From Bdellovibrionota bacterium (GTDB taxonomy: Bacteria > Bdellovibrionota > Bdellovibrionia > Bdellovibrionales > JAMPXM01): DNA of 54,515 nucleotides. The position numbers were made by a program, and so were the translations under genes. A model generated the notes under the pieces. That model saw only the letters and a program-made list of their open reading frames with translations, was not told the DNA's origin and did not search any database. Below are positions 1 through 54,515 of the stretch, in pieces (within the stretch, counting starts at the first letter, position 1; every line of letters starts with the position of its first letter). Location of the stretch: the NCBI GenBank assembly GCA_963170185.1, contig CAUJGS010000091.1, positions 1 through 54,515 of the forward strand. Direction: 5' to 3'.

Positions 1-1
1 T

Positions 2-1126
2 TCGTACGGAAAGATTCGTGAGTTCTTGGGAATTCCAATTCTCCCGCTGATGACCGTCTATGACTTCTTCATCAAACGCGCTCACGATCAGTTCTTCTAC
101 AACCTCTACTGGAAATCGAGCTTCATCTGCGTGGGTACGCCTTCAGGCGTGACGCTCTCGCCAGAGGGTGCACAACACGGTTGGAAATCCGACTTCCAGA
201 TTCCGAACCAGATCACGTGGGAACCATTCTTCTGCCAAGAGCTGGATTGGATTTTGTCCGACGCGATCAAACGTCACATGACGGGCGACAACGAAGGACG
301 CACAGGTGTCGTCATTCGTGGCGTCACGCGCGGAGCAGAACAGAAAGCGTTTCTGCAGTCGCTTAAGCGCCAACTGCGATTCAAGCGCGATCAGTCTCAA
401 GCCTTGTTTGCGACCGGCTTTGAGATGGCTGGCGCTGTCGACGAAGCGCAAGTTGAAGCGATGGGTGAAGAAGAAATCTTCGAGGCGATCCGCCACGATG
501 TTTTGGCAGGAGCATACTACCTCGTCGACTACCGCGGTTACGCTGGCTACGAGCCCGGTGACAACGTCGTGAACATCTTTGCTCTTGGCAGTCTCACGAC
601 AGAAGCGCTGAAAGCGAGCGACGCACTTCTTCGTCGCGGCATCTACGCCAACGTCATCGTCGTCACATGCACGGACCTCCTCTTGGGTGTCCAAGCGCAC
701 GAAGATGGCTATGCGGTGCTCAAACAACGTCTGGGACTCAACGCCAACCTTCACATCGTTTCCGCAAAAGATGGCGGCGACGTGAACTTGGAGCTCGCGG
801 TGATCGCGGGTCGCCGCGTTCCTTGCGTTTCGGTTCACGATGGTGAGCCAGGCCTTCTCGACAATATCGGTTCAGCGTTGGGCATTCGCCAAGAGTCGCT
901 TGCCGTTCGCAAGCACTCGAAGTGCGGTCGCCCAAGCGAGATCTACAAGTACCACGGCCTCGATAGCGAATCGATTATCGAAGCCTGCGGAAAGGTCCTT
1001 GCGGAAACCGCGCTCGAACAAACCGTTGTTTCGACAAACACGCTCACAAGCCTCCACGCTGGCCAACAGTCGACGGCCCCGCAGACCGACTGGCGCCAGC
1101 TCTGGCCCGAGCGCCACGACCACTAA
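2..1126 (+). CDS. aceE: Pyruvate dehydrogenase E1 component, C-terminal part (cut by window edge)
   Basis: This is the 3' part of a thiamine-diphosphate-dependent E1, which decarboxylates pyruvate and passes the acetyl group to the E2 lipoyl domain. The frame is open to the first base, with residues before the first Met reading SYGKIREFLGIPI, so the gene begins upstream of the window. The visible 375 or so residues include the pyrimidine-binding-domain stretch GTPSGVTLSPEGAQHGW and the C-terminal transketolase-like domain (NVVNIFALGSLTTEAL, IVSAKDGGDVNLELA, LAVRKHSKCGRPSEIYKY). This pattern fits the single-chain homodimeric (AceE) class rather than the alpha/beta type. A strong terminator follows the stop, so E2 and E3 are not cotranscribed downstream. 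The family is fairly certain; another homodimeric 2-oxoacid E1 specificity is possible. Confidence 0.85.
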   Translation, partial: SYGKIREFLGIPILPLMTVYDFFIKRAHDQFFYNLYWKSSFICVGTPSGVTLSPEGAQHGWKSDFQIPNQITWEPFFCQELDWILSDAIKRHMTGDNEGRTGVVIRGVTRGAEQKAFLQSLKRQLRFKRDQSQALFATGFEMAGAVDEAQVEAMGEEEIFEAIRHDVLAGAYYLVDYRGYAGYEPGDNVVNIFALGSLTTEALKASDALLRRGIYANVIVVTCTDLLLGVQAHEDGYAVLKQRLGLNANLHIVSAKDGGDVNLELAVIAGRRVPCVSVHDGEPGLLDNIGSALGIRQESLAVRKHSKCGRPSEIYKYHGLDSESIIEACGKVLAETALEQTVVSTNTLTSLHAGQQSTAPQTDWRQLWPERHDH

Positions 1127-1178
1127 AGGTACCTCCTTGTTTTTTGATTTGCGGCGCAGCAAAATAGGCGTCGCTCGA

Positions 1179-1208
1179 AAGCGGATGGATTTCCATCCGC
1201 TTTTTTTA
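1179..1208 (+). terminator. Rho-independent terminator after aceE
   Basis: A perfect inverted repeat (GCGGATGGA / TCCATCCGC, with almost no loop beyond the centre) is followed directly by a run of seven T, 55 bases past the aceE stop. It is the classic intrinsic terminator pattern and ends the aceE transcript. The rest of the gap to 1346 holds a TATAAT-like hexamer at 1274-1279 without a convincing -35 box. Confidence 0.85.
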
Positions 1209-1346
1209 TTTGGCGACCCAATAGGGCACCGGCCTTTAAAAAATCACCCCACTCGGGATACCGGCTGCAACTTTATAATAGCTCTCCAGCACGATTCGAC
1301 GGACCGAAACCTGCACCGCAAATGCCGACACACACAGGGCAGGGAT

Positions 1347-2342
1347 ATGCAAATTTTCACGATCGTCAAAGTTCTAATCGGCGCCGCTTTCGCGACTTCC
1401 TCCGCCCAGGCGCAGAGCTCGTTTCCCAATCCATTTCTCAATGGAGCACCCTACAAAAACTGCCCCGCCTCGGAAGTCCGTCTGATCGAGTCCGGCACAC
1501 GCAACACCAATATCCCGCAACTACCTCCACGCTCTGCCCAGCGCATATTGCTCTTCGACCAAACCTATCTCCCCAATCAAAACGACCCGGAAACAACACG
1601 CAAAGTCCTTGGTTATGGTCATCGAGCCGTTCCAAAGATCCTCGCGGAGCTAAATAAGTTGGGTGTGATAGACGAGATCAAAAAAGTTGCTCCGCTCTAC
1701 GACGTTGACCCCATTCAGATCCTCGCGCCTGTCGTGGTCGAAATGAGCTTCAATGGATTCCTCGATACAGCGATCCAAGATCGATTTGTTCAGCTTAGGG
1801 AGACGGATCTTGAGAAGAAATCGCGCATGCTCAATTCGCTGTTGGCAAACCCCGAAGTGAAACAATGTATGGACGCCAAGATCTCGAATTACTGGAAATG
1901 GAAGTGCGTGGACTATTTCACCTCGGCCTACAACGGCAGCCATCTCGGCACCGCACTAAGCGGAATTCGAACGTACGGAATTGCGCAATTCAATCCTGTA
2001 TTAGTTTGGTCGCTCAACGACGTCGTTCAGAAGTACGGGAAACAAAGAGCCGTGAAGTTCGGAGACTTCAAGACTTCGCTTGAGATTGTGCTTAGCCCAA
2101 AGGAAGTTCTGCACTACATCGCCGCCTACGTGCGAATCGGACGCGAAATTTACCGGGATGTCGCTTGTTTTGAAATCCGTCAGAATCTTGCAATCGTCTC
2201 GACGATTTACAATCTTGGCGACGAATACCAACGGGCTCATATTGCAAAAAACCGCTGGCACATTCTTGGCCAAGCGCCCAGCGAGAACTATTTCGGCTGG
2301 TACGCGCAAATGTTCGAACGCGAAATGCGCGCAGCCCTTTAA
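1347..2342 (+). CDS. Exported DUF1402-like protein (lysozyme-like fold suspected)
   Basis: A 331-residue protein starting at an ATG preceded by AGGGCAGGG. The same frame stays open far upstream, but that part is antisense noise over aceE. Residues 1-22 form a signal peptide ending SAQAQ, so the protein is periplasmic or secreted. The middle and C-terminal parts resemble the DUF1402 family: VVEMSFNGF, GIRTYGIAQFNPVLVW, SPKEVLHYIAAYVRIGREIYRD and STIYNLGDEYQRA, ending in ENYFGWYAQMFEREM. The Glu in VVEMSFN followed by a Tyr-Gly-Ile-Ala-Gln segment is reminiscent of soluble lytic transglycosylases, so peptidoglycan binding or cleavage is a reasonable guess. Family by eye, function inferred. Confidence 0.6.
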   Translation: MQIFTIVKVLIGAAFATSSAQAQSSFPNPFLNGAPYKNCPASEVRLIESGTRNTNIPQLPPRSAQRILLFDQTYLPNQNDPETTRKVLGYGHRAVPKILAELNKLGVIDEIKKVAPLYDVDPIQILAPVVVEMSFNGFLDTAIQDRFVQLRETDLEKKSRMLNSLLANPEVKQCMDAKISNYWKWKCVDYFTSAYNGSHLGTALSGIRTYGIAQFNPVLVWSLNDVVQKYGKQRAVKFGDFKTSLEIVLSPKEVLHYIAAYVRIGREIYRDVACFEIRQNLAIVSTIYNLGDEYQRAHIAKNRWHILGQAPSENYFGWYAQMFEREMRAAL

Positions 2343-2481
2343 GCCGCACTTTTCCTAGACACCTGTTCAAGGCTTGAGTGCAGGCCAAACACCTGCCCCA
2401 CCAGAATCGAGAGGGCGAGGCACCCAGCTTGCTCCTTTATTTACCGTCCTGAATCGCCAGAGGTTCTCCAGGGGGTGGTGA

Positions 2482-3519
2482 GTGTCTCAAAGTGATACGG
2501 CTTGGTCTGTGGGCTATTCGCGCTATGCACTTCTTGCTATCACACTGCTGGCCTGCGGCTGCAGCCAAGAGCTGCCAATCGACAAAGCTCAAAAGGCTTC
2601 CTCTCAAGGACAAGGCACTTTGCCCCCGTCAACAAGCCTGCCTGGTACATCACCTGGCCCAACTCCCGGTGCCACGCCAACCCCCAGTCCGACGCCTTCT
2701 TCACCGGCTCAACCTGTAGCGGCGACCTGCGCTGCTGTCTCGCAAGCGACATGGATGATTCAGGACACCTCCTACAGAATTGATTTCGCCAACTCGCCGG
2801 AGCAGCGCTCGTATGTCTGTTCAGGGTCCTTGCCACAGACTGCCGTCGGCCAATCCGCGGTGGCATCCTCTAACAACGGCAACGCCGGAACACTGAGCTT
2901 CACATGTCGAAACGTCAACGGTGTTGCGACCTGGCAACACAACGCCGGATACAACACCACGACGGGCCAACCTCAAAACGTCGCGTGCGGAATCTACAAT
3001 GCCAACTATCGCCCGGCGAATGCCGCACGCATCGATTACCGCTTCCACTGGAGCACAACTGCCGGCGCTCAGAATCAGATGTACGGCATGAACATGATCG
3101 TGCGTTCGTTTCACCCGACCTACATTGACCATCTCTTCAGTCTCGACAAAACCGAAGGCCCCAATGCGGGTTACCTTCTGGAGGGTGTCGGGTTCAACAC
3201 AGTCCACCTTGCCGCCAGCCAAGACCTCGGACGCAGCACCAGCGGAGTCGCACCAGCGGGGCTTCGAAAAGTGTATCGCTGCTTAAGCCCGTCGCGTGGC
3301 AAACACTATATGACCAACGGGCCGTGTGACCTGGCCTCCGATGTCTTGGAGGGTTCAGGCGGTTATCTCTTTACCAATGCAAACGCCGCGGCGTCGGGGG
3401 CGGTATTGATCCCAATCTTCCGCTGCCGAACCAACGATCACGATTTTGCAACTCCCTCAGTTGAAGAGTGTGACAGCGTCAATGGAACTCGCACGATCCT
3501 CGGCTACTCCATGCAGTGA
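2482..3519 (+). CDS. Lipoprotein with Pro-rich linker and DUF5648-like C-terminal repeats
   Basis: A 345-residue protein with a GTG start just after a GGGGGTGG ribosome site. The N-terminus (SRYALLAITLLACGCSQE) is a lipoprotein signal with lipobox LLAC, so the mature chain is probably lipid-anchored. Residues about 40-80 are a low-complexity Pro/Thr/Ser linker. The rest is Cys- and aromatic-rich; its last 150 residues contain imperfect repeats of the form D-H-L-F-S-L-D, K-H-Y-M-T-N and H-D-F-A-T-P, each preceded by an RC or YRC pair and followed by a GY segment. This recalls DUF5648, a repeat found in secreted bacterial proteins. Function unknown; surface display is inferred. Confidence 0.6.
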   Translation: MSQSDTAWSVGYSRYALLAITLLACGCSQELPIDKAQKASSQGQGTLPPSTSLPGTSPGPTPGATPTPSPTPSSPAQPVAATCAAVSQATWMIQDTSYRIDFANSPEQRSYVCSGSLPQTAVGQSAVASSNNGNAGTLSFTCRNVNGVATWQHNAGYNTTTGQPQNVACGIYNANYRPANAARIDYRFHWSTTAGAQNQMYGMNMIVRSFHPTYIDHLFSLDKTEGPNAGYLLEGVGFNTVHLAASQDLGRSTSGVAPAGLRKVYRCLSPSRGKHYMTNGPCDLASDVLEGSGGYLFTNANAAASGAVLIPIFRCRTNDHDFATPSVEECDSVNGTRTILGYSMQ

Positions 3520-3662
3520 TCGGAAGACAAGGATCGAGATGAGACGTCGCATTCTCAGTTCCATTTCACTTGCGATAGCCTTTCTCGATTGACGTATCAA
3601 CTAAGAGAATTGGAGGCCCGGCCGCACTTCTCCGAATATCATAGTACGGAGGAGGAAGCCTT

Positions 3663-4376
3663 ATGGCTCAATCTCTTGGACTTGCGATTGTCGGCGGATC
3701 GCTCTCTTTGCTGAGCACCGGATTCGGTGCTCAAGTCGCTCCCCGCTTTCTCAAAATGCAGGAGCCCATCGGCAGCACGAGACGATGGCTGGATTTCGCG
3801 CTGGGACTGATGCTCTCGTCGGTCGCGTTCTCCTTGATTGGGCCGGAAATTCTGCACGCAAATTCCACAAAGGCCATGTTACTTGTCGCAGCCTCCGCCG
3901 CTGGCGGAGTTTTCCTGATCAGCGCGCTTCATCTTTTCACAGAAGAGTCGACGGCACCGGCATCCAAACTCATGGCGCTCGCCCTGATTTTTCACAACTT
4001 CCCCGAGGGGATGGGCTCGGGTGCCTCTTTGGCCGGAATGCCTTTGGCGCAAGCGCTTCCTCTGCAGGTCGGACTGATCGCGCAAAACCTCGCAGAAGGC
4101 GCCATGCTCGCAGCATGTTTTGTCGGCTTTGGATGGTCGTGGCGAAAGGCCATCGTTGGAAGTTGGCTTTCCGGAGTCGTCGAGTTTCTTGGTGCCGTCA
4201 CAGCCGGAGTCGGACTCGAATGGTCTCGCCATCTCCTATCACCTCTCCTGGCCTTTGCCGGTGGAGCCATGTTGATGTCCGTCGTCAGCGACCTGCGAGA
4301 ACGTGGCCAGTGGCCCGAGTTCAGGCCTTTTCTATCTGGCCTGATGATCGTGCCTTTTCTGAACTATGTGCTGTAA
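3663..4376 (+). CDS. ZIP-family metal ion transporter
   Basis: A 237-residue, roughly eight-helix inner-membrane protein. The ATG follows a strong GGAGGAGG site. The fourth-helix signature HNFPEG (about residue 109) is the ZIP-family metal site for zinc, iron or manganese uptake. The fifth-helix counterpart reads IAQNLAEGAM: the usual His of HNxPEG is Gln, though Asn and Glu remain. The variable cytoplasmic loop is short and lacks a His cluster. It is first in a run of three same-strand genes (11-base gap to the next). Family confident, substrate unknown. Confidence 0.85.
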   Translation: MAQSLGLAIVGGSLSLLSTGFGAQVAPRFLKMQEPIGSTRRWLDFALGLMLSSVAFSLIGPEILHANSTKAMLLVAASAAGGVFLISALHLFTEESTAPASKLMALALIFHNFPEGMGSGASLAGMPLAQALPLQVGLIAQNLAEGAMLAACFVGFGWSWRKAIVGSWLSGVVEFLGAVTAGVGLEWSRHLLSPLLAFAGGAMLMSVVSDLRERGQWPEFRPFLSGLMIVPFLNYVL

Positions 4377-4387
4377 GATGATCAGCG

Positions 4388-5158
4388 ATGAACAGCGCTC
4401 GTCTCACCGACCATCCTCACTCGTGGACCTGGCATACGCTGCCAAGCCCCACACCGTCCGATGAGTTCGCGGTTCAAGGCAAGCGTCCAACGGTGATCTT
4501 TGTCCATCAATTCGGCGGCAATCGGTTCACCCTTGGACGCAGCATTCAGCTGGTGCATCGACTAGGACTCGATGCTGTCTGGTTTCCACTGCTGTACAAC
4601 AAAGTGGAACTTCACGCCTTCACGCCAGCCGCCGCCAACGGCTGGGGCTTTGGCCGAGTATGGGCCAATCAAGTCGCGCGTGTTCTGAAAAGTGTGCGTG
4701 GACCAAAAATCTTATTCACGCAATCCATGCCGTCGAATTCGGCCATGACAGCGCTCTCCGAAAATCCAGACGAGGTGCTTGGTTGGATTTGCGATGGAGG
4801 GCCTTTTCTCAGAAATTTCGAATGTGTGAATAATTTGTATCGCAAACACTTTCACATGAATGCACCTTCGGCATACGCCCTGACCGCTTGCTCGCTGGTC
4901 TGGTACGGTCGAGATTTTCGCAGAAATCTCCCGCAAAAGCTCCGTCAGCTTCCTGACCAGTTCCCGGTGCTTTCCTTACGCGGCGAGAAGGATCATTTGG
5001 TTTCTCCTGAGGCCATCGATGACTTCTTTCGGGCTGGCACGCAGCTTCGCCTGACGAAAAAATCTTTTGCCGAGGGCGGACATCTCGACCTCCTCAAACG
5101 TTTCGAAGCGGAGTATGAAGAGTCCGTTCGAAACTTCTTGAAAGCGGTGACCTCTTGA
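4388..5158 (+). CDS. Alpha/beta-hydrolase-like protein with degenerate nucleophile elbow
   Basis: A 256-residue cytosolic protein with no signal peptide. The fold is suggested by TVIFVHQFGGNR (oxyanion strand and HG-like loop), a central strand followed by ILFTQSMPSNSAMTAL, a late strand FPVLSLRGEKDHLVSPEAID (typical Asp position) and AEGGHLDLLKRF (catalytic His position). The nucleophile elbow, normally G-x-S-x-G, reads T-Q-S-M-P, so the Ser is present but both Gly are not. It may be a specialised esterase or no longer a classical hydrolase. The stop overlaps the TTG start of the next gene, so the two are probably translationally coupled. Confidence 0.65.
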   Translation: MNSARLTDHPHSWTWHTLPSPTPSDEFAVQGKRPTVIFVHQFGGNRFTLGRSIQLVHRLGLDAVWFPLLYNKVELHAFTPAAANGWGFGRVWANQVARVLKSVRGPKILFTQSMPSNSAMTALSENPDEVLGWICDGGPFLRNFECVNNLYRKHFHMNAPSAYALTACSLVWYGRDFRRNLPQKLRQLPDQFPVLSLRGEKDHLVSPEAIDDFFRAGTQLRLTKKSFAEGGHLDLLKRFEAEYEESVRNFLKAVTS

Positions 5159-5841
5159 GTGCTCCTCAAAACTCTCTAAAGCTTGTGATCTTTGACCTCG
5201 ACGGCACGCTGATCGACTCGGCCGCAGACATTGTCGACACGACGAACGAACTTTTGCGCCTCTACGGCGAGCCCGAACTTCCAGCCGCCACCGTGGTGAC
5301 AGCGATTGGCGAAGGACTGAAGCAGCTCATCCATAGCTGTTTTCCAAACTTGGCAAAAGACGCAGCAGCAGTCCGAAAAATCGACCGCGACTTTTACGAG
5401 CTTTACCGCGCGAACATGATGCGAAAGACCGAGGTTTTCCCCGGAGTTCGTGAATTCCTGTCGACGACACCTTACCGAACTGCGATTGTGACCAATAAAT
5501 ACGAAGACCTCACACACGTGACCCTCGAAAAGCTGGAATTGCATCGCCACCCATGGGTGAAAATCTTCGGTGCAGACTCACTGGCGCACAAAAAACCCCA
5601 CCCTCTGCCGCTTCAGGAGGCGATGAAGGCGGCCGGCGTATCACCCGCTGAAACGGTGATGGTCGGAGATGGATTGCCCGATATGGGGGCAGCCAAAGCG
5701 GCCGGTGTCCGAGCACTGGCTTGCGAATATGGATATTGCGCCGCAGAAAAACTCGTTGCCGCAGGGGCCTCGGCCACCGTGAAGTCCCCCTGGGACCTCG
5801 CTCAGGCCCTCGAAGCCTTTCATGACAAGCCGCAAGTTTGA
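5155..5841 (+). CDS. gph: HAD-superfamily phosphatase, phosphoglycolate phosphatase-like
   Basis: A 228-residue HAD hydrolase, the usual length for Gph. Motif I is VIFDLDGTLIDS with nucleophile and acid/base Asp, motif II is AIVTNK, motif III is the Lys of SLAHKKPHP, and motif IV is VMVGDGLPDM. A helical cap lies between motifs I and II (about residues 18-85). The start is TTG, overlapping the previous stop as TTGA. Such enzymes remove phosphate from 2-phosphoglycolate or similar small phosphate esters; the exact substrate cannot be read from sequence. It closes the three-gene ZIP/hydrolase/HAD run. Confidence 0.8.
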   Translation: MSAPQNSLKLVIFDLDGTLIDSAADIVDTTNELLRLYGEPELPAATVVTAIGEGLKQLIHSCFPNLAKDAAAVRKIDRDFYELYRANMMRKTEVFPGVREFLSTTPYRTAIVTNKYEDLTHVTLEKLELHRHPWVKIFGADSLAHKKPHPLPLQEAMKAAGVSPAETVMVGDGLPDMGAAKAAGVRALACEYGYCAAEKLVAAGASATVKSPWDLAQALEAFHDKPQV

Positions 5842-5873
5842 CAAGAAATCCCCCGGCCTTTAGACCGATTCGG

Positions 5874-5890
5874 CTCGCTTTTTAAGCGAG
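5874..5890. other. Perfect hairpin in the gph-oppA gap
   Basis: CTCGCTT and AAGCGAG form a perfect 7-bp stem around a TTT loop, 33 bases after the gph stop and about 60 before oppA. There is no long T run after it on the plus strand, so it is a weak terminator candidate and could equally be an operator for the opp operon. Confidence 0.4.
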
Positions 5891-5949
5891 ATCTTATAGG
5901 CGGCTTTTGCGACACGCTTAAGCCCGAAATGTCAGCAGCAGAGGGATAT

Positions 5950-7803
5950 ATGAGCCGAAACAATTCGACCGTTCAAAACGCTACCGTGGACAGCAAGTTC
6001 CGTCCGCGCTCGCAATCTGCAACCTTCCTGCAAGTTCTTCTCGCAGGAGCGGTCGCCGTCGCTTTGGCCGTTACAGGTTGTACAAAGAAACGCTTCGACG
6101 AAAACGACAACTCGCTGAACTTGGTTCTTCGCGCCAACGTCAAAGGCTTGGACCCAGCTAGCGCCAACGACCTCTATTCATCGACGGTCATCAACCAGAT
6201 GTACGAAGGCCTCCTGGCTTACAACTATCTGAAGCGCCCCTTCACGTTGCAGCCGGCACTTGCCGAGGCGATGCCTGAAATCTCGAAAGACGGCCTCACT
6301 TACACGTTCAAAATCAAAAAGGGCGTGAAGTTCCACGACAACGCCGCTTTCCCAGATGGAAAAGGCCGCGAAGTCACCGCGCAGGATTTCGTTTACTCTT
6401 GGAAGCGCCTTGCTGACCCACGCAACACTTCGGAAGGCTTCTGGATCTTCGACGGCAAGATCAAAGGTCTGAACGAGTGGGCGACTGCCGTGAAAAACGA
6501 AAAGGCAAACTACGATACACCTGTCGAAGGTCTTCAAACACCTGACTCCCACACACTCGTCGTTAAGCTCACGGGCGTTTACCACCAACTCGCATACGTC
6601 TTGGCTATGCCGTTTGCTTCGGTTGTCGCGCGTGAAGCTGTCGATAAGTACGGCAAAGAGTTCCTTAACAACCCCGTCGGCACCGGCCCTTTCGTTCTCG
6701 AAAAGCCGTCGGACTGGGTTCGTAACTCGAAGATCACTCTGAAGAAAAACCCAACATATCGTCCCGACACTTACCCATCGGAAGGCATGCCAGGCGACGC
6801 AGAAAAAGGCCTCTTGGCCGATGCTGGCAAACAGCTTCCCCTTGTCGACAAACTCGTCTTCAGCGAGATCGTCGAAGATCAACCTCGCTGGCAAAATGGT
6901 CTGAAAGGAAACTTCGACTGGGTCGAAATTCCAAAAGACAATTTCGACAATGCGGTTTCCAAAGAAGATCGCTCGAAGATCGTTCCCGACCTTGCCGCCA
7001 AAGGCCTCTCTCTCGATATTACGCCTGCTTTGGACGTGACGTACATTGGGTTCAACATGGTTGACCCTGTCCTCGGCAAAAACAAACTCCTTCGTCAGGC
7101 GATGTCGAAGGCGTTTGATTCAAAAACGTATATTGAGAAGTTCTTAAACGGACGCGGAATTGCGGCTCAAGGCCCGGTTCCTCCCGGAATCGACAGCTAC
7201 GACGAAGCTTTCAAAAACCCGAACGTCGCGTTTAGCCTGGAAGAAGCGAAAGCTCTCTTGGCAAAAGCTGGCTTCCCTGAAGGCAAAGGCCTCCCAGAGT
7301 TTCAATACGAAGGATTGGCGGACTCCACGGCCCGCCAAGGCGCGGAGTTCTTCGTTCAAGCGATGGCTTCCATCGGCGTGAAAGTGAAAATCAACTCCAA
7401 CACATGGCCGCAGTTCCAAGAGAAGATCAAAGCTCAAAAGGCTCAGATCTTTGGAATCGCTTGGGGTGCCGACTACCCAGACGCGCAGAACTTCCTTCAG
7501 TTGTTCTACTCGAAAAACAAGACTCCGGGACCTAACGATACGTCGTTCAATAGCCCTGAGTTCGATAAGGCGTACGAGGCTTCGCTGAAGCTTCCTCCTG
7601 GCGCTGAGCGCACGAAGCTCTACCAGAAAATGCGCGACATCGTGGCGGACGAAACCCCTTGGATCTTCAACGCCCACCGCCTTGGCTACAAACTGGTTCA
7701 CGGCTGGGTCGGCAACTTCAAGTGGACGGAAGTCGCCAACGACTATCCAAAGTACATCCGAATCGACGCCAAAAAACGCGCTGAACTCGGCAATAAGTTG
7801 TAG
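5950..7803 (+). CDS. oppA: Oligopeptide ABC transporter substrate-binding lipoprotein
   Basis: A family-5 extracellular solute-binding protein that captures peptides in the periplasm for the permease encoded downstream. I choose the ATG at 5950 (617 residues) because AGAGGG lies 5-9 bases before it; an in-frame ATG at 5929 lacks such a site. The signal peptide ends AVALAVTGCTKK with lipobox VTGC, so it is a lipoprotein. Family features include LNLVLRANVKGLDPASA, QMYEGLLAYN, LTYTFKIKKGVKFHD, NNPVGTGPFVLEK, LLRQAMSKAFD and IAWGADYPDAQNFLQLF. It is about 80 residues longer than E. coli OppA. A terminator hairpin lies between it and oppB. Confidence 0.9.
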   Translation: MSRNNSTVQNATVDSKFRPRSQSATFLQVLLAGAVAVALAVTGCTKKRFDENDNSLNLVLRANVKGLDPASANDLYSSTVINQMYEGLLAYNYLKRPFTLQPALAEAMPEISKDGLTYTFKIKKGVKFHDNAAFPDGKGREVTAQDFVYSWKRLADPRNTSEGFWIFDGKIKGLNEWATAVKNEKANYDTPVEGLQTPDSHTLVVKLTGVYHQLAYVLAMPFASVVAREAVDKYGKEFLNNPVGTGPFVLEKPSDWVRNSKITLKKNPTYRPDTYPSEGMPGDAEKGLLADAGKQLPLVDKLVFSEIVEDQPRWQNGLKGNFDWVEIPKDNFDNAVSKEDRSKIVPDLAAKGLSLDITPALDVTYIGFNMVDPVLGKNKLLRQAMSKAFDSKTYIEKFLNGRGIAAQGPVPPGIDSYDEAFKNPNVAFSLEEAKALLAKAGFPEGKGLPEFQYEGLADSTARQGAEFFVQAMASIGVKVKINSNTWPQFQEKIKAQKAQIFGIAWGADYPDAQNFLQLFYSKNKTPGPNDTSFNSPEFDKAYEASLKLPPGAERTKLYQKMRDIVADETPWIFNAHRLGYKLVHGWVGNFKWTEVANDYPKYIRIDAKKRAELGNKL

Positions 7804-7840
7804 TTATGAAGCAGGCCACAAAATGTGGTCTCCTATCAGA

Positions 7841-7876
7841 AAGAGCTTCGCTTACCAGGCGAAGCTCTTTTATTTT
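7841..7876 (+). terminator. Terminator/attenuator hairpin between oppA and oppB
   Basis: An 11-bp perfect stem (AAGAGCTTCGC / GCGAAGCTCTT) with a 7-base loop runs straight into TTTATTTT. It sits 38 bases after oppA and about 117 before oppB, with a smaller stem (CCACA/TGTGG) at 7817-7829. In binding-protein operons such hairpins let most transcripts stop after the binding-protein gene, giving excess binding protein over permease. Confidence 0.8.
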
Positions 7877-7992
7877 GAGCGCTCTTTTTTCAAGGCTGCT
7901 GGTCTTCATTGACGCCTGGCGGCCATTTGCGTAGCTAGAGGCTTCGCGACAAGTTGCCTAGCAAACCTGCGAAGCAAAGAAGGTGGTGCCCC

Positions 7993-8928
7993 ATTCTCGG
8001 CTATATCGTGCGCAGAACACTCTACATGGTCCCGATCTTGATCGGTGTCACATTCCTCACCTTCATGCTTTTCAACCTCTTTGGCGGCGACCCCGCAGTT
8101 CGCTTCGCCGGCAAACATGCGACGGCCGAGCAAGTTCAGGTGATCCGCGCCGAGCTCGGTCTGGATCGCTCGCTCCCCGAACAATACCTCTTCTTCGTTA
8201 AGCAGATCGCGACTTTCGACTACGGCCGCTCGTGGGCCTCCAAGCAATTGATCTCCACCATGATCACCGACGGACTGGGCGCCACTCTTTCTCTCACGGC
8301 CCCAGCCTTCTTTGCCTCTATCGCGTTTTGCATCGGGCTTGCGCTGTTTGCCGTTTACGGACGAGGGACCATGCTCGATCGAGGCACGGTTGTCGTTTGC
8401 CTAGGCCTTCTCAGCATCAGTTCGCTCGTTTATATCTTAGGGCTTCAATACATCCTGGCATTCAAGGGTGGCTTTTTTCCGATCTCCGGCTGGGACCCTT
8501 CATGGGTCGATCGCTGGGGGTACCTTGTACTCCCATGGATCATTCTCTTCGTACTCAGCCTTGGGCCAAACATTCTGATCTATCGCACGGTCATCATGGA
8601 CGAAGCGTTTCAAGATTACGTGCGCACGGCTCGCGCAAAAGGGCTGGCCGAGCGCCACGTCTACGCCAAACATATCCTGAAGAACGCCATGATCCCGATC
8701 ATCACGGTCATCGTCATCGAAATGCCGTTTCTCATCACTGGCTCGGTTTTGATCGAAAACTTTTTCGGCATCCCGGGTCTTGGCGGAACGCTGATCAAAG
8801 CGCTCAACGACTCGGACTTCCCGACGATCAAGGCCTTCACCGTGATCTCGGCGATGACGTACATGGTGTTTAACCTCTTGGCCGACGTGCTCTATAGCCT
8901 CGTCGATCCACGCGTGAAGCTGAGCTAG
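7993..8928 (+). CDS. oppB: Oligopeptide ABC transporter permease OppB
   Basis: An inner-membrane permease with six predicted helices; it pairs with OppC to form the channel. The family N-terminus LGYIVRRTLYMVPILIGVTF is unmistakable, and the EAA-loop region reads YVRTARAKGLAERHVYAKH. No ATG, GTG or TTG fits this N-terminus: the only in-frame standard start upstream is a TTG at 7954 with no ribosome site, adding 13 non-family residues. The ATT at 7993 lies 6 bases after AAGGTGG and gives MLGYIVRR, so I propose an ATT start (311 residues). A GTG five codons further in lacks spacing. The start is uncertain, the identity is not. Confidence 0.88.
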   Translation: MLGYIVRRTLYMVPILIGVTFLTFMLFNLFGGDPAVRFAGKHATAEQVQVIRAELGLDRSLPEQYLFFVKQIATFDYGRSWASKQLISTMITDGLGATLSLTAPAFFASIAFCIGLALFAVYGRGTMLDRGTVVVCLGLLSISSLVYILGLQYILAFKGGFFPISGWDPSWVDRWGYLVLPWIILFVLSLGPNILIYRTVIMDEAFQDYVRTARAKGLAERHVYAKHILKNAMIPIITVIVIEMPFLITGSVLIENFFGIPGLGGTLIKALNDSDFPTIKAFTVISAMTYMVFNLLADVLYSLVDPRVKLS

Positions 8929-8937
8929 GAGAATTCG

Positions 8938-9873
8938 ATGTCGAGCGCTTCTTCCAATATGACATCCAATCTGAACGCCGTTGCGGCCGCAACAGCCAAA
9001 ACTCCATCGCAAGCCCCAGTGCGCAACTCGCTCTGGTGGGATGCATTCCGACGCTTCAAGAAAAACAAGATCGGAGTCGTCTCATTCTGGGTGATCATCA
9101 GTTACGTGATCATCGCGATTTTGGCCGCGACCGGCCTTATTTTCCCGGACGCACAGGTTCCTAACCAAGCGGAAGCCTATTCGTCGATCTCTTGGGCTCA
9201 CCCGTTCGGAACCGATATCTTCGGACGCGATATTTTAGGTCGAGCGGTTCACGGTATCGTGACGGCAATCTCGATTGGACTTCTCGCCTCGACACTCTCG
9301 CTCGTCATCGGACTCGTACTCGGTGCGATCGCGGGTTACTTTGGCGGCAAAGTCGACGCGTTCGTCGTGTGGCTCTACACCACGGTCGATTCTATTCCGT
9401 ACATCCTCCTGATCCCCTCGCTGACGTTTGTTCTGGGCCGTGGCCTGATCAATGTCTTCATCGCCGTCGGTCTCACGAGCTGGGTGACCACTGCGCGTCT
9501 GGTTCGCGGAGAGTTCTTTAAACACAAGAGCCGCGAGTACGTGATGGCCGCACACGCGATCGGCGCGGGCGATGGCCGAAAAATCTTCGGCCACATTCTT
9601 CCAAACGTCGCGCACTTGGCGTTTGTGCAGTTTGGTCTTGGCTTCGTCTCAGCGATCAAGATCGAAGTCATCTTGAGCTACCTGGGTCTTGGCGTCGATC
9701 CCAGCCAACCAAGCTGGGGTCTCATGATCGACGACGCGAAGAACGAACTCGCTCGTCCATATTGGGGAAACCTCGCAGCGGCCACTGTCTTCATGTTCGG
9801 CTTGATCTTGTCGTTCAACCTCTTCAATGACGCATTGAGAGAGGCGCTCGATCCCAAAATGAAGAACAAGTGA
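8938..9873 (+). CDS. oppC: Oligopeptide ABC transporter permease OppC
   Basis: A 311-residue inner-membrane permease, partner of OppB. The ATG follows AGGAGAATTCG, nine bases after the oppB stop. A polar N-terminal tail of about 30 residues precedes the family segment LWWDAFRRFKKNKIGVVSFW. The periplasmic loop has HPFGTDIFGRDILGRAVHG, and the EAA loop reads YVMAAHAIGAGDGRKIFGHILPN. LSYLGLGVDPSQPSWGLMI and the ending ALREALDPKMK are standard. An 81-base gap with a small direct repeat separates it from oppD. Confidence 0.92.
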   Translation: MSSASSNMTSNLNAVAAATAKTPSQAPVRNSLWWDAFRRFKKNKIGVVSFWVIISYVIIAILAATGLIFPDAQVPNQAEAYSSISWAHPFGTDIFGRDILGRAVHGIVTAISIGLLASTLSLVIGLVLGAIAGYFGGKVDAFVVWLYTTVDSIPYILLIPSLTFVLGRGLINVFIAVGLTSWVTTARLVRGEFFKHKSREYVMAAHAIGAGDGRKIFGHILPNVAHLAFVQFGLGFVSAIKIEVILSYLGLGVDPSQPSWGLMIDDAKNELARPYWGNLAAATVFMFGLILSFNLFNDALREALDPKMKNK

Positions 9874-9955
9874 CGCTATAGGGCAAAGACGCTATACAGG
9901 TGAGACTCAGTTGATAATCCCGTCAGGTAAATCGGCGTGAGAGAAAAGGGAACTC

Positions 9956-10969
9956 GTGGGGACGCTTTTAGAAGTTAAAAATCTGAAGACCGGATTCAAA
10001 ACCGACGATGGCCACTTCCTGGCCGTTGACGATGTCAGCTTCAAACTCGAAGAGGGTAAAACCCTTGGCATCGTCGGCGAATCGGGCTGCGGAAAATCGG
10101 TGACGTCGCTTTCGATCATGCGCCTAATCCCAAGCCCTCCCGGCAAAATCGAAGCCGGCGAAATTCTTTTCAATGGCAAAAACCTTCTGACTCTGTCGGA
10201 CGAAGAAATGCGCAAGATCCGCGGCAACGACATCGCGATGATCTTCCAAGAGCCGATGACCTCGCTTAACCCGGTCTTCACCGTCGGAAATCAAATCGGC
10301 GAGGCGATCGAACTCCATCAAAAAGGTCTCTCGAAACAACAGGTTCGTGAAAAGACTGTCGAGATGTTAAAACTCGTCGGTATTCCGGAGCCCGACAAGC
10401 GTGTAGACGATTATCCTCACCAACTCTCGGGCGGTATGCGCCAGCGTGTGATGATCGCAATGGCGCTTTCTTGCAACCCACGCCTCCTCATCGCCGACGA
10501 GCCAACAACGGCTCTCGACGTGACGATCCAAGCGCAGATCCTGGATCTCATCCGTAAACTTCAAAAAGACTTTAACGCGTCGATGATTCTCATCACGCAT
10601 GATCTGGGCGTTGTCGCAGAAACATGCGACGACGTTGCCGTTATGTACGCTGGGAAAGTCGTCGAGTACGGTTCTGTCGAAGACATTTTCTACCGCCCCA
10701 AGCACCGTTACACTCAAGGGCTCTTGAACTCGATTCCTCACTTCGAAACGGGGCATCGCTTGAAGCGCCTCGAAACGATCCCAGGTCTCGTTCCGTCGAT
10801 GTTCAATCTGCCCAAAGGCTGCCGCTTTCAAGACCGCTGCAAGTTCAAACAAACGGACTGCGAAGCCGCTCAACCAACACTGAAATCCGTCGATGGTCCT
10901 TCGGGTAAACACATGGTGGCTTGTTTACATCCAGCCACTGAGACTCGCCTGCAGGAGGGACGCGCATGA
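9956..10969 (+). CDS. oppD: Oligopeptide ABC transporter ATPase OppD
   Basis: A 337-residue cytoplasmic ATPase that powers peptide import. The start is GTG, with AAGGGA a few bases before. Walker A is GESGCGKS (about residue 42), the Q loop is [14 protein letters not shown], the signature [15 protein letters not shown], Walker [13 protein letters not shown], and the switch His is in [11 protein letters not shown]. The C-terminal oligopeptide-transporter extension carries [10 protein letters not shown] and a closing Cys (VACLHP), the usual Cys-rich Opp/Dpp tail. Its TGA overlaps the next ATG as ATGA, which suggests coupling with oppF. Confidence 0.93.
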
Positions 10970-11988
10970 CATCTGTCGAAACTCAGAAATCCAATAGCAC
11001 GGCGACAGACAAAGCCACTCCGCTGATTCAAGTCAAAGACCTGATGAAGTCGTTCCCTATCAAGGGCGGCCTCTTCGGTCGTGAAGTCGCAAGCGTCAAA
11101 GCGGTTCAAGGTGTAAACCTTGAAATCCGTCGTGGCGAAACACTTGGCCTCGTCGGCGAATCAGGCTGCGGAAAGTCGACACTCGGTCGCTGCGTGATCC
11201 GTCTTATCGAGCCCACGGCGGGCAATATCATCTTTAACGGCAAAGACATCACAAACACGACTGGCGAAGACCTGCGCACACTTCGTCGCAAGATGCAGAT
11301 CATCTTCCAAGATCCGTATGCGAGCTTGAACCCACGTATGACGGTCGGTTCGATCATCGCCGAGCCGCTTGAGATCCATAACCTCTTCGACTCGAAGAAG
11401 GACCGCGAAGACCGTGTAAAACAGCTTCTCGAGACAGTCGGGCTTCGTCCTGAGCACATCAACCGCTATCCGCACGAATTCTCAGGTGGTCAACGTCAGC
11501 GTATCGGCATCGCACGCGCTCTTGCCGTGGACCCTGAGTTCATCGTTTGTGACGAGCCGGTCTCCGCACTGGACGTGTCCATTCAAGCGCAGGTCATCAA
11601 CCTCTTGATGGATCTCCAGCAGAAGCTGGGCCTGACATACCTTTTCATTGCCCATGACTTGAAGGTCGTCGAGCACATCTCAAATCGCGTTGCCGTGATG
11701 TATCTCGGTCGTGTGGTTGAGATCGCGGAAAGCGAAGAGCTCTACCGCCACCCGACACATCCGTATACGAAGGCATTGTTGTCGGCGATTCCGGTTCCAA
11801 ATCCGAAGCGTCACGAAGGTCGCATCATCCTCACCGGTGACGTGCCCTCGCCAATCCGTCCACCGACAGGTTGTCACTTCCATCCGCGCTGTCCGATTGC
11901 AAAGGACATCTGCAAGACGGACGTGCCAAACTTGAAAGTCACGGGTCCAGACCACATGACTTCGTGTCTCTTGGCCGAATCTCGCTAG
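10966..11988 (+). CDS. oppF: Oligopeptide ABC transporter ATPase OppF
   Basis: A 340-residue second ATPase of the importer, forming a heterodimer with OppD. It has Walker [10 protein letters not shown], the Q loop [14 protein letters not shown], signature [15 protein letters not shown], Walker [13 protein letters not shown], and switch His in [12 protein letters not shown]. The C-terminus has the Opp-type Cys motif [12 protein letters not shown] followed by SCLLAE. The ATG overlaps the oppD stop (ATGA). A strong terminator follows 37 bases after the stop, so oppF ends the operon. Confidence 0.93.
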
Positions 11989-12019
11989 GTGATCAAACAC
12001 GTCGCGCTTGCGAGAAAAC

Positions 12020-12052
12020 AAAAAAGCCGCTCAGTTCGAGCGGCTTTTTTTT
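12020..12052 (+). terminator. Terminator after oppF
   Basis: A 7-bp GC-rich stem (GCCGCTC / GAGCGGC) with a 5-base loop is extended by an A run on the left and a run of eight T on the right. The A/T symmetry lets it work in both directions, so it may also end the convergent metalloprotease transcript. Confidence 0.9.
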
Positions 12053-12095
12053 GTTTAATCGGCTGCCTTTGAGACGAGCCATCCTAAAACATCTG

Positions 12096-13031
12096 TTACA
12101 GAATTAGCTTCTTAAACTCGGCAAAACGTTTGGCCCGAGCTGCTTGTGTGTTCTGCACGCCCTTCTTCGCCATCTTCGCATAATCCTTCTTCAACCACGC
12201 GACACGCTCGGCGCTTGCCGGGTGCCGTGACGACTGATCCGCCTTAAGAGACTGAGTGAACGCGATGTAGTCACCTGGGAAGTAACCCGCACGATAAACC
12301 GCCAGCAAGGCGCCTCGATCCGCAACCTTCTCTTGGCTTCGGGAAAATGGATTCTGGAAGAAGTTTTCGTACGCTTTCGCAATCAAGCCAGAAACCGCAT
12401 CAGTCGCCTCGGACTCAAGCACCCCATCAACAGTGTCGTCGCCCGTGTCTATTCCCACACCGGCTTCTTTAGCCAAGGACATTCCGCCCTCTGCCGCCTT
12501 GGAAACACCCTTCTTCAGGGCCGCATTCTCGATCTCCGCCAAACCATCTTGGCAAACCACGTGAGTCGCCTCATGAGCCAAAAGGGCCGCAAGCTGATCT
12601 TCCGACTTGATGTCTTTTAACATGCCGGTCGACACGTAGACGTAACCACCCGGGAATGACATCGCGATCTTTTCATCGGTCTTCAAAGCCGCAAAACGAA
12701 AGCCCTCGGCCGGAAGCAGTTTTTCTTTCCCGCCACCGCACTTCACATTTTTAGGTCCACTGTCCAAGTGCATCGCCACATATTGGCCGACCTTATTGAG
12801 ATAGCTGATGACACGATCATCTTCGACGAGAGGATATTTCTCGACCAAGGCCACCGACATATCACGGCCGATTTGCACGACCTGTTTTGGATCAAGGTCG
12901 GCTTTCGCTAGCGCCATCTCGTCATCGCCAACAACCTCTCCCGCCGTTGACGTAACATCTTTCATTGTTTGGCAGCTCGCCATTGCGAAACCGATCATCG
13001 TCAACACAACAACTTTAAATTGGATTTTCAT
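12096..13031 (-). CDS. M48-family metalloprotease lipoprotein
   Basis: A zinc-dependent endopeptidase of the BepA/LoiP group, which handles quality control of outer-membrane proteins. I start at the ATG at 13031 (311 residues) because AAAGG lies 8 bases before it; an ATG seven codons upstream touches the previous stop (TGATG) but has no ribosome site. The signal peptide ends GFAMASCQ with lipobox MASC. The zinc motif is LLAHEATHVV, and the third ligand is likely the Glu of SRSQEKVADRGALL. The C-terminus carries SSRHPASAERVAWL, usual for M48 proteins. It is last in a minus-strand run with an SH3 protein, an adenylate cyclase and a response regulator. Confidence 0.85.
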   Translation of the reverse strand: MKIQFKVVVLTMIGFAMASCQTMKDVTSTAGEVVGDDEMALAKADLDPKQVVQIGRDMSVALVEKYPLVEDDRVISYLNKVGQYVAMHLDSGPKNVKCGGGKEKLLPAEGFRFAALKTDEKIAMSFPGGYVYVSTGMLKDIKSEDQLAALLAHEATHVVCQDGLAEIENAALKKGVSKAAEGGMSLAKEAGVGIDTGDDTVDGVLESEATDAVSGLIAKAYENFFQNPFSRSQEKVADRGALLAVYRAGYFPGDYIAFTQSLKADQSSRHPASAERVAWLKKDYAKMAKKGVQNTQAARAKRFAEFKKLIL

Positions 13032-13051
13032 GTCCCAACCTTTTTTATTCA

Positions 13052-13702
13052 TCAGCGAATCAAGCGGCTACGAAGGCCGCCCTCTTTCATGAAGTTCGCG
13101 ATATCGGTTTCTGTGACTTTCGTCGACTCGATCTTCTCAAGTGTCGCCGCAGACTTCCCTTTAAACTTTCCAACGGCCGCCTCGGCATCTGCTTGCACGT
13201 CGTCAGCTTCGTCCGTCAGGTCGTCAGTCGCTGCTTGCATCTTACCTTTCGCAACAGCGCCAACAGATGCGGTAAGTCCCTTTGAAGACGGCGTGGCTGC
13301 TGATGCGGCTTGCACAGAGTCGCCACTGAATCCCTTTGCGACACCACCCATCGACGCCGCGATTGTCGACTTTGTGTTGCCGCCAGCTTTAGGAGCCGAC
13401 TTTGTCGCCCCGATTGCAGCAGCAACATCTTTGTTGCGCGTGATTGAGCCAGAAAGGATCCAACCTTTTACACTCGGATCTTCCACCGACTCCACCCGAG
13501 ACATGGTGCCCTTGGTCTCTAAGACCTTCACTGCGGTTCCAGCCGACAGCGTCTTGATTGTCTTGGCGCTCAGCAAAGCACTTGAGCTCTTAAGAGGCGT
13601 GTCTGACGCCACCGTTACGGTTTCCGCCGACGCCAAAGACACCCAGCATGTCGCAACCATGGCCAATGTGGACCGGAGCAACTTCATCTTACTTTTCGTC
13701 AT
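13052..13702 (-). CDS. Exported SH3-domain-like protein
   Basis: A 216-residue periplasmic protein. The signal peptide (MKLLRSTLAMVATCWVSLASA) is cleaved before ETVTV. Residues about 30-90 form a bacterial SH3 (SH3_3-like) domain with SAGTAVKVLETKGTMSRVE and KGWILSGSI. The remaining 120 residues are Ala/Ser/Lys-rich and low in complexity, probably disordered or a linker. The chosen ATG overlaps the cyclase gene by 14 bases and has GGGAG upstream; a second ATG five codons in would remove the overlap. Bacterial SH3 domains often bind peptidoglycan; the role here is not known. Confidence 0.7.
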   Translation of the reverse strand: MTKSKMKLLRSTLAMVATCWVSLASAETVTVASDTPLKSSSALLSAKTIKTLSAGTAVKVLETKGTMSRVESVEDPSVKGWILSGSITRNKDVAAAIGATKSAPKAGGNTKSTIAASMGGVAKGFSGDSVQAASAATPSSKGLTASVGAVAKGKMQAATDDLTDEADDVQADAEAAVGKFKGKSAATLEKIESTKVTETDIANFMKEGGLRSRLIR

Positions 13703-15761
13703 GATGCCAAACTCCCATTTTCAACTGCTTAAGTTCACCGTGTTTCAAGGCTGCTTGGCAACGTTCCAGCATCACTCCAGCCGGTGGAACATCGAGGACC
13801 TGGCCAAAAGCCCGGCCAGCGTTTTCCCAATCTCCCTTTAAGTACAAAGTGAACGCCTTTCGGTATCCCTCAATCTTTTCTGCCGAGATTCCCGCGGTGG
13901 ACGAGTAGACCGTCACCGGAGTCGAGCGACCCTTTACCGCCACTTGGTCGACAAGATAAATCTCAGGAGAGCCCTTCATGCCTGCAGCCTGAATGGCTTC
14001 CTCACTCATCAGCAAACAAAGTCCGTACTGCTTTCCCAACCCCTCAAGGCGTGAAGCCAAATTCACAGAGTCGCCAACAGCCGTGTAGTTGTATCGAGAG
14101 TGCGAACCTATGTTCCCACAAATAGCTGGTCCGACATGTAGCCCGACTCGCGAAACAAAGAGATCACGATCAAAGCCGTACTTTTCCCGAGCCTTCTGAT
14201 TGAATCGGTCGACGGCACTTTGATACTCCATCGCTGCCCGGAATGCTTGCTGGGCATATGGCCGCTCTCCGCTAATAGGTGCGCCCCACAGCGCCATGAT
14301 CGCATCACCAATAAATTTGTCGACATAACCATCGTGCTTGAAAACCAAGTCCACGCACTCATCGAGATAGAGATTGAGAATCTCCACAAGTTTGTCGGCA
14401 TCGGTCGCTTCCGCTAACGACGTAAACCCAGAAAGGTCTGAAAACATGATCGCAATCTCGCGGCGTTCACCAAATCGAGTCAGACTCAGCTTCCCCGACC
14501 GAATCAACTGCACCATCGATTCGGACATCGAGTTTTTTATCGACTGAATGAACCGCTCGCGTTCGCGCCATTCGGTTTGGAAACGATAAGAAAGAAATGC
14601 GATGGCAAGCCCGCCATACGCCACGATAAACGGCAGCGGATTAAACCACCGCCCAGCCAGCCAAATCAGATAACTGAGCAGCGGAAGTGCCACGATCACA
14701 GTCAAAAAACTTCCCAGGAGGGCAGGTCGAGGACTGGCCGGTCGGAATACGATCCACGCTATCCAGAATCCAACCACCATTGAAATTGCAAACAGCGCCC
14801 ACATGGGCGTCACTCGCACCCGTTCGCCGTGAATCAAGTTCAGCGCATGAGTCGCATGCACGTAAACACCGGGTGCACGCTCGTCGGTTGGAAGTGGACG
14901 CAAGTCGTAGAGCCCCGCCGCCGCGACTCCGAGAATCCAATGCTTCGACGAAAGTGCAGACTTCGTTGCTTCCACACTGTCATCGCCCTTCTCACCGTGC
15001 GACTCCACACGGTACACACGAAAGAGATCGACGATGTCGACGACCTCAAGGCTGTCCTTTTCGTAGAACCGCAGAAGCGTCGATCTTGGCCGACCGATAG
15101 GCAAAGTGAGATCTTCGTTCACATCGACGCGATCTCGCCCGAGCACTGCGGCCTCACCCAACGACGGATATTTTAACCCATCTGTTCCTTCAAAGACTCG
15201 CAGCACGCGGCGATAAACCCCGTCCTCCTCCAATGGAATATTGACGGCGCCAAAGGTCAGCTTGTTTGTGAGATCACCCAGAATTGTGGGGTTCGGCTTC
15301 TGAAAGGCATTTGCCGTGGGCGCAGGAAAAACCACGCGTGCATCTGAGTTTTGCTCGAGGAAGCCACGAATCGCAGAATGGAAACTTTCGTCATCGGCTT
15401 TCCCGTAAACTGATGGAGTGTCATACAGCAGGTCGAAGGTCACAGACTTGGCCTTCAGTTTTGAGGCCATCTCCAAAAACGGACCGTACACTTCGCGAGG
15501 CCAAGGCCATCCAAGCTTCAGATCTGGATTGTCCCGAAACTCATCGATCGAGCGCTGAGTGATCGCAACAATCACAACGTCTTTCCCGGCCGGCTGGGCG
15601 GTCACCCGCTGCCAAAAATCATATAGCGGCCAGCCAACTCGCTCAAACGAGCCGCGCGACACGCGTGTCGCCAGCAAGACGGATAAACCGATGACCAAAC
15701 ACGCAACGACAAGGCTCTTCAGCCTTCCAGGAACTGAAAAGAATTTTCTGACGAAGTCCAT
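13689..15761 (-). CDS. CHASE2-domain adenylate cyclase (class III)
   Basis: A 690-residue membrane sensor. One helix near residues 15-33 is followed by a large extracytoplasmic CHASE2 domain (about 40-300; WPLYDFWQRV, DVVIVAITQRSIDEF, WPWPREVYGPFLE, VYVHATHALNLI), then three helices (about 312-395) and a cytoplasmic catalytic domain (about 430-610). Metal-binding Asp residues are in IMFSDLSGFTSLAE and FIGDAIMALWG. The Lys of DKFIGD and the Thr/Asp of YTAVGDSVNLASRLE match adenylate rather than guanylate cyclases. It should turn ATP into cAMP in response to an unknown periplasmic cue. It starts 25 bases after the response regulator stop and overlaps the SH3 gene. Confidence 0.9.
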   Translation of the reverse strand: MDFVRKFFSVPGRLKSLVVACLVIGLSVLLATRVSRGSFERVGWPLYDFWQRVTAQPAGKDVVIVAITQRSIDEFRDNPDLKLGWPWPREVYGPFLEMASKLKAKSVTFDLLYDTPSVYGKADDESFHSAIRGFLEQNSDARVVFPAPTANAFQKPNPTILGDLTNKLTFGAVNIPLEEDGVYRRVLRVFEGTDGLKYPSLGEAAVLGRDRVDVNEDLTLPIGRPRSTLLRFYEKDSLEVVDIVDLFRVYRVESHGEKGDDSVEATKSALSSKHWILGVAAAGLYDLRPLPTDERAPGVYVHATHALNLIHGERVRVTPMWALFAISMVVGFWIAWIVFRPASPRPALLGSFLTVIVALPLLSYLIWLAGRWFNPLPFIVAYGGLAIAFLSYRFQTEWRERERFIQSIKNSMSESMVQLIRSGKLSLTRFGERREIAIMFSDLSGFTSLAEATDADKLVEILNLYLDECVDLVFKHDGYVDKFIGDAIMALWGAPISGERPYAQQAFRAAMEYQSAVDRFNQKAREKYGFDRDLFVSRVGLHVGPAICGNIGSHSRYNYTAVGDSVNLASRLEGLGKQYGLCLLMSEEAIQAAGMKGSPEIYLVDQVAVKGRSTPVTVYSSTAGISAEKIEGYRKAFTLYLKGDWENAGRAFGQVLDVPPAGVMLERCQAALKHGELKQLKMGVWHHDEK

Positions 15762-15786
15762 CTCGTCTCTTTCATCTTTGTTGGAG

Positions 15787-16284
15787 CTATTCGTGACTCA
15801 GCTTTAGCAACGTCCGTACAGTCTTTTTTACGTTATCTATATCAAACGGCTTTTTAATATAGTCGTCCGCACCGGCCTCGAAGCCACGTTTGATATCAAA
15901 CTCCGACGTTTTCCCGCTGATAAAAACGAGAGGGATCTCTCGGAGTGAGTCATGCTCTTTCAAGAGTTTTGCCAGCTCGATTCCGTTGATCCAAGGAAGA
16001 CCGACATCAAGTAGAATCAAATCGACCGACATGTCGCCTAGCGCATCGCCAAGCTGTGTGCCGTCCGCGGCCGACCTGACATCGAACCCATCGCTTTCAA
16101 GAATGCGCTTCAGCGCCGCCCGCATCGTATCGTCGTCCTCGACAACCAATATTGATCGGCGCTTTTTCTTTTCTTTGAGTTCGCGAAGTGATCGAAGATC
16201 GACAACATCGCCGGAAGCCATTCGCTCGCGCGCGAGCTTTTCAATCTTGGCAACCAAGTCTTTGGCATCGATCTTTTTCGACAC
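15787..16284 (-). CDS. Single-domain response regulator with N-terminal extension
   Basis: A 165-residue receiver protein. The first 42 residues are a charged helical extension ending KEKKKRRS. The receiver follows: acidic pocket VVEDDD, phosphoacceptor Asp in LILLDVGLPWING, switch Ser in VFISGKTSE, and conserved Lys in YIKKPF. There is no output domain, so it must act through a partner. The cyclase gene begins 25 bases downstream, which suggests the regulator may influence cAMP output; that link is inferred. No histidine kinase is seen nearby. Confidence 0.88.
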   Translation of the reverse strand: MSKKIDAKDLVAKIEKLARERMASGDVVDLRSLRELKEKKKRRSILVVEDDDTMRAALKRILESDGFDVRSAADGTQLGDALGDMSVDLILLDVGLPWINGIELAKLLKEHDSLREIPLVFISGKTSEFDIKRGFEAGADDYIKKPFDIDNVKKTVRTLLKLSHE

Positions 16285-16310
16285 TTATCTTCCTCGCAGT
16301 TTCAAGACGA

Positions 16311-17246
16311 TTACGAGGGGTTGGCTTCTAACCAACGTTCGGCATCGATCGCCGCCATACAACCACTGCCCGCCGCCGTGATCGCCTGACGATAGTGATG
16401 ATCTTGTACGTCGCCACACGCAAAAACACCTTCGATGTCTGTTTTTGAAGAGTGCGGCTTCGTGACCAGGTAGCCGGTTTCGTCGGTCTTCAACTGACCT
16501 TCAAGAACTTTGGTGTTTGGTTCGTGTCCAATCGCCAAAAAGAATCCCTGAATTGGAAGTGTCTTTTTCTCCCCAGTGACCGTGTTTGTGATCTTCGCTC
16601 CGGTCACAAACTTATCGCCGATGACTTCGTCCACAACCGTGTTCCAAAGTACTTCGATCTTTGGATTCTTCAGCGCCTTGTCGGCCATGATCTTAGAAGC
16701 GCGGAAGCTATCGCGGCGATGAATGATGAAAACTTTTTTTGCAAATCGTGTGAGGAACGTTGCTTCCTCCATTGCCGTGTCGCCGCCACCAATGACAGCC
16801 ACGTCCATATCGCGGAAGAACGCACCGTCGCACGTCGCGCAAGCCGAGACACCCTTGTTCGCAAAGGTCTTTTCCGAAGGAAGACCAAGATACTTCGCCT
16901 TCGCACCTGTGGCGATGATGACGGTCTTGGTGAGATACATGGTATCGCCAACCCAAACTTTAAATGGACGCTGTTTGAGATCGACCTTGGTCACATTCTT
17001 GCGCTGGAAACGTGTACCGAATCTCTCGGCTTGTTTGCGCATGTGTTCCATCAACTCAGGACCTGTGACGCCTTCTGGAAAACCGGGGAAGTTTTCAACT
17101 TCTGTAGTGATCATCAACTGACCACCGGCCTCTTCGCCTTCGAACATCAAGGGCTTCAAAAGCGCACGCGATGTGTAGATTGCAGCCGTGTAGCCGGCGG
17201 GACCCGAACCGATAATAATGACGTTTTCAATATTGGATTGACTCAT
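16311..17246 (-). CDS. trxB: Thioredoxin reductase
   Basis: A 311-residue FAD/NADPH enzyme that reduces thioredoxin, of typical length. The FAD motif is [17 protein letters not shown], the redox-active pair is CATC in [11 protein letters not shown], the NADPH site is [17 protein letters not shown], and the C-terminal FAD contact is [27 protein letters not shown]. The same frame is open upstream, but family alignment places the start at the ATG of [12 protein letters not shown]; its ribosome site is weak. It is transcribed away from the ferredoxin gene across a 106-base shared upstream region. It lies 26 bases upstream of the response regulator and might be cotranscribed with it. Confidence 0.95.
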
Positions 17247-17352
17247 GCGTATAAGGATAAACTCGTGAAATCCCGAGGTCCAACCATAGCCTTCTACGGC
17301 GCAATGCGATACCCTACGTCCGACAGCCATCACCTGAAAAAGGGAGACCCTT

Positions 17353-17661
17353 CTGAGCGGTCGCATCCGTTTTAAAAAAAGCGAACTACAAAGCAAGTAC
17401 GGTGAACTTTCCGTCGACGGTGAACAAAGCCTGATGACGCATCTCCTGAACGCCGGCCTTCCCGTCGCCTCCAGCTGTCGCGGAGACGGTGTGTGCGCAA
17501 AATGTCGGCTGCATGTTCTCCCCCTTGAAGAGAACGCCACCTCCCCGATCGAGGCACTTGAAAAGCGCCTGCTGGCCAAGACCAAGGCCGAGGCCGACGA
17601 GCGCATTTCCTGTCAGACCAAAGTCTTGGGGCTCATCGAAGTCGATGCCGACTACTGGTAA
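17353..17661 (+). CDS. [2Fe-2S] ferredoxin with probable CTG start
   Basis: A 102-residue electron carrier. The cluster ligands are C42, C48 and C51 ([10 protein letters not shown]) and C87 (ISCQ), the C-x5-C-x2-C spacing of bacterial [2Fe-2S] domains. The first ATG in frame (17434) would remove the N-terminal beta strands ([19 protein letters not shown]) that the fold needs. An in-frame TGA at 17335 bounds the start, and between it and the fold there is no ATG, GTG or TTG. A CTG at 17353 lies 6 bases after AAGGGAG, so I propose CTG as start. It is divergent from trxB. Partner proteins are unknown. Confidence 0.82.
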
Positions 17662-17764
17662 ACACCCCGCCTACGACCCCTTCGAAAAACAGACTCCATT
17701 TTGCAGACTCCAGAAGGACGATTCTGGTTCTCACGTCTTTTCACATTCACACAGGAGTAAGCCG

Positions 17765-19180
17765 ATGGCCGTCCGGACACATATTCGCGCCCCGAACCTC
17801 GTATCTCAAACCGTGTTAGTCTTTGCTCTATTCTCGCTAAACGGAGCATGCGCCCCAGCCCCGACAGCCCCACCAGCAGACTCTTGGTCACTGACACCGC
17901 CAACTTTGGTCACGGCCGGTGAAACCAGCTCTCTCGAGCGTCTCGATGTGCGAAAGATTGATCCCTCCCAAAGCATGAAGGGCCTCACCGGCTTTTCCAA
18001 ACTGCCTCTCGACAGTCATATTTCATTCGCCCGTGCCGATGTTGGCTTGGATCTCCACTATCGTTCGCGATGTGACGACGTCAGCCATTCCGGCAAAGCT
18101 AAAACATCCGAATCGGTGTTACTGGCTAGCCTGTTGCCGCCATCTCGAGTCCACCATGCACTCACGAAGTCAGCATCCATATGCTCACTTGAGATCGTGG
18201 TCTTTTCACAGGCGGGCTCGAGTCACGGCTTCAAACTGAAAGACTTCACGCTTCAGCCATCCGCAGTTGAAACAAAACGGCTGGCAGAAGCTTCCGCAGT
18301 CGCCGTCCAATCTCGTCTGAAAGTGATTTGCGGCGCATGGTGGGCGGAAGAGGACCTCGTTGCCACAAAAACTTCCCTCGGCTTTGAACGCCGTCTCGAG
18401 TCGATCAGTTCCGGGCCAGTGGACGGGGTCGACCAGCGCAAAGAAATCTGGAATCCCGCTTGCGCAACGTTTGGCATCGATCGCGACGGACAAGAAATCT
18501 ACTTGGGTATGAGCCATCCATTAAAAAACTCACGCCAGATCGACGTGCAAGAAACTATTCAGCTGAATCATCAGCGCCTCTATCTGACCGCAAAACAAAC
18601 TCTTGGTTCTTGGAAATTGATCAACACTTCAAAGTACCCACAGGTGATTCGAATTGATGGCCTTTCTTCCAGAGTTCGGGTTTCTGTCATCAGTGCACAG
18701 GGCGCATTTCCCAAATGGCATCGCCCCGTCTTGTTAGACGCACAAACCTCTGTCGCGAAATCCGACGCTCAAGGAATCAAGTCGATTGGCGGGACGATTT
18801 ACGTCCACCTCGCGTCCGAACAATTCGCAACTGTCGAATTAAAGTTTATGACTCAAGCGTTTTGCCTGCCTGGCACAATGGTTCCTGGCCAGCCCGCAAT
18901 GCGCCTTCAAACCGAACAGGCGCTGGTGTTCGAACAAACAGTTTCCGCCATGGACCTTACCGAGTTCTCTTCCGCCACCGAGGCCACACTGAAAGCTCTG
19001 CCGCAAGTGAACCGGCGAACACTTTTGCATCATGCCGAGCTGACACCGAACGAGAGCAATACTCAGCTGACACGATTGACGGACTCACCGCATGCAGGAG
19101 GCTCGAACTCACTGTCGAATCAGGCCTCTTGCATGGGCGGAGATATTTTTGGCTCCTATTCGCGCGCTCTGCCGGAATAA
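17765..19180 (+). CDS. Exported protein of unknown function, possibly a lipoprotein
   Basis: A 471-residue protein whose ATG follows AGGAGTAAGCCG; the frame runs further upstream over the ferredoxin but without meaning. The N-terminus (TVLVFALFSLNGACAPAPTAP) looks like a lipoprotein signal, though the lipobox (N-G-A-C) is weak. The mature part has scattered Cys (CDDVS, ICSLEIV, VICGAWW, NPACATFG, AFCLPG), consistent with a periplasmic disulfide-bonded protein, and is mostly beta-like with no motif I recognise. It stands alone between the ferredoxin gene and convergent trmB, 14 bases before the trmB stop. Confidence 0.6.
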   Translation: MAVRTHIRAPNLVSQTVLVFALFSLNGACAPAPTAPPADSWSLTPPTLVTAGETSSLERLDVRKIDPSQSMKGLTGFSKLPLDSHISFARADVGLDLHYRSRCDDVSHSGKAKTSESVLLASLLPPSRVHHALTKSASICSLEIVVFSQAGSSHGFKLKDFTLQPSAVETKRLAEASAVAVQSRLKVICGAWWAEEDLVATKTSLGFERRLESISSGPVDGVDQRKEIWNPACATFGIDRDGQEIYLGMSHPLKNSRQIDVQETIQLNHQRLYLTAKQTLGSWKLINTSKYPQVIRIDGLSSRVRVSVISAQGAFPKWHRPVLLDAQTSVAKSDAQGIKSIGGTIYVHLASEQFATVELKFMTQAFCLPGTMVPGQPAMRLQTEQALVFEQTVSAMDLTEFSSATEATLKALPQVNRRTLLHHAELTPNESNTQLTRLTDSPHAGGSNSLSNQASCMGGDIFGSYSRALPE

Positions 19181-19194
19181 GTCGCCGGCCTCTT

Positions 19195-19905
19195 TTAGAC
19201 GAGGGGCTTTTCGAATCGACAGTAAAAGATCGGCTGGCCCTTTTGCAGAAACAGCTGCTCGAAATGGGTCACGAAGTTTTCTGACGCCCACTCGGACTTA
19301 TGCAGGTCGCGAGTGGCGCGAAGTTTTTTGAACTTCGAGTTTTCAAAAAGCGGCAGCGCCCAGTCGTAGTAGTCCTCTGAGTCGGTTTTGAAATTGATGT
19401 AACTCCCTGGGCGCATCAGGGGCCAAAGGAGTTCTAGAAATTCGGTCTGAATCAAACGGTGTTTCCAGTCTCGTTTTCGCGGCCATGGATCTGGATGGTG
19501 AATGAAAACATGATTCAACTCACCTTCCGCAAAAAGATCCTCAAGGCAATTGGCATCGTAACGCGCGATCCGCGCGTTCACGCAACCTTCACGGCGAGCC
19601 CTGCGAATCGACTGAATCAAGGGCTTGTATTTCAATTCAATTCCGACCAACAACCGATCCGGTTCAGCCGTCGCCCGATGAGCAAAAAAATAGCCATTTC
19701 CCGTTCCGATCTCGAGATCCATCGGCGCTGAGTCCGGCTTTCCGAAAAGGGCTCGCCATTTCCCTCGGTTTTCCTGGCATCGTTCTTCATCATAAGCCCA
19801 GTCACGATACTCGCCATTGAGGGCGACTACATACTCTGTCGGATTGGGGAGTGTTTTGGTCTCGACAAGTCGAGGTCGGCGAATACGGGATGATTTTTGT
19901 TCCAT
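19195..19905 (-). CDS. trmB: tRNA (guanine-N7-)-methyltransferase
   Basis: A 236-residue SAM-dependent methyltransferase that makes m7G46 in tRNA; the length is normal. The SAM motif is MDLEIGTGNGYFFAHRA, the second strand ends LLVGIELKYKPL, and the TrmB signature appears as HVFIHHPDPWPRKRDWKHRLIQ and RPGSYINFKTDSEDYYDW. I start at the ATG of MEQKSSRIRRPRL; the frame continues 70 codons upstream without family similarity. Most family members read PDPWPKKRHHKRR, so HHPDPWPRKRDWKHR is a slight variant. Divergent from the gamma-glutamyltransferase gene over 117 bases. Confidence 0.93.
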   Translation of the reverse strand: MEQKSSRIRRPRLVETKTLPNPTEYVVALNGEYRDWAYDEERCQENRGKWRALFGKPDSAPMDLEIGTGNGYFFAHRATAEPDRLLVGIELKYKPLIQSIRRARREGCVNARIARYDANCLEDLFAEGELNHVFIHHPDPWPRKRDWKHRLIQTEFLELLWPLMRPGSYINFKTDSEDYYDWALPLFENSKFKKLRATRDLHKSEWASENFVTHFEQLFLQKGQPIFYCRFEKPLV

Positions 19906-20022
19906 GGCACTCGCAAGGTACCAATGAGACAACACGAGTTGCAATGGCTCGCCATGGCTTGAATCTCTTTTTCTTTGGAGTTCCACTTGAGAGCGAATGT
20001 CTTGAAGAGAAGGAGTTCTATC

Positions 20023-21798
20023 GTGAAAAAAAGACGACCAATTCGAATTCACAAAGCCCTCGGCGGGCTCGCGACAACACTCGCTACGGTGCTGATATTG
20101 GCAATCTCTGCGCAAACCGCACTGGCCCTTCCCTACAAGTCGCAGGAATTTGCGGTTGCAAGCCCCTCACCGCATGCCGCTCCGGCCGCGAATGAAATTG
20201 CAGCGCTCGGAGGAAACCTTTTTGACCAGGCTGTTGCCGTTGCCCTGAGCATGGCTGTGACTCACCCCTATTATGCCTCCCTTGGCGGAGGTGGCTTTGC
20301 TGTGATCCGCAAGCAAGCTCCAAACGCGGCAGCGGCAGTGGAAGTTCTGGATTTCCGCGAAGTCGCGCCAAAAGCCTCGCATCGCAATCTCTTCGTCGGA
20401 CGTGATCCGAAGGCCGCTACCGACGGCGGACTGGCTTCAGGCGTTCCAGGTGTACCGGCTGGTCTTTTTGATCTCCACAAAAAGCACGGAAAACTGCCTT
20501 GGAAAAAGCTCTTTGGCCCAGCGATCCGTTTGGCAGAAAAAGGGTTTCCAGTGAGCGGCGAATGGGCCTCGCAAACGAAGGCTCAGTTTGAGGCCTTTAA
20601 TGGCGCCGGAAAAAAAGTGTTCGGCCGCACGGTGCTCGACAAAATGAATCCTGGACGTCCACGCTTTGAGCCAATCTTGCCTGGCGACACGCTAAAACAG
20701 CCGGGATTGGCGCGAGCGCTTAAACTTTTGCGCGACCAAGGAATCAAACCTTTCTATGAAGGCGCTATCGCAAAAGACATCGTCGATGTTGTGACTCAAA
20801 CTGGCGGCGTCATGACGATGGAGGATATGAAGACCTATAAGACCGTGTGGCGCGCGCCACTAAAGCGCAGCTGGCGCGGGCATGACCTCTATCTCATGCC
20901 CCCACCTTCCAGCGGCGGGTTGATCATCGCCCAAGCGCTGGAGCTTGTAGATCGCTTTGAGAAAAAACACGGCGTACCCGAGTCCCTCTCTTCCGCGGAA
21001 GCTCATCTTTGGGGAGAAGCTCTGAAGATGTCTTTTGCTCCTCGTGGTCAAATGGGCGACCCGATGCAGTCGAACTCGATGGCCGAATTGTCGGCTCGTT
21101 TGCTTGATCCGGCTCGCCTCGATCGCCTGGCGAAACTTTTCGATGATGATCGCGCGATGGTGGTGAAAAAATCGAAGTCAGAAGATCTGCAACCCTCGGC
21201 TCCGGCGCCGACGGATGAGAAGAAAGAAACAACACACTTCTCAATCGCCGATAAAAATGGCAACGCTGTTTCGTTCACCGTCACGCTGAATGGAAGCTAC
21301 GGAAGCGGCATGGTGAGCGAGAAGTTTGGTGTCGCCATGAATGACGAGATGGATGATTTCGCGACACAACCGGGCGTCCCCAACCAATACGGCCTGATCC
21401 AGGGCGAAGCCAATGCCGTCGAACCTGGAAAACGACCGCTTTCTTCGATGAGCCCGACTATCATTGAAAAAGACGGACGCTTCGTCGCGGCTGTCGGTGC
21501 GCCGGGTGGTCCGCGCATTCCTAGCGCCGTCTTTCAGGTGATCGTGCGTAGTCTAGCGCAGGGGCTCGATGCGGAGGAGGCCGTGCACCTACCCCGCGTC
21601 CACCATCAGTTCTTGCCTGACACCCTTGTTTACGACGCCCGCAAGGTGTCGCCAGACGTTTTGGCCAAGCTAAAATCTTTTGGTCACGAGACTTCTGGAT
21701 CTTGGATCGCGAAAGCCTACCTGGTAAAAATCAATTCGGATGGTTTGCTCGAAGCGGCCGCGGATCCACGTGGCGAAGCGGCTTCCGGAGGTAGATAG
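20023..21798 (+). CDS. ggt: Gamma-glutamyltransferase
   Basis: A 591-residue periplasmic enzyme that cleaves or transfers the gamma-glutamyl group of glutathione and related peptides. The start is GTG, eight bases after AAGGAG. A signal peptide ends AISAQTALA. The proenzyme cleaves itself before the catalytic Thr: the motif is ETTHFSIADKNGNAVSFTVTLN, with the second Thr of TTHFS as nucleophile. The small-subunit signatures NDEMDDF and KRPLSSMSPTI are intact. It would release glutamate and Cys-Gly for the peptide importers. The DUF486 gene follows after 2 bases, probably in one operon. Confidence 0.95.
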   Translation: MKKRRPIRIHKALGGLATTLATVLILAISAQTALALPYKSQEFAVASPSPHAAPAANEIAALGGNLFDQAVAVALSMAVTHPYYASLGGGGFAVIRKQAPNAAAAVEVLDFREVAPKASHRNLFVGRDPKAATDGGLASGVPGVPAGLFDLHKKHGKLPWKKLFGPAIRLAEKGFPVSGEWASQTKAQFEAFNGAGKKVFGRTVLDKMNPGRPRFEPILPGDTLKQPGLARALKLLRDQGIKPFYEGAIAKDIVDVVTQTGGVMTMEDMKTYKTVWRAPLKRSWRGHDLYLMPPPSSGGLIIAQALELVDRFEKKHGVPESLSSAEAHLWGEALKMSFAPRGQMGDPMQSNSMAELSARLLDPARLDRLAKLFDDDRAMVVKKSKSEDLQPSAPAPTDEKKETTHFSIADKNGNAVSFTVTLNGSYGSGMVSEKFGVAMNDEMDDFATQPGVPNQYGLIQGEANAVEPGKRPLSSMSPTIIEKDGRFVAAVGAPGGPRIPSAVFQVIVRSLAQGLDAEEAVHLPRVHHQFLPDTLVYDARKVSPDVLAKLKSFGHETSGSWIAKAYLVKINSDGLLEAAADPRGEAASGGR

Positions 21799-21800
21799 CA

Positions 21801-22178
21801 ATGAGCCCTATGGTGAATGGTTTTGATGGCAAAACAGCAATCACGGTCATCACATTACTCACCGGGGCCAATATCTTCATGACGTTTGCGTGGTATGGAC
21901 ACTTAAAGTCCATGGCCACGCGACCGCTCTGGTATGTGATTCTCGCGAGCTGGGGTATCGCGTTTTTTGAATACTGTATGCAGGTGCCAGCCAACCGTGT
22001 GGGAGCGACAGCCTTCACCGTGGCCCAGCTTCGGATCATTCAAGAAGTCGTTTCGTTATTGGTGTTCGTCGGGTTCTTGGCGTTTTACATGAAACAGCCT
22101 TTGAAGCTCGACTATCTCTGGGCGGGTCTTTGCCTTGTCGGAGCTGTCTTCTTCGTCTTCCGTGGCATGGCCCACTAA
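21801..22178 (+). CDS. DUF486 family membrane protein
   Basis: A 125-residue inner-membrane protein with four helices, in the DMT-like DUF486 family. Signature stretches are GANIFMTFAWYGHLK, SWGIAFFEYCMQVPANR, AQLRIIQEVVSLLVF and KLDYLWAGLCLVGAVFFVFRG, spaced and sized as in the family. The function of DUF486 is not established; the fold resembles half of a drug/metabolite transporter. It starts 2 bases after ggt and is followed by a terminator, so it ends that operon. Confidence 0.88.
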   Translation: MSPMVNGFDGKTAITVITLLTGANIFMTFAWYGHLKSMATRPLWYVILASWGIAFFEYCMQVPANRVGATAFTVAQLRIIQEVVSLLVFVGFLAFYMKQPLKLDYLWAGLCLVGAVFFVFRGMAH

Positions 22179-22197
22179 GAACAAGATGCGCTCAAAA

Positions 22198-22231
22198 TAA
22201 AAACGCCAAGGTTTCGCCTTGGCGTTTTTAT
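22198..22231 (+). terminator. Bidirectional terminator after the ggt operon
   Basis: A perfect stem AAACGCCAAGG / CCTTGGCGTTT around a short TTTCG-type loop is followed by TTTATTT and preceded by AAAATAA. It sits between convergent genes (DUF486 on plus, small lipoprotein on minus), 30 bases from the latter's stop, and probably serves both. Confidence 0.88.
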
Positions 22232-22260
22232 TTATCTCAACGATCTTTCGATCGAGTCGA

Positions 22261-22470
22261 TTACTGAGCTGCAGGAGTAGCTTCTGGAGCTGCTTCTGGT
22301 GCTGCGTCAGCCGCAGGAGCTGCATCAGCAGGAGCCGCTTCTGGAGCCGCGTCAGCTGCAGGAGCTTCTGTCGCTGGAGCTTCAGCTGCAGGCTGCTCAG
22401 AGCACTTCGAGCAACCAGTCAATGCGAATGCAGAAACAACAACCATCATAGCGATCATGTTACGGAACAT
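22261..22470 (-). CDS. Small Ala/Pro/Glu-rich lipoprotein
   Basis: A 69-residue protein. The ATG at 22470 follows AGAGGAG at good distance; a longer frame upstream has no ribosome site. The signal peptide MFRNMIAMMVVVSAFALTGC ends in lipobox LTGC, then SKCSEQ with a second Cys. The mature tail of about 45 residues is almost entirely Ala, Pro, Glu, Asp and Thr in a loose repeat (AAPEAAPADAAPAAD). It is acidic and probably extended, and may be an abundant envelope spacer protein. The strong ribosome site and flanking terminator suggest high, monocistronic expression. Confidence 0.75.
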   Translation of the reverse strand: MFRNMIAMMVVVSAFALTGCSKCSEQPAAEAPATEAPAADAAPEAAPADAAPAADAAPEAAPEATPAAQ

Positions 22471-22498
22471 TTTTTCTTCTCCTCTGAACGAACGTTTT

Positions 22499-22518
22499 AT
22501 TTCGATACTTTTCGAAAT
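22499..22518. promoter_or_regulatory. Inverted repeat in the lipoprotein 5' leader
   Basis: ATTTCGA and TCGAAAT are a perfect 7-bp inverted repeat with a 6-base spacer, about 30 bases before the lipoprotein start. A TTGACT hexamer on the minus strand lies upstream, so the repeat is near or just after a possible promoter and could be an operator or mRNA-stabilising stem. The rest of 22519-22674 shows no gene. Confidence 0.4.
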
Positions 22519-22674
22519 CAGTTTCGTTGTTAAATTAATAGTCAAAGTTCAGCTCAAAGCTCTCAACGCAAGAACACGAGCCTTGCGGCGTCGGTACACA
22601 CGAGAACATTGGCGGACTTGAAGGGTCTTACCGAAAAAAAACGCGATGTGGTAATTGTTTTTTGTTTCGTTTCT

Positions 22675-23673
22675 TCAGCGAAAAACCGAGGGCTCATCGG
22701 GGTCGATCAACGACTCGATATCCGGCACCAGCGGTTGAGAAAACGGCTTTGACCGAATCGGACAAGCTTTGTCAGGACAACGCTCACAATAGACCCGTCT
22801 GCAAGGGTCGACATGCAGGTGCAGCTCACCGGGCTGTGGATAGAGATGCATCAGGCGATCTTCAAAATCTTTAGTCTTTTCATGCGCTTCCGCAACATTC
22901 CAGTACTCGGGAACAACGGCGTGCGCGTCGATGTGGTGGTACCGCCCAGAACGAATGATGCGAGTGTGGTGAATCTGAATCACTCCAGAAAAATCGATGC
23001 TTTTTAGCACCTTGGCAAAACCGAGGAGAATCTCCTTGTCCTCTTCATCGAGAAGTCCACCAATTGAACGTCGAACCACACGCAAGCCCGTCCAAGCCAA
23101 CTGGCCACCGACGAGAATCGCAATCAATGGGTCCAACCAGGCAAGCCCCGTCCACGCCGCCAAGAGAAGGCCGATTGTCACACCGACACTGGTGATGAAG
23201 TCCGACTGCAGGTGTGTGCCGTTGGCCACCAGAGCCGGCGAACCGACTTTGTGACCCATGTGTTTCACGCCGAGTCCGAGTAGGAAATTTCCCAACCCAC
23301 AACCAAGCACGATCCACGCGCCATCTTGGAGGTTTTCAAGACTGCGATTAGCAAGCAACGCCGGGACCGCTTCCAGTAAAATCATGAGCGCCGCAAAGGC
23401 GATCAGGCCTCCTTCGAACGCGGCGGAGAAATACTCGATCTTCCCATGGCCATAAGGGTGCTCACGGTCTGCGGGTTTGGAGGCGATACGCACGACAAAG
23501 ATCGCGACGACTCCGGCCACGATATTGACGATAGACTCGAGAAAGTCCGAGTAAACGGCCTGAGACTGCGTGATCTGCCAGCCCCAAAATTTGATACCCG
23601 TGAGCGCCAGCCCGGCCAGTAGCGCGCCAACGGTAACAAGGGTCAAAGTCCTTATTTGGCGCGCTCGCTCCAT
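22675..23673 (-). CDS. Cation diffusion facilitator metal exporter with Cys-rich tail
   Basis: A 332-residue CDF protein with six helices and a cytoplasmic C-terminal domain. Family features: YSDFLESIVNIVAG in helix 2, HPYGHGKIEYFSA at the helix 2-3 junction, and HLQSDFITSVGV in helix 5 (the H-x3-D metal pair). In helix 2 the usual D-x3-D reads D-F-L-E-S, so the second acid is shifted or lost. The C-terminal domain has IHHTRIIRSGRYHHIDAH. It ends with an unusual tail containing CRRVYCERCPDKACPIR, four Cys in C-x4-C-x2-C-x4-C spacing, which may bind zinc or iron. Metal specificity is not predictable. Confidence 0.88.
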   Translation of the reverse strand: MERARQIRTLTLVTVGALLAGLALTGIKFWGWQITQSQAVYSDFLESIVNIVAGVVAIFVVRIASKPADREHPYGHGKIEYFSAAFEGGLIAFAALMILLEAVPALLANRSLENLQDGAWIVLGCGLGNFLLGLGVKHMGHKVGSPALVANGTHLQSDFITSVGVTIGLLLAAWTGLAWLDPLIAILVGGQLAWTGLRVVRRSIGGLLDEEDKEILLGFAKVLKSIDFSGVIQIHHTRIIRSGRYHHIDAHAVVPEYWNVAEAHEKTKDFEDRLMHLYPQPGELHLHVDPCRRVYCERCPDKACPIRSKPFSQPLVPDIESLIDPDEPSVFR

Positions 23674-23685
23674 CTCACTTCTCGG

Positions 23686-24654
23686 TTAGCTGGTTTTTTT
23701 GAGGAAGAATCGTGAGGGATCATAGAGCTTCACGCAGTTTTTTCCAGCATGCTTGGCATCATAAAGCGCATGGTCAGCCGCTCTTACTAGGCCGCGAGCA
23801 TCGATATCGACGATCCCCGGCATCGCGACGCAGACGCCAAGACTTGCCGTAAGCCGCATGGAGTGACCGTCTTTGGTGAAATTGTAGGATTCAATACGTG
23901 CACGAATACGGTCGGCGAACTTCTGCGCACCCTCGATAGAGGTTTCGGGAAGCGCAATGAGAAACTCATCACCACCATATCGCGCGGCAAAGTCCACCGT
24001 ACGCACGTTCTGCCGGATGATCTTTCCGACCTCGGCCAGAACGAAGCTGCCAAAAAGGTGATCGTTCCCGTCGTTCACCTTTTTGAAATTGTCCATATCC
24101 ATCATGATCACGCCGACCGAGCGACTATAGCGCTTACCGCGATTGATCTCGTTTTCGAGACGATCGTAGATCGAACGCATATTATAGAGGCCCGTGAGGT
24201 CGTCGATATCCACCAGTTCCTGCAAACGGTGGTTGGCCGCTGCCAAACGATCTTGCAAGTCCTTGATGCGAAGCTGTGAGCGAACGCGCGCCAAGAGCTC
24301 TGTGGGCTCGAAAGGTTTACAGATGTAGTCATCGGCCCCTTCGTCGAGACCACGCACGACGTCCTCGGTTTCACTACGCGCAGAGACAAAGATTACGGAG
24401 ACGTATTTTTCTCGCCCACGAAGCTGCTTGAGCATCTCGAGTCCCGAGAGCCCCGGCATGTTGATATCGAGAAGAATCAATGCCGGTTCCGTGGTTTTCA
24501 GCTTATCCAGAGCCTCTTCGGCCGACTCGGCTTGGCAGACATCGTAGCCTTCATGCATCAACAACGCGCCAATCAGCTTAAGATTGTCGCGGTCGTCATC
24601 CACCATCATCACAAGTCGACGGGTATTTTCGGTTTGAGGGAGTCCTGGCATCAT
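23686..24654 (-). CDS. Response regulator diguanylate cyclase (REC-GGDEF)
   Basis: A 322-residue cytosolic protein making c-di-GMP from two GTP. The receiver (about 15-130) has VMMVDDDRDN, phosphoacceptor Asp in LILLDINMPGLSG, SAR switch and YICKPFEP. A short coil (LQDRLAAANHRLQELVD) leads to the GGDEF domain (about 155-315), with DDLTGLYN, active site RYGGDEFLIALPET and an intact inhibitory RxxD (RTVD) five residues before GGDEF. So it should be active and product-inhibited. Two adjacent ATG codons (24654, 24651) are possible starts. This is the PleD-like arrangement with a single receiver. It starts 86 bases from divergent leuS. Confidence 0.93.
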   Translation of the reverse strand: MMPGLPQTENTRRLVMMVDDDRDNLKLIGALLMHEGYDVCQAESAEEALDKLKTTEPALILLDINMPGLSGLEMLKQLRGREKYVSVIFVSARSETEDVVRGLDEGADDYICKPFEPTELLARVRSQLRIKDLQDRLAAANHRLQELVDIDDLTGLYNMRSIYDRLENEINRGKRYSRSVGVIMMDMDNFKKVNDGNDHLFGSFVLAEVGKIIRQNVRTVDFAARYGGDEFLIALPETSIEGAQKFADRIRARIESYNFTKDGHSMRLTASLGVCVAMPGIVDIDARGLVRAADHALYDAKHAGKNCVKLYDPSRFFLKKTS

Positions 24655-24740
24655 TCCATACAGAATACCTGGTTTTCCAAGAACTAGATGAGGCCAGATT
24701 CTCGGCTTCGATTTAGGTCTCGACTTTGGTACAAGAAACC

Positions 24741-27164
24741 ATGGCATACGATCACAAGCAGATAGATTCGAAGTGGCAGAAAAACTGGGACCAAGCCGAA
24801 GCATTTAAGGCTGAATCAGGCAGAACGTCCAAGAAGCCAAAATACTATGCTCTCGACATGTTCCCTTATCCGTCAGGCTACGGTCTTCATGTCGGTCATA
24901 TCGCATCCTACACGCCAGCAGATGCGCTCTCTCGCTTCAAAAGAGCCAAAGGTTTCAATGTTCTTCACCCGATGGGTTACGACGCATTCGGTTTGCCCGC
25001 CGAACAGTTCGCAATTCAAACCGGCATTCATCCCGCCATAACAACAAATAAAGCTATAGAGTCATTCCGTCACACTCTTCAGCAATTTGGCTTTAGTTTC
25101 GATTGGTCGCGTGAAATTTCAACGTGCGATGCCGAATACTACAAGTGGACGCAGTTTATTTTCACCAAGCTGTTTGAAAAAGGTCTCGCCTATCAAAAGG
25201 AAGCTCCCGTTAACTGGTGCCCGGCCCTCAAAACAGTATTGGCCAACGACGAAGTCATCGACGGCAAATCTGAACGCGGCGGCCACCCCGTAATCAAAGT
25301 TCCGATGAAGCAGTGGATGCTAAAAATCACGGACTACGCCGAGCGCTTGATCTCGGATCTCGATCTCGTCGATTGGCCCGAGCGCACCAAGGAAGCGCAA
25401 CGCAATTGGATTGGAAAATCCGAAGGCGCGAACGTGAAGTTTCAGATGGCCGCCGATGCGTCTGGCAAACCAAACGCGGCCGCGGAGCCGCTTGAGATCT
25501 TTACGACAAGGCCTGACACGATCTTTGGTGTCACCTTCATGGTGGTTTCGCCAGAACACCCTTGCCTGAAAACCATCGTACCGGCCTCGCACAAAATGGC
25601 GGTCGACGAATACCTAGAAAAGGCTTCGCGAAAGTCCGAAGTCGAACGCAAGGCCGCAACCGAAAAGACAGGTGTCTTCACAGGTGCCTACGCGGTGAAT
25701 CCTTTTTCTGGAAAGGCCGTTCCGATTTGGACGGCTGATTACGTGATGATGGATTACGGCACGGGCGCGATCATGGCCGTACCAGGACACGACGAACGCG
25801 ACTATGAGTTTGCACAAACGTTTAACATCGATGTGGTTCGGGTACTTGATGGCGGCGATCTGCCGTCGACTGGAGATGGAAAACTGGTGAATTCAGAGTT
25901 CTTAAATGGGCTTGAGAAAAATCAAGGTATTGCACGCGCCATTGAAGAAATTGAGAAACGAAAACTCGGCACGAAGGTCACGCAATACAAACTTCGCGAC
26001 TGGTTGTTTAGCCGTCAGCGCTATTGGGGCGAGCCCTTTCCTATCGTGAAAATGTCAGACGGCGCGATCAAGGCCGTTCCGGAAAGTGAATTGCCTGTTG
26101 CGCTTCCGGAGGTTGCCGACTACCAGCCTTCGGAAAAAGGCGAAGCGCCTTTGGCACGCAACCAAGAATTCGTCACATATAAAGGTGCGCTTGGCTCTGG
26201 CCAGCGCGAAACCGACACCATGCCGGGTTCGGCAGGCTCGAGCTGGTACTTCTTACGTTACTGCGATCCACACAACTCGAATGCTTTTTGTGATTTCGAA
26301 GAACAGAAATACTGGATGCCGGTCGATCTCTATGTCGGTGGAGCAGAACACACAGTTGGCCATCTTCTTTACGCGCGATTTTGGCAAAAGGTTCTCTTCG
26401 ATGCAGGCCTAGTAAGTCACCCGGAGCCTTTTCAAAAGCTATTCCACCAGGGTGTGATTCTCGCATCCAATGGCGAACGGATGTCGAAGTCTCGCGGTAA
26501 TGTTGTTCCGGCGTCCGACCTTGCAGATCAATACGGCGCGGATGTCGTGAGAACTTATATCTTATTCATGGGCCCGATGGCGGCCGACAAACCTTGGCAG
26601 GATCAGGGCATCGGCGGTGTTCAGCGCTTCCTCGATCGCCTATGGCGCGCCTGCTTGGACGAAAACGGAACCGTGATTGCCGACGACTCGGCCCTGCCGG
26701 ACGAACTCAACAGACTTCTCCACAAGACCATTAAAAAAGTCGGCGACGACCTGGAGACCTTAAGTTTCAACACGGCGATTTCGGCCCTGATGATCCTTCT
26801 AAACGATCTCTACAAGGCCAACTCCCGCTCCAAACGCGCCCTGTTGCCGCTCATCCAAATGGTGGCGCCTTTTGCTCCGCACATGGCCGAAGAACTTTGG
26901 GAAAAGCTTGGGCAAAATGGATTTGTTTCGCTCGCAAAGTGGCCCGAATACGATTCGGCTTTGACAGTCGATTCGGTCGTCTCTATAGGAGTGCAGGTAA
27001 ACGGTAAGTCACGTGGCGTTATCGAGATCGACAAAGACGCTCCAGAAGCGGACGCTCTCGCCAAGGCCATGGAGGTGAGTTCGGTGGTAAATGCATTGGG
27101 CGGCAAACAGCCCGATAAAGTCATTTACAAAGCCGGACGAATCCTTAACCTGATCGTGAAATGA
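24741..27164 (+). CDS. leuS: Leucyl-tRNA synthetase
   Basis: An 807-residue class I aminoacyl-tRNA synthetase, slightly shorter than E. coli LeuS (860). It has the HIGH-type motif HVGHI (residues 50-54) after MFPYPSGYGL, an editing domain (FTTRPDTIFGVTFMVVSPEHP; VPGHDERDYEFA), and the KMSKS motif as ERMSKSRGNVV. The C-terminal domain ends in VNGKSRGVIEIDKDAPEADALAKAM. The ATG at 24741 is chosen; a TTG five codons earlier is less likely. The stop is 70 bases before speA. Confidence 0.97.
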   Translation: MAYDHKQIDSKWQKNWDQAEAFKAESGRTSKKPKYYALDMFPYPSGYGLHVGHIASYTPADALSRFKRAKGFNVLHPMGYDAFGLPAEQFAIQTGIHPAITTNKAIESFRHTLQQFGFSFDWSREISTCDAEYYKWTQFIFTKLFEKGLAYQKEAPVNWCPALKTVLANDEVIDGKSERGGHPVIKVPMKQWMLKITDYAERLISDLDLVDWPERTKEAQRNWIGKSEGANVKFQMAADASGKPNAAAEPLEIFTTRPDTIFGVTFMVVSPEHPCLKTIVPASHKMAVDEYLEKASRKSEVERKAATEKTGVFTGAYAVNPFSGKAVPIWTADYVMMDYGTGAIMAVPGHDERDYEFAQTFNIDVVRVLDGGDLPSTGDGKLVNSEFLNGLEKNQGIARAIEEIEKRKLGTKVTQYKLRDWLFSRQRYWGEPFPIVKMSDGAIKAVPESELPVALPEVADYQPSEKGEAPLARNQEFVTYKGALGSGQRETDTMPGSAGSSWYFLRYCDPHNSNAFCDFEEQKYWMPVDLYVGGAEHTVGHLLYARFWQKVLFDAGLVSHPEPFQKLFHQGVILASNGERMSKSRGNVVPASDLADQYGADVVRTYILFMGPMAADKPWQDQGIGGVQRFLDRLWRACLDENGTVIADDSALPDELNRLLHKTIKKVGDDLETLSFNTAISALMILLNDLYKANSRSKRALLPLIQMVAPFAPHMAEELWEKLGQNGFVSLAKWPEYDSALTVDSVVSIGVQVNGKSRGVIEIDKDAPEADALAKAMEVSSVVNALGGKQPDKVIYKAGRILNLIVK

Positions 27165-27234
27165 TAAACATGACGAGCCCCAGGGCGAGTCACAGCGGAG
27201 CTGGGTCGGGCCCCAGCGTAGCGAGGCAAATAGA

Positions 27235-29196
27235 ATGAAGGGTGAGATGCTTCGAGGTGAAACTTCGAACAACGCGGGCTCAAACGGCGCGGAATGGACG
27301 ACAGAAAATAGCAAAGAGCTTTATGGTGTAAGCACTTGGGGCGCGAGCTTTTTTGACGTGAACGAAAAGGGCAATGTTGTCGTCACTCCTCACGGACCGA
27401 CTGGCCCAAGCGTCGATCTACTGGAACTCACTCAAGATCTGCAAGAGCGCGGAATCCGCGTTCCTATGCTGATTCGTTTCCCTGACATCACAAAGTCGCG
27501 CGTGGAGCTTCTTTCGAACTGTTTCAAAAAGTCGATCGAAGAGTCTGGCTTCAAAGGCAGCTATCGCGGCGTTTATCCGATCAAGGTCAACCAGCAACGC
27601 CACCTCGTGCAAGAGCTGGTGAAGTTCGGGAAAAACACACTTCTCGGCCTCGAAGCCGGGTCAAAGCCCGAGCTTCTTGTCGCACTTGCGATGATGGGCA
27701 CTGAAAACGCGCTCGTCATTTGCAACGGTTTTAAAGACGTCGAGTACATCGAGACCGCCATATTGTCTTTGAAGCTTGGTCGCAACACGATCATCGTCGT
27801 CGATCGCATGTCGGAACTTCCGATGATCATCGAAGCGGCGAAAAAGTTTTCGATTCTTCCAAAAATCGGTCTACGCGCGAAACTTCACACCAAAGGTGCT
27901 GGAAAGTGGATCGACTCATCGGGCGATCGTTCAAAGTTCGGCCTCACGCCGCTTGAAATCGTGGAGTGCGTGGATCTCTTGAAAAAAGAGAACATGCTCG
28001 AAGCGCTTGAGCTTTTGCATTTCCACATTGGCTCACAAATTCCTTCCATTTCGTCCGTAAAGGGCTCGCTCAAAGAAGGCGCTCGCTTCTATACAGAACT
28101 GCATGCCATGGGCGCAAAGCTCAAGTACATGGATGTCGGCGGTGGCTTAGGCGTCGACTATGACGGTTCAGGCGCTTCGGACTCGTCGATCAACTATTCG
28201 GAACAAGAGTACGCAAACGACGTCGTCTCGATCATTCAATCGGTCTGCGACGAGCGCGGAACTCCACATCCAAACATCGTAACTGAGTGCGGCCGCGCCC
28301 TTGTCGCCCACCACTCGGTTCTCGTGTTCAACGTTCTCGGTATCAACGAAGTTCAAAAGCGCGAACCATCGGTGACGACGTCGAAAGACGATCACCGCGT
28401 GATTCAAGATCTCGCGTACATGATGGAACAGCTGAACGAAAACAACCTGCATGAGTTCTACCACGATGTTCTGCACATCAAAGAAACGATCTTGCAGCTC
28501 TTCACTTTCGGGGTTCTTTCGCTTCAGCAACGAGCGAAGGCCGAAAACCTTTGCTGGGTGCTTCTCACTCGCATGGAAAAAATCGCGCGCACGAACCCGG
28601 ACGTCGAAGACATCGCGACCGCACTTCGAGAAACTTTGTCAGACACTTACTTCTGCAACTTCTCAGTGTTCCAGTCGATGCCGGACTCGTGGGCCGTCGG
28701 CCAGCTATTCCCCGTTTTACCGATCCATCGTCTCAATGAGGAACCTACTCGCCGTGCGATCATGGTCGACCTCACTTGTGACTCCGACGGAAAAATTGGG
28801 CAGTTCATCAACACGTCCGGGCAGTTTTCGAAGCAGAAGAAGACAGGCCTCGAAGTACACGAATTCACTGGCCAGCCATACTACATGGGCGTGTTCTTGG
28901 TTGGCGCTTACCAAGAAATCTTGGGCGATCTTCACAACCTCTTCGGTGACACGGACGCCGTGCATATCACGCTCTCGAGCGCAGGATACACGGTTGACGA
29001 GGTTGTCGAAGGCGACACGGTCACCGAGGTTCTTTCGTACGTTCAGTACAACCGCCACGAACTGATCGAGTCGATCCGTCGCACAAGCGAAGAGTCGATA
29101 AGCCGCGGTACGCTGACGAAGAACGAAGCCAAGGCGCTGATGAAACACTACGAAGAAGGTCTTTCGGGTTACACGTACCTCGAAGATCCAGAGTGA
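27235..29196 (+). CDS. speA: Biosynthetic arginine decarboxylase
   Basis: A 653-residue PLP enzyme converting arginine to agmatine, the first step of one putrescine route. The PLP Lys is K117 in GVYPIKVNQQ. Other family stretches are ARGxG-like LRAKLHTKGAGKW, LHFHIGSQIPSI, MDVGGGLGVDYDGS, TECGRALVAHHSVLVF, the late CDSDGKIGQFI and QEILGDLHNLFGD. The N-terminal 20 residues (GETSNNAGSNGAEW) are an extension. The ATG follows GCGAGG at a long distance. The 70-base leader contains GC-rich inverted repeats. A ureohydrolase that could use agmatine is 8 kb away. Confidence 0.95.
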   Translation: MKGEMLRGETSNNAGSNGAEWTTENSKELYGVSTWGASFFDVNEKGNVVVTPHGPTGPSVDLLELTQDLQERGIRVPMLIRFPDITKSRVELLSNCFKKSIEESGFKGSYRGVYPIKVNQQRHLVQELVKFGKNTLLGLEAGSKPELLVALAMMGTENALVICNGFKDVEYIETAILSLKLGRNTIIVVDRMSELPMIIEAAKKFSILPKIGLRAKLHTKGAGKWIDSSGDRSKFGLTPLEIVECVDLLKKENMLEALELLHFHIGSQIPSISSVKGSLKEGARFYTELHAMGAKLKYMDVGGGLGVDYDGSGASDSSINYSEQEYANDVVSIIQSVCDERGTPHPNIVTECGRALVAHHSVLVFNVLGINEVQKREPSVTTSKDDHRVIQDLAYMMEQLNENNLHEFYHDVLHIKETILQLFTFGVLSLQQRAKAENLCWVLLTRMEKIARTNPDVEDIATALRETLSDTYFCNFSVFQSMPDSWAVGQLFPVLPIHRLNEEPTRRAIMVDLTCDSDGKIGQFINTSGQFSKQKKTGLEVHEFTGQPYYMGVFLVGAYQEILGDLHNLFGDTDAVHITLSSAGYTVDEVVEGDTVTEVLSYVQYNRHELIESIRRTSEESISRGTLTKNEAKALMKHYEEGLSGYTYLEDPE

Positions 29197-29203
29197 GGAG
29201 TCG

Positions 29204-29476
29204 ATGGTGCCTACAGGTTCGCTCGACCAAAGCACTATCGAACCCGGCCTCTACCGCCACTACAAAGGCGGGCTCTACAAAGTACTAGGGGCCGCTCGTC
29301 ATAGCGAAACGTTAGAAATGCTGGTGGTCTATGAGGCGCTTTACAAGAACGACCTCGGCCAGCTTTGGGTGCGCCCTTTAAAAATGTTCACAGAAACGGT
29401 CCAGCCAAATGGACCAGGAACTCCCGTCGTGGCACGATTTAAAAAAATCGAATCCCACGAACAGGAGGCCACGTGA
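29204..29476 (+). CDS. DUF1653 family protein
   Basis: A 90-residue cytosolic protein with a good ribosome site (GAGGAGTCG before ATG), 7 bases after speA. Most of it matches DUF1653: EPGLYRHYKGGLYKVLGAARHSETLEMLVVYEALY, then LWVRPLKMFTETV. The fold is a small beta domain of unknown function, commonly found as a single-domain protein. It overlaps the next gene by 4 bases (GTGA), so speA, this gene and the next may form one operon. Confidence 0.88.
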   Translation: MVPTGSLDQSTIEPGLYRHYKGGLYKVLGAARHSETLEMLVVYEALYKNDLGQLWVRPLKMFTETVQPNGPGTPVVARFKKIESHEQEAT

Positions 29477-30075
29477 ATCGCCTTAAAAAATCTTTCGCGA
29501 AAGTCACCCTCGCGACCCTGGTCCTCTTCTCTATTCTGGCTGCGACGTCTTCTGCTAACGCAGCCGGCGCGGAAATGAATATCCGCTTCGCACCCCTAAG
29601 CCTTCTCATCGGATGGCTCAATGTCGATCTCGATGTGCGCGTGAGCAACCAGTGGACGCTTGGACCCACAATCGGCCTCTGGCGCACAAACGTCGAAGAC
29701 AACTACTTCGTCGGCGACAAGTACCAATTAAAACGAAACGCCGTAGGCGTTCGCGCGAACTGGTCACAAAGCGGAAGTTTTCAAACTGGGTTCTACGTCT
29801 CGCCCATCGTTCAGTTTGTGCGCGCGGAAATTTCTGGCGTGAGCAAAAGCACGGGCAATGACATTACGGCATCGGCCTCTGGAGTCACAATTACAGGAAT
29901 CGCGGGTTACCAGTGGTTTTGGGACACCTTTAACCTCTCGGTTGGAGGCGGCCTGATTCTTGGCGCGCAATCTTCCGACGTCAGCGTTCAAGATGGACCA
30001 ACCAGCTACAAAGCCGCCAGCAGTGGTCGCGGCACCGGCGCCGCCCTTGATTTCATGCTCGGCTGGACGTTTTAG
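29473..30075 (+). CDS. Small outer-membrane beta-barrel-like protein
   Basis: A 200-residue exported protein with a GTG start overlapping the previous stop and AGGAGG upstream (ACAGGAGGCCAC). The signal peptide ends LAATSSANAA. The mature chain alternates polar and hydrophobic residues in repeated strand-turn units (LGPTIGLWRT, AVGVRANWSQSG, FQTGFYVSPIVQFVRAEIS, GVTITGIAGYQWFW, LSVGGGLILGAQ, AALDFMLGWTF) and ends in an aromatic Phe, the typical C-terminus of outer-membrane barrels (eight strands probable). It resembles DUF3575-type OmpA-like proteins. Substrate or role unknown. Confidence 0.7.
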   Translation: MNRLKKSFAKVTLATLVLFSILAATSSANAAGAEMNIRFAPLSLLIGWLNVDLDVRVSNQWTLGPTIGLWRTNVEDNYFVGDKYQLKRNAVGVRANWSQSGSFQTGFYVSPIVQFVRAEISGVSKSTGNDITASASGVTITGIAGYQWFWDTFNLSVGGGLILGAQSSDVSVQDGPTSYKAASSGRGTGAALDFMLGWTF

Positions 30076-30113
30076 ATCGATACCGTCTTTACCGACCTTT
30101 TGCCGGTCCTATG

Positions 30114-30136
30114 TTAAGAACCGGTTGAATTCTTAA
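30114..30136. promoter_or_regulatory. Inverted repeat upstream of the DUF3857 gene
   Basis: TTAAGAA and TTCTTAA form a perfect 7-bp inverted repeat with a 9-base spacer, 31 bases before the next start. It lacks a T run, so an operator is as likely as a weak terminator. A shorter GACC/GGTC stem lies just before it. Confidence 0.35.
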
Positions 30137-30166
30137 GCCGACGACTCCCCATACCGAACCGCCACT

Positions 30167-33100
30167 ATGGGGAAAATACATCTACAGTCTAGCTCATCTA
30201 CACAAGTATTGGCGTCGGTCGCCGCGCTGACACTTACTCTGTTGGCCTCTTTGGTCCCAACGACAGCAACCACCCAAGGCACACTCCCACCAGGCCTAAG
30301 TATTGCGCCCATGTCTCCAGGAGAGCTCGAAGACTTTCAAGCACTGCAAGCTGCCGATGTGGTCCTCGCTTTTTCGAATCGTGAAGTTCGCTTCGAGCCT
30401 TCAGGCGACATGCATATCAAATCCACTCTGCGTTACATGGCTCAAAACGAAAATGGACGAGTTGCTCTCGGTCAACGCGAGATCTATTTCAATCCGTCGG
30501 TATCGACAGTGAAGGTGATCTCGGCAGCAACCCTCAACAAGAAGGTGCGGACACCTGTCCCTCTCGACAAGATCGTCACTCGCTCAGTTTCAGACAGCAC
30601 GGTGGGGATCGAGAATCGAAAGAAAGTCATCGTTCCCTTTAGCGACGTCCAAAACAGGTCTGTCGTCGAAATCATCTACGAGCAGACCGTCAAAACTCAT
30701 GTGCCTGGCGTTGCGATGCTCAGTCTTCAGGTCGATCCGGAGATTCCGCAGTTCGCGGTGATGGCGACTATTTCGAGTCCAAAAAAAATCTCTGTGCACT
30801 CGATCGGAACCAGGCCAACAGGAGTTCCGACGCCGCCTACATTCCCCAGCTTCATGGTCGAACAAAAAGCTGCGGACGACGGTTCACACATCACCCAGAT
30901 TCGCTCCACCATGTTGATGCACTTGGGGCCTAAGCTTAGTCGAAAACTCCTCATCGAAAAAGATGATCTCCCAACTCTCTTCATAACATCGGCAGACAAC
31001 TGGTCTGCTATCTCGTCGCCTCTTGCCCAGAAATACCATGCTGCCTCGTCTCAACCATTGCCGAAAGAGTTCGAGGCAATTCGCAATCTGGCGTCGCAAG
31101 AAAAAACTGATCGCCTGAAGCTAGACCGCGTGCACCACGAGCTTTCGAAACTTGTTAGCTATTCCGGAAACTGGGTAGACATCGAAGGAATGTTCTTTCC
31201 GCGAGGCCACAAAGACGTCGTCGCCGAAAAAAAAGGTGACTGCAAGGACTTCGCGACCTCCATTGTCGCCATAGCCCGATCGCTCGGATTCAAGGCGGAC
31301 ATTGCTCTCGTACACAGCTCCCCCCCGAATTTTCGTATGTTGAGAGATTCGCAAGACAGTGAGCTCGTCCCGTCCTCCGACTATTTCAATCATGCTATCG
31401 CAAAAATCACAGGTGCTGACGGACAAGTTTACTGGGTGGACGGAACACGCTCAGCACCAAACTCAGGCAACATCTGGCAAGAGATCGCGGGCTCCCCCGC
31501 ACTTGTCTTGGCAACTGACACCAAGAATGTGGAACGCATTCCGGAACTCAATACTGGAAAGTCTCACACAATATCAATTAAACGCACCGTAAGCACCGAC
31601 CCCGCACTATCTCAGTGGAAAGGTACACTTGAAACAACTGGTGAACTCGGGCCAGGCCTTTTGGAAACTCTCAAACCCATCGGCCTACAGAACGCCGATC
31701 AAGCCATGTCTTCAATTTTAATCGGAGCTCTCGCTCGTCAAGATGTTCCTCTGAAGTCGCTTGGAGAGTTTTTGAATGCGCCCTTTCAAGACTACGAAAA
31801 TCTGAAATACTCGTTTCAAACAACAGGTTCGTCGGCACTTTCAACTGAGCGATCAGAGCGACTTCTAACTATTGGATCGCCTGCCCACATCTTCTTAGGC
31901 CATCTGCCCAGTTTGCGTGAAAACACAGGCGTCCATCTCGGCACCCCGAAAACCATTATGTACGAAACAACCTTCGAGGGCATCACAACTAAGGATGTCG
32001 TTCAGGGTGATTGCTTCGTTAAATCTGAATGGTTGGACGTCGAACGCCGAGTGGACTCCCTAGCAGACAAGACGATTGTCACCGACAAGATCCAAATTAA
32101 GAAACATCTCATCACTTCGACTGAAGCAAAGGACGAAGTCTTTCTCTCGGTTTTCCGAAATATTGGCTCGTGTTATGGGGGAAGTCGAATTTCGCTCAAT
32201 CCTATGGAGTTGCCAAAACACGCAGATGCGCTACACCCTGCAGTTAAGAAACTCTTTCTAGCTCCCGCAGTCGCTACTGAGAAGAACACCGCGAAGGAGG
32301 CCTTCTCTTCGGGATTAGAAGCAGGAGGACAATACCTTCTTCTAAAATCGAAGCGCATCTTCGAGGAGGCTACAGCGGCCAATCCCGAAGACGTTGAATC
32401 CCATCTTTTTCGCTTTCGAATACTTCGCACGATGGCAATGCTTCGCGGCGATATCTACAACACCGAACTTCTTAAATTCGCAGAAGATGAAGCGTCTGAA
32501 CTTATAAAAAAATACCCCCAAGAAGCTCAGTACCTCGTCACTAGAGGAATCACACGAACTACGGCAAAAAATCTTGACGGCGCTCTTGCCGATCTCTCTC
32601 AAGCATACCGTATTCAGCCGAACGATTTCTTGGTTCGCAGAACTATGGCCGTCATTCTCAATGATAAAAAGCATCCTGATGCAGAAAAGTGGCTGCAGTC
32701 TTCACTTTCCGTTGCGACCATCAAGGACAGCCCACAAGACACTAGAAGAAATCTTCTGCTCTACTGGAGCACAAAAACCGAAATCGCCTCAGACAACAAA
32801 GACACTCAAGGCGAGCTGACTGCCCACGAGAAGCTCGTCGAGCTCGATCCGGATTCGCCCTGGACGATCCACAACTACGCGAACGCCCTTTCAAGGGCGA
32901 AGCAGTTCGACAAAGCCATTGAAATGAGTCGCAAAGCCTTAAAGGTCATGGACTTCGGCGCAGCGAGATCTTCCCTTGCCGGCAGCCTCATCCAAAAAGC
33001 ACTCGCATCCAAGAAAGATGCGGATGACACCTCGTACGCACTTAAACCAGAAAACGAAAAGCTCATGCTGGAGGCTAAAGAAATCCATCCAAATGGCGCT

Positions 33101-33400
33101 TATGTGAATTTTCATCTCGTTAGATTTTACTACTCCAAGTCGATCGCCACACAAGAAAGCGACTGGCTAGACAACGCCGACCTATACGCAGCCGATGGGC
33201 TCAAGGCAAATCCTGGCGATCCAGACATAACCGCGATGGTCTATGAGATGGACCGCCTCAAAGGGGTGATCATGCGGCAGCTTACAGAAAAAGGAATAAA
33301 ACCGACTGGCCGCTGGCCCGCCTCATGGAGCGCCAGGAACAATATCCGCAGCGCCCCCATGCCCCCCCCTATGCCCAGACAATCGCCGAAGCCTAGGTAA
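30167..33400 (+). CDS. Large DUF3857 - transglutaminase - TPR exported protein
   Basis: A 1077-residue protein with a hydrophobic N-terminal segment (VLASVAALTLTLLASLVPTTAT), probably a signal peptide. Residues about 60-280 form a DUF3857 domain. A transglutaminase-like domain follows (about 290-450) with an intact triad: Cys in KKGDCKDFATSIV, His in DYFNHAIAKI, Asp in YWVDGTRSA. The middle (460-700) is a beta-rich DUF3857-associated region. The last 370 residues are TPR-like helical repeats (RAITRTTAKNLDGALADLSQAY, NYANALSRAKQFDKAIEMSRKAL) and a Pro-rich end. Such proteins are periplasmic and poorly understood. No clear ribosome site precedes the ATG. Parts look more AT-rich than neighbours. 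Confidence 0.85.
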   Translation: MGKIHLQSSSSTQVLASVAALTLTLLASLVPTTATTQGTLPPGLSIAPMSPGELEDFQALQAADVVLAFSNREVRFEPSGDMHIKSTLRYMAQNENGRVALGQREIYFNPSVSTVKVISAATLNKKVRTPVPLDKIVTRSVSDSTVGIENRKKVIVPFSDVQNRSVVEIIYEQTVKTHVPGVAMLSLQVDPEIPQFAVMATISSPKKISVHSIGTRPTGVPTPPTFPSFMVEQKAADDGSHITQIRSTMLMHLGPKLSRKLLIEKDDLPTLFITSADNWSAISSPLAQKYHAASSQPLPKEFEAIRNLASQEKTDRLKLDRVHHELSKLVSYSGNWVDIEGMFFPRGHKDVVAEKKGDCKDFATSIVAIARSLGFKADIALVHSSPPNFRMLRDSQDSELVPSSDYFNHAIAKITGADGQVYWVDGTRSAPNSGNIWQEIAGSPALVLATDTKNVERIPELNTGKSHTISIKRTVSTDPALSQWKGTLETTGELGPGLLETLKPIGLQNADQAMSSILIGALARQDVPLKSLGEFLNAPFQDYENLKYSFQTTGSSALSTERSERLLTIGSPAHIFLGHLPSLRENTGVHLGTPKTIMYETTFEGITTKDVVQGDCFVKSEWLDVERRVDSLADKTIVTDKIQIKKHLITSTEAKDEVFLSVFRNIGSCYGGSRISLNPMELPKHADALHPAVKKLFLAPAVATEKNTAKEAFSSGLEAGGQYLLLKSKRIFEEATAANPEDVESHLFRFRILRTMAMLRGDIYNTELLKFAEDEASELIKKYPQEAQYLVTRGITRTTAKNLDGALADLSQAYRIQPNDFLVRRTMAVILNDKKHPDAEKWLQSSLSVATIKDSPQDTRRNLLLYWSTKTEIASDNKDTQGELTAHEKLVELDPDSPWTIHNYANALSRAKQFDKAIEMSRKALKVMDFGAARSSLAGSLIQKALASKKDADDTSYALKPENEKLMLEAKEIHPNGAYVNFHLVRFYYSKSIATQESDWLDNADLYAADGLKANPGDPDITAMVYEMDRLKGVIMRQLTEKGIKPTGRWPASWSARNNIRSAPMPPPMPRQSPKPR

Positions 33401-33407
33401 CAACAAA

Positions 33408-34424
33408 TTACTTGCGGGGGTCGTAGGCGTCGCGGATTGCGGAACCGATGAGGTTCAGCGCCGTGAGCGTCATGAAAAGCGCAAGCGATGGGAACACCGC
33501 GAGCCACCATGCGACCTGGAAGTGCTTTTGCGCCTGACCCAAAAGTTCGCCCCAAGAAGGCGTGGGCGGCGGAAGACCGTAGCCAAGGTAATCAAGCGAT
33601 GCGAGTCCCGTGATCGACCCCGCCACCAAGAACGGCGTGAGCGTGATCCACGGTGTGAGCGAGTTTGGAAGAATGTGACGGAAAATGATTCGAGTTCTTC
33701 CCGCGCCAAGAGCCTTTGCTGCTTCGACAAACTCACGTTTGCGAAGTTTCAAAAACTCGGCCCGCATATAAAGAGAGATTCCAGTCCATCCAAAGAAGAC
33801 CGTGAATCCCGTCAGAACCCAGATCGTCGGCGAAATGATCGACGCCAAGATGATGAGAAGCATGAGCATTGGAACCGATTCCCAAACCTCGATCACGCGC
33901 TGACCGATGATGTCGATCCAACCGGCAAAGAAGCCCATCGATGCCCCGAGAATGATTCCGATCAACGAGCAGAAGAACCACACCGAGACCGCATAGGTCA
34001 TCGAATAGCGAAAGCCATACAGCAGGCGAGCCGCAACGTCGCGCCCGCTCTCATCTGTACCGAAAACATTGGCCTTACTTGGGCCCGAGGGAAGCTGCGA
34101 GAGTTCAGGGTTGCGTTCAAAGGCATCCCAGCGAATCGGAGGCCAGATCACGACGTCGTCGGGACCCATTTCGAGTTCGCGGTAATCCATAACCATGATG
34201 TCGGTCAGACCAAACTCCGAAGGATGCACCTTCTGCACAACTGGGAAATAAGACTGCCCGTGATGCTTGAGATACAGAGGTTTGCTGTTGGCCCAAAACT
34301 CGGCGGTCACACTGAAGAAACCGACGACGACCAAGACCCATATCGAAACGATGGCCGACGTGTGAGCCCGGAATCGGCGCCAACGCTTCAATGACAATTC
34401 GTTCTTCATGAAACGTTCGATCAT
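33408..34424 (-). CDS. yejE: Peptide ABC transporter permease, YejE/OppC type
   Basis: A 338-residue inner-membrane permease. After a first helix there is a long periplasmic loop with family features (YFPVVQKVHPSEFGLTD, WPPIRWDAFE, VFGTDESGRDVAARLLYGFRYS). The EAA loop reads FVEAAKALGAGRTRIIFRHILPNSL, and the end is LNLIGSAIRDAYDPRK. The long loop and YGLPPPTPSWGELLGQ point to the YejE branch. Its ATG overlaps the permease stop (ATGA). No ATPase gene follows: the next gene is convergent, 7 bases away. Confidence 0.88.
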   Translation of the reverse strand: MIERFMKNELSLKRWRRFRAHTSAIVSIWVLVVVGFFSVTAEFWANSKPLYLKHHGQSYFPVVQKVHPSEFGLTDIMVMDYRELEMGPDDVVIWPPIRWDAFERNPELSQLPSGPSKANVFGTDESGRDVAARLLYGFRYSMTYAVSVWFFCSLIGIILGASMGFFAGWIDIIGQRVIEVWESVPMLMLLIILASIISPTIWVLTGFTVFFGWTGISLYMRAEFLKLRKREFVEAAKALGAGRTRIIFRHILPNSLTPWITLTPFLVAGSITGLASLDYLGYGLPPPTPSWGELLGQAQKHFQVAWWLAVFPSLALFMTLTALNLIGSAIRDAYDPRK

Positions 34425-35479
34425 GTGAAATCAATCCTTGGGTCAACGACGACATAAAGAATGTCCGTCAACAACCGGCCAAAGAGGAAGAGAATGCTCT
34501 GGAAGAAGATCAAACCCATCAAAACGTTGTAGTCACGAGAGTTCGCCGAGGTGATCGAAAGCAGCCCCATGCCATCGAGCGAGAAAATCGACTCGACGAT
34601 GATCGACCCAGCAAACATCACCGACAAGATCCCGCTCATGCCCGTCACAATCGGGATCAAGGCATTGCGAAGCGCATGCTTCAAGTAGACGAGCTTCTCA
34701 GGAACACCTTTCGCGCGCGCCGTACGAACGTAATCGAGCTTCACGACGTCGAGCATCGAGTTCTGCATCATGATTGTGAGGAAAGTGAAACTCCCCACCA
34801 TGTAAGTGGCAAGCGGCAGTACCGAGTGATGAACACGATCCCAGATCTGCCCCCAGGTCGAAAGCTCCCAATAATTGTCGGAGACCAGGTTCCCCAGCGG
34901 AAAGAGCGGATAGAAACTTTCACTGGCCAAGAACGTTCGAAGCAAGATCCCCGCGATCAGAGAGGGAACCGAGTACAAAACAAAGAGTCCGAAGCTGGTA
35001 AGCAAGTCGAACTTCGATCCAGACTTGATCGCTTTAAGAACCCCTAAAGGCACACAGATCAGATACGTCAGAAAGAGTGACGTTAAACCAAACGTCAAAG
35101 AGACAGGCATCTTGCTGAGGATCACTTTCGTCACGGGCTCTTCGTATTTGAAGCTTTCTCCGAAATCGAGACGCGAAAGGTTCTTGAGCCATATGAAGTA
35201 GCGCGTGTGAATTGGACGAGGGTTGCCGTCTTCGTCTGTGAACCCGTATTGCTTGTTAAGGGCGGCAATAACCTCTTTGGAAACCCCGGTCTCACCGCGG
35301 CCACCGAGACCGCCACCGGCCCCCGCGCCGCCACCCATAGCTCCACCCATGCGAATTTGCTGAAGCTTCTGTTCAACAGGAGAGCCCGGCGCGAGATTGA
35401 TGATAACGAAGCTCAATAGCGTGATCCCAATGAGGGTCGGAATCATGAGCAGCACGCGGCGCAAGATGTATGTAGCCAT
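34421..35479 (-). CDS. yejB: Peptide ABC transporter permease, YejB/OppB type
   Basis: A 352-residue inner-membrane permease partnering the YejE-like protein. The N-terminus YILRRVLLMIPTLIGITLLSF and the EAA loop YVRTARAKGVPEKLVYLKHALRNALIPIV are typical. After the first helix comes an odd glycine-rich run (residues about 46-66, MGGAMGGGAGAGGGLGG) in the periplasmic segment, where relatives carry an ordinary loop. The end is DILYVVVDPRIDF. It is separated from the binding-protein gene by 183 bases that hold a terminator hairpin. Confidence 0.88.
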   Translation of the reverse strand: MATYILRRVLLMIPTLIGITLLSFVIINLAPGSPVEQKLQQIRMGGAMGGGAGAGGGLGGRGETGVSKEVIAALNKQYGFTDEDGNPRPIHTRYFIWLKNLSRLDFGESFKYEEPVTKVILSKMPVSLTFGLTSLFLTYLICVPLGVLKAIKSGSKFDLLTSFGLFVLYSVPSLIAGILLRTFLASESFYPLFPLGNLVSDNYWELSTWGQIWDRVHHSVLPLATYMVGSFTFLTIMMQNSMLDVVKLDYVRTARAKGVPEKLVYLKHALRNALIPIVTGMSGILSVMFAGSIIVESIFSLDGMGLLSITSANSRDYNVLMGLIFFQSILFLFGRLLTDILYVVVDPRIDFT

Positions 35480-35565
35480 GTTGTCGGAGTCCCCCCAGAG
35501 CCGAGTCCCGAACCGAGTTCGGAACTGAGGGTCTCGATTATCAAAATGTGTTCAGAAATGCATCC

Positions 35566-35604
35566 CTAAAAAACAAACAGGAGCCCGGTTTCCCAAGGCT
35601 CCTG
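35566..35604 (-). terminator. Terminator/attenuator between the binding-protein and permease genes
   Basis: Read on the minus strand, CAGGAGCC and GGCTCCTG form an 8-bp stem around a 10-12 base loop, followed by TTTGTTTTTT. It lies about 59 bases after the binding-protein stop and before yejB. It mirrors the oppA-oppB hairpin and should lower permease transcription relative to binding protein. Confidence 0.8.
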
Positions 35605-35662
35605 TAGGCTTTAAAGGCGTTCTACGGTGGTCAAAGGCCCCCTGCCGGCGGCCAGAGCGACT

Positions 35663-37333
35663 CTACTTGCCGTCGGTCATCCACCAGTAGTCGGTTCCAA
35701 CCGCAAACTTGTATGTCTCTTTCGGCATACCGATTCGCTTGTTCACACCGTAAAGAATGAACTTGTCGTTGAAGAGGAACGCGTAAGGCGCGTCTTCCGC
35801 GATCATACCGTAGATCTTGCGATACATCTGAACACGCTTTTTCTTGTCGAGTTCAGCAATCGCTTGATCGATCAGCTTGTCGACCTCTTTGTTCGAGTAA
35901 CCGATACGGTTCGATCCGCCTTCTTTCGAAGACTCTGTGTGCCAGATTTGTTTTGGGTTCAGGTCGACTGAACCACCACCCCAGCCAAGTGCAACCGCGT
36001 CGAACTTGCGCTCGTCGAGGTTCTTCAAAAGCGCGTTCCACTCGAGAAGCTGCAGGTTCATACGAATGCCCGATTTTTTGAGATCCTCTTGATAAAGAAC
36101 CCAGTACTTCTGAGTGTCTTTGTTGGCAAAGAAGAGCGTGAACTCGAAAGGCTGTCCGCCCTTGTCGAGAACGCCGTCTTTGTTCGTGTCAGCCCAACCA
36201 GCTTTCTTCAAAAGCTCGGCCGCTTTCTTAGGATCAAACGCGATCGCTTTTACTTTTGGATCAGCGTATTCGCTTTGTTGATACCAAGGGCCTGTCGCAG
36301 GAAGCGACATACCGAAGCGGAACTTCTTGTTCATCTCCTCACGATTCATGAGGTGAGCAAGAGCGCGACGAACGCCTTTTTCTTCGAACATCGGTTTTGT
36401 GAGGTTCCAACCGATATAACCGTAAGATTTCGGCTGAAGGTTTTCGACTTTCTTCTTGAGAACCGTCGTGCCCCAAGGAGCGCCTTCGGTTTTCAACGTG
36501 TAAGCTTCAGGAGTGAGCGAATCGTAATCGAGTTCGCCTTTTTTCAGACGCTCGAGAACGAGGTTCTCTTCTTTATCGAAACGCATGCGAACCATTTGGA
36601 AGTTGTAACGACCACGTTGCTCTGTGATCGCGTTCCCCCACCAGTTCTTGTTGCGCTCAAGAATGATCGACTGACCCTGGTTGTACTCTTTCAGGACATA
36701 AGGTCCCGAACCCAAGATCGTCTTGTTCTTCTTCTTTCCTTCCTCCGCATTTCCGTAGAAGTGCTTAGGAAGAACCGTGAGGCCCGCAACGACGTCGAAG
36801 TTTCCGAAGTATTTCGACTTCGTAACGAACTTGATCGAGTTTGGACCAGTGACCTCCGCCTTCTCGATGTTTTCGTAGTATGGACGCAAGTGAGCTGCGT
36901 TGTACTTGTCGTCGAAGATCACGTCGAAGCTGAACTTCACGTCATCGATCGTGATCGGCTTACCGTCGCTCCACTGAGCGCCTTGACGGAGCGTGAAAGT
37001 GAACTCGCGGCCGTCTTTCGAAATTTCGACTTTCTCAGCCAAAGCAGGTTCCCACTCGTACGTGTCGAAGTTGCGATTCATCAGGCTGTCCATGATGAAC
37101 GATTGGATCGTCTGGTTGTAGAGATCCGTGCCTGTGATCGGGTTCAAAGTCGTTGGCTCGACTCCGAGGTTATAAAGAAAAGTGCCGCCCTGAGGAGCTT
37201 TCTCGTTACCGAGAATTGCGACTTTCTTGTTGGCCTTAGGCGTTTCAGCTTTTGCCGAAGCGCCACTCGCGACAACTGTCGCCGCGACCGCTACTGCTCC
37301 GACGATTGTCAGAAAGCGAAGATTCGTTCTCAT
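35663..37333 (-). CDS. yejA: Peptide ABC transporter substrate-binding protein (family 5)
   Basis: A 556-residue periplasmic binding protein with a good site (AGGGGG, 9 bases before ATG). The signal peptide ends VVASGASAKA; there is no lipobox Cys, unlike OppA here, so it is probably soluble. Family 5 features: FLYNLGVEPTTLNPITG, SFIMDSLMNRNFDTYEWEPALAEKVEIS, FTFTLRQGAQWSDGKPITIDDVKFSFDVIFD, GSGPYVLKEYNQGQSI, FEEKGVRRALAHLMNREEMN and VALGWGGGSVDLNPKQIWHTES. It belongs with the YejB/E-like permeases downstream. Its start is divergent from the ureohydrolase gene, with 192 bases between. Confidence 0.88.
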   Translation of the reverse strand: MRTNLRFLTIVGAVAVAATVVASGASAKAETPKANKKVAILGNEKAPQGGTFLYNLGVEPTTLNPITGTDLYNQTIQSFIMDSLMNRNFDTYEWEPALAEKVEISKDGREFTFTLRQGAQWSDGKPITIDDVKFSFDVIFDDKYNAAHLRPYYENIEKAEVTGPNSIKFVTKSKYFGNFDVVAGLTVLPKHFYGNAEEGKKKNKTILGSGPYVLKEYNQGQSIILERNKNWWGNAITEQRGRYNFQMVRMRFDKEENLVLERLKKGELDYDSLTPEAYTLKTEGAPWGTTVLKKKVENLQPKSYGYIGWNLTKPMFEEKGVRRALAHLMNREEMNKKFRFGMSLPATGPWYQQSEYADPKVKAIAFDPKKAAELLKKAGWADTNKDGVLDKGGQPFEFTLFFANKDTQKYWVLYQEDLKKSGIRMNLQLLEWNALLKNLDERKFDAVALGWGGGSVDLNPKQIWHTESSKEGGSNRIGYSNKEVDKLIDQAIAELDKKKRVQMYRKIYGMIAEDAPYAFLFNDKFILYGVNKRIGMPKETYKFAVGTDYWWMTDGK

Positions 37334-37525
37334 ACTAGGAATTCCCCCTATGGTTATTGCGAAACCACGTTAATTTGTTCAAAGCTGAACAATATTGCAA
37401 GGTTAAACGCGCCTCAGAATATACCCGTCTCGGGGGCGAAACGCTCCCATTCCGCAGGTTTTTGGTGTAGCAACGACACCGAACCCGCGCACAGATGCGG
37501 ACTTCCGACGAAAGGTCGATGCGAA

Positions 37526-38632
37526 ATGGCACCAAACAAGCCGACAACTGAACCAACACCCGATTTCGATCCAAGCTCGATGGCCCTGGCCAACTCTGGA
37601 CTGTTCGGTCTGCCCTTCACGGCTGATCAAGCCAAGCTCCATCTTCTCCCAATTCCGTGGGAAACGACGACGTCGTACGGCCGCGGAGCAGGCCTCGGAC
37701 CTTCTGCGATCTTGCGCGCCAGCCATCAAGTCGACCTTTTCGATTTCGACACGGGAGAAGCATGGAAAGCCGGCTACTTCATGGAGGAAATCTCCGACGA
37801 GTGGACCGAGCGCGGGCGAGAACTTAAAGAAAAAGCGCAAGAGCGACTCGAGTTTTTGGAAAGCGGCGAAGAGTCCGAGAGCGAACAAGCTATTTTGAAT
37901 GAGATCAATGCCGCTTCGAACGAACTGAATGCCTGGGTGGAATCTCAAGCCGCGGAAAAACTCAAAGCCGGAAAACTCGTCGGCCTGATCGGCGGCGACC
38001 ACTCGACGCCCTTTGGCTTGATCAAAGCCGTTGCCGACCACACCAAAGGCGATTTTGGTATTTTACACATCGACGCCCACGCGGACCTTCGCGTGGCATA
38101 TCAGGGCTACGAACATAGCCACGCCTCGATCATGTACAACGTAACCGAGAAAGTTCGACCGCGGGTTTTGGTCCAAGTCGGCATTCGCGATTTCTCACGC
38201 GATGAGCGCACGTACAGCGAAGCTCGTCGCACAAAGGATGGCTCGGTCGGCAGTGGGCGTATCGTGACCCACTATGATCGCGGCCTTAAACGTCGCCTAG
38301 AATCCGGCGAGTCGTTCTCGTCGATCGCAAAGTCGATCGTCAGTGACCTGCCCTCGAACGTTTATGTTTCATTTGATATCGATGGCTTGGAACCCGATCT
38401 TTGCCCCAACACCGGAACGCCGGTTCCAGGTGGACTCACCTTCGACCACGCCGCCTCACTCATCGCGGCGATCGCCGAATCCGGACGCAAGATCGTCGGC
38501 TTTGACTTAAACGAGGTGGCCGAACCAGAACCAGGCGCTGGCGAGTGGGATGCCAACGTCGGCGCTCGCATGCTGTTTAAACTTTGCGGCTGGACGATGA
38601 TCACCAACGGCCTCGCGGATAAACCATCATGA
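37526..38632 (+). CDS. Ureohydrolase (agmatinase/arginase/formiminoglutamase family)
   Basis: A 368-residue manganese enzyme. The frame is open upstream over the antisense of the binding-protein gene; the true start is the ATG at 37526 with AAAGG before it. Metal-binding motifs are complete: GGDHS (156-160), DAHADLR (183-189) and SFDIDGLEPDLCPNTGTPVPGG. These hydrolyse a guanidino group to urea. The PNTGTPVPGG segment is agmatinase-like, which would fit putrescine synthesis with SpeA at 27235. An acidic, helical insert of about 60 residues (around 88-148) lies before the first motif. The stop overlaps the next ATG. Substrate uncertain. Confidence 0.85.
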   Translation: MAPNKPTTEPTPDFDPSSMALANSGLFGLPFTADQAKLHLLPIPWETTTSYGRGAGLGPSAILRASHQVDLFDFDTGEAWKAGYFMEEISDEWTERGRELKEKAQERLEFLESGEESESEQAILNEINAASNELNAWVESQAAEKLKAGKLVGLIGGDHSTPFGLIKAVADHTKGDFGILHIDAHADLRVAYQGYEHSHASIMYNVTEKVRPRVLVQVGIRDFSRDERTYSEARRTKDGSVGSGRIVTHYDRGLKRRLESGESFSSIAKSIVSDLPSNVYVSFDIDGLEPDLCPNTGTPVPGGLTFDHAASLIAAIAESGRKIVGFDLNEVAEPEPGAGEWDANVGARMLFKLCGWTMITNGLADKPS

Positions 38633-39108
38633 AGAAGTCACCTTCGAAAGATCAATGGTACGACGGCGGCATCAAGTTCGAGTGCCAAGGTTCGGGAAAG
38701 TGCTGCGTTTCGCACGGGGAATACGGCTTCGTCTATGTGACGGCCGACGATCGTAAAAAGATGGCGAAACTGGTCGGCATCCCAACGGCGCAATTTACGC
38801 GGACCTATTGCGAAAAGACCGATGGGTTGTTTCGCCTAAAAGATGGCCCTAGCGACGATCCGCGCGACCCCAAGGCCAAACCCTGTGTTTTTCTAAAGAA
38901 AAAACGCTGCACGATTTATGAAGCTCGCCCAACGCAGTGCCGAACATGGCCCTTCTGGCCAGAGACCATGTCCCCCAAGTCGTGGGCGAAGGACGTCGCA
39001 GCTTTCTGCCCAGGCGTCGGCAAGGGCCGAGTTTGGCCCAAGCAGGAAATTGAGGAAAACTTGCGCGATCAACGCGCTTGGGAAAACAGCGTCGCTCTTG
39101 GCCGTTAG
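38629..39108 (+). CDS. YkgJ-type Cys-cluster (metal-chelating) protein
   Basis: A 159-residue cytosolic protein with the CxxxCxxCC-type cluster: FECQGSGKCCVSHG near the start, then a Cys in RTYCEKTDG, CVFLKKKRCTIYEARPTQCRTWPFWPE and FCPGVGKGRVW. This pattern defines the YkgJ/UPF0153 zinc- or iron-chelating family, whose role is not established. The ATG overlaps the ureohydrolase stop (ATGA), so the two genes are coupled. The stop is 9 bases from a convergent gene. Confidence 0.88.
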   Translation: MKKSPSKDQWYDGGIKFECQGSGKCCVSHGEYGFVYVTADDRKKMAKLVGIPTAQFTRTYCEKTDGLFRLKDGPSDDPRDPKAKPCVFLKKKRCTIYEARPTQCRTWPFWPETMSPKSWAKDVAAFCPGVGKGRVWPKQEIEENLRDQRAWENSVALGR

Positions 39109-39117
39109 GCCCACCGC

Positions 39118-39858
39118 TTAATTCGCGGAAAAGCTATTGAGCTCGGCGCCCTCGAACATCATGACGTACATGAAATATCCCGAGACCAACGAGATCGGGA
39201 ATGCGACGAGGAACAGCGGAAGCAAAAGCAAAACCGCGCAAATCACGCCAAGACCGGCCAGCATGAGGCCCGATGCAAGCATGAACTCCCAGTTAATCGT
39301 TGTCGCCTGAACGTTCAGCTCGATCGATTTCAGAAGGTCGATTTGTTTAAACATCATAAGCGGTACGGAAAAAGCCGTAAGCGCCACCAACACAAGCGAC
39401 AAAAAGAGATTCATCAACGATCCGATGAATCCCATCCGGCTTGTTAAAAAGTATTGGATGGCCCCAACCCCGATTCCGGCGACAATCACCGGGACAAGCC
39501 TCATCATGAGATCCGTCTCACGAAACACGCTGAAGAGGTCGGCCAGTTCCGCCGTCTTCGATTCAAGAAGTTTTCTAAAAAGACGCAAGAACCCTGCGTT
39601 GAGAATCACGCCTGGCACGACCGCTAAAATCGACAACGATTCCATTTGTCTAAATGCCAATATGATAAGAAGAAAAATGACGGCTGCTGCTCCAACTACA
39701 CTGTAGTGTTCTTTCGTGAGCTTCCAAGCCAGCTGAAGCATCGGAACAGCATTCGAGACGTCGACTTTGGAAATCGACACGGGCGAAGATGGCCCAGTCC
39801 CACCAGTGGGGCCGACAGGTACCCCACCATTTGATTGACCTAATTTTGTATAATCCAT
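39118..39858 (-). CDS. Integral membrane protein of unknown function
   Basis: A 246-residue protein with about six hydrophobic helices (starting near residue 55 with YSVVGAAAVIFLLIILAF) after a 45-residue Gly/Pro-rich cytosolic N-terminus. There is a short loop with LFRKLLESKTAELADLFSVFRETD. The alternating-helix layout resembles the DUF975/DUF2189-type membrane families but I do not recognise it with confidence. Its ATG directly follows the stop of the DksA-like gene (TAAATG), so the two are translated from one message. Confidence 0.55.
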   Translation of the reverse strand: MDYTKLGQSNGGVPVGPTGGTGPSSPVSISKVDVSNAVPMLQLAWKLTKEHYSVVGAAAVIFLLIILAFRQMESLSILAVVPGVILNAGFLRLFRKLLESKTAELADLFSVFRETDLMMRLVPVIVAGIGVGAIQYFLTSRMGFIGSLMNLFLSLVLVALTAFSVPLMMFKQIDLLKSIELNVQATTINWEFMLASGLMLAGLGVICAVLLLLPLFLVAFPISLVSGYFMYVMMFEGAELNSFSAN

Positions 39859-40227
39859 TTACCGAGCGTAACGCTTTTGCAGCGATTCGCGAATCTCGGC
39901 GCCTTCAATGGAAAGACGCGTCCAAGGAATCGCGCGCAGGCGCTCAGGTTCGATCATCTCTTCGGTTTCTTCACAGACACCGTAAGTGCCGTTTTCGATA
40001 CGCGCCAAAGCCATTTCGATTTCCACGAGCTGAGTACGAAGTCGCTCGTGCAAGGAGAGCGTTTCTGCTTCCGCGAGGACACGAACCGTTTGATCCGCCT
40101 CATCGCCTCCCTTGTCCTCAATGTGGAGATCTTGGCGAGTGTTTCGAACACGGTTCAAAACATCCGCTTTTGCGTCCAGCAAGAGCGTCTTGCATTCCTT
40201 GATCAATTCCGATCCAAGTGCCCCCAT
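39859..40227 (-). CDS. DksA/TraR-family protein without the zinc finger Cys set
   Basis: A 122-residue coiled-coil protein of the family that enters the RNA polymerase secondary channel. The coiled coil spans about residues 5-78. The tip, D-x-x-D-x-A in DksA, reads D42-E-A-D45-Q-T47. The C-terminal zinc finger is degraded: NGTYGVCEETEEMIEPERLRAIPWTRLSIEG keeps only C85, with T88, S106 and G109 at the other three Cys positions. Zinc-independent relatives exist in other bacteria, so it may still fold and act. It is the first gene of a pair with the membrane protein. Confidence 0.8.
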   Translation of the reverse strand: MGALGSELIKECKTLLLDAKADVLNRVRNTRQDLHIEDKGGDEADQTVRVLAEAETLSLHERLRTQLVEIEMALARIENGTYGVCEETEEMIEPERLRAIPWTRLSIEGAEIRESLQKRYAR

Positions 40228-40486
40228 CTAAGCCCCCCATTCAAGTCGCGACACCAATCTTAGTGCCATTTTGGAACTTTGAAAGTTAGCCACAGCCACA
40301 ACTTCCTGCGCAAGCATAATCTTAAATTTTCTGTCATGCTCCAAATCTCTGATTTCACAATCCATTTACATCTCCCCGCAAATCCATCAGCGGTTTTTCA
40401 AGTTCTGACTCTCAAAACTTACACCGACGGTCTATTGGTCAGCGGCCACCAAGTCGAGTGAGGAGACCGTCAGGGCCGCCTTCCAA

Positions 40487-40981
40487 TCAAAAGCTGACAC
40501 GCGAGCGACGCATTGGAATCCAAAGATTGGTTACCTTGGTCCAATAAGTTCCCCGGAAATCGTCTTCCAAACGAATCCACTCTCCTTCGCGCTCAATCCG
40601 CTTGTACGGCGTATAGCGGTCGGCCACTCGAAAATCCGCAGGGCCACCGTTTCCGCCCGAGCCTTTTACCAGCGCCGCCGTTCGCACCTTCACGACGGCA
40701 CAGCTCGCGTTGGTTGTGACGTTCTTCGAAATAACCCAGTGAATTTGTCCGCGCAGATCACGCACACGCGACCAGCCATTTTGCTGACTCAGACGTTCCA
40801 GCGGCATATGGCGCCCGACGTTCCAGGTGATCTTCGCCGAAGTCGATGGCGAGGCGCGTAACCGCGCCTTCGGTACCGACACACACACCGGCTCGGGATA
40901 ACGATCATCGGCAAAAGCCCGCTCGCCAATAACCAATGCTCCTGTCGCTGCCAACAAGACTGCCCATTTCCGATAGGTCAT
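40487..40981 (-). CDS. Exported SH3-like protein
   Basis: A 164-residue periplasmic protein. The signal peptide (KWAVLLAATGALVIGERAFA) is cleaved before DDRYP. Two SH3-like units follow: PEPVCVSVPKARLRASPSTSAKITWNVGRHMPLERLSQQNGWSRVRDLRG (DUF1058/SH3_4 style) and VADRYTPYKRIEREGEWIRLED. Two Cys (about 33 and 93) could form a disulfide. Probably involved in envelope binding; no partner gene nearby tells more. The 259-base stretch between it and the DksA-like gene holds no gene I can see. Confidence 0.72.
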   Translation of the reverse strand: MTYRKWAVLLAATGALVIGERAFADDRYPEPVCVSVPKARLRASPSTSAKITWNVGRHMPLERLSQQNGWSRVRDLRGQIHWVISKNVTTNASCAVVKVRTAALVKGSGGNGGPADFRVADRYTPYKRIEREGEWIRLEDDFRGTYWTKVTNLWIPMRRSRVSF

Positions 40982-41091
40982 GAATGGCCCCTCCGCCTAG
41001 ACCTATCGGACGTTGGTCCGTCTCGGCTTGAGTCTAGTTTGCGAAGAGTTGTCAGGAATCTTGAAATTTCTCAGATCGAGACAGTCTCGAC

Positions 41092-41604
41092 TTAAGTTTT
41101 AGACGGATTTGTCGAGTCCGTTGGCGGATTGATCGACGTCGGCGGCACCTCCACCGCCTCGACATCGATCACATCCCCTGCCGCACTTTGAGCGGAGCCA
41201 GCAAAAGGGCCCTCTTGAAAAGGTCCGTTACGAAACTGAGCGCCAATTCCGCCACCAAACTGCACTTTCGAGATCAAGCGACGAGCGATCCAACGCCGAA
41301 GAAACGGCACACAGAGCACGATCGCGACAGCGTCAGACGTAAACCCTGGCACGACAAACAACACTCCGGCCAAGCCAACCAATGCCGCCTCGAGAGCGGC
41401 TGGCCCCGGAGATTTTCCCAAACGCAGTGATTGCGCGACCGAAACCGAGAGACGAACCCCTGTCGTTCGCAGCAGTCCGACCCCGAGAAGCGTGAACAGC
41501 AGCCAAGCGAAAAAGACGTTCACAAAGCCAAACTGCCGAATCAAGCCAATGGAAAGCGCGACTTCAATAACCGGAAAAAAAAGAAGCAGCAAAATCGGCA
41601 TCAA
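41092..41604 (-). CDS. fxsA: FxsA family membrane protein
   Basis: A 170-residue membrane protein, in the family named for suppressing F-plasmid exclusion of phage T7. Helices occur at about 2-20, 26-45 and 72-100; the family pattern is PVIEVALSIGLIRQFGFVNVFFAWLLFTLLGVGLLRTTG followed by VGLAGVLFVVPGFTSDAVAIVLCVPFLRR. The C-terminal 55 residues are hydrophilic and Pro/Ser-rich. Its ATG overlaps the xth stop by 4 bases, so they form a two-gene unit. Physiological function not established. Confidence 0.88.
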   Translation of the reverse strand: MMPILLLLFFPVIEVALSIGLIRQFGFVNVFFAWLLFTLLGVGLLRTTGVRLSVSVAQSLRLGKSPGPAALEAALVGLAGVLFVVPGFTSDAVAIVLCVPFLRRWIARRLISKVQFGGGIGAQFRNGPFQEGPFAGSAQSAAGDVIDVEAVEVPPTSINPPTDSTNPSKT

Positions 41605-42401
41605 ACCGCTCCCGGCAGACGACCGACATCAAGCTCCACCATGACCGGACAATGATCCGAACCTTCCACTTCATCCATGACTCGCGCACTCTTCAGAGCG
41701 GGAACCAAACCCTTCGTCACCGAAATGTAGTCGATGCGCCACCCACGATTCACCGGACGCGCGCGTTCAACATAGCTCCACCAAGTAAACGCACCTTTTT
41801 CGTCGGGATAAAAGTGGCGGAAAGTGTCGACAAACCCCAGCTTCAAAAAACGGTCAAACCACTCGCGCTCTTCCGGAAGAAAGCCGCTTTCTTTTGCGAG
41901 CTTCACCGGGTCGTAAACATCGATCTCGCGATGAGCGACGTTGTAGTCCCCGACAACGATGATCTCTCGGCCGGATGCGATTTTCTCCGCCAGATGTCGG
42001 TTGAGATCCTCTAAGAAGGTCTGCTTGAAGTCGTGACGTTCTTGCCCACTTCCCCCATTGGGAAAATAAATATTGTAGAGCAAGAACGCGCCATGGTCGG
42101 TCACAACAACCCGGCCCTCCGAATCGTATTTCTCGATGCCGATTTGAGGAATCCACTCTTTCACAGGGAGTCGCGAACCCGGGCGCTCCATGCTCGCAAC
42201 GCCCGAGTAGCCTTTGCGAACTGCGGAGGACCAAGCCCCCTTCATTCCGTGTGGCTCACGAACGCTGTTCTCGACCTGATCAAAGTGCGCCTTGGTTTCC
42301 TGCAAACACAGAAGATCCGGGGCCTCACGCTCGACAAACGGCAAAAAACCTTTTTTCCCGACGGCGCGAATGCCATTCACGTTCCAAGAGATGATTTTCA
42401 T
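41601..42401 (-). CDS. xth: Exodeoxyribonuclease III
   Basis: A 266-residue AP endonuclease/3'-5' exonuclease acting in base excision repair. The start is the ATG of MKIISWNVNG, 9 bases after GGAG; an upstream ATG eight codons earlier has no site. Catalytic motifs: SWNVNGIRA, LCLQETKAH (metal Glu), YNIYFPNGG, VVGDYNVAHREIDVYDP, FTWWSYVERARPVNRGWRIDYI and SDHCPVMVELD (catalytic His). Typical length and full set of active residues. It is divergent from the ATP-grasp gene across 125 bases holding a GTGTCC/GGACAC inverted repeat (42466-42487). Confidence 0.95.
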   Translation of the reverse strand: MKIISWNVNGIRAVGKKGFLPFVEREAPDLLCLQETKAHFDQVENSVREPHGMKGAWSSAVRKGYSGVASMERPGSRLPVKEWIPQIGIEKYDSEGRVVVTDHGAFLLYNIYFPNGGSGQERHDFKQTFLEDLNRHLAEKIASGREIIVVGDYNVAHREIDVYDPVKLAKESGFLPEEREWFDRFLKLGFVDTFRHFYPDEKGAFTWWSYVERARPVNRGWRIDYISVTKGLVPALKSARVMDEVEGSDHCPVMVELDVGRLPGAV

Positions 42402-42526
42402 ATTTTTGTGCTCCGCAGAATTCAATGCTTAGCCGAAAAGACGCTTCCGAGTTGCCGACTCCTACGTGTCCCTTTAGAACAGGACACTCCGTTTAGGAAC
42501 CATTTATTAAGGGAACCCTCACCTCG

Positions 42527-43702
42527 GTGCGCCACGAAGATTTTATCCAAAGACTCACGCTTGAATATCCGCACACGGCGAAAAACAACGACGTCGAGCG
42601 CTTCATTGTGCCGACGCTTATCGCACCACGAGTTATCGACTTCCCTCTTACATGGCTCAAATCGGCCGGAAAGGTAGCGGCCCTTTTTCATAACGAGATT
42701 CGCGAGAGTCGATTCTCCGAAACGCAAATCGCCTCGCTGGCGCCGCCTGTTGCAAAGCCGAAGACCTCTTCGGTTCTTATGTCGTACGATTACCACGTCG
42801 ATTTCTCAAAAGTTCCCTCCGGAGAGCTGAGGCTGATTGAAATCAACACCAACGCCTCAATGAGTCTTTTATTGGATGTGCTCAACTGCCAGCTAGGTGT
42901 CGACCGCTGCCTCAAAGACGACTTCATGGATGACTTTGAGGCGGCTCTTGGCGAACCGCTACAGGGCAAACGCGCGGTGATCATCGATGAGAAACCTGAG
43001 TCCCAAAAGCTCTTCGTCGAATTCCTGATGTACAAGGAGCTTTTCGAAAGCCGCGGAGCAAGTTGTCGCATCGTCGATCGAACCAATCTCGTTTTCGAAA
43101 ATGGAGAGTTGCGACTAAAAGAAGATCCCGCCTTCGGTGCAATTGATCTCGTCTACAACCGGCTGACAGATTTCTATTTCGAACAACCGGAGTCTTCAGC
43201 TCTGCGGCAAGCCACCGAGTACGGAAAAGTCGCCATCACTCCGCACCCCTATGACTACCGCACACTGGCAGACAAATCGCGGATGGTCGAATGGTCGCGC
43301 CCCAACGGTTTTGAACGTTACGGTCTCTCCGCCGAGAATGCGGACATCTTGCGCGCTTGCCTAATTCGTACACGCGAGGTTTCCGAATGGGATCCGGACG
43401 AGCTCTGGAAAGAACGCAAGCATCTGATATTCAAACCCAAGACCTCACACGCCGGAAAAGGCGTGTATCGCGGCTCTTCGATCTCCCGCGGCGCCTTTCA
43501 AGGGGTGATTGAGTCCGGCGGCCTTGCACAAGACTTTGTGCCCGCCCCAACCATCAAGCTCGGCGAGGCGGAATTTAAGTACGATCTTCGCTTCTTCGCG
43601 TTTAAAGACCGCATTCACGTCGCATGCGCGCGTTTGTACCAAGGGCAGATGACAAACGCGACCACCCCTGGCGGCGGCGTCGCCGCCATCCGCTGGCGCT
43701 GA
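42527..43702 (+). CDS. ATP-grasp domain protein of unknown substrate
   Basis: A 391-residue cytosolic protein with a GTG start; a purine-rich AAGGGAA lies a little far upstream. I read an ATP-grasp fold: LRLIEINTNASMSLLLDV (residues 102-118), HPYDYRTLADKSRMVEW (240-256), the nucleotide strand IFKPKTSHAGKGVYRG (301-316, Lys and Gly-rich loop), LAQDFVPAPTI (hinge, 333-343), FKYDLRFFAF (350-359) and MTNATTPGGGVAAIRW near the end (metal-site Asn). Such enzymes join an acyl phosphate to an amine or thiol. It precedes the SelO-like gene by 66 bases on the same strand. Substrate unknown. Confidence 0.78.
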   Translation: MRHEDFIQRLTLEYPHTAKNNDVERFIVPTLIAPRVIDFPLTWLKSAGKVAALFHNEIRESRFSETQIASLAPPVAKPKTSSVLMSYDYHVDFSKVPSGELRLIEINTNASMSLLLDVLNCQLGVDRCLKDDFMDDFEAALGEPLQGKRAVIIDEKPESQKLFVEFLMYKELFESRGASCRIVDRTNLVFENGELRLKEDPAFGAIDLVYNRLTDFYFEQPESSALRQATEYGKVAITPHPYDYRTLADKSRMVEWSRPNGFERYGLSAENADILRACLIRTREVSEWDPDELWKERKHLIFKPKTSHAGKGVYRGSSISRGAFQGVIESGGLAQDFVPAPTIKLGEAEFKYDLRFFAFKDRIHVACARLYQGQMTNATTPGGGVAAIRWR

Positions 43703-43768
43703 CATGGTCAACTAGACATAAGACTCGTCTCTCAAGTTGAGACGCTGTGAGCCGATATACTTGTCAGT

Positions 43769-45646
43769 ATGTCGAAACGATTGGCAACACGACCCAACAA
43801 CACAGAGAACTCGACCAACGGAAACGCTGCACGCAAGCTGCAGGAAAAACGCTGGGATTATTCCTCCTTCGAACAGATCGATGGACAGCACCCCTGGCAA
43901 AACAAAGTTCCGGAGGGCTGCATCCTTTATCCCACCCGCATGCTCGGTCGCGGACAGGTGCTCTGGTTTAATTTCCAACTCGCAAAAGAAATGGGACTGA
44001 TCGCACAAGATCATCCTCACAAACTCACTCCCGAACTCGACAAAAAAATCATCGAAACTTTTAGTCTCCAGATCCTAAACGAATGGGATCAAGAAAACGG
44101 CGTCACCGTTCCGCCAAGCCTGATGAAAGAGAAGCCCTACATGGCGACTCGCTATCTTCAGCTGCAACACGCCGACAAACAAGGCCGCACGTCTGGTGAC
44201 GGTCGCGGGATTTGGAATGGAACCGTTCGCCACCGCGGCGTCACTTGGGATGTTTCTAGCCGCGGCACCGGCGTCACGCAGCTCTCTCCAGGAGCTGTCG
44301 AAGCTCAACGTCCGTTAAAAACGGGCACCGAAGAATTCGGCTACGGCTGCGGTCAGGCCGATGTAACCGAACTCATCGGCAGCGCGATTTTCTCTGAGAT
44401 TTTCCATCGAAACGGCATTTCAACCGAACGTGTTTTGACGATCATCGACCTAGGACGCGGTATCGGAATCGGCGTGCGAGCGGCGCCAAACTTATTCCGC
44501 CCGGCCCATCTCTTTTTGTGGCTCAAGCAAGGCGAGCGCGACACCCTGAAGCGCGGGTTGGACCTGATGATCCAGCGTCAGTGCGAAAACAACCGCTGGC
44601 CATGGAACCCAAAGAGCCCCGATCGCCACCGTCGCGCCCTAACAGAAATCGCCAAATCGTTTGCGCAGTTCGCTGCACGTCTCGAACGTCGGTATATTTT
44701 TGCGTGGTTAGATTGGGACGGCGACAACGTACTCACCGACGCGGGAATCATCGACTACGGAAGCATTCGCCAGTTCGGCCTTCGTCACGATCAGTATCGC
44801 TATGACGATGTCGAACGGTTTTCGACATGTTTGAATGAGCAGCGAGGCAAAGCCCGCTTCACCGTTCAGGTGTTCGCTCAGCTTGTCGAGTTTCTGGAGA
44901 CCGGCAAAAAACCCAATCTCTCACAGTTTGCCAACTCCGAAGCTCTAAGACTCTTCGACCGCGAATTTGACATCGAATTGCGTCGTGAATTTTTGATGCA
45001 AGTCGGTCTCGATTCCGATTCCGCGGCGCAGGCCCTCACGCGGCGTAAGCGCGAAGTTGAGAGCCTCTACTCGACCTTCTTAAAACTCGAAACGACGAAG
45101 ACTCGAGCGGGAGTCAGAAAGCTTCCCGACGGCGTCAACCGACCTGCCGTTTTCAACATGCGACGTCTTCTACGCGAACTTCCCGATCTCACGATGGATG
45201 AATCTCGAGACTGGAAAACTCCGACGGCGGCACAGGCTCTTGATCTGATGGAATCGAGCTTTGCAAAACGCGCGGACTTACGGCTGCGCGGAAGCTTGCG
45301 CACGAAAATCGATGCGTTCCTCAAAACGTACGTCACATTCCTCAACGGCACCTATGGAGACCGTCCTCACGCGGCGACCGTTCGCGCCTGGAAACAACGC
45401 GCTCGTTCGCAAAACTTTGAAGGTCGCATCACCGGAAACGGCTCGGAATACATCGTCGAAGAAATCATTCGCGCTCGCAAACGCGGGATGCCGCTAGACG
45501 ACCTCCGACAGGCCCTTGAGCTCTATATTGCCTCGCAGTCGCCACTGAATCCGGTAGGCGCCAAGCCCACGGCGGTATCGAACGCGGCCGGCGAGCTCTT
45601 CAATAGCCTCGTGAACCTTTCGCTCGAGCACGAAGAAGATATCTAA
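43769..45646 (+). CDS. Divergent SelO/YdiU-like pseudokinase
   Basis: A 625-residue cytosolic protein resembling SelO, the pseudokinase that transfers AMP to proteins. Matches by eye: LGRGQVLWFNFQLAKEMG (SelO N-terminal strand), SGDGRGIWNGTV (143-146 GDGR), WDVSSRGTGVT (like WDLQLKGAGxT), ELIGSAIFSEIFHRNGISTERVLTI (helix C, like SEAMHALGIPTTRAL), WLDWDGDNVLTDAG (like GVMNTDNMSI) and IIDYGSI (DYG, 329-331). Differences: the catalytic Lys position is R165, the segment after it has lost the Arg-rich GDGRAVLR motif and carries an insertion, and the C-terminal 300 residues are longer and helical. It could be an active variant or a distinct subfamily. Confidence 0.72.
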   Translation: MSKRLATRPNNTENSTNGNAARKLQEKRWDYSSFEQIDGQHPWQNKVPEGCILYPTRMLGRGQVLWFNFQLAKEMGLIAQDHPHKLTPELDKKIIETFSLQILNEWDQENGVTVPPSLMKEKPYMATRYLQLQHADKQGRTSGDGRGIWNGTVRHRGVTWDVSSRGTGVTQLSPGAVEAQRPLKTGTEEFGYGCGQADVTELIGSAIFSEIFHRNGISTERVLTIIDLGRGIGIGVRAAPNLFRPAHLFLWLKQGERDTLKRGLDLMIQRQCENNRWPWNPKSPDRHRRALTEIAKSFAQFAARLERRYIFAWLDWDGDNVLTDAGIIDYGSIRQFGLRHDQYRYDDVERFSTCLNEQRGKARFTVQVFAQLVEFLETGKKPNLSQFANSEALRLFDREFDIELRREFLMQVGLDSDSAAQALTRRKREVESLYSTFLKLETTKTRAGVRKLPDGVNRPAVFNMRRLLRELPDLTMDESRDWKTPTAAQALDLMESSFAKRADLRLRGSLRTKIDAFLKTYVTFLNGTYGDRPHAATVRAWKQRARSQNFEGRITGNGSEYIVEEIIRARKRGMPLDDLRQALELYIASQSPLNPVGAKPTAVSNAAGELFNSLVNLSLEHEEDI

Positions 45647-45665
45647 AACGCGAGCGTGCCCTCGT

Positions 45666-45701
45666 CGGCCGTGTGAAACAACTACTTGTTTCACCGCGCC
45701 G
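45666..45701. other. Strong hairpin in the gap after the SelO-like gene
   Basis: GTGAAACAA and TTGTTTCAC pair perfectly over 9 bp around a CTAC loop, and outer CGGC/GCCG extends it across a 3x3 internal loop. No T run follows, so it is not a standard intrinsic terminator. It lies 20 bases after the SelO-like stop and about 95 before the next start, so it may stabilise the 3' end of the upstream mRNA. Confidence 0.55.
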
Positions 45702-45796
45702 GAAGACCGCAATCCTTCCCCAAGCAATCCTGCGCTGGCGGTTGCTATCGCGATCCGATAGTAATCGACGGCAAACACATTCTTGAGGGGGATCTC

Positions 45797-46168
45797 ATGA
45801 AATTGAACGGACTTTTTCTCGTAGGCGCACTTCTCGCGTCGCCAGTTGCTTTCGCTTCGTCGCAATACGGATACGAGTGTTCGGCCGACGGTAAAGCTGT
45901 CGTCCTCGCTTACTCTTATTCCGGCGGTTACCACATGGACCAGTTGACAGTCGACGGTCAGGACTACACGTACTCGAGCACCGTGAGCGTTCGTCGCGGC
46001 AGCGGCACATTGTTCACAGTCGCAAATTATCGCGCGGGTAAGACCATGACATTCGGAATCGGCACTCCAGATGGCACTTACTATCAACTCGAAGGCGGCA
46101 AGCAATACCCAATGACTTGCAAAGCCCTACCTCAACCGGCAGCTCCAGCCGCTGACGACCGCCTGTAA
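45797..46168 (+). CDS. Small secreted protein of unknown function
   Basis: A 123-residue protein; ATG after GAGGGGG. The signal peptide MKLNGLFLVGALLASPVAFA is followed by SSQYGYECSADGKAVVLAYSYSGGYHMDQLTVDGQDYTYSS. The mature part is small, rich in Tyr, Gly and Ser, with two Cys (YECSADG, MTCKAL) that could bridge, and a Pro/Ala-rich end. It looks like a compact beta protein of the periplasm or surface. I do not recognise a family. It is flanked by a hairpin before and a palindromic terminator-like stem after. Confidence 0.65.
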   Translation: MKLNGLFLVGALLASPVAFASSQYGYECSADGKAVVLAYSYSGGYHMDQLTVDGQDYTYSSTVSVRRGSGTLFTVANYRAGKTMTFGIGTPDGTYYQLEGGKQYPMTCKALPQPAAPAADDRL

Positions 46169-46178
46169 GAATAAGTTC

Positions 46179-46219
46179 TTCCCAGGGAGGCTATAGCCTT
46201 CCTGGGAATCGGTTATTTT
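46179..46219 (+). terminator. Long palindromic stem, probable terminator
   Basis: TTCCCAGGGAGGCTA and TAGCCTTCCTGGGAA are a 15-bp near-perfect palindrome (one G-T pair) with no spacer, beginning 10 bases after the stop. The only T tract, in TTATTTT, starts nine bases later, so termination may be inefficient. It could also bind a dimeric protein. Confidence 0.6.
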
Positions 46220-46294
46220 GAGTCTGATTGCCCCAGATCTGACGACCCGCGACCGGCTGGACGAAGCCGTCTCTCCACGCTAGATATTTCCCCT

Positions 46295-47305
46295 ATGATT
46301 ATCGTTACGGGTGCTACAGGGTTTATCGGCTCTGCCATGATCTGGCAGCTCAATCAACGCGGTGAAAACTCCATCGTCGCGGTGGACACGGTTCCTCCTT
46401 CGGTCAAGCCGGGCCCTTTAAGCCAACGTCGCTACGAACGCTTTCTTTTTAAAGATCAGCTCTGGGACTTTCTCCAAGAGGTCACGGAAAAACGAATTCC
46501 TATTCAAGCCGTTGTGCACATGGGGGCTTGTTCGTCGACCACCGAGCTCAACACGGCGTTTTTGTACGAAAACAATTTCCTCTACACACAAAAGCTCTGG
46601 CAGTGGTGCGCAGCCAACAATGTTCCGTTTCTTTACGCTTCCAGCGGAGCGGTCTACGGCGACGGCTCGCAGGGGTTCGACGACGCCAGCCCTTCCGGCC
46701 TATTCCGGCCGCTGAACCCTTACGGTGAATCCAAAGCGATGTTTGACCGCTGGATCGAAAACGAAAAGCCGCCGGCACCGCCCGCTTGGTACGGATTGCG
46801 ATTCTTCAACGTCTATGGCCCCAACGAGTATCTCAAGGGCGATATGGCAAGCGTCGTTTTCAAGGCGTTTCATCAAATTCGCGACACGGGCCGCCTGAAG
46901 TTATTCAAATCACACCGTCCGGACTTCAAAGACGGCGAGCAGCTTCGCGACTTCGTCTACGTGAAAGATATCGTGCGCTGGATGGATGAACTGGTGTTAA
47001 GAGCTTCGGGCACAAATGTCGCGCAAAGCGGAATCTACAATATGGGATTTGGCAAAGCGCGCTCATGGAACGATCTAGCAAAGTCCACGTTTGCAGGGCT
47101 CGGAAAGCCAATGACTGTTGACTACATCGAGATCCCGGTCGACATGCGTCCTCGCTACCAATACTTCACCGAAGCGCGCTTAGAACGACTCATGAGTCTT
47201 CGCTTAAGTCCGCCGCAGTGGTCGCTTGAGGCTGGCGTGACCGACTATGTGACCAATCACTTACTTCCAGGCCACTCGCTTCAGGGAGCAAATCCATGGC
47301 TGTAA
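46295..47305 (+). CDS. hldD: ADP-L-glycero-D-manno-heptose 6-epimerase
   Basis: A 336-residue short-chain dehydrogenase/reductase that makes ADP-L-glycero-D-manno-heptose for the LPS inner core. NADP motif is IIVTGATGFIGSAMIWQL; the catalytic set includes Ser in YASSGAVYGDG and Y-x3-K in PYGESKAMFD. Family-specific stretches are HMGACSSTTE, WYGLRFFNVYGPNEYLKGDMASVVFKAF, LFKSHRPDFKDGEQLRDFVYVKDIV and VDMRPRYQYFTEA. No clear ribosome site precedes the ATG. It overlaps the hydroxylase start by 10 bases. Confidence 0.95.
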   Translation: MIIVTGATGFIGSAMIWQLNQRGENSIVAVDTVPPSVKPGPLSQRRYERFLFKDQLWDFLQEVTEKRIPIQAVVHMGACSSTTELNTAFLYENNFLYTQKLWQWCAANNVPFLYASSGAVYGDGSQGFDDASPSGLFRPLNPYGESKAMFDRWIENEKPPAPPAWYGLRFFNVYGPNEYLKGDMASVVFKAFHQIRDTGRLKLFKSHRPDFKDGEQLRDFVYVKDIVRWMDELVLRASGTNVAQSGIYNMGFGKARSWNDLAKSTFAGLGKPMTVDYIEIPVDMRPRYQYFTEARLERLMSLRLSPPQWSLEAGVTDYVTNHLLPGHSLQGANPWL

Positions 47306-49098
47306 CCGCGCAAGGAGCAAAGAACGAATCCGCCGAGTCCTTTGCCAAAGGTCTCCCGCAGCACCTTCGCCGTTACGTCGTGGACCAAGATTACTCACGC
47401 TATACACCGGTGGACCAAGCAGCGTGGCGACACATCATGCGCCAGCTCAAGTCGCATCTCGCCGTGCACGCACACCCTTGCTATGTCGAAGGTCTCCAAA
47501 AGACCGGCATTGAGGTCGACCGCATCCCCTCCATCTCTCACATGAGCGAGCGGCTGGCGGAGTTCGGTTGGCGTGCTGTGCCCGTCAGCGGTTTCATTCC
47601 ACCGGCGGCCTTTATGGAACTCCAGAGTCTCGGAGTTTTACCGATCGCAAGTGATATGCGCACGGTGGAACACCTTCTCTACACACCGGCACCTGACATT
47701 GTTCACGAAGCCGCGGGACACGCGCCGATCTTGGTCGACCCGGCGTTTGCGGCCTATTTGAAGTCCTATGCGACCGTCGCCCGCAAAGCGATTATCTCGC
47801 ACGAAGACATGGATCAATACGAAGCGATTCGCATTCTATCGGACCTCAAAGAAGACCCCGGCTCGACACCAAATCAAATTCGACAAGCCGAAGAGAAGTT
47901 GGAAAAGGTCAATCAGTCGATCAAAGAACTCTCGGAAGCGGCATTGCTCGGTCGCATGAACTGGTGGACCGCCGAATACGGCCTCATCGGCGATCTGAAA
48001 AATCCGAAAATCTTTGGAGCCGGCCTACTCTCGTCCGTCGGCGAATCGCGCTCGTGTCTCGAGCCGAAAGTAAAAAAGATTCCCCTGACGATCGACTGCA
48101 TCGGCTACAGCTACGACATCACGGAAAAGCAGCCGCAGCTCTTTGTCGTCGAAGCTTTTGAACATCTGGAATCCGTTTTACAAGAGCTCGCCAATCGCAT
48201 GGCGTTTCGCATCGGTGGACTTGCTTCGGCCCAAAAAGCCCTGCAGTCGCGCACCGTGAACACGCTGGAACTCGAAAACGGACTTCAAATCTCCGGACAA
48301 TTGCGAGACGTGAAGCATCGAGGCGACGCCATCGCCTACCTTGCGTTCGCAGGACCAACTCTTCTCGCACATGATTTCCGAGTTCTTGCTGGGCAAGGCG
48401 TGGAATACCACAACCAGGGCTTTGGCACCCCTATCGGCCGCGTAAAGATCGCGGCACAATCCACAAACCAGTCGACGACTGAGTGGCAAGACCTCTCCAA
48501 ACTCTCAAAGGCCGACTGCCAACGACTCGGCCTGCGAGAGTCCGCGAAAATCAAGCTCGGCTACGAAACCGGCTGCGAAGTCACTGGCACGATCAAAGGG
48601 ATGACTTTTATAAAAGACCACCTTGCGATCCTCACTCTCAGCGGCGCCAAAGCGACTCTCGGAGACGATCTGATGTTTGATCCCGCTTGGGGCGATTTCG
48701 ATATCGCCTGCGGGGCAAAAGTCGCCAGCGTCTACGGAGGACCGGCAGACCGCGAGGCGTTTGGTGAAACTGACGACTTCACTCGCAAACTCATTCCTCG
48801 CCGCATTTATGCGGACGAAACGCTGGTTCGCCATCGCCTCTACGAAAAAGTTCGGCAAGCGCGCGATGCAAAGATCACGGATGCCGTCGCGCTCGCAAAA
48901 CTCTTCAGCGAGGCAACCGCCGCGACACCGAACGACTGGCTCATTCAAACCGAATTGCTCGAACTGGCAGAGAACGCGGGCCTACAGGCAACTCTTGTTA
49001 AAAAAATCGAAACCTCACTTCACGGCATCGGCCACGACGACAAGGATGCGGCCTCGCACATTGAAGACGCTCGCCGCACTTTGCATTTGGACAACTGA
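47296..49098 (+). CDS. phhA: Phenylalanine 4-hydroxylase with insertion and extra C-terminal region
   Basis: A 600-residue aromatic amino acid hydroxylase (phenylalanine to tyrosine, using pterin and O2). Iron ligands: H137 and H142 in DIVHEAAGH, and probably E227 in NWWTAEYGLIG. In the simple bacterial enzyme the Glu comes about 40 residues after the His pair; here the gap is 85, because of a helical insert (about 168-218). The catalytic part ends near residue 320. The next 280 residues (VNTLELENGLQISGQLRDV, GFGTPIGRVKIAAQ, SAKIKLGYETGCEVTGTIKG, GAKVASVYGGPADREAFGETDDF) are beta-rich and of unknown function. Long forms are known in some Gram-negatives. Tyrosine so made could feed homogentisate dioxygenase. 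Confidence 0.88.
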   Translation: MAVTAQGAKNESAESFAKGLPQHLRRYVVDQDYSRYTPVDQAAWRHIMRQLKSHLAVHAHPCYVEGLQKTGIEVDRIPSISHMSERLAEFGWRAVPVSGFIPPAAFMELQSLGVLPIASDMRTVEHLLYTPAPDIVHEAAGHAPILVDPAFAAYLKSYATVARKAIISHEDMDQYEAIRILSDLKEDPGSTPNQIRQAEEKLEKVNQSIKELSEAALLGRMNWWTAEYGLIGDLKNPKIFGAGLLSSVGESRSCLEPKVKKIPLTIDCIGYSYDITEKQPQLFVVEAFEHLESVLQELANRMAFRIGGLASAQKALQSRTVNTLELENGLQISGQLRDVKHRGDAIAYLAFAGPTLLAHDFRVLAGQGVEYHNQGFGTPIGRVKIAAQSTNQSTTEWQDLSKLSKADCQRLGLRESAKIKLGYETGCEVTGTIKGMTFIKDHLAILTLSGAKATLGDDLMFDPAWGDFDIACGAKVASVYGGPADREAFGETDDFTRKLIPRRIYADETLVRHRLYEKVRQARDAKITDAVALAKLFSEATAATPNDWLIQTELLELAENAGLQATLVKKIETSLHGIGHDDKDAASHIEDARRTLHLDN

Positions 49099-49919
49099 TG
49101 GAGGCCGTTTCGAACCTTCTAAAACGCACCGCCGTTGTGCTACATCGACCGATCTACCCTCGCAATATTGGCATGTGCGCCCGGGCCATGGGCAACCTCG
49201 GCTGCCAAGAACTTCACGTCATCGCGCCTCGCTGCGACTGGACCAGCAGCATGGTCCACCACGAACTTAGGCAAGGCGCCACGCATGGCGCTCATGTGCT
49301 CGAAGCGGCAACAGTCCATAAATCGCTAGAGGAATTTCTCGAAGCGCGTGGACAAGGTGTGCGTATCGGATTCACGGCTCGCGAGGGTTATGGTCGCCGT
49401 ATTCACGACCTCACAGAACTTATCGAAACCCTCTCCGCGCAAGACGATCATCCAATTCACGTCAATGCCCCCGGCAAAGCCACACAGATTCAGCTTCATT
49501 TCGGAACCGAAGACGACGGCATGTCGCTCGAAGAGCTCGAGCCCATGAACTTTCTCTGTAAGCTTCCGTCGACGACACGTGTTTCGAGTTTCAATCTCTC
49601 ACACGCTGTTCTTCTCGGCATGCATGTCCTAGCCACAACCTACGACCGTCTACGGCCGGAATCCGATGCCGCAACAAACAGCGAGAGCGGCACCGAGGCC
49701 GAGGACATCAATGCTCTGCCCCCTGGAAGGCTAGAATATCCCAGAAAGGCGATTCGCGATTGGCTGGAAGCCTTGGGTTTCGACCTGGATTCGCGAAAAA
49801 TCAGTATCGAAACTTCGCTAAACCGTGTTCTGCTATCCCACTGCCCCACACCCGACGATGTTCGGCTGCTGGAAAAGGTTCTGTTTCAGACAGTAGAAAA
49901 ACTGAAAAAGAAAAACTGA
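49098..49919 (+). CDS. TrmJ-like SPOUT RNA methyltransferase
   Basis: A 273-residue SPOUT methyltransferase that 2'-O-methylates tRNA or rRNA. It shows VVLHRPIYPRNIGMCARAMGNLGC (motif 1), LHFGTEDDGMSLEELEPMNFLCKLP (motif 2) and TTRVSSFNLSHAVLLGMHVL (motif 3), the order and content of TrmJ/TrmH. An acidic, Ser-rich linker (about 198-215) precedes a helical C-terminal domain (RKAIRDWLEALGFD...LEKVLFQTVEKLK) as in TrmJ. The start ATG overlaps the previous TGA (TGATG), so it is coupled to the hydroxylase. The target base is unknown. Confidence 0.87.
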   Translation: MEAVSNLLKRTAVVLHRPIYPRNIGMCARAMGNLGCQELHVIAPRCDWTSSMVHHELRQGATHGAHVLEAATVHKSLEEFLEARGQGVRIGFTAREGYGRRIHDLTELIETLSAQDDHPIHVNAPGKATQIQLHFGTEDDGMSLEELEPMNFLCKLPSTTRVSSFNLSHAVLLGMHVLATTYDRLRPESDAATNSESGTEAEDINALPPGRLEYPRKAIRDWLEALGFDLDSRKISIETSLNRVLLSHCPTPDDVRLLEKVLFQTVEKLKKKN

Positions 49920-49943
49920 AGAAGATATACCGAAGAAGATATT

Positions 49944-50414
49944 ATGACAGACGCTGATTTCATGAAACGCGCTATCGAGCTCTCACGAACAAATATGCTC
50001 TCCGATGCCGGTGGACCATTTGGTGCCGTCATCGTGAAGGATGGGAAGATCGTCGGCGAGGGTTGGAACAAAGTCACAAGCGCAAATGACCCGACGGCAC
50101 ACGCAGAAGTCGAAGCGATTCGCGACGCGTGCAAAAACCTCGGCACTTTTGAGCTTCGCGGCTGCGTCCTCTACACGAGCTGCGAACCCTGTCCGATGTG
50201 CCTGGCCGCGACCTACTGGTCACGAATCGAAAAGATCTATTATGGCAACACTCGTGACGACGCCGCCGCCGTCGGGTTTGACGATGAATTTCTCTACCGT
50301 GAAATCGTAAAGCCTATGCCCGAGCGAACTGTTCCGATCAAGCCCCTGCTTCGCGACCAAGCGTTGTTGGTCTTCCGCGAATGGACCGCCAAGCAGGACA
50401 AAGTTCCTTACTAG
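49944..50414 (+). CDS. guaD: Nucleoside/guanine deaminase family enzyme
   Basis: A 156-residue zinc-dependent deaminase of the CDA fold. Zinc and catalytic residues are HAEVEAI (His and Glu) and SCEPCPMCLAA (two Cys). The N-terminal GGPFGAVIVKDGKIVGEGWN and the C-terminal IKPLLRDQALLVFREW match the Bacillus GuaD type, which deaminates guanine to xanthine; a tRNA adenosine deaminase is less likely because of the length and tail (KQDKVPY). The 3' end overlaps by 4 bases with a convergent gene. The ATG follows GAAGAAG. Confidence 0.85.
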   Translation: MTDADFMKRAIELSRTNMLSDAGGPFGAVIVKDGKIVGEGWNKVTSANDPTAHAEVEAIRDACKNLGTFELRGCVLYTSCEPCPMCLAATYWSRIEKIYYGNTRDDAAAVGFDDEFLYREIVKPMPERTVPIKPLLRDQALLVFREWTAKQDKVPY

Positions 50415-51577
50415 CGATGCGCCGCTGATCCCAGTTCAAACTTGGGGTCGCGGTAGTCCGTCCAAAGCTCCAAAGCACGACGTTCCAAAGCCGTGAGGTT
50501 CAAAGACCTCGCGTTTGGTATCACGTTTGAGCGACTGAGAACAAAGCGCGTGGTCAACGTGCGTTCCGGCGCAAGACCGATCGCGTACATGTCGCGCGTG
50601 GTTCGCGCAGCAGGTTCAAGAATTTCCTCGATGAGGTAGCTTAAGCCACCCGCACCAAGGCGGCGCTCCGAAATATCCACGTCCAGACCACCGATGAGAC
50701 GCAGCGCCTGACGCAACGTCGACTGCTCGACCATATTCGTCGAAAGTCCCAAAAGACCGTAGGCAAACATATTGTAACGAGCCATGAGAAGCTGTCGGAC
50801 GCGATCAGGACGCGCCAACACTTCTTTGATATAGTGCGGGCCCGCCGGCAACTGGATACGTCCGTTGTCTATCTCAGGCTTCAGCAAGAGCGCATTCATG
50901 ATTAGGTCATACATCGAAAGCGGACGACCGTAGTTTGGATCAGCGGCCTGCTTGCGATTGACCTTGTGAAGCGCAAACGCAAGGGCGTTGAAGGCCGAGG
51001 CGCGATTGTCGTCCGACTCAAGATCGTCGACATCTGGCTTGGCGTGAGGAATGAACTTTCCGCCCGGCAATGCCAGTTCGTCGATCTTCAAAAAGAACTC
51101 GAGCACCGCTTGTTGGTAAAGAAGATCGCGTCGAACCGCGTCCTGGTCGATGCCGACGTTGCCCATCACTTGAAACTCAAACGACATCATGTAGAGACCG
51201 GCTTCAGCCACACGCCCCTGAAGCGATCGCTGCGTTTGAATTTTGTCGAAAGCCGCGCGACGCAATCCCGATCCATCGCCCTGGCGCATGGAATCGAAAA
51301 GTTCGGCCATGTTTTTTTCAACATTGTGAAGACGCTCGGTGAGATCTGCTTTCGCAACATCCAAAAGGTCCTGCATTTTCGAATCAAGCTCTTCTGTCGT
51401 CGTCGACATCTCTCCGAGCTTGTCCTTCATGTCACCCGTCTTCTCGAGAAGAGTTTTGGTGGTGTCATTCATCTGGCTGGTGTTGTCTTTCATCTCATCG
51501 ATTTTTTTGACTTCACTACAACCCGTCGTGAGACCAAGAAACCCGATCGTTGCCGCCAGAGCGATAAGATTTTTCAT
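50411..51577 (-). CDS. Lipoprotein with coiled-coil N-terminus, function unknown
   Basis: A 388-residue protein; ATG after GAAGGGGG. The signal peptide ends IGFLGLTTGC (lipobox TTGC), giving a lipid-anchored protein. Residues about 22-95 are a long, charged coiled coil (EMKDNTSQMNDTTKTLLEKTGDMKDKLGEM, with DMKDKL-type heptads), followed by a mainly helical domain (DLLYQQAVLEFFLKIDEL, AFNALAFALHKVNRKQA, RYNMFAYGLLGLSTNMVEQ). I recognise no enzyme motif. Such proteins may span or organise the periplasm. It is preceded by a 171-base gap with a small GGACT/AGTCC stem. Confidence 0.65.
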   Translation of the reverse strand: MKNLIALAATIGFLGLTTGCSEVKKIDEMKDNTSQMNDTTKTLLEKTGDMKDKLGEMSTTTEELDSKMQDLLDVAKADLTERLHNVEKNMAELFDSMRQGDGSGLRRAAFDKIQTQRSLQGRVAEAGLYMMSFEFQVMGNVGIDQDAVRRDLLYQQAVLEFFLKIDELALPGGKFIPHAKPDVDDLESDDNRASAFNALAFALHKVNRKQAADPNYGRPLSMYDLIMNALLLKPEIDNGRIQLPAGPHYIKEVLARPDRVRQLLMARYNMFAYGLLGLSTNMVEQSTLRQALRLIGGLDVDISERRLGAGGLSYLIEEILEPAARTTRDMYAIGLAPERTLTTRFVLSRSNVIPNARSLNLTALERRALELWTDYRDPKFELGSAAHR

Positions 51578-51748
51578 GAAACCCCCTTCTCGAAACCGGA
51601 CTGTCTCAAGTCCAATAGGAGAAGATCAAGGCAGCTCATTCTCTCAGCAGATTTGACCGTATACCTGGGGGCATCCACATGGGACCAAGGGACGATTTCC
51701 ACAAAAGACGTGACGATTTTTCACGGGGTCCAGCGTGGCCAAAAATAT

Positions 51749-53005
51749 CTATCTAAGGTCAAGGCGGCCAGTGACGTGCAGATCAGGTCCAATCATCTTT
51801 ACACGTTCACGCTTGAGCTTCCACATCTCGTCAAGCTTGCTCACGCCACAGAGGTCCGACCACCCGATCGAGTGTTTACCGCCCAATACCGAAGTCGCCA
51901 TGAAGACGTGAAGACGGTTCACCAATTGATTTTCAAAGAAAGGGCCGACGGTTCCGGCGCCACCTTCTACGTACAACCCCTGAACGCCAAACTCGCGGAG
52001 GCGCTGAAGGGTTTGCTTGAGGTCCACCACACCCTCTTTGCTGCCGTCGACTTCAAAAACCCGAAATCCATGATCCTTGGCACGAGCCACGCCCTGCGGA
52101 TTAGCAATGCCTTTTTGAACACAGACGAAAACTCGATCTGTCGGACGCACCTTGGCCACATTGAATTCAAGCAAGCGATCTGCAATTTTGGCTTTAGGGT
52201 CGACGATCACAACTGAGTTCGTGTGATCAGACACATCATCCAAGCGCACGTTGAGCGAGGGGTTATCGGTTTCAACCGTGCGGCGACCGACGATGATGGC
52301 ATCGTGCTCAAGACGCAGACGATGCCCTTTTTCTCGCGCTGGCTCCGACGTGATCCACTTGCTCGACCCATCATGCAACGCCACTCGACCATCAAGAGTC
52401 GATGCGACCTTGACGGTAACAAATGGCAGCGCCTCGGGCCCTGAAGTTCGCATATTCCACAAGAAAACTTCCGTCAGGTCCTCAACTTCATCAATGAGAT
52501 CTTTTTTTAACGAAAGCTCGGCCGCCTTACCTGGCATCGCCGGCCACTCGGTCATTTCCGCAAGCGACGCTACTATCACGCCTGCGTCTCGCAAAATCTG
52601 CGCACCCTTACCTGCGACCATCGGATTGGGATCTTGAATACCGTAAGTCAGACTCGCAGGTTTTAGTGGCGCAAGAGCCTTTGCGCAGCTTCCAGTACGG
52701 CCCTCGTGAGCGCATGGCTCAAGCGTGACATACACGTGGCAACCCTGAAGAGCTTCTTTCTTTCCCTTGATGAGGGCAAAACGCTCGAGCGCTTCGATTT
52801 CCGCATGAGCGCCGCCGACTTTCTGATGCCAACCACCGGCCACGAACTTGTGATCCTTGTCGACAATTACACAGCCCACCATCGGGTTCGGAGAAACAAA
52901 CCCCGCACCTTTGCGCGCCAAGATGAGTGCCCATTTCATGGCATCCGCGGGAGAAATCTGATCGCCGATGTTCGGCGTTTTCATGGAAGGTCGAGGTTCA
53001 ATCAC
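51749..53005 (-). CDS. ribD: Bifunctional riboflavin biosynthesis deaminase/reductase
   Basis: A 418-residue enzyme for the second and third steps of riboflavin synthesis. The N-terminal deaminase (about 20-150) has HAEIEALERF and YVTLEPCAHEGRTGSCAKAL (zinc Cys pair and Glu). The C-terminal NADPH-dependent reductase (from about 180) has VTVKVASTLDGRVAL, DAIIVGRRTVETDNPSLNVR, LYVEGGAGTVGPFFENQLVNRLHVF and GWSDLCGVSKL. The start may be the GTG at 53005 or the ATG at 52984; neither has a good ribosome site. No other rib gene is seen in the window. It lies 42 bases after the exported protein gene. Confidence 0.93.
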   Translation of the reverse strand: MIEPRPSMKTPNIGDQISPADAMKWALILARKGAGFVSPNPMVGCVIVDKDHKFVAGGWHQKVGGAHAEIEALERFALIKGKKEALQGCHVYVTLEPCAHEGRTGSCAKALAPLKPASLTYGIQDPNPMVAGKGAQILRDAGVIVASLAEMTEWPAMPGKAAELSLKKDLIDEVEDLTEVFLWNMRTSGPEALPFVTVKVASTLDGRVALHDGSSKWITSEPAREKGHRLRLEHDAIIVGRRTVETDNPSLNVRLDDVSDHTNSVVIVDPKAKIADRLLEFNVAKVRPTDRVFVCVQKGIANPQGVARAKDHGFRVFEVDGSKEGVVDLKQTLQRLREFGVQGLYVEGGAGTVGPFFENQLVNRLHVFMATSVLGGKHSIGWSDLCGVSKLDEMWKLKRERVKMIGPDLHVTGRLDLR

Positions 53006-53047
53006 AGTGGTATTAGAATGCGTCGAAGCAGAGGGCGAAGCAACCTT

Positions 53048-54046
53048 CTACTTCTTCTTCGCCGGACTCGTTATGCAACTGTTAACCAAATGGTCCGAAA
53101 CACCCGGCCCGAGGTTGCGAGAAACGTGCAAAAGCCCATGACCGGTCTGGGTCAGAACCTGGGTTGCGATGAATCGCTCGCGTTCTTTGAACGAATCGAC
53201 GCCCTGTTCGATCCATGCACGATAGTCTTCGACCAATTTCTTAACTTCGGGTTTTTTCAGCTTCGCCACCAACGCCTGATACTCCGGAGAGCGATCTTTC
53301 ACCCCGGAAAAAAGATCGATCTGACAGATCTCAACCAGTCGCTCCATCTCGCTGGTACGAAGGCCAGAGTGCGCGACAGACTTTAGCAGCGCGTCCGCAC
53401 GCTCTTGCAGCTTATCCGTGTAGGCGTTCACACGCATTCGAATCGTCAGGTCGTCCAACGGCACGAGGCGGGCCGATTTGCGAAGCGCTTCGTTTTTCCA
53501 ACGAGCGTATAAGACCGGCCCCATCTGCAAGATCAAAAAGGCCTTGATGTCGTTAGCCTTCACCTTGTCCTTCTTAAGCTGGGCTTCAACCGCGCCTGCC
53601 GCTTTGTATAGGCCGTCTTCATCGTCGATCCCGACTTCATCGGCCTCTTTTTCAATTCCCATCCACGCGAGTTTCTTTTGGATAAAAAGATCGCCGATCG
53701 TGGTCGTGATTTCACCCAAAGCGCGCTGACTGATGAAGTTCGTGTCCAAAGCCTCCTTCACCTCAGTCGCACGCGCGGACTTGGTTTTGTAGGTCGCTAG
53801 GAACTCCGTTAGATTTAGAGGTTTCTTCGGAAGGTAATTCTGAAAAAAGAGAGCGACTTCTTCGCGCTTGAGATTGCGAAACATCGTGCGACTGGGCGTC
53901 ACACCGCACGTCGTGTCTTTGATACGGTTCACCTGCGAATAAGCTGTTTGAGGCGAACCAGCGACGACCGCAATAGCCGCGATCGCCATCAAAAGAACGT
54001 TCCAACCATCTACGCGTTTAAAAACAAAAAGAGCCATGTTCGACAT
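53048..54046 (-). CDS. Exported helical protein of unknown function, start inside a terminator stem
   Basis: A 332-residue protein. Two in-frame ATGs (54046 and 54037) both lie in the stem of the upstream gene's terminator. Either gives a good signal peptide with a basic patch (FKRVDGWNVLLMAIAAIAVVAGS, cleaved near SQ), so the start is probably real. The mature chain is helical and charged (LKREEVALFFQNYLPKKPLNLTEFLATYK, VKEALDTNFISQRALGEITTT, AYTDKLQERADALLKSV, WIEQGVDSFKERERF), with a few Cys (TTCGVTP, EICQIDL, VNSCIT). I recognise no family. It is followed by ribD. Confidence 0.6.
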   Translation of the reverse strand: MSNMALFVFKRVDGWNVLLMAIAAIAVVAGSPQTAYSQVNRIKDTTCGVTPSRTMFRNLKREEVALFFQNYLPKKPLNLTEFLATYKTKSARATEVKEALDTNFISQRALGEITTTIGDLFIQKKLAWMGIEKEADEVGIDDEDGLYKAAGAVEAQLKKDKVKANDIKAFLILQMGPVLYARWKNEALRKSARLVPLDDLTIRMRVNAYTDKLQERADALLKSVAHSGLRTSEMERLVEICQIDLFSGVKDRSPEYQALVAKLKKPEVKKLVEDYRAWIEQGVDSFKERERFIATQVLTQTGHGLLHVSRNLGPGVSDHLVNSCITSPAKKK

Positions 54047-54052
54047 GGCTCT
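54019..54052 (-). terminator. Terminator after homogentisate dioxygenase, overlapping the next start
   Basis: On the minus strand AGAGCCATGT and ACATGGCTCT form a perfect 10-bp stem around a 3-base loop, followed by TTTTTGTTTTT. It starts 4 bases after the dioxygenase stop. Both candidate ATGs of the next gene lie within the stem. Confidence 0.85.
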
Positions 54053-54056
54053 TATC

Positions 54057-54515
54057 TTACTTCTTCATCCAAGACTTCCAGTAGTCCGGAAGTTCAAACC
54101 GGGCCAGAGCCGGATCACGTTTCAAAGGCTGACGCGTGTCTAGCATCACTGCCTTTTCGTCTGTGTGGGTCTTTGCTTTGACCTTCTCCATCGCCTTGGG
54201 GTGCGGTCCGTGCGGGAAACCAGCTGGATGGAAGGACAGCATTCCGGCGTGGAGATTGTCCCGGCTAAAGAAGTCGCCGTCGTGATAAAACAGGATTTCA
54301 TCGTAATCGATGTTCTGGTGATAAAACGGCACACGCAGAGCGTCCGAGTCCTCTTCCATTGGTCGAGGCAAGAACGAACAAACCACGAAACCGCGCGCCA
54401 CGAACGTGCTGTGCACCGATGGCGGCAAATGCACGCGGTGACTCATGATCGGCATGATGTGATCCATGTGAAGCGTGTAAGGGAAAAGATCCCCCTTCCA
54501 ACCCTGCACGTCGTA
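54057..54515 (-). CDS. hmgA: Homogentisate 1,2-dioxygenase, C-terminal part (cut by window edge)
   Basis: The last 152 or so residues of a ring-cleaving iron enzyme of tyrosine breakdown. The frame is open to the window end (YDVQGWKGD...), so the gene starts outside. Features: FPYTLHMDHIMPIMSHRVHLPPSVHSTF, FYHQNIDYDEILFYHDGDFFSR (iron Glu region), LSFHPAGFPHGPHPKAMEK (iron His region) and DEKAVMLDTRQPL. These match the HmgA cupin core. It opens homogentisate to maleylacetoacetate, the step after tyrosine transamination and 4-hydroxyphenylpyruvate dioxygenase. The downstream terminator ends its transcript. Confidence 0.87.
   Translation of the reverse strand, partial: YDVQGWKGDLFPYTLHMDHIMPIMSHRVHLPPSVHSTFVARGFVVCSFLPRPMEEDSDALRVPFYHQNIDYDEILFYHDGDFFSRDNLHAGMLSFHPAGFPHGPHPKAMEKVKAKTHTDEKAVMLDTRQPLKRDPALARFELPDYWKSWMKK

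Follow-up and report, generated by a model that had tools for sequence, protein, structure and literature searches.

The locus examined here raises the question of whether four closely spaced genes, encoding a receiver, a CHASE2 protein with a cyclase domain, an SH3-like protein and a metalloprotease, form one signalling unit and, if not, which of them belong together. The window, that is, the whole stretch of DNA that was analysed, comprises 54,515 nucleotides of a Bdellovibrionota genome assembly, and the features discussed are shown in Table 1. The first-pass annotation had described four minus-strand genes at 12096-16284, and the ORF coordinates agree: spacings between the receiver, cyclase, adaptor and M48 genes are 25, -14 and then 20 bases with the M48 start at ATG 13031, the last value becoming -1 if the longest M48 ORF (start 13052) is taken. 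Its labels for the receiver, the CHASE2 adenylate cyclase and the M48 protease also agree with the Pfam matches (Response_reg 1e-28; CHASE2 1.5e-33 and Guanylate_cyc 8.6e-21; and Peptidase_M48, PF01435, 1.9e-18). Beyond the terminator-like stem lies an opp operon that is convergent with the cluster, and a promoter scan yielded 5 sigma-70-like matches versus 2.9 expected in shuffles. On the other side of the cluster, the TIGR01292 match to the trxB ORF begins at residue 128, and the true trxB start is probably inside this ORF.

Table 1. Features of the cluster and its flanks, with positions in the window
Feature	Positions	Strand	Basis or remark
Intrinsic-terminator-like stem, cluster end	12020-12050	either	usable also by the convergent opp operon
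M48 zinc protease, predicted lipoprotein	12096-13031	minus	PF01435, lipobox MASC; longest ORF to 13052, 318 aa
HEATH = HExxH active site	12561-12575	minus	M48 sequence
SH3-like/tail adaptor, 216 aa, predicted exported	13052-13702	minus	5' end overlaps the cyclase gene by 14 bases
Adaptor C-terminal tail, conserved Phe (residue 204)	13055-13147	minus	proposed M48 docking segment
Adaptor SH3-like domain, residues about 28-90	13433-13621	minus	AF2 block means about 85-96 over residues 21-90
CHASE2 adenylate cyclase (predicted), 690 aa	13689-15761	minus	Pfam CHASE2 + Guanylate_cyc
Class III cyclase domain, residues 434-617	13911-14462	minus	PF00211, 8.6e-21
CHASE2 sensor domain, residues 28-333	14763-15680	minus	PF05226, 1.5e-33, 116.9 bits vs cut-off 26.3
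Receiver, 165 aa, GTG start	15787-16284	minus	ORF list; Response_reg 1e-28
trxB ORF	16311-17606	minus	TIGR01292, 430 bits

The receiver looks like an old and separate neighbour of the other three genes that belongs with trxB. Within the order, 113 of 118 genomes contained a receiver homolog, and the receiver adjoined trxB in all 15 genomes in which its locus was read (mostly best receiver matches, a non-random choice); a cyclase gene was found behind it in three of these 15 (the window, G011 and G039) and was lacking in 12. The trio of cyclase, adaptor and M48 genes is on a separate contig from the receiver in G022 and located away from it in G018 and G027, and in G033 the receiver directly abuts the opp operon. 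The sequence histories conflict as well. A tree of trxB and the receiver grouped the window with G011, G042 and G017 (98/97), with G022 outside. The identities between G011 and G022 were 87/63/89% for cyclase/adaptor/M48 and 75/79% for receiver/trxB, and those between the window and G011 were 68/43/76% and 84/89%, respectively. On the basis of these conflicting identities and trees, the three genes seem to have been moved as a block between two lineages. A signalling unit of all four genes, in which the receiver would link a phosphorelay to the cyclase, could draw on the 25-base gap in the window and on G011, which shows this order too, as does G039 as far as its contig reaches, ending within the adaptor gene. 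Set against the trxB neighbourhood, the 12 receiver loci with no cyclase behind, the trios located elsewhere and the conflicting histories, such a circuit is very improbable, and the four-gene operon was rejected as a unit because the receiver goes with trxB. Thus, the receiver, which had been counted as a member of the unit in the first-pass annotation, is a neighbour of the trio that is perhaps co-transcribed with it.

The cyclase-SH3-M48 part of the proposed gene order, without the receiver, proved to be conserved far beyond this genome. In the window the three genes are adjacent and the adaptor has a tail with a conserved Phe, the features by which a trio was recognized. When the window's phylum was searched with an M48 profile (368 genomes), 49 genomes gave a total of 57 rows, corresponding to 56 distinct places (one gene appeared twice), all of which were read. 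A CHASE2 cyclase was found together with M48 in 22 of the 56 places: 19 with the order cyclase-adaptor-M48, two divergent (L125 and L132) and one (L130) with the order adaptor-M48-porin-like ORF-cyclase and an SH3-type match just upstream of M48. In L049 the cyclase was cut by a contig end.

The M48 profile was also run against named genomes, and the best 80 of 543 loci (not a census) extended this result. Among the M48 ORFs no longer than 430 aa in these 80 (n=56), 51 had an adjoining adaptor and 35 had a CHASE2/cyclase gene within 1.5 kb. The longer ORFs of the same best 80 of 543 (n=24) comprised four with an adaptor, which seem to be members of the short type whose starts were over-called; the other 20 had neither neighbour. 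These 20 represent another M48 family (438-530 aa) and served as a control. Its length could suggest a BepA-like family, and the BepA model was the nearest in NCBIfam, but one member reached 122 bits versus a cut-off of 570 and no TPR match was found in Pfam; it proved to be a separate family. Because none of these 20 genes (best 80 of 543) had an adaptor or CHASE2 neighbour, a generic M48 background behind the linkage could be rejected. According to record titles, hosts with all three genes among the matches listed included Pseudomonadota, Nitrospirota, Acidobacteriota, Thermodesulfobacteriota, Verrucomicrobiota, Planctomycetota and Spirochaetota; with the window's phylum, the trio occurs in at least eight phyla, seven of them assigned by title and some represented by metagenome bins. 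Named isolates with the module include Undibacterium terreum (L213) and Chitiniphilus shinanonensis (L224).

We also analyzed even draws of genomes from three other clades at E 1e-65, in which 52/245, 27/239 and 43/257 genomes matched. The 87 loci read (30/55, 27/27 and 30/45 matches per clade) included three in genomes already covered by the named-genome scan. An adaptor was present beside M48 at 84 of these 87 loci, found with a profile (A6) built mostly from adaptor-linked M48 genes, and a CHASE2/cyclase sequence was present in the 1.5-kb flank at 56 (25/30, 15/27 and 16/30). Therefore, the near-constant pair is adaptor-M48, and CHASE2 is a frequent third member. Two CHASE2-M48 loci lacked an adaptor match (L193, which reaches a contig end, and L257). 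Linkage in 22/56, 35/56 (best 80 of 543) and 56/87 loci of the three collections, and in none of the 20 genes of the longer M48 family (best 80 of 543), leaves practically no room for chance neighbours or an annotation artefact, an explanation for which no evidence was found and which is refuted by this recurrence.

The arrangement of the trio varied. Among 81 loci with M48 and adaptor genes, 45 had the order CYC-SH3-M48, six had SH3-M48-CYC and two were divergent; in the remaining 28 no CHASE2 was found or the order was not set. A 4-base overlap was the commonest spacing (16/45 cyclase-adaptor and 34/81 adaptor-M48 junctions), with starts called mechanically and some large overlaps over-called. 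The 14-base overlap of the window recurs in G011, G022, G018 and G027. That the genes stay together while their order changes argues for function over shared descent alone. In addition, two fusions were identified: in L143, from the window's phylum, a single frame runs through signal, SH3, tail and M48, and L191 (Elusimicrobia per title) contains signal, tail and M48 without SH3. Neither fusion takes in the cyclase, the joins being of tail or adaptor to M48, which speaks against a relay; the DNA read around them contained no CHASE2 gene. In two sister genomes, G042 and G017 (100/99), M48 is accompanied by an exported tail protein of 91-111 aa, and both the cyclase and the SH3 part are missing, a state that would most simply have arisen by one deletion.

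In a tree of the cyclases, the trio label was clustered (7 changes versus a shuffled mean of 25.3, with 0/500 shuffles as low), a result that shows clustering and does not settle history, the tree having been built with FastTree alone and joining several long branches, and that carries a sampling bias, trio rows having come mostly via M48 and most non-trio rows via the cyclase and from the window's phylum only. The majority of rows without the adaptor-M48 pair (27/30) formed one group of larger proteins, and the other three (L026, L029 and L048, the last at a contig end) fell among the trio cyclases. Two trio-type cyclases (L261 and L260) had no M48 nearby.

The CHASE2 protein of the window has its sensor domain N-terminal to the class III catalytic domain, which is followed by a conserved C-terminal stretch, and the best PDB matches of the cyclase domain were adenylate cyclases (2.6e-26). 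The hallmarks of class III adenylate cyclases are two metal-binding Asp, a Lys and a Thr/Asp for base recognition, and a transition-state Asn/Arg pair. D442, K482, D486, T560, N567 and R571 were invariant in the 7 rows of alignment A3, the motif patterns were intact in all 46 trio cyclases, and the Lys/Thr pair of the window protein is typical of adenylate cyclases. The protein is thus a predicted adenylate cyclase that should make cAMP, and 13 cNMP-binding matches in 11 frames were identified in the same genome. Seven CHASE2 proteins had no cyclase match (L195, L198, L201, L203, L208, L227 and L230), and a degenerate cyclase was considered for them, but a profile comparison supported it with a probability of only 12%. 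Four of the seven (L195, L198, L227 and L230) were also scanned with Pfam; with these four, which have no recognizable cyclase, included, the association with CHASE2 across phyla and gene orders points to the sensor domain and not to the cAMP output.

The SH3 label given to the third protein stands in part. No Pfam family, including SH3_3 and SH3_4, matched the window adaptor, but SH3_3 matched 25 of the 34 members of adaptor alignment A7 and the predicted fold is SH3-like. The predicted parts are a signal peptide (by inspection), the SH3-like domain (strands at residues 28-83), a low-confidence linker and a C-terminal helix (198-207), and a fold search placed SH3 domains best at E 2.5e-3, with none under 0.001. 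TIGR04211 (SH3_and_anchor) scored 21.7 bits on the window protein versus a cut-off of 65 and matched 17 of the 34 A7 members in NCBIfam (best E 3.8e-11). No curated family naming the adaptor was found among the Pfam and NCBIfam matches of the window protein and the A7 members. The Phe of the tail was conserved in 20/20 rows of alignment A5 and 31/34 rows of A7. Among 164 adaptors (SH3 threshold E 1), 154 had both SH3 and tail, eight had the tail only and two had SH3 only, so that the tail was detected in 162; of the two exceptions, the tail of L128 can be seen but scores below threshold, and L351 is short and probably a broken frame. Judged from these alignments, the tail is the most constant part of the adaptor.

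It was also considered whether the SH3 end goes with CHASE2. At an SH3 threshold of 0.01, a CHASE2 neighbour was present for one of seven SH3-less adaptors versus 110 of 146 SH3-bearing ones at loci with sufficient flank or with a CHASE2 gene found (p = 0.0018, with related rows such as the sister genomes L046 and L047, the doubtful L171 counted, and 13 loci left out that lay close to the end of a contig or locus and had no CHASE2 found). A rule that the SH3 end is always accompanied by CHASE2 was not upheld, since 36 of the 146 SH3-bearing loci had no nearby CHASE2/cyclase gene; therefore, either the adaptor-M48 pair works without a linked receptor or the receptor is located elsewhere. The SH3 part was barely detectable (6.9e-05 over 38 residues) in the adaptor beside the cyclase of L207, and L357 has a cyclase near an SH3-less adaptor ORF that is perhaps a broken frame.

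With respect to the M48 protein, HExxH, the third-ligand Glu, the HP plug and an Arg were present in the window and in 34/34 rows of A6. The start at ATG 13031 gives a lipoprotein-type signal with the lipobox MASC; a loose pattern detected such a signal in 36 of 81 M48 ORFs, and thus membrane anchoring of M48 is not general. The structure model had a mean pLDDT of 79.6, and its fold was nearest to 3c37 (Q74D82), then to BepA. 3c37 is the nearest solved structure (profile 6.1e-45, fold 6.2e-10), a structural-genomics entry whose title says putative peptidase only. Versus the BepA equivalog model, the window protein scored 50.1 bits, in the M48 part only, far from the cut-off of 570. HExxH was intact in all 87 M48 ORFs of the even draws and in 79 of the 81 M48-adaptor loci. 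Active-site residues were lost in G017, in which M48 has lost zinc ligands, and in G030, a contig-end locus in which M48 lacks both HExxH and the third zinc ligand and the cyclase and adaptor are retained. Because G030 keeps these two genes beside a dead M48, cutting seems dispensable there.

That cyclase, adaptor and M48 form one functional module is well supported, and the trio probably reports envelope state to the cell interior. It is plausible, as the annotation already suggested, that a single unit both senses the state of the envelope and acts on it; the predicted cAMP-producing protein, which faces the envelope, is repeatedly linked to an SH3-like protein and to M48, and the receiver has to be left out. 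In the mechanism that we prefer, to which we assign a probability of roughly 0.5, the adaptor tail would dock on a plug-inhibited M48 whose state passes to CHASE2, which sets cAMP. M48, shut by a BepA-type HP plug, would engage a faulty envelope substrate; the tail would sit on M48 and the SH3 end would reach CHASE2 (or peptidoglycan); CHASE2 would read the state of M48 and cAMP output would change; and one or more cNMP-binding proteins of the genome may respond.

Two other readings of the trio have to be weighed against this mechanism. The adaptor and M48 might be an envelope quality-control pair that is simply co-expressed with the cyclase, so that cAMP and protease rise together with no physical relay through CHASE2. 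This would fit the 28 of 84 adaptor loci of the even draws that have no linked CHASE2 sequence in their 1.5-kb flanks, as well as fusions that join adaptor and M48 only; the association with CHASE2 in eight phyla and three gene orders, also with CHASE2 proteins that have no recognizable cyclase, and the scarcity of CHASE2 neighbours among SH3-less adaptors (1/7 vs 110/146 in the comparison above, whose rows are not independent), tell against it, and we consider it rather unlikely. A slightly smaller chance is given to regulated proteolysis, in which M48 would cut the adaptor or CHASE2 and so switch the cyclase, the protease being the switch and not the sensor. Control of receptors by periplasmic proteases is an established theme, and the active site is intact nearly everywhere (87/87 ORFs, 34/34 A6 rows and 79/81 loci). 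On the other hand, the dead M48 of G030, although one lineage at a contig end, remains beside cyclase and adaptor, and two fusions carry tail and M48 within a single frame. A widespread class of envelope receptors may be proposed, in which M48 (in places dead) would be the sensor, the adaptor would carry its state to CHASE2 and the CHASE2 outputs would be exchangeable (cyclase or unrecognized domain) while the sensing pair is kept; we offer this tentatively, as somewhat less than an even bet.

No description of a CHASE2 cyclase/adaptor/M48 grouping was found in the PMC subset, outside which most subscription papers and bioRxiv lie, in agreement with the first-pass annotation, which had not recognized the grouping. 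Three known systems share parts of it. The Burkholderia BiofilmReg operon, as described in PMC5192318, encodes a response regulator, a LysM/FecR protein, a CHASE2 histidine kinase and a DUF4136 protein. It resembles the trio in that a CHASE2 receptor is encoded together with a regulator and an exported protein that putatively binds peptidoglycan, and differs in its histidine kinase output and in having LysM/FecR in place of the SH3/tail adaptor; M48 and SH3 are not mentioned in that paper (PMC5192318), and neither FecR nor LysM matched in the five window proteins scanned. In Sinorhizobium meliloti, CyaD1/CyaD2/CyaK with NsrA and Clr also represent CHASE2 cyclase cAMP output that needs another envelope protein, but NsrA is described as an outer-membrane beta-barrel through which a plant protein is sensed, and the word protease is absent from that paper (PMC13001267). 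The E. coli proteases BepA, YcaL and LoiP share with the trio M48 the HExxH, the third ligand and the HP plug, the fold in the case of BepA, a periplasmic or outer-membrane-lipoprotein location and a role in outer-membrane quality control; the plug is reported to keep BepA closed until substrate comes (PMC7950410). In contrast, BepA has a TPR domain, which was not seen in the window M48, and SH3 is absent from the same text (PMC7950410).

The factors recognized by CHASE2 domains were described as not known in 2016 (PMC5192318). A protease-adaptor pair encoded with CHASE2 cyclases is a candidate protein input for this large receptor family. The presence of the module in named isolates makes it testable outside metagenome bins and, if the proposal is true, M48 envelope quality control would be linked to second-messenger signalling.

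A gene pair consisting of trxB (the adjoining open reading frame) and the stand-alone response-regulator receiver was conserved in order Bdellovibrionales, where the two genes were adjacent in all 15 genomes read and a receiver homolog could be identified in 113 of 118 genomes. The receiver of this pair carries an N-terminal extension of ∼40 residues.

Positions of the trxB-receiver pair and of M48 proteins lacking HExxH and the third zinc ligand
Feature	Locus	Position	Genome
trxB-receiver pair	window	15787-17606	
trxB-receiver pair	L042, L046-L048, L061-L064, L066, L173-L179, L265		
M48 without HExxH and third zinc ligand	L047	6383-7252	G017
M48 without HExxH and third zinc ligand	L049	3116-3940	G030

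The two altered M48 proteins belong to separate genera within the family of the window's organism and, judged from their residues, appear to be pseudo-proteases retained at their loci. At seven loci (L195, L198, L201, L203, L208, L227 and L230), all from Beta- or Gammaproteobacteria according to record titles, the adaptor and M48 genes adjoined a CHASE2 protein of 565-599 aa with no recognisable cyclase, whose unassigned C-terminal region is perhaps a degenerate cyclase.

Two other arrangements were observed. Two different CHASE2 cyclases flank a single adaptor-M48 pair in a Sphingomonadaceae record (by title; L238, 3618-9140), and in genome G246 (L130, 5453-9772) the M48 and CHASE2 cyclase genes are separated by an ORF of 419 aa that looks porin-like on inspection. 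In genome G039, contig C678 (L048) stops inside the adaptor and contig C17 (L150) starts just before an M48 gene; these are probably a single locus divided by assembly.

Finally, the cyclase-adaptor-M48 trio was closer in sequence between genomes G011 (L042) and G022 (L043) than were their trxB and receiver genes, which suggests that this trio was transferred as a block.
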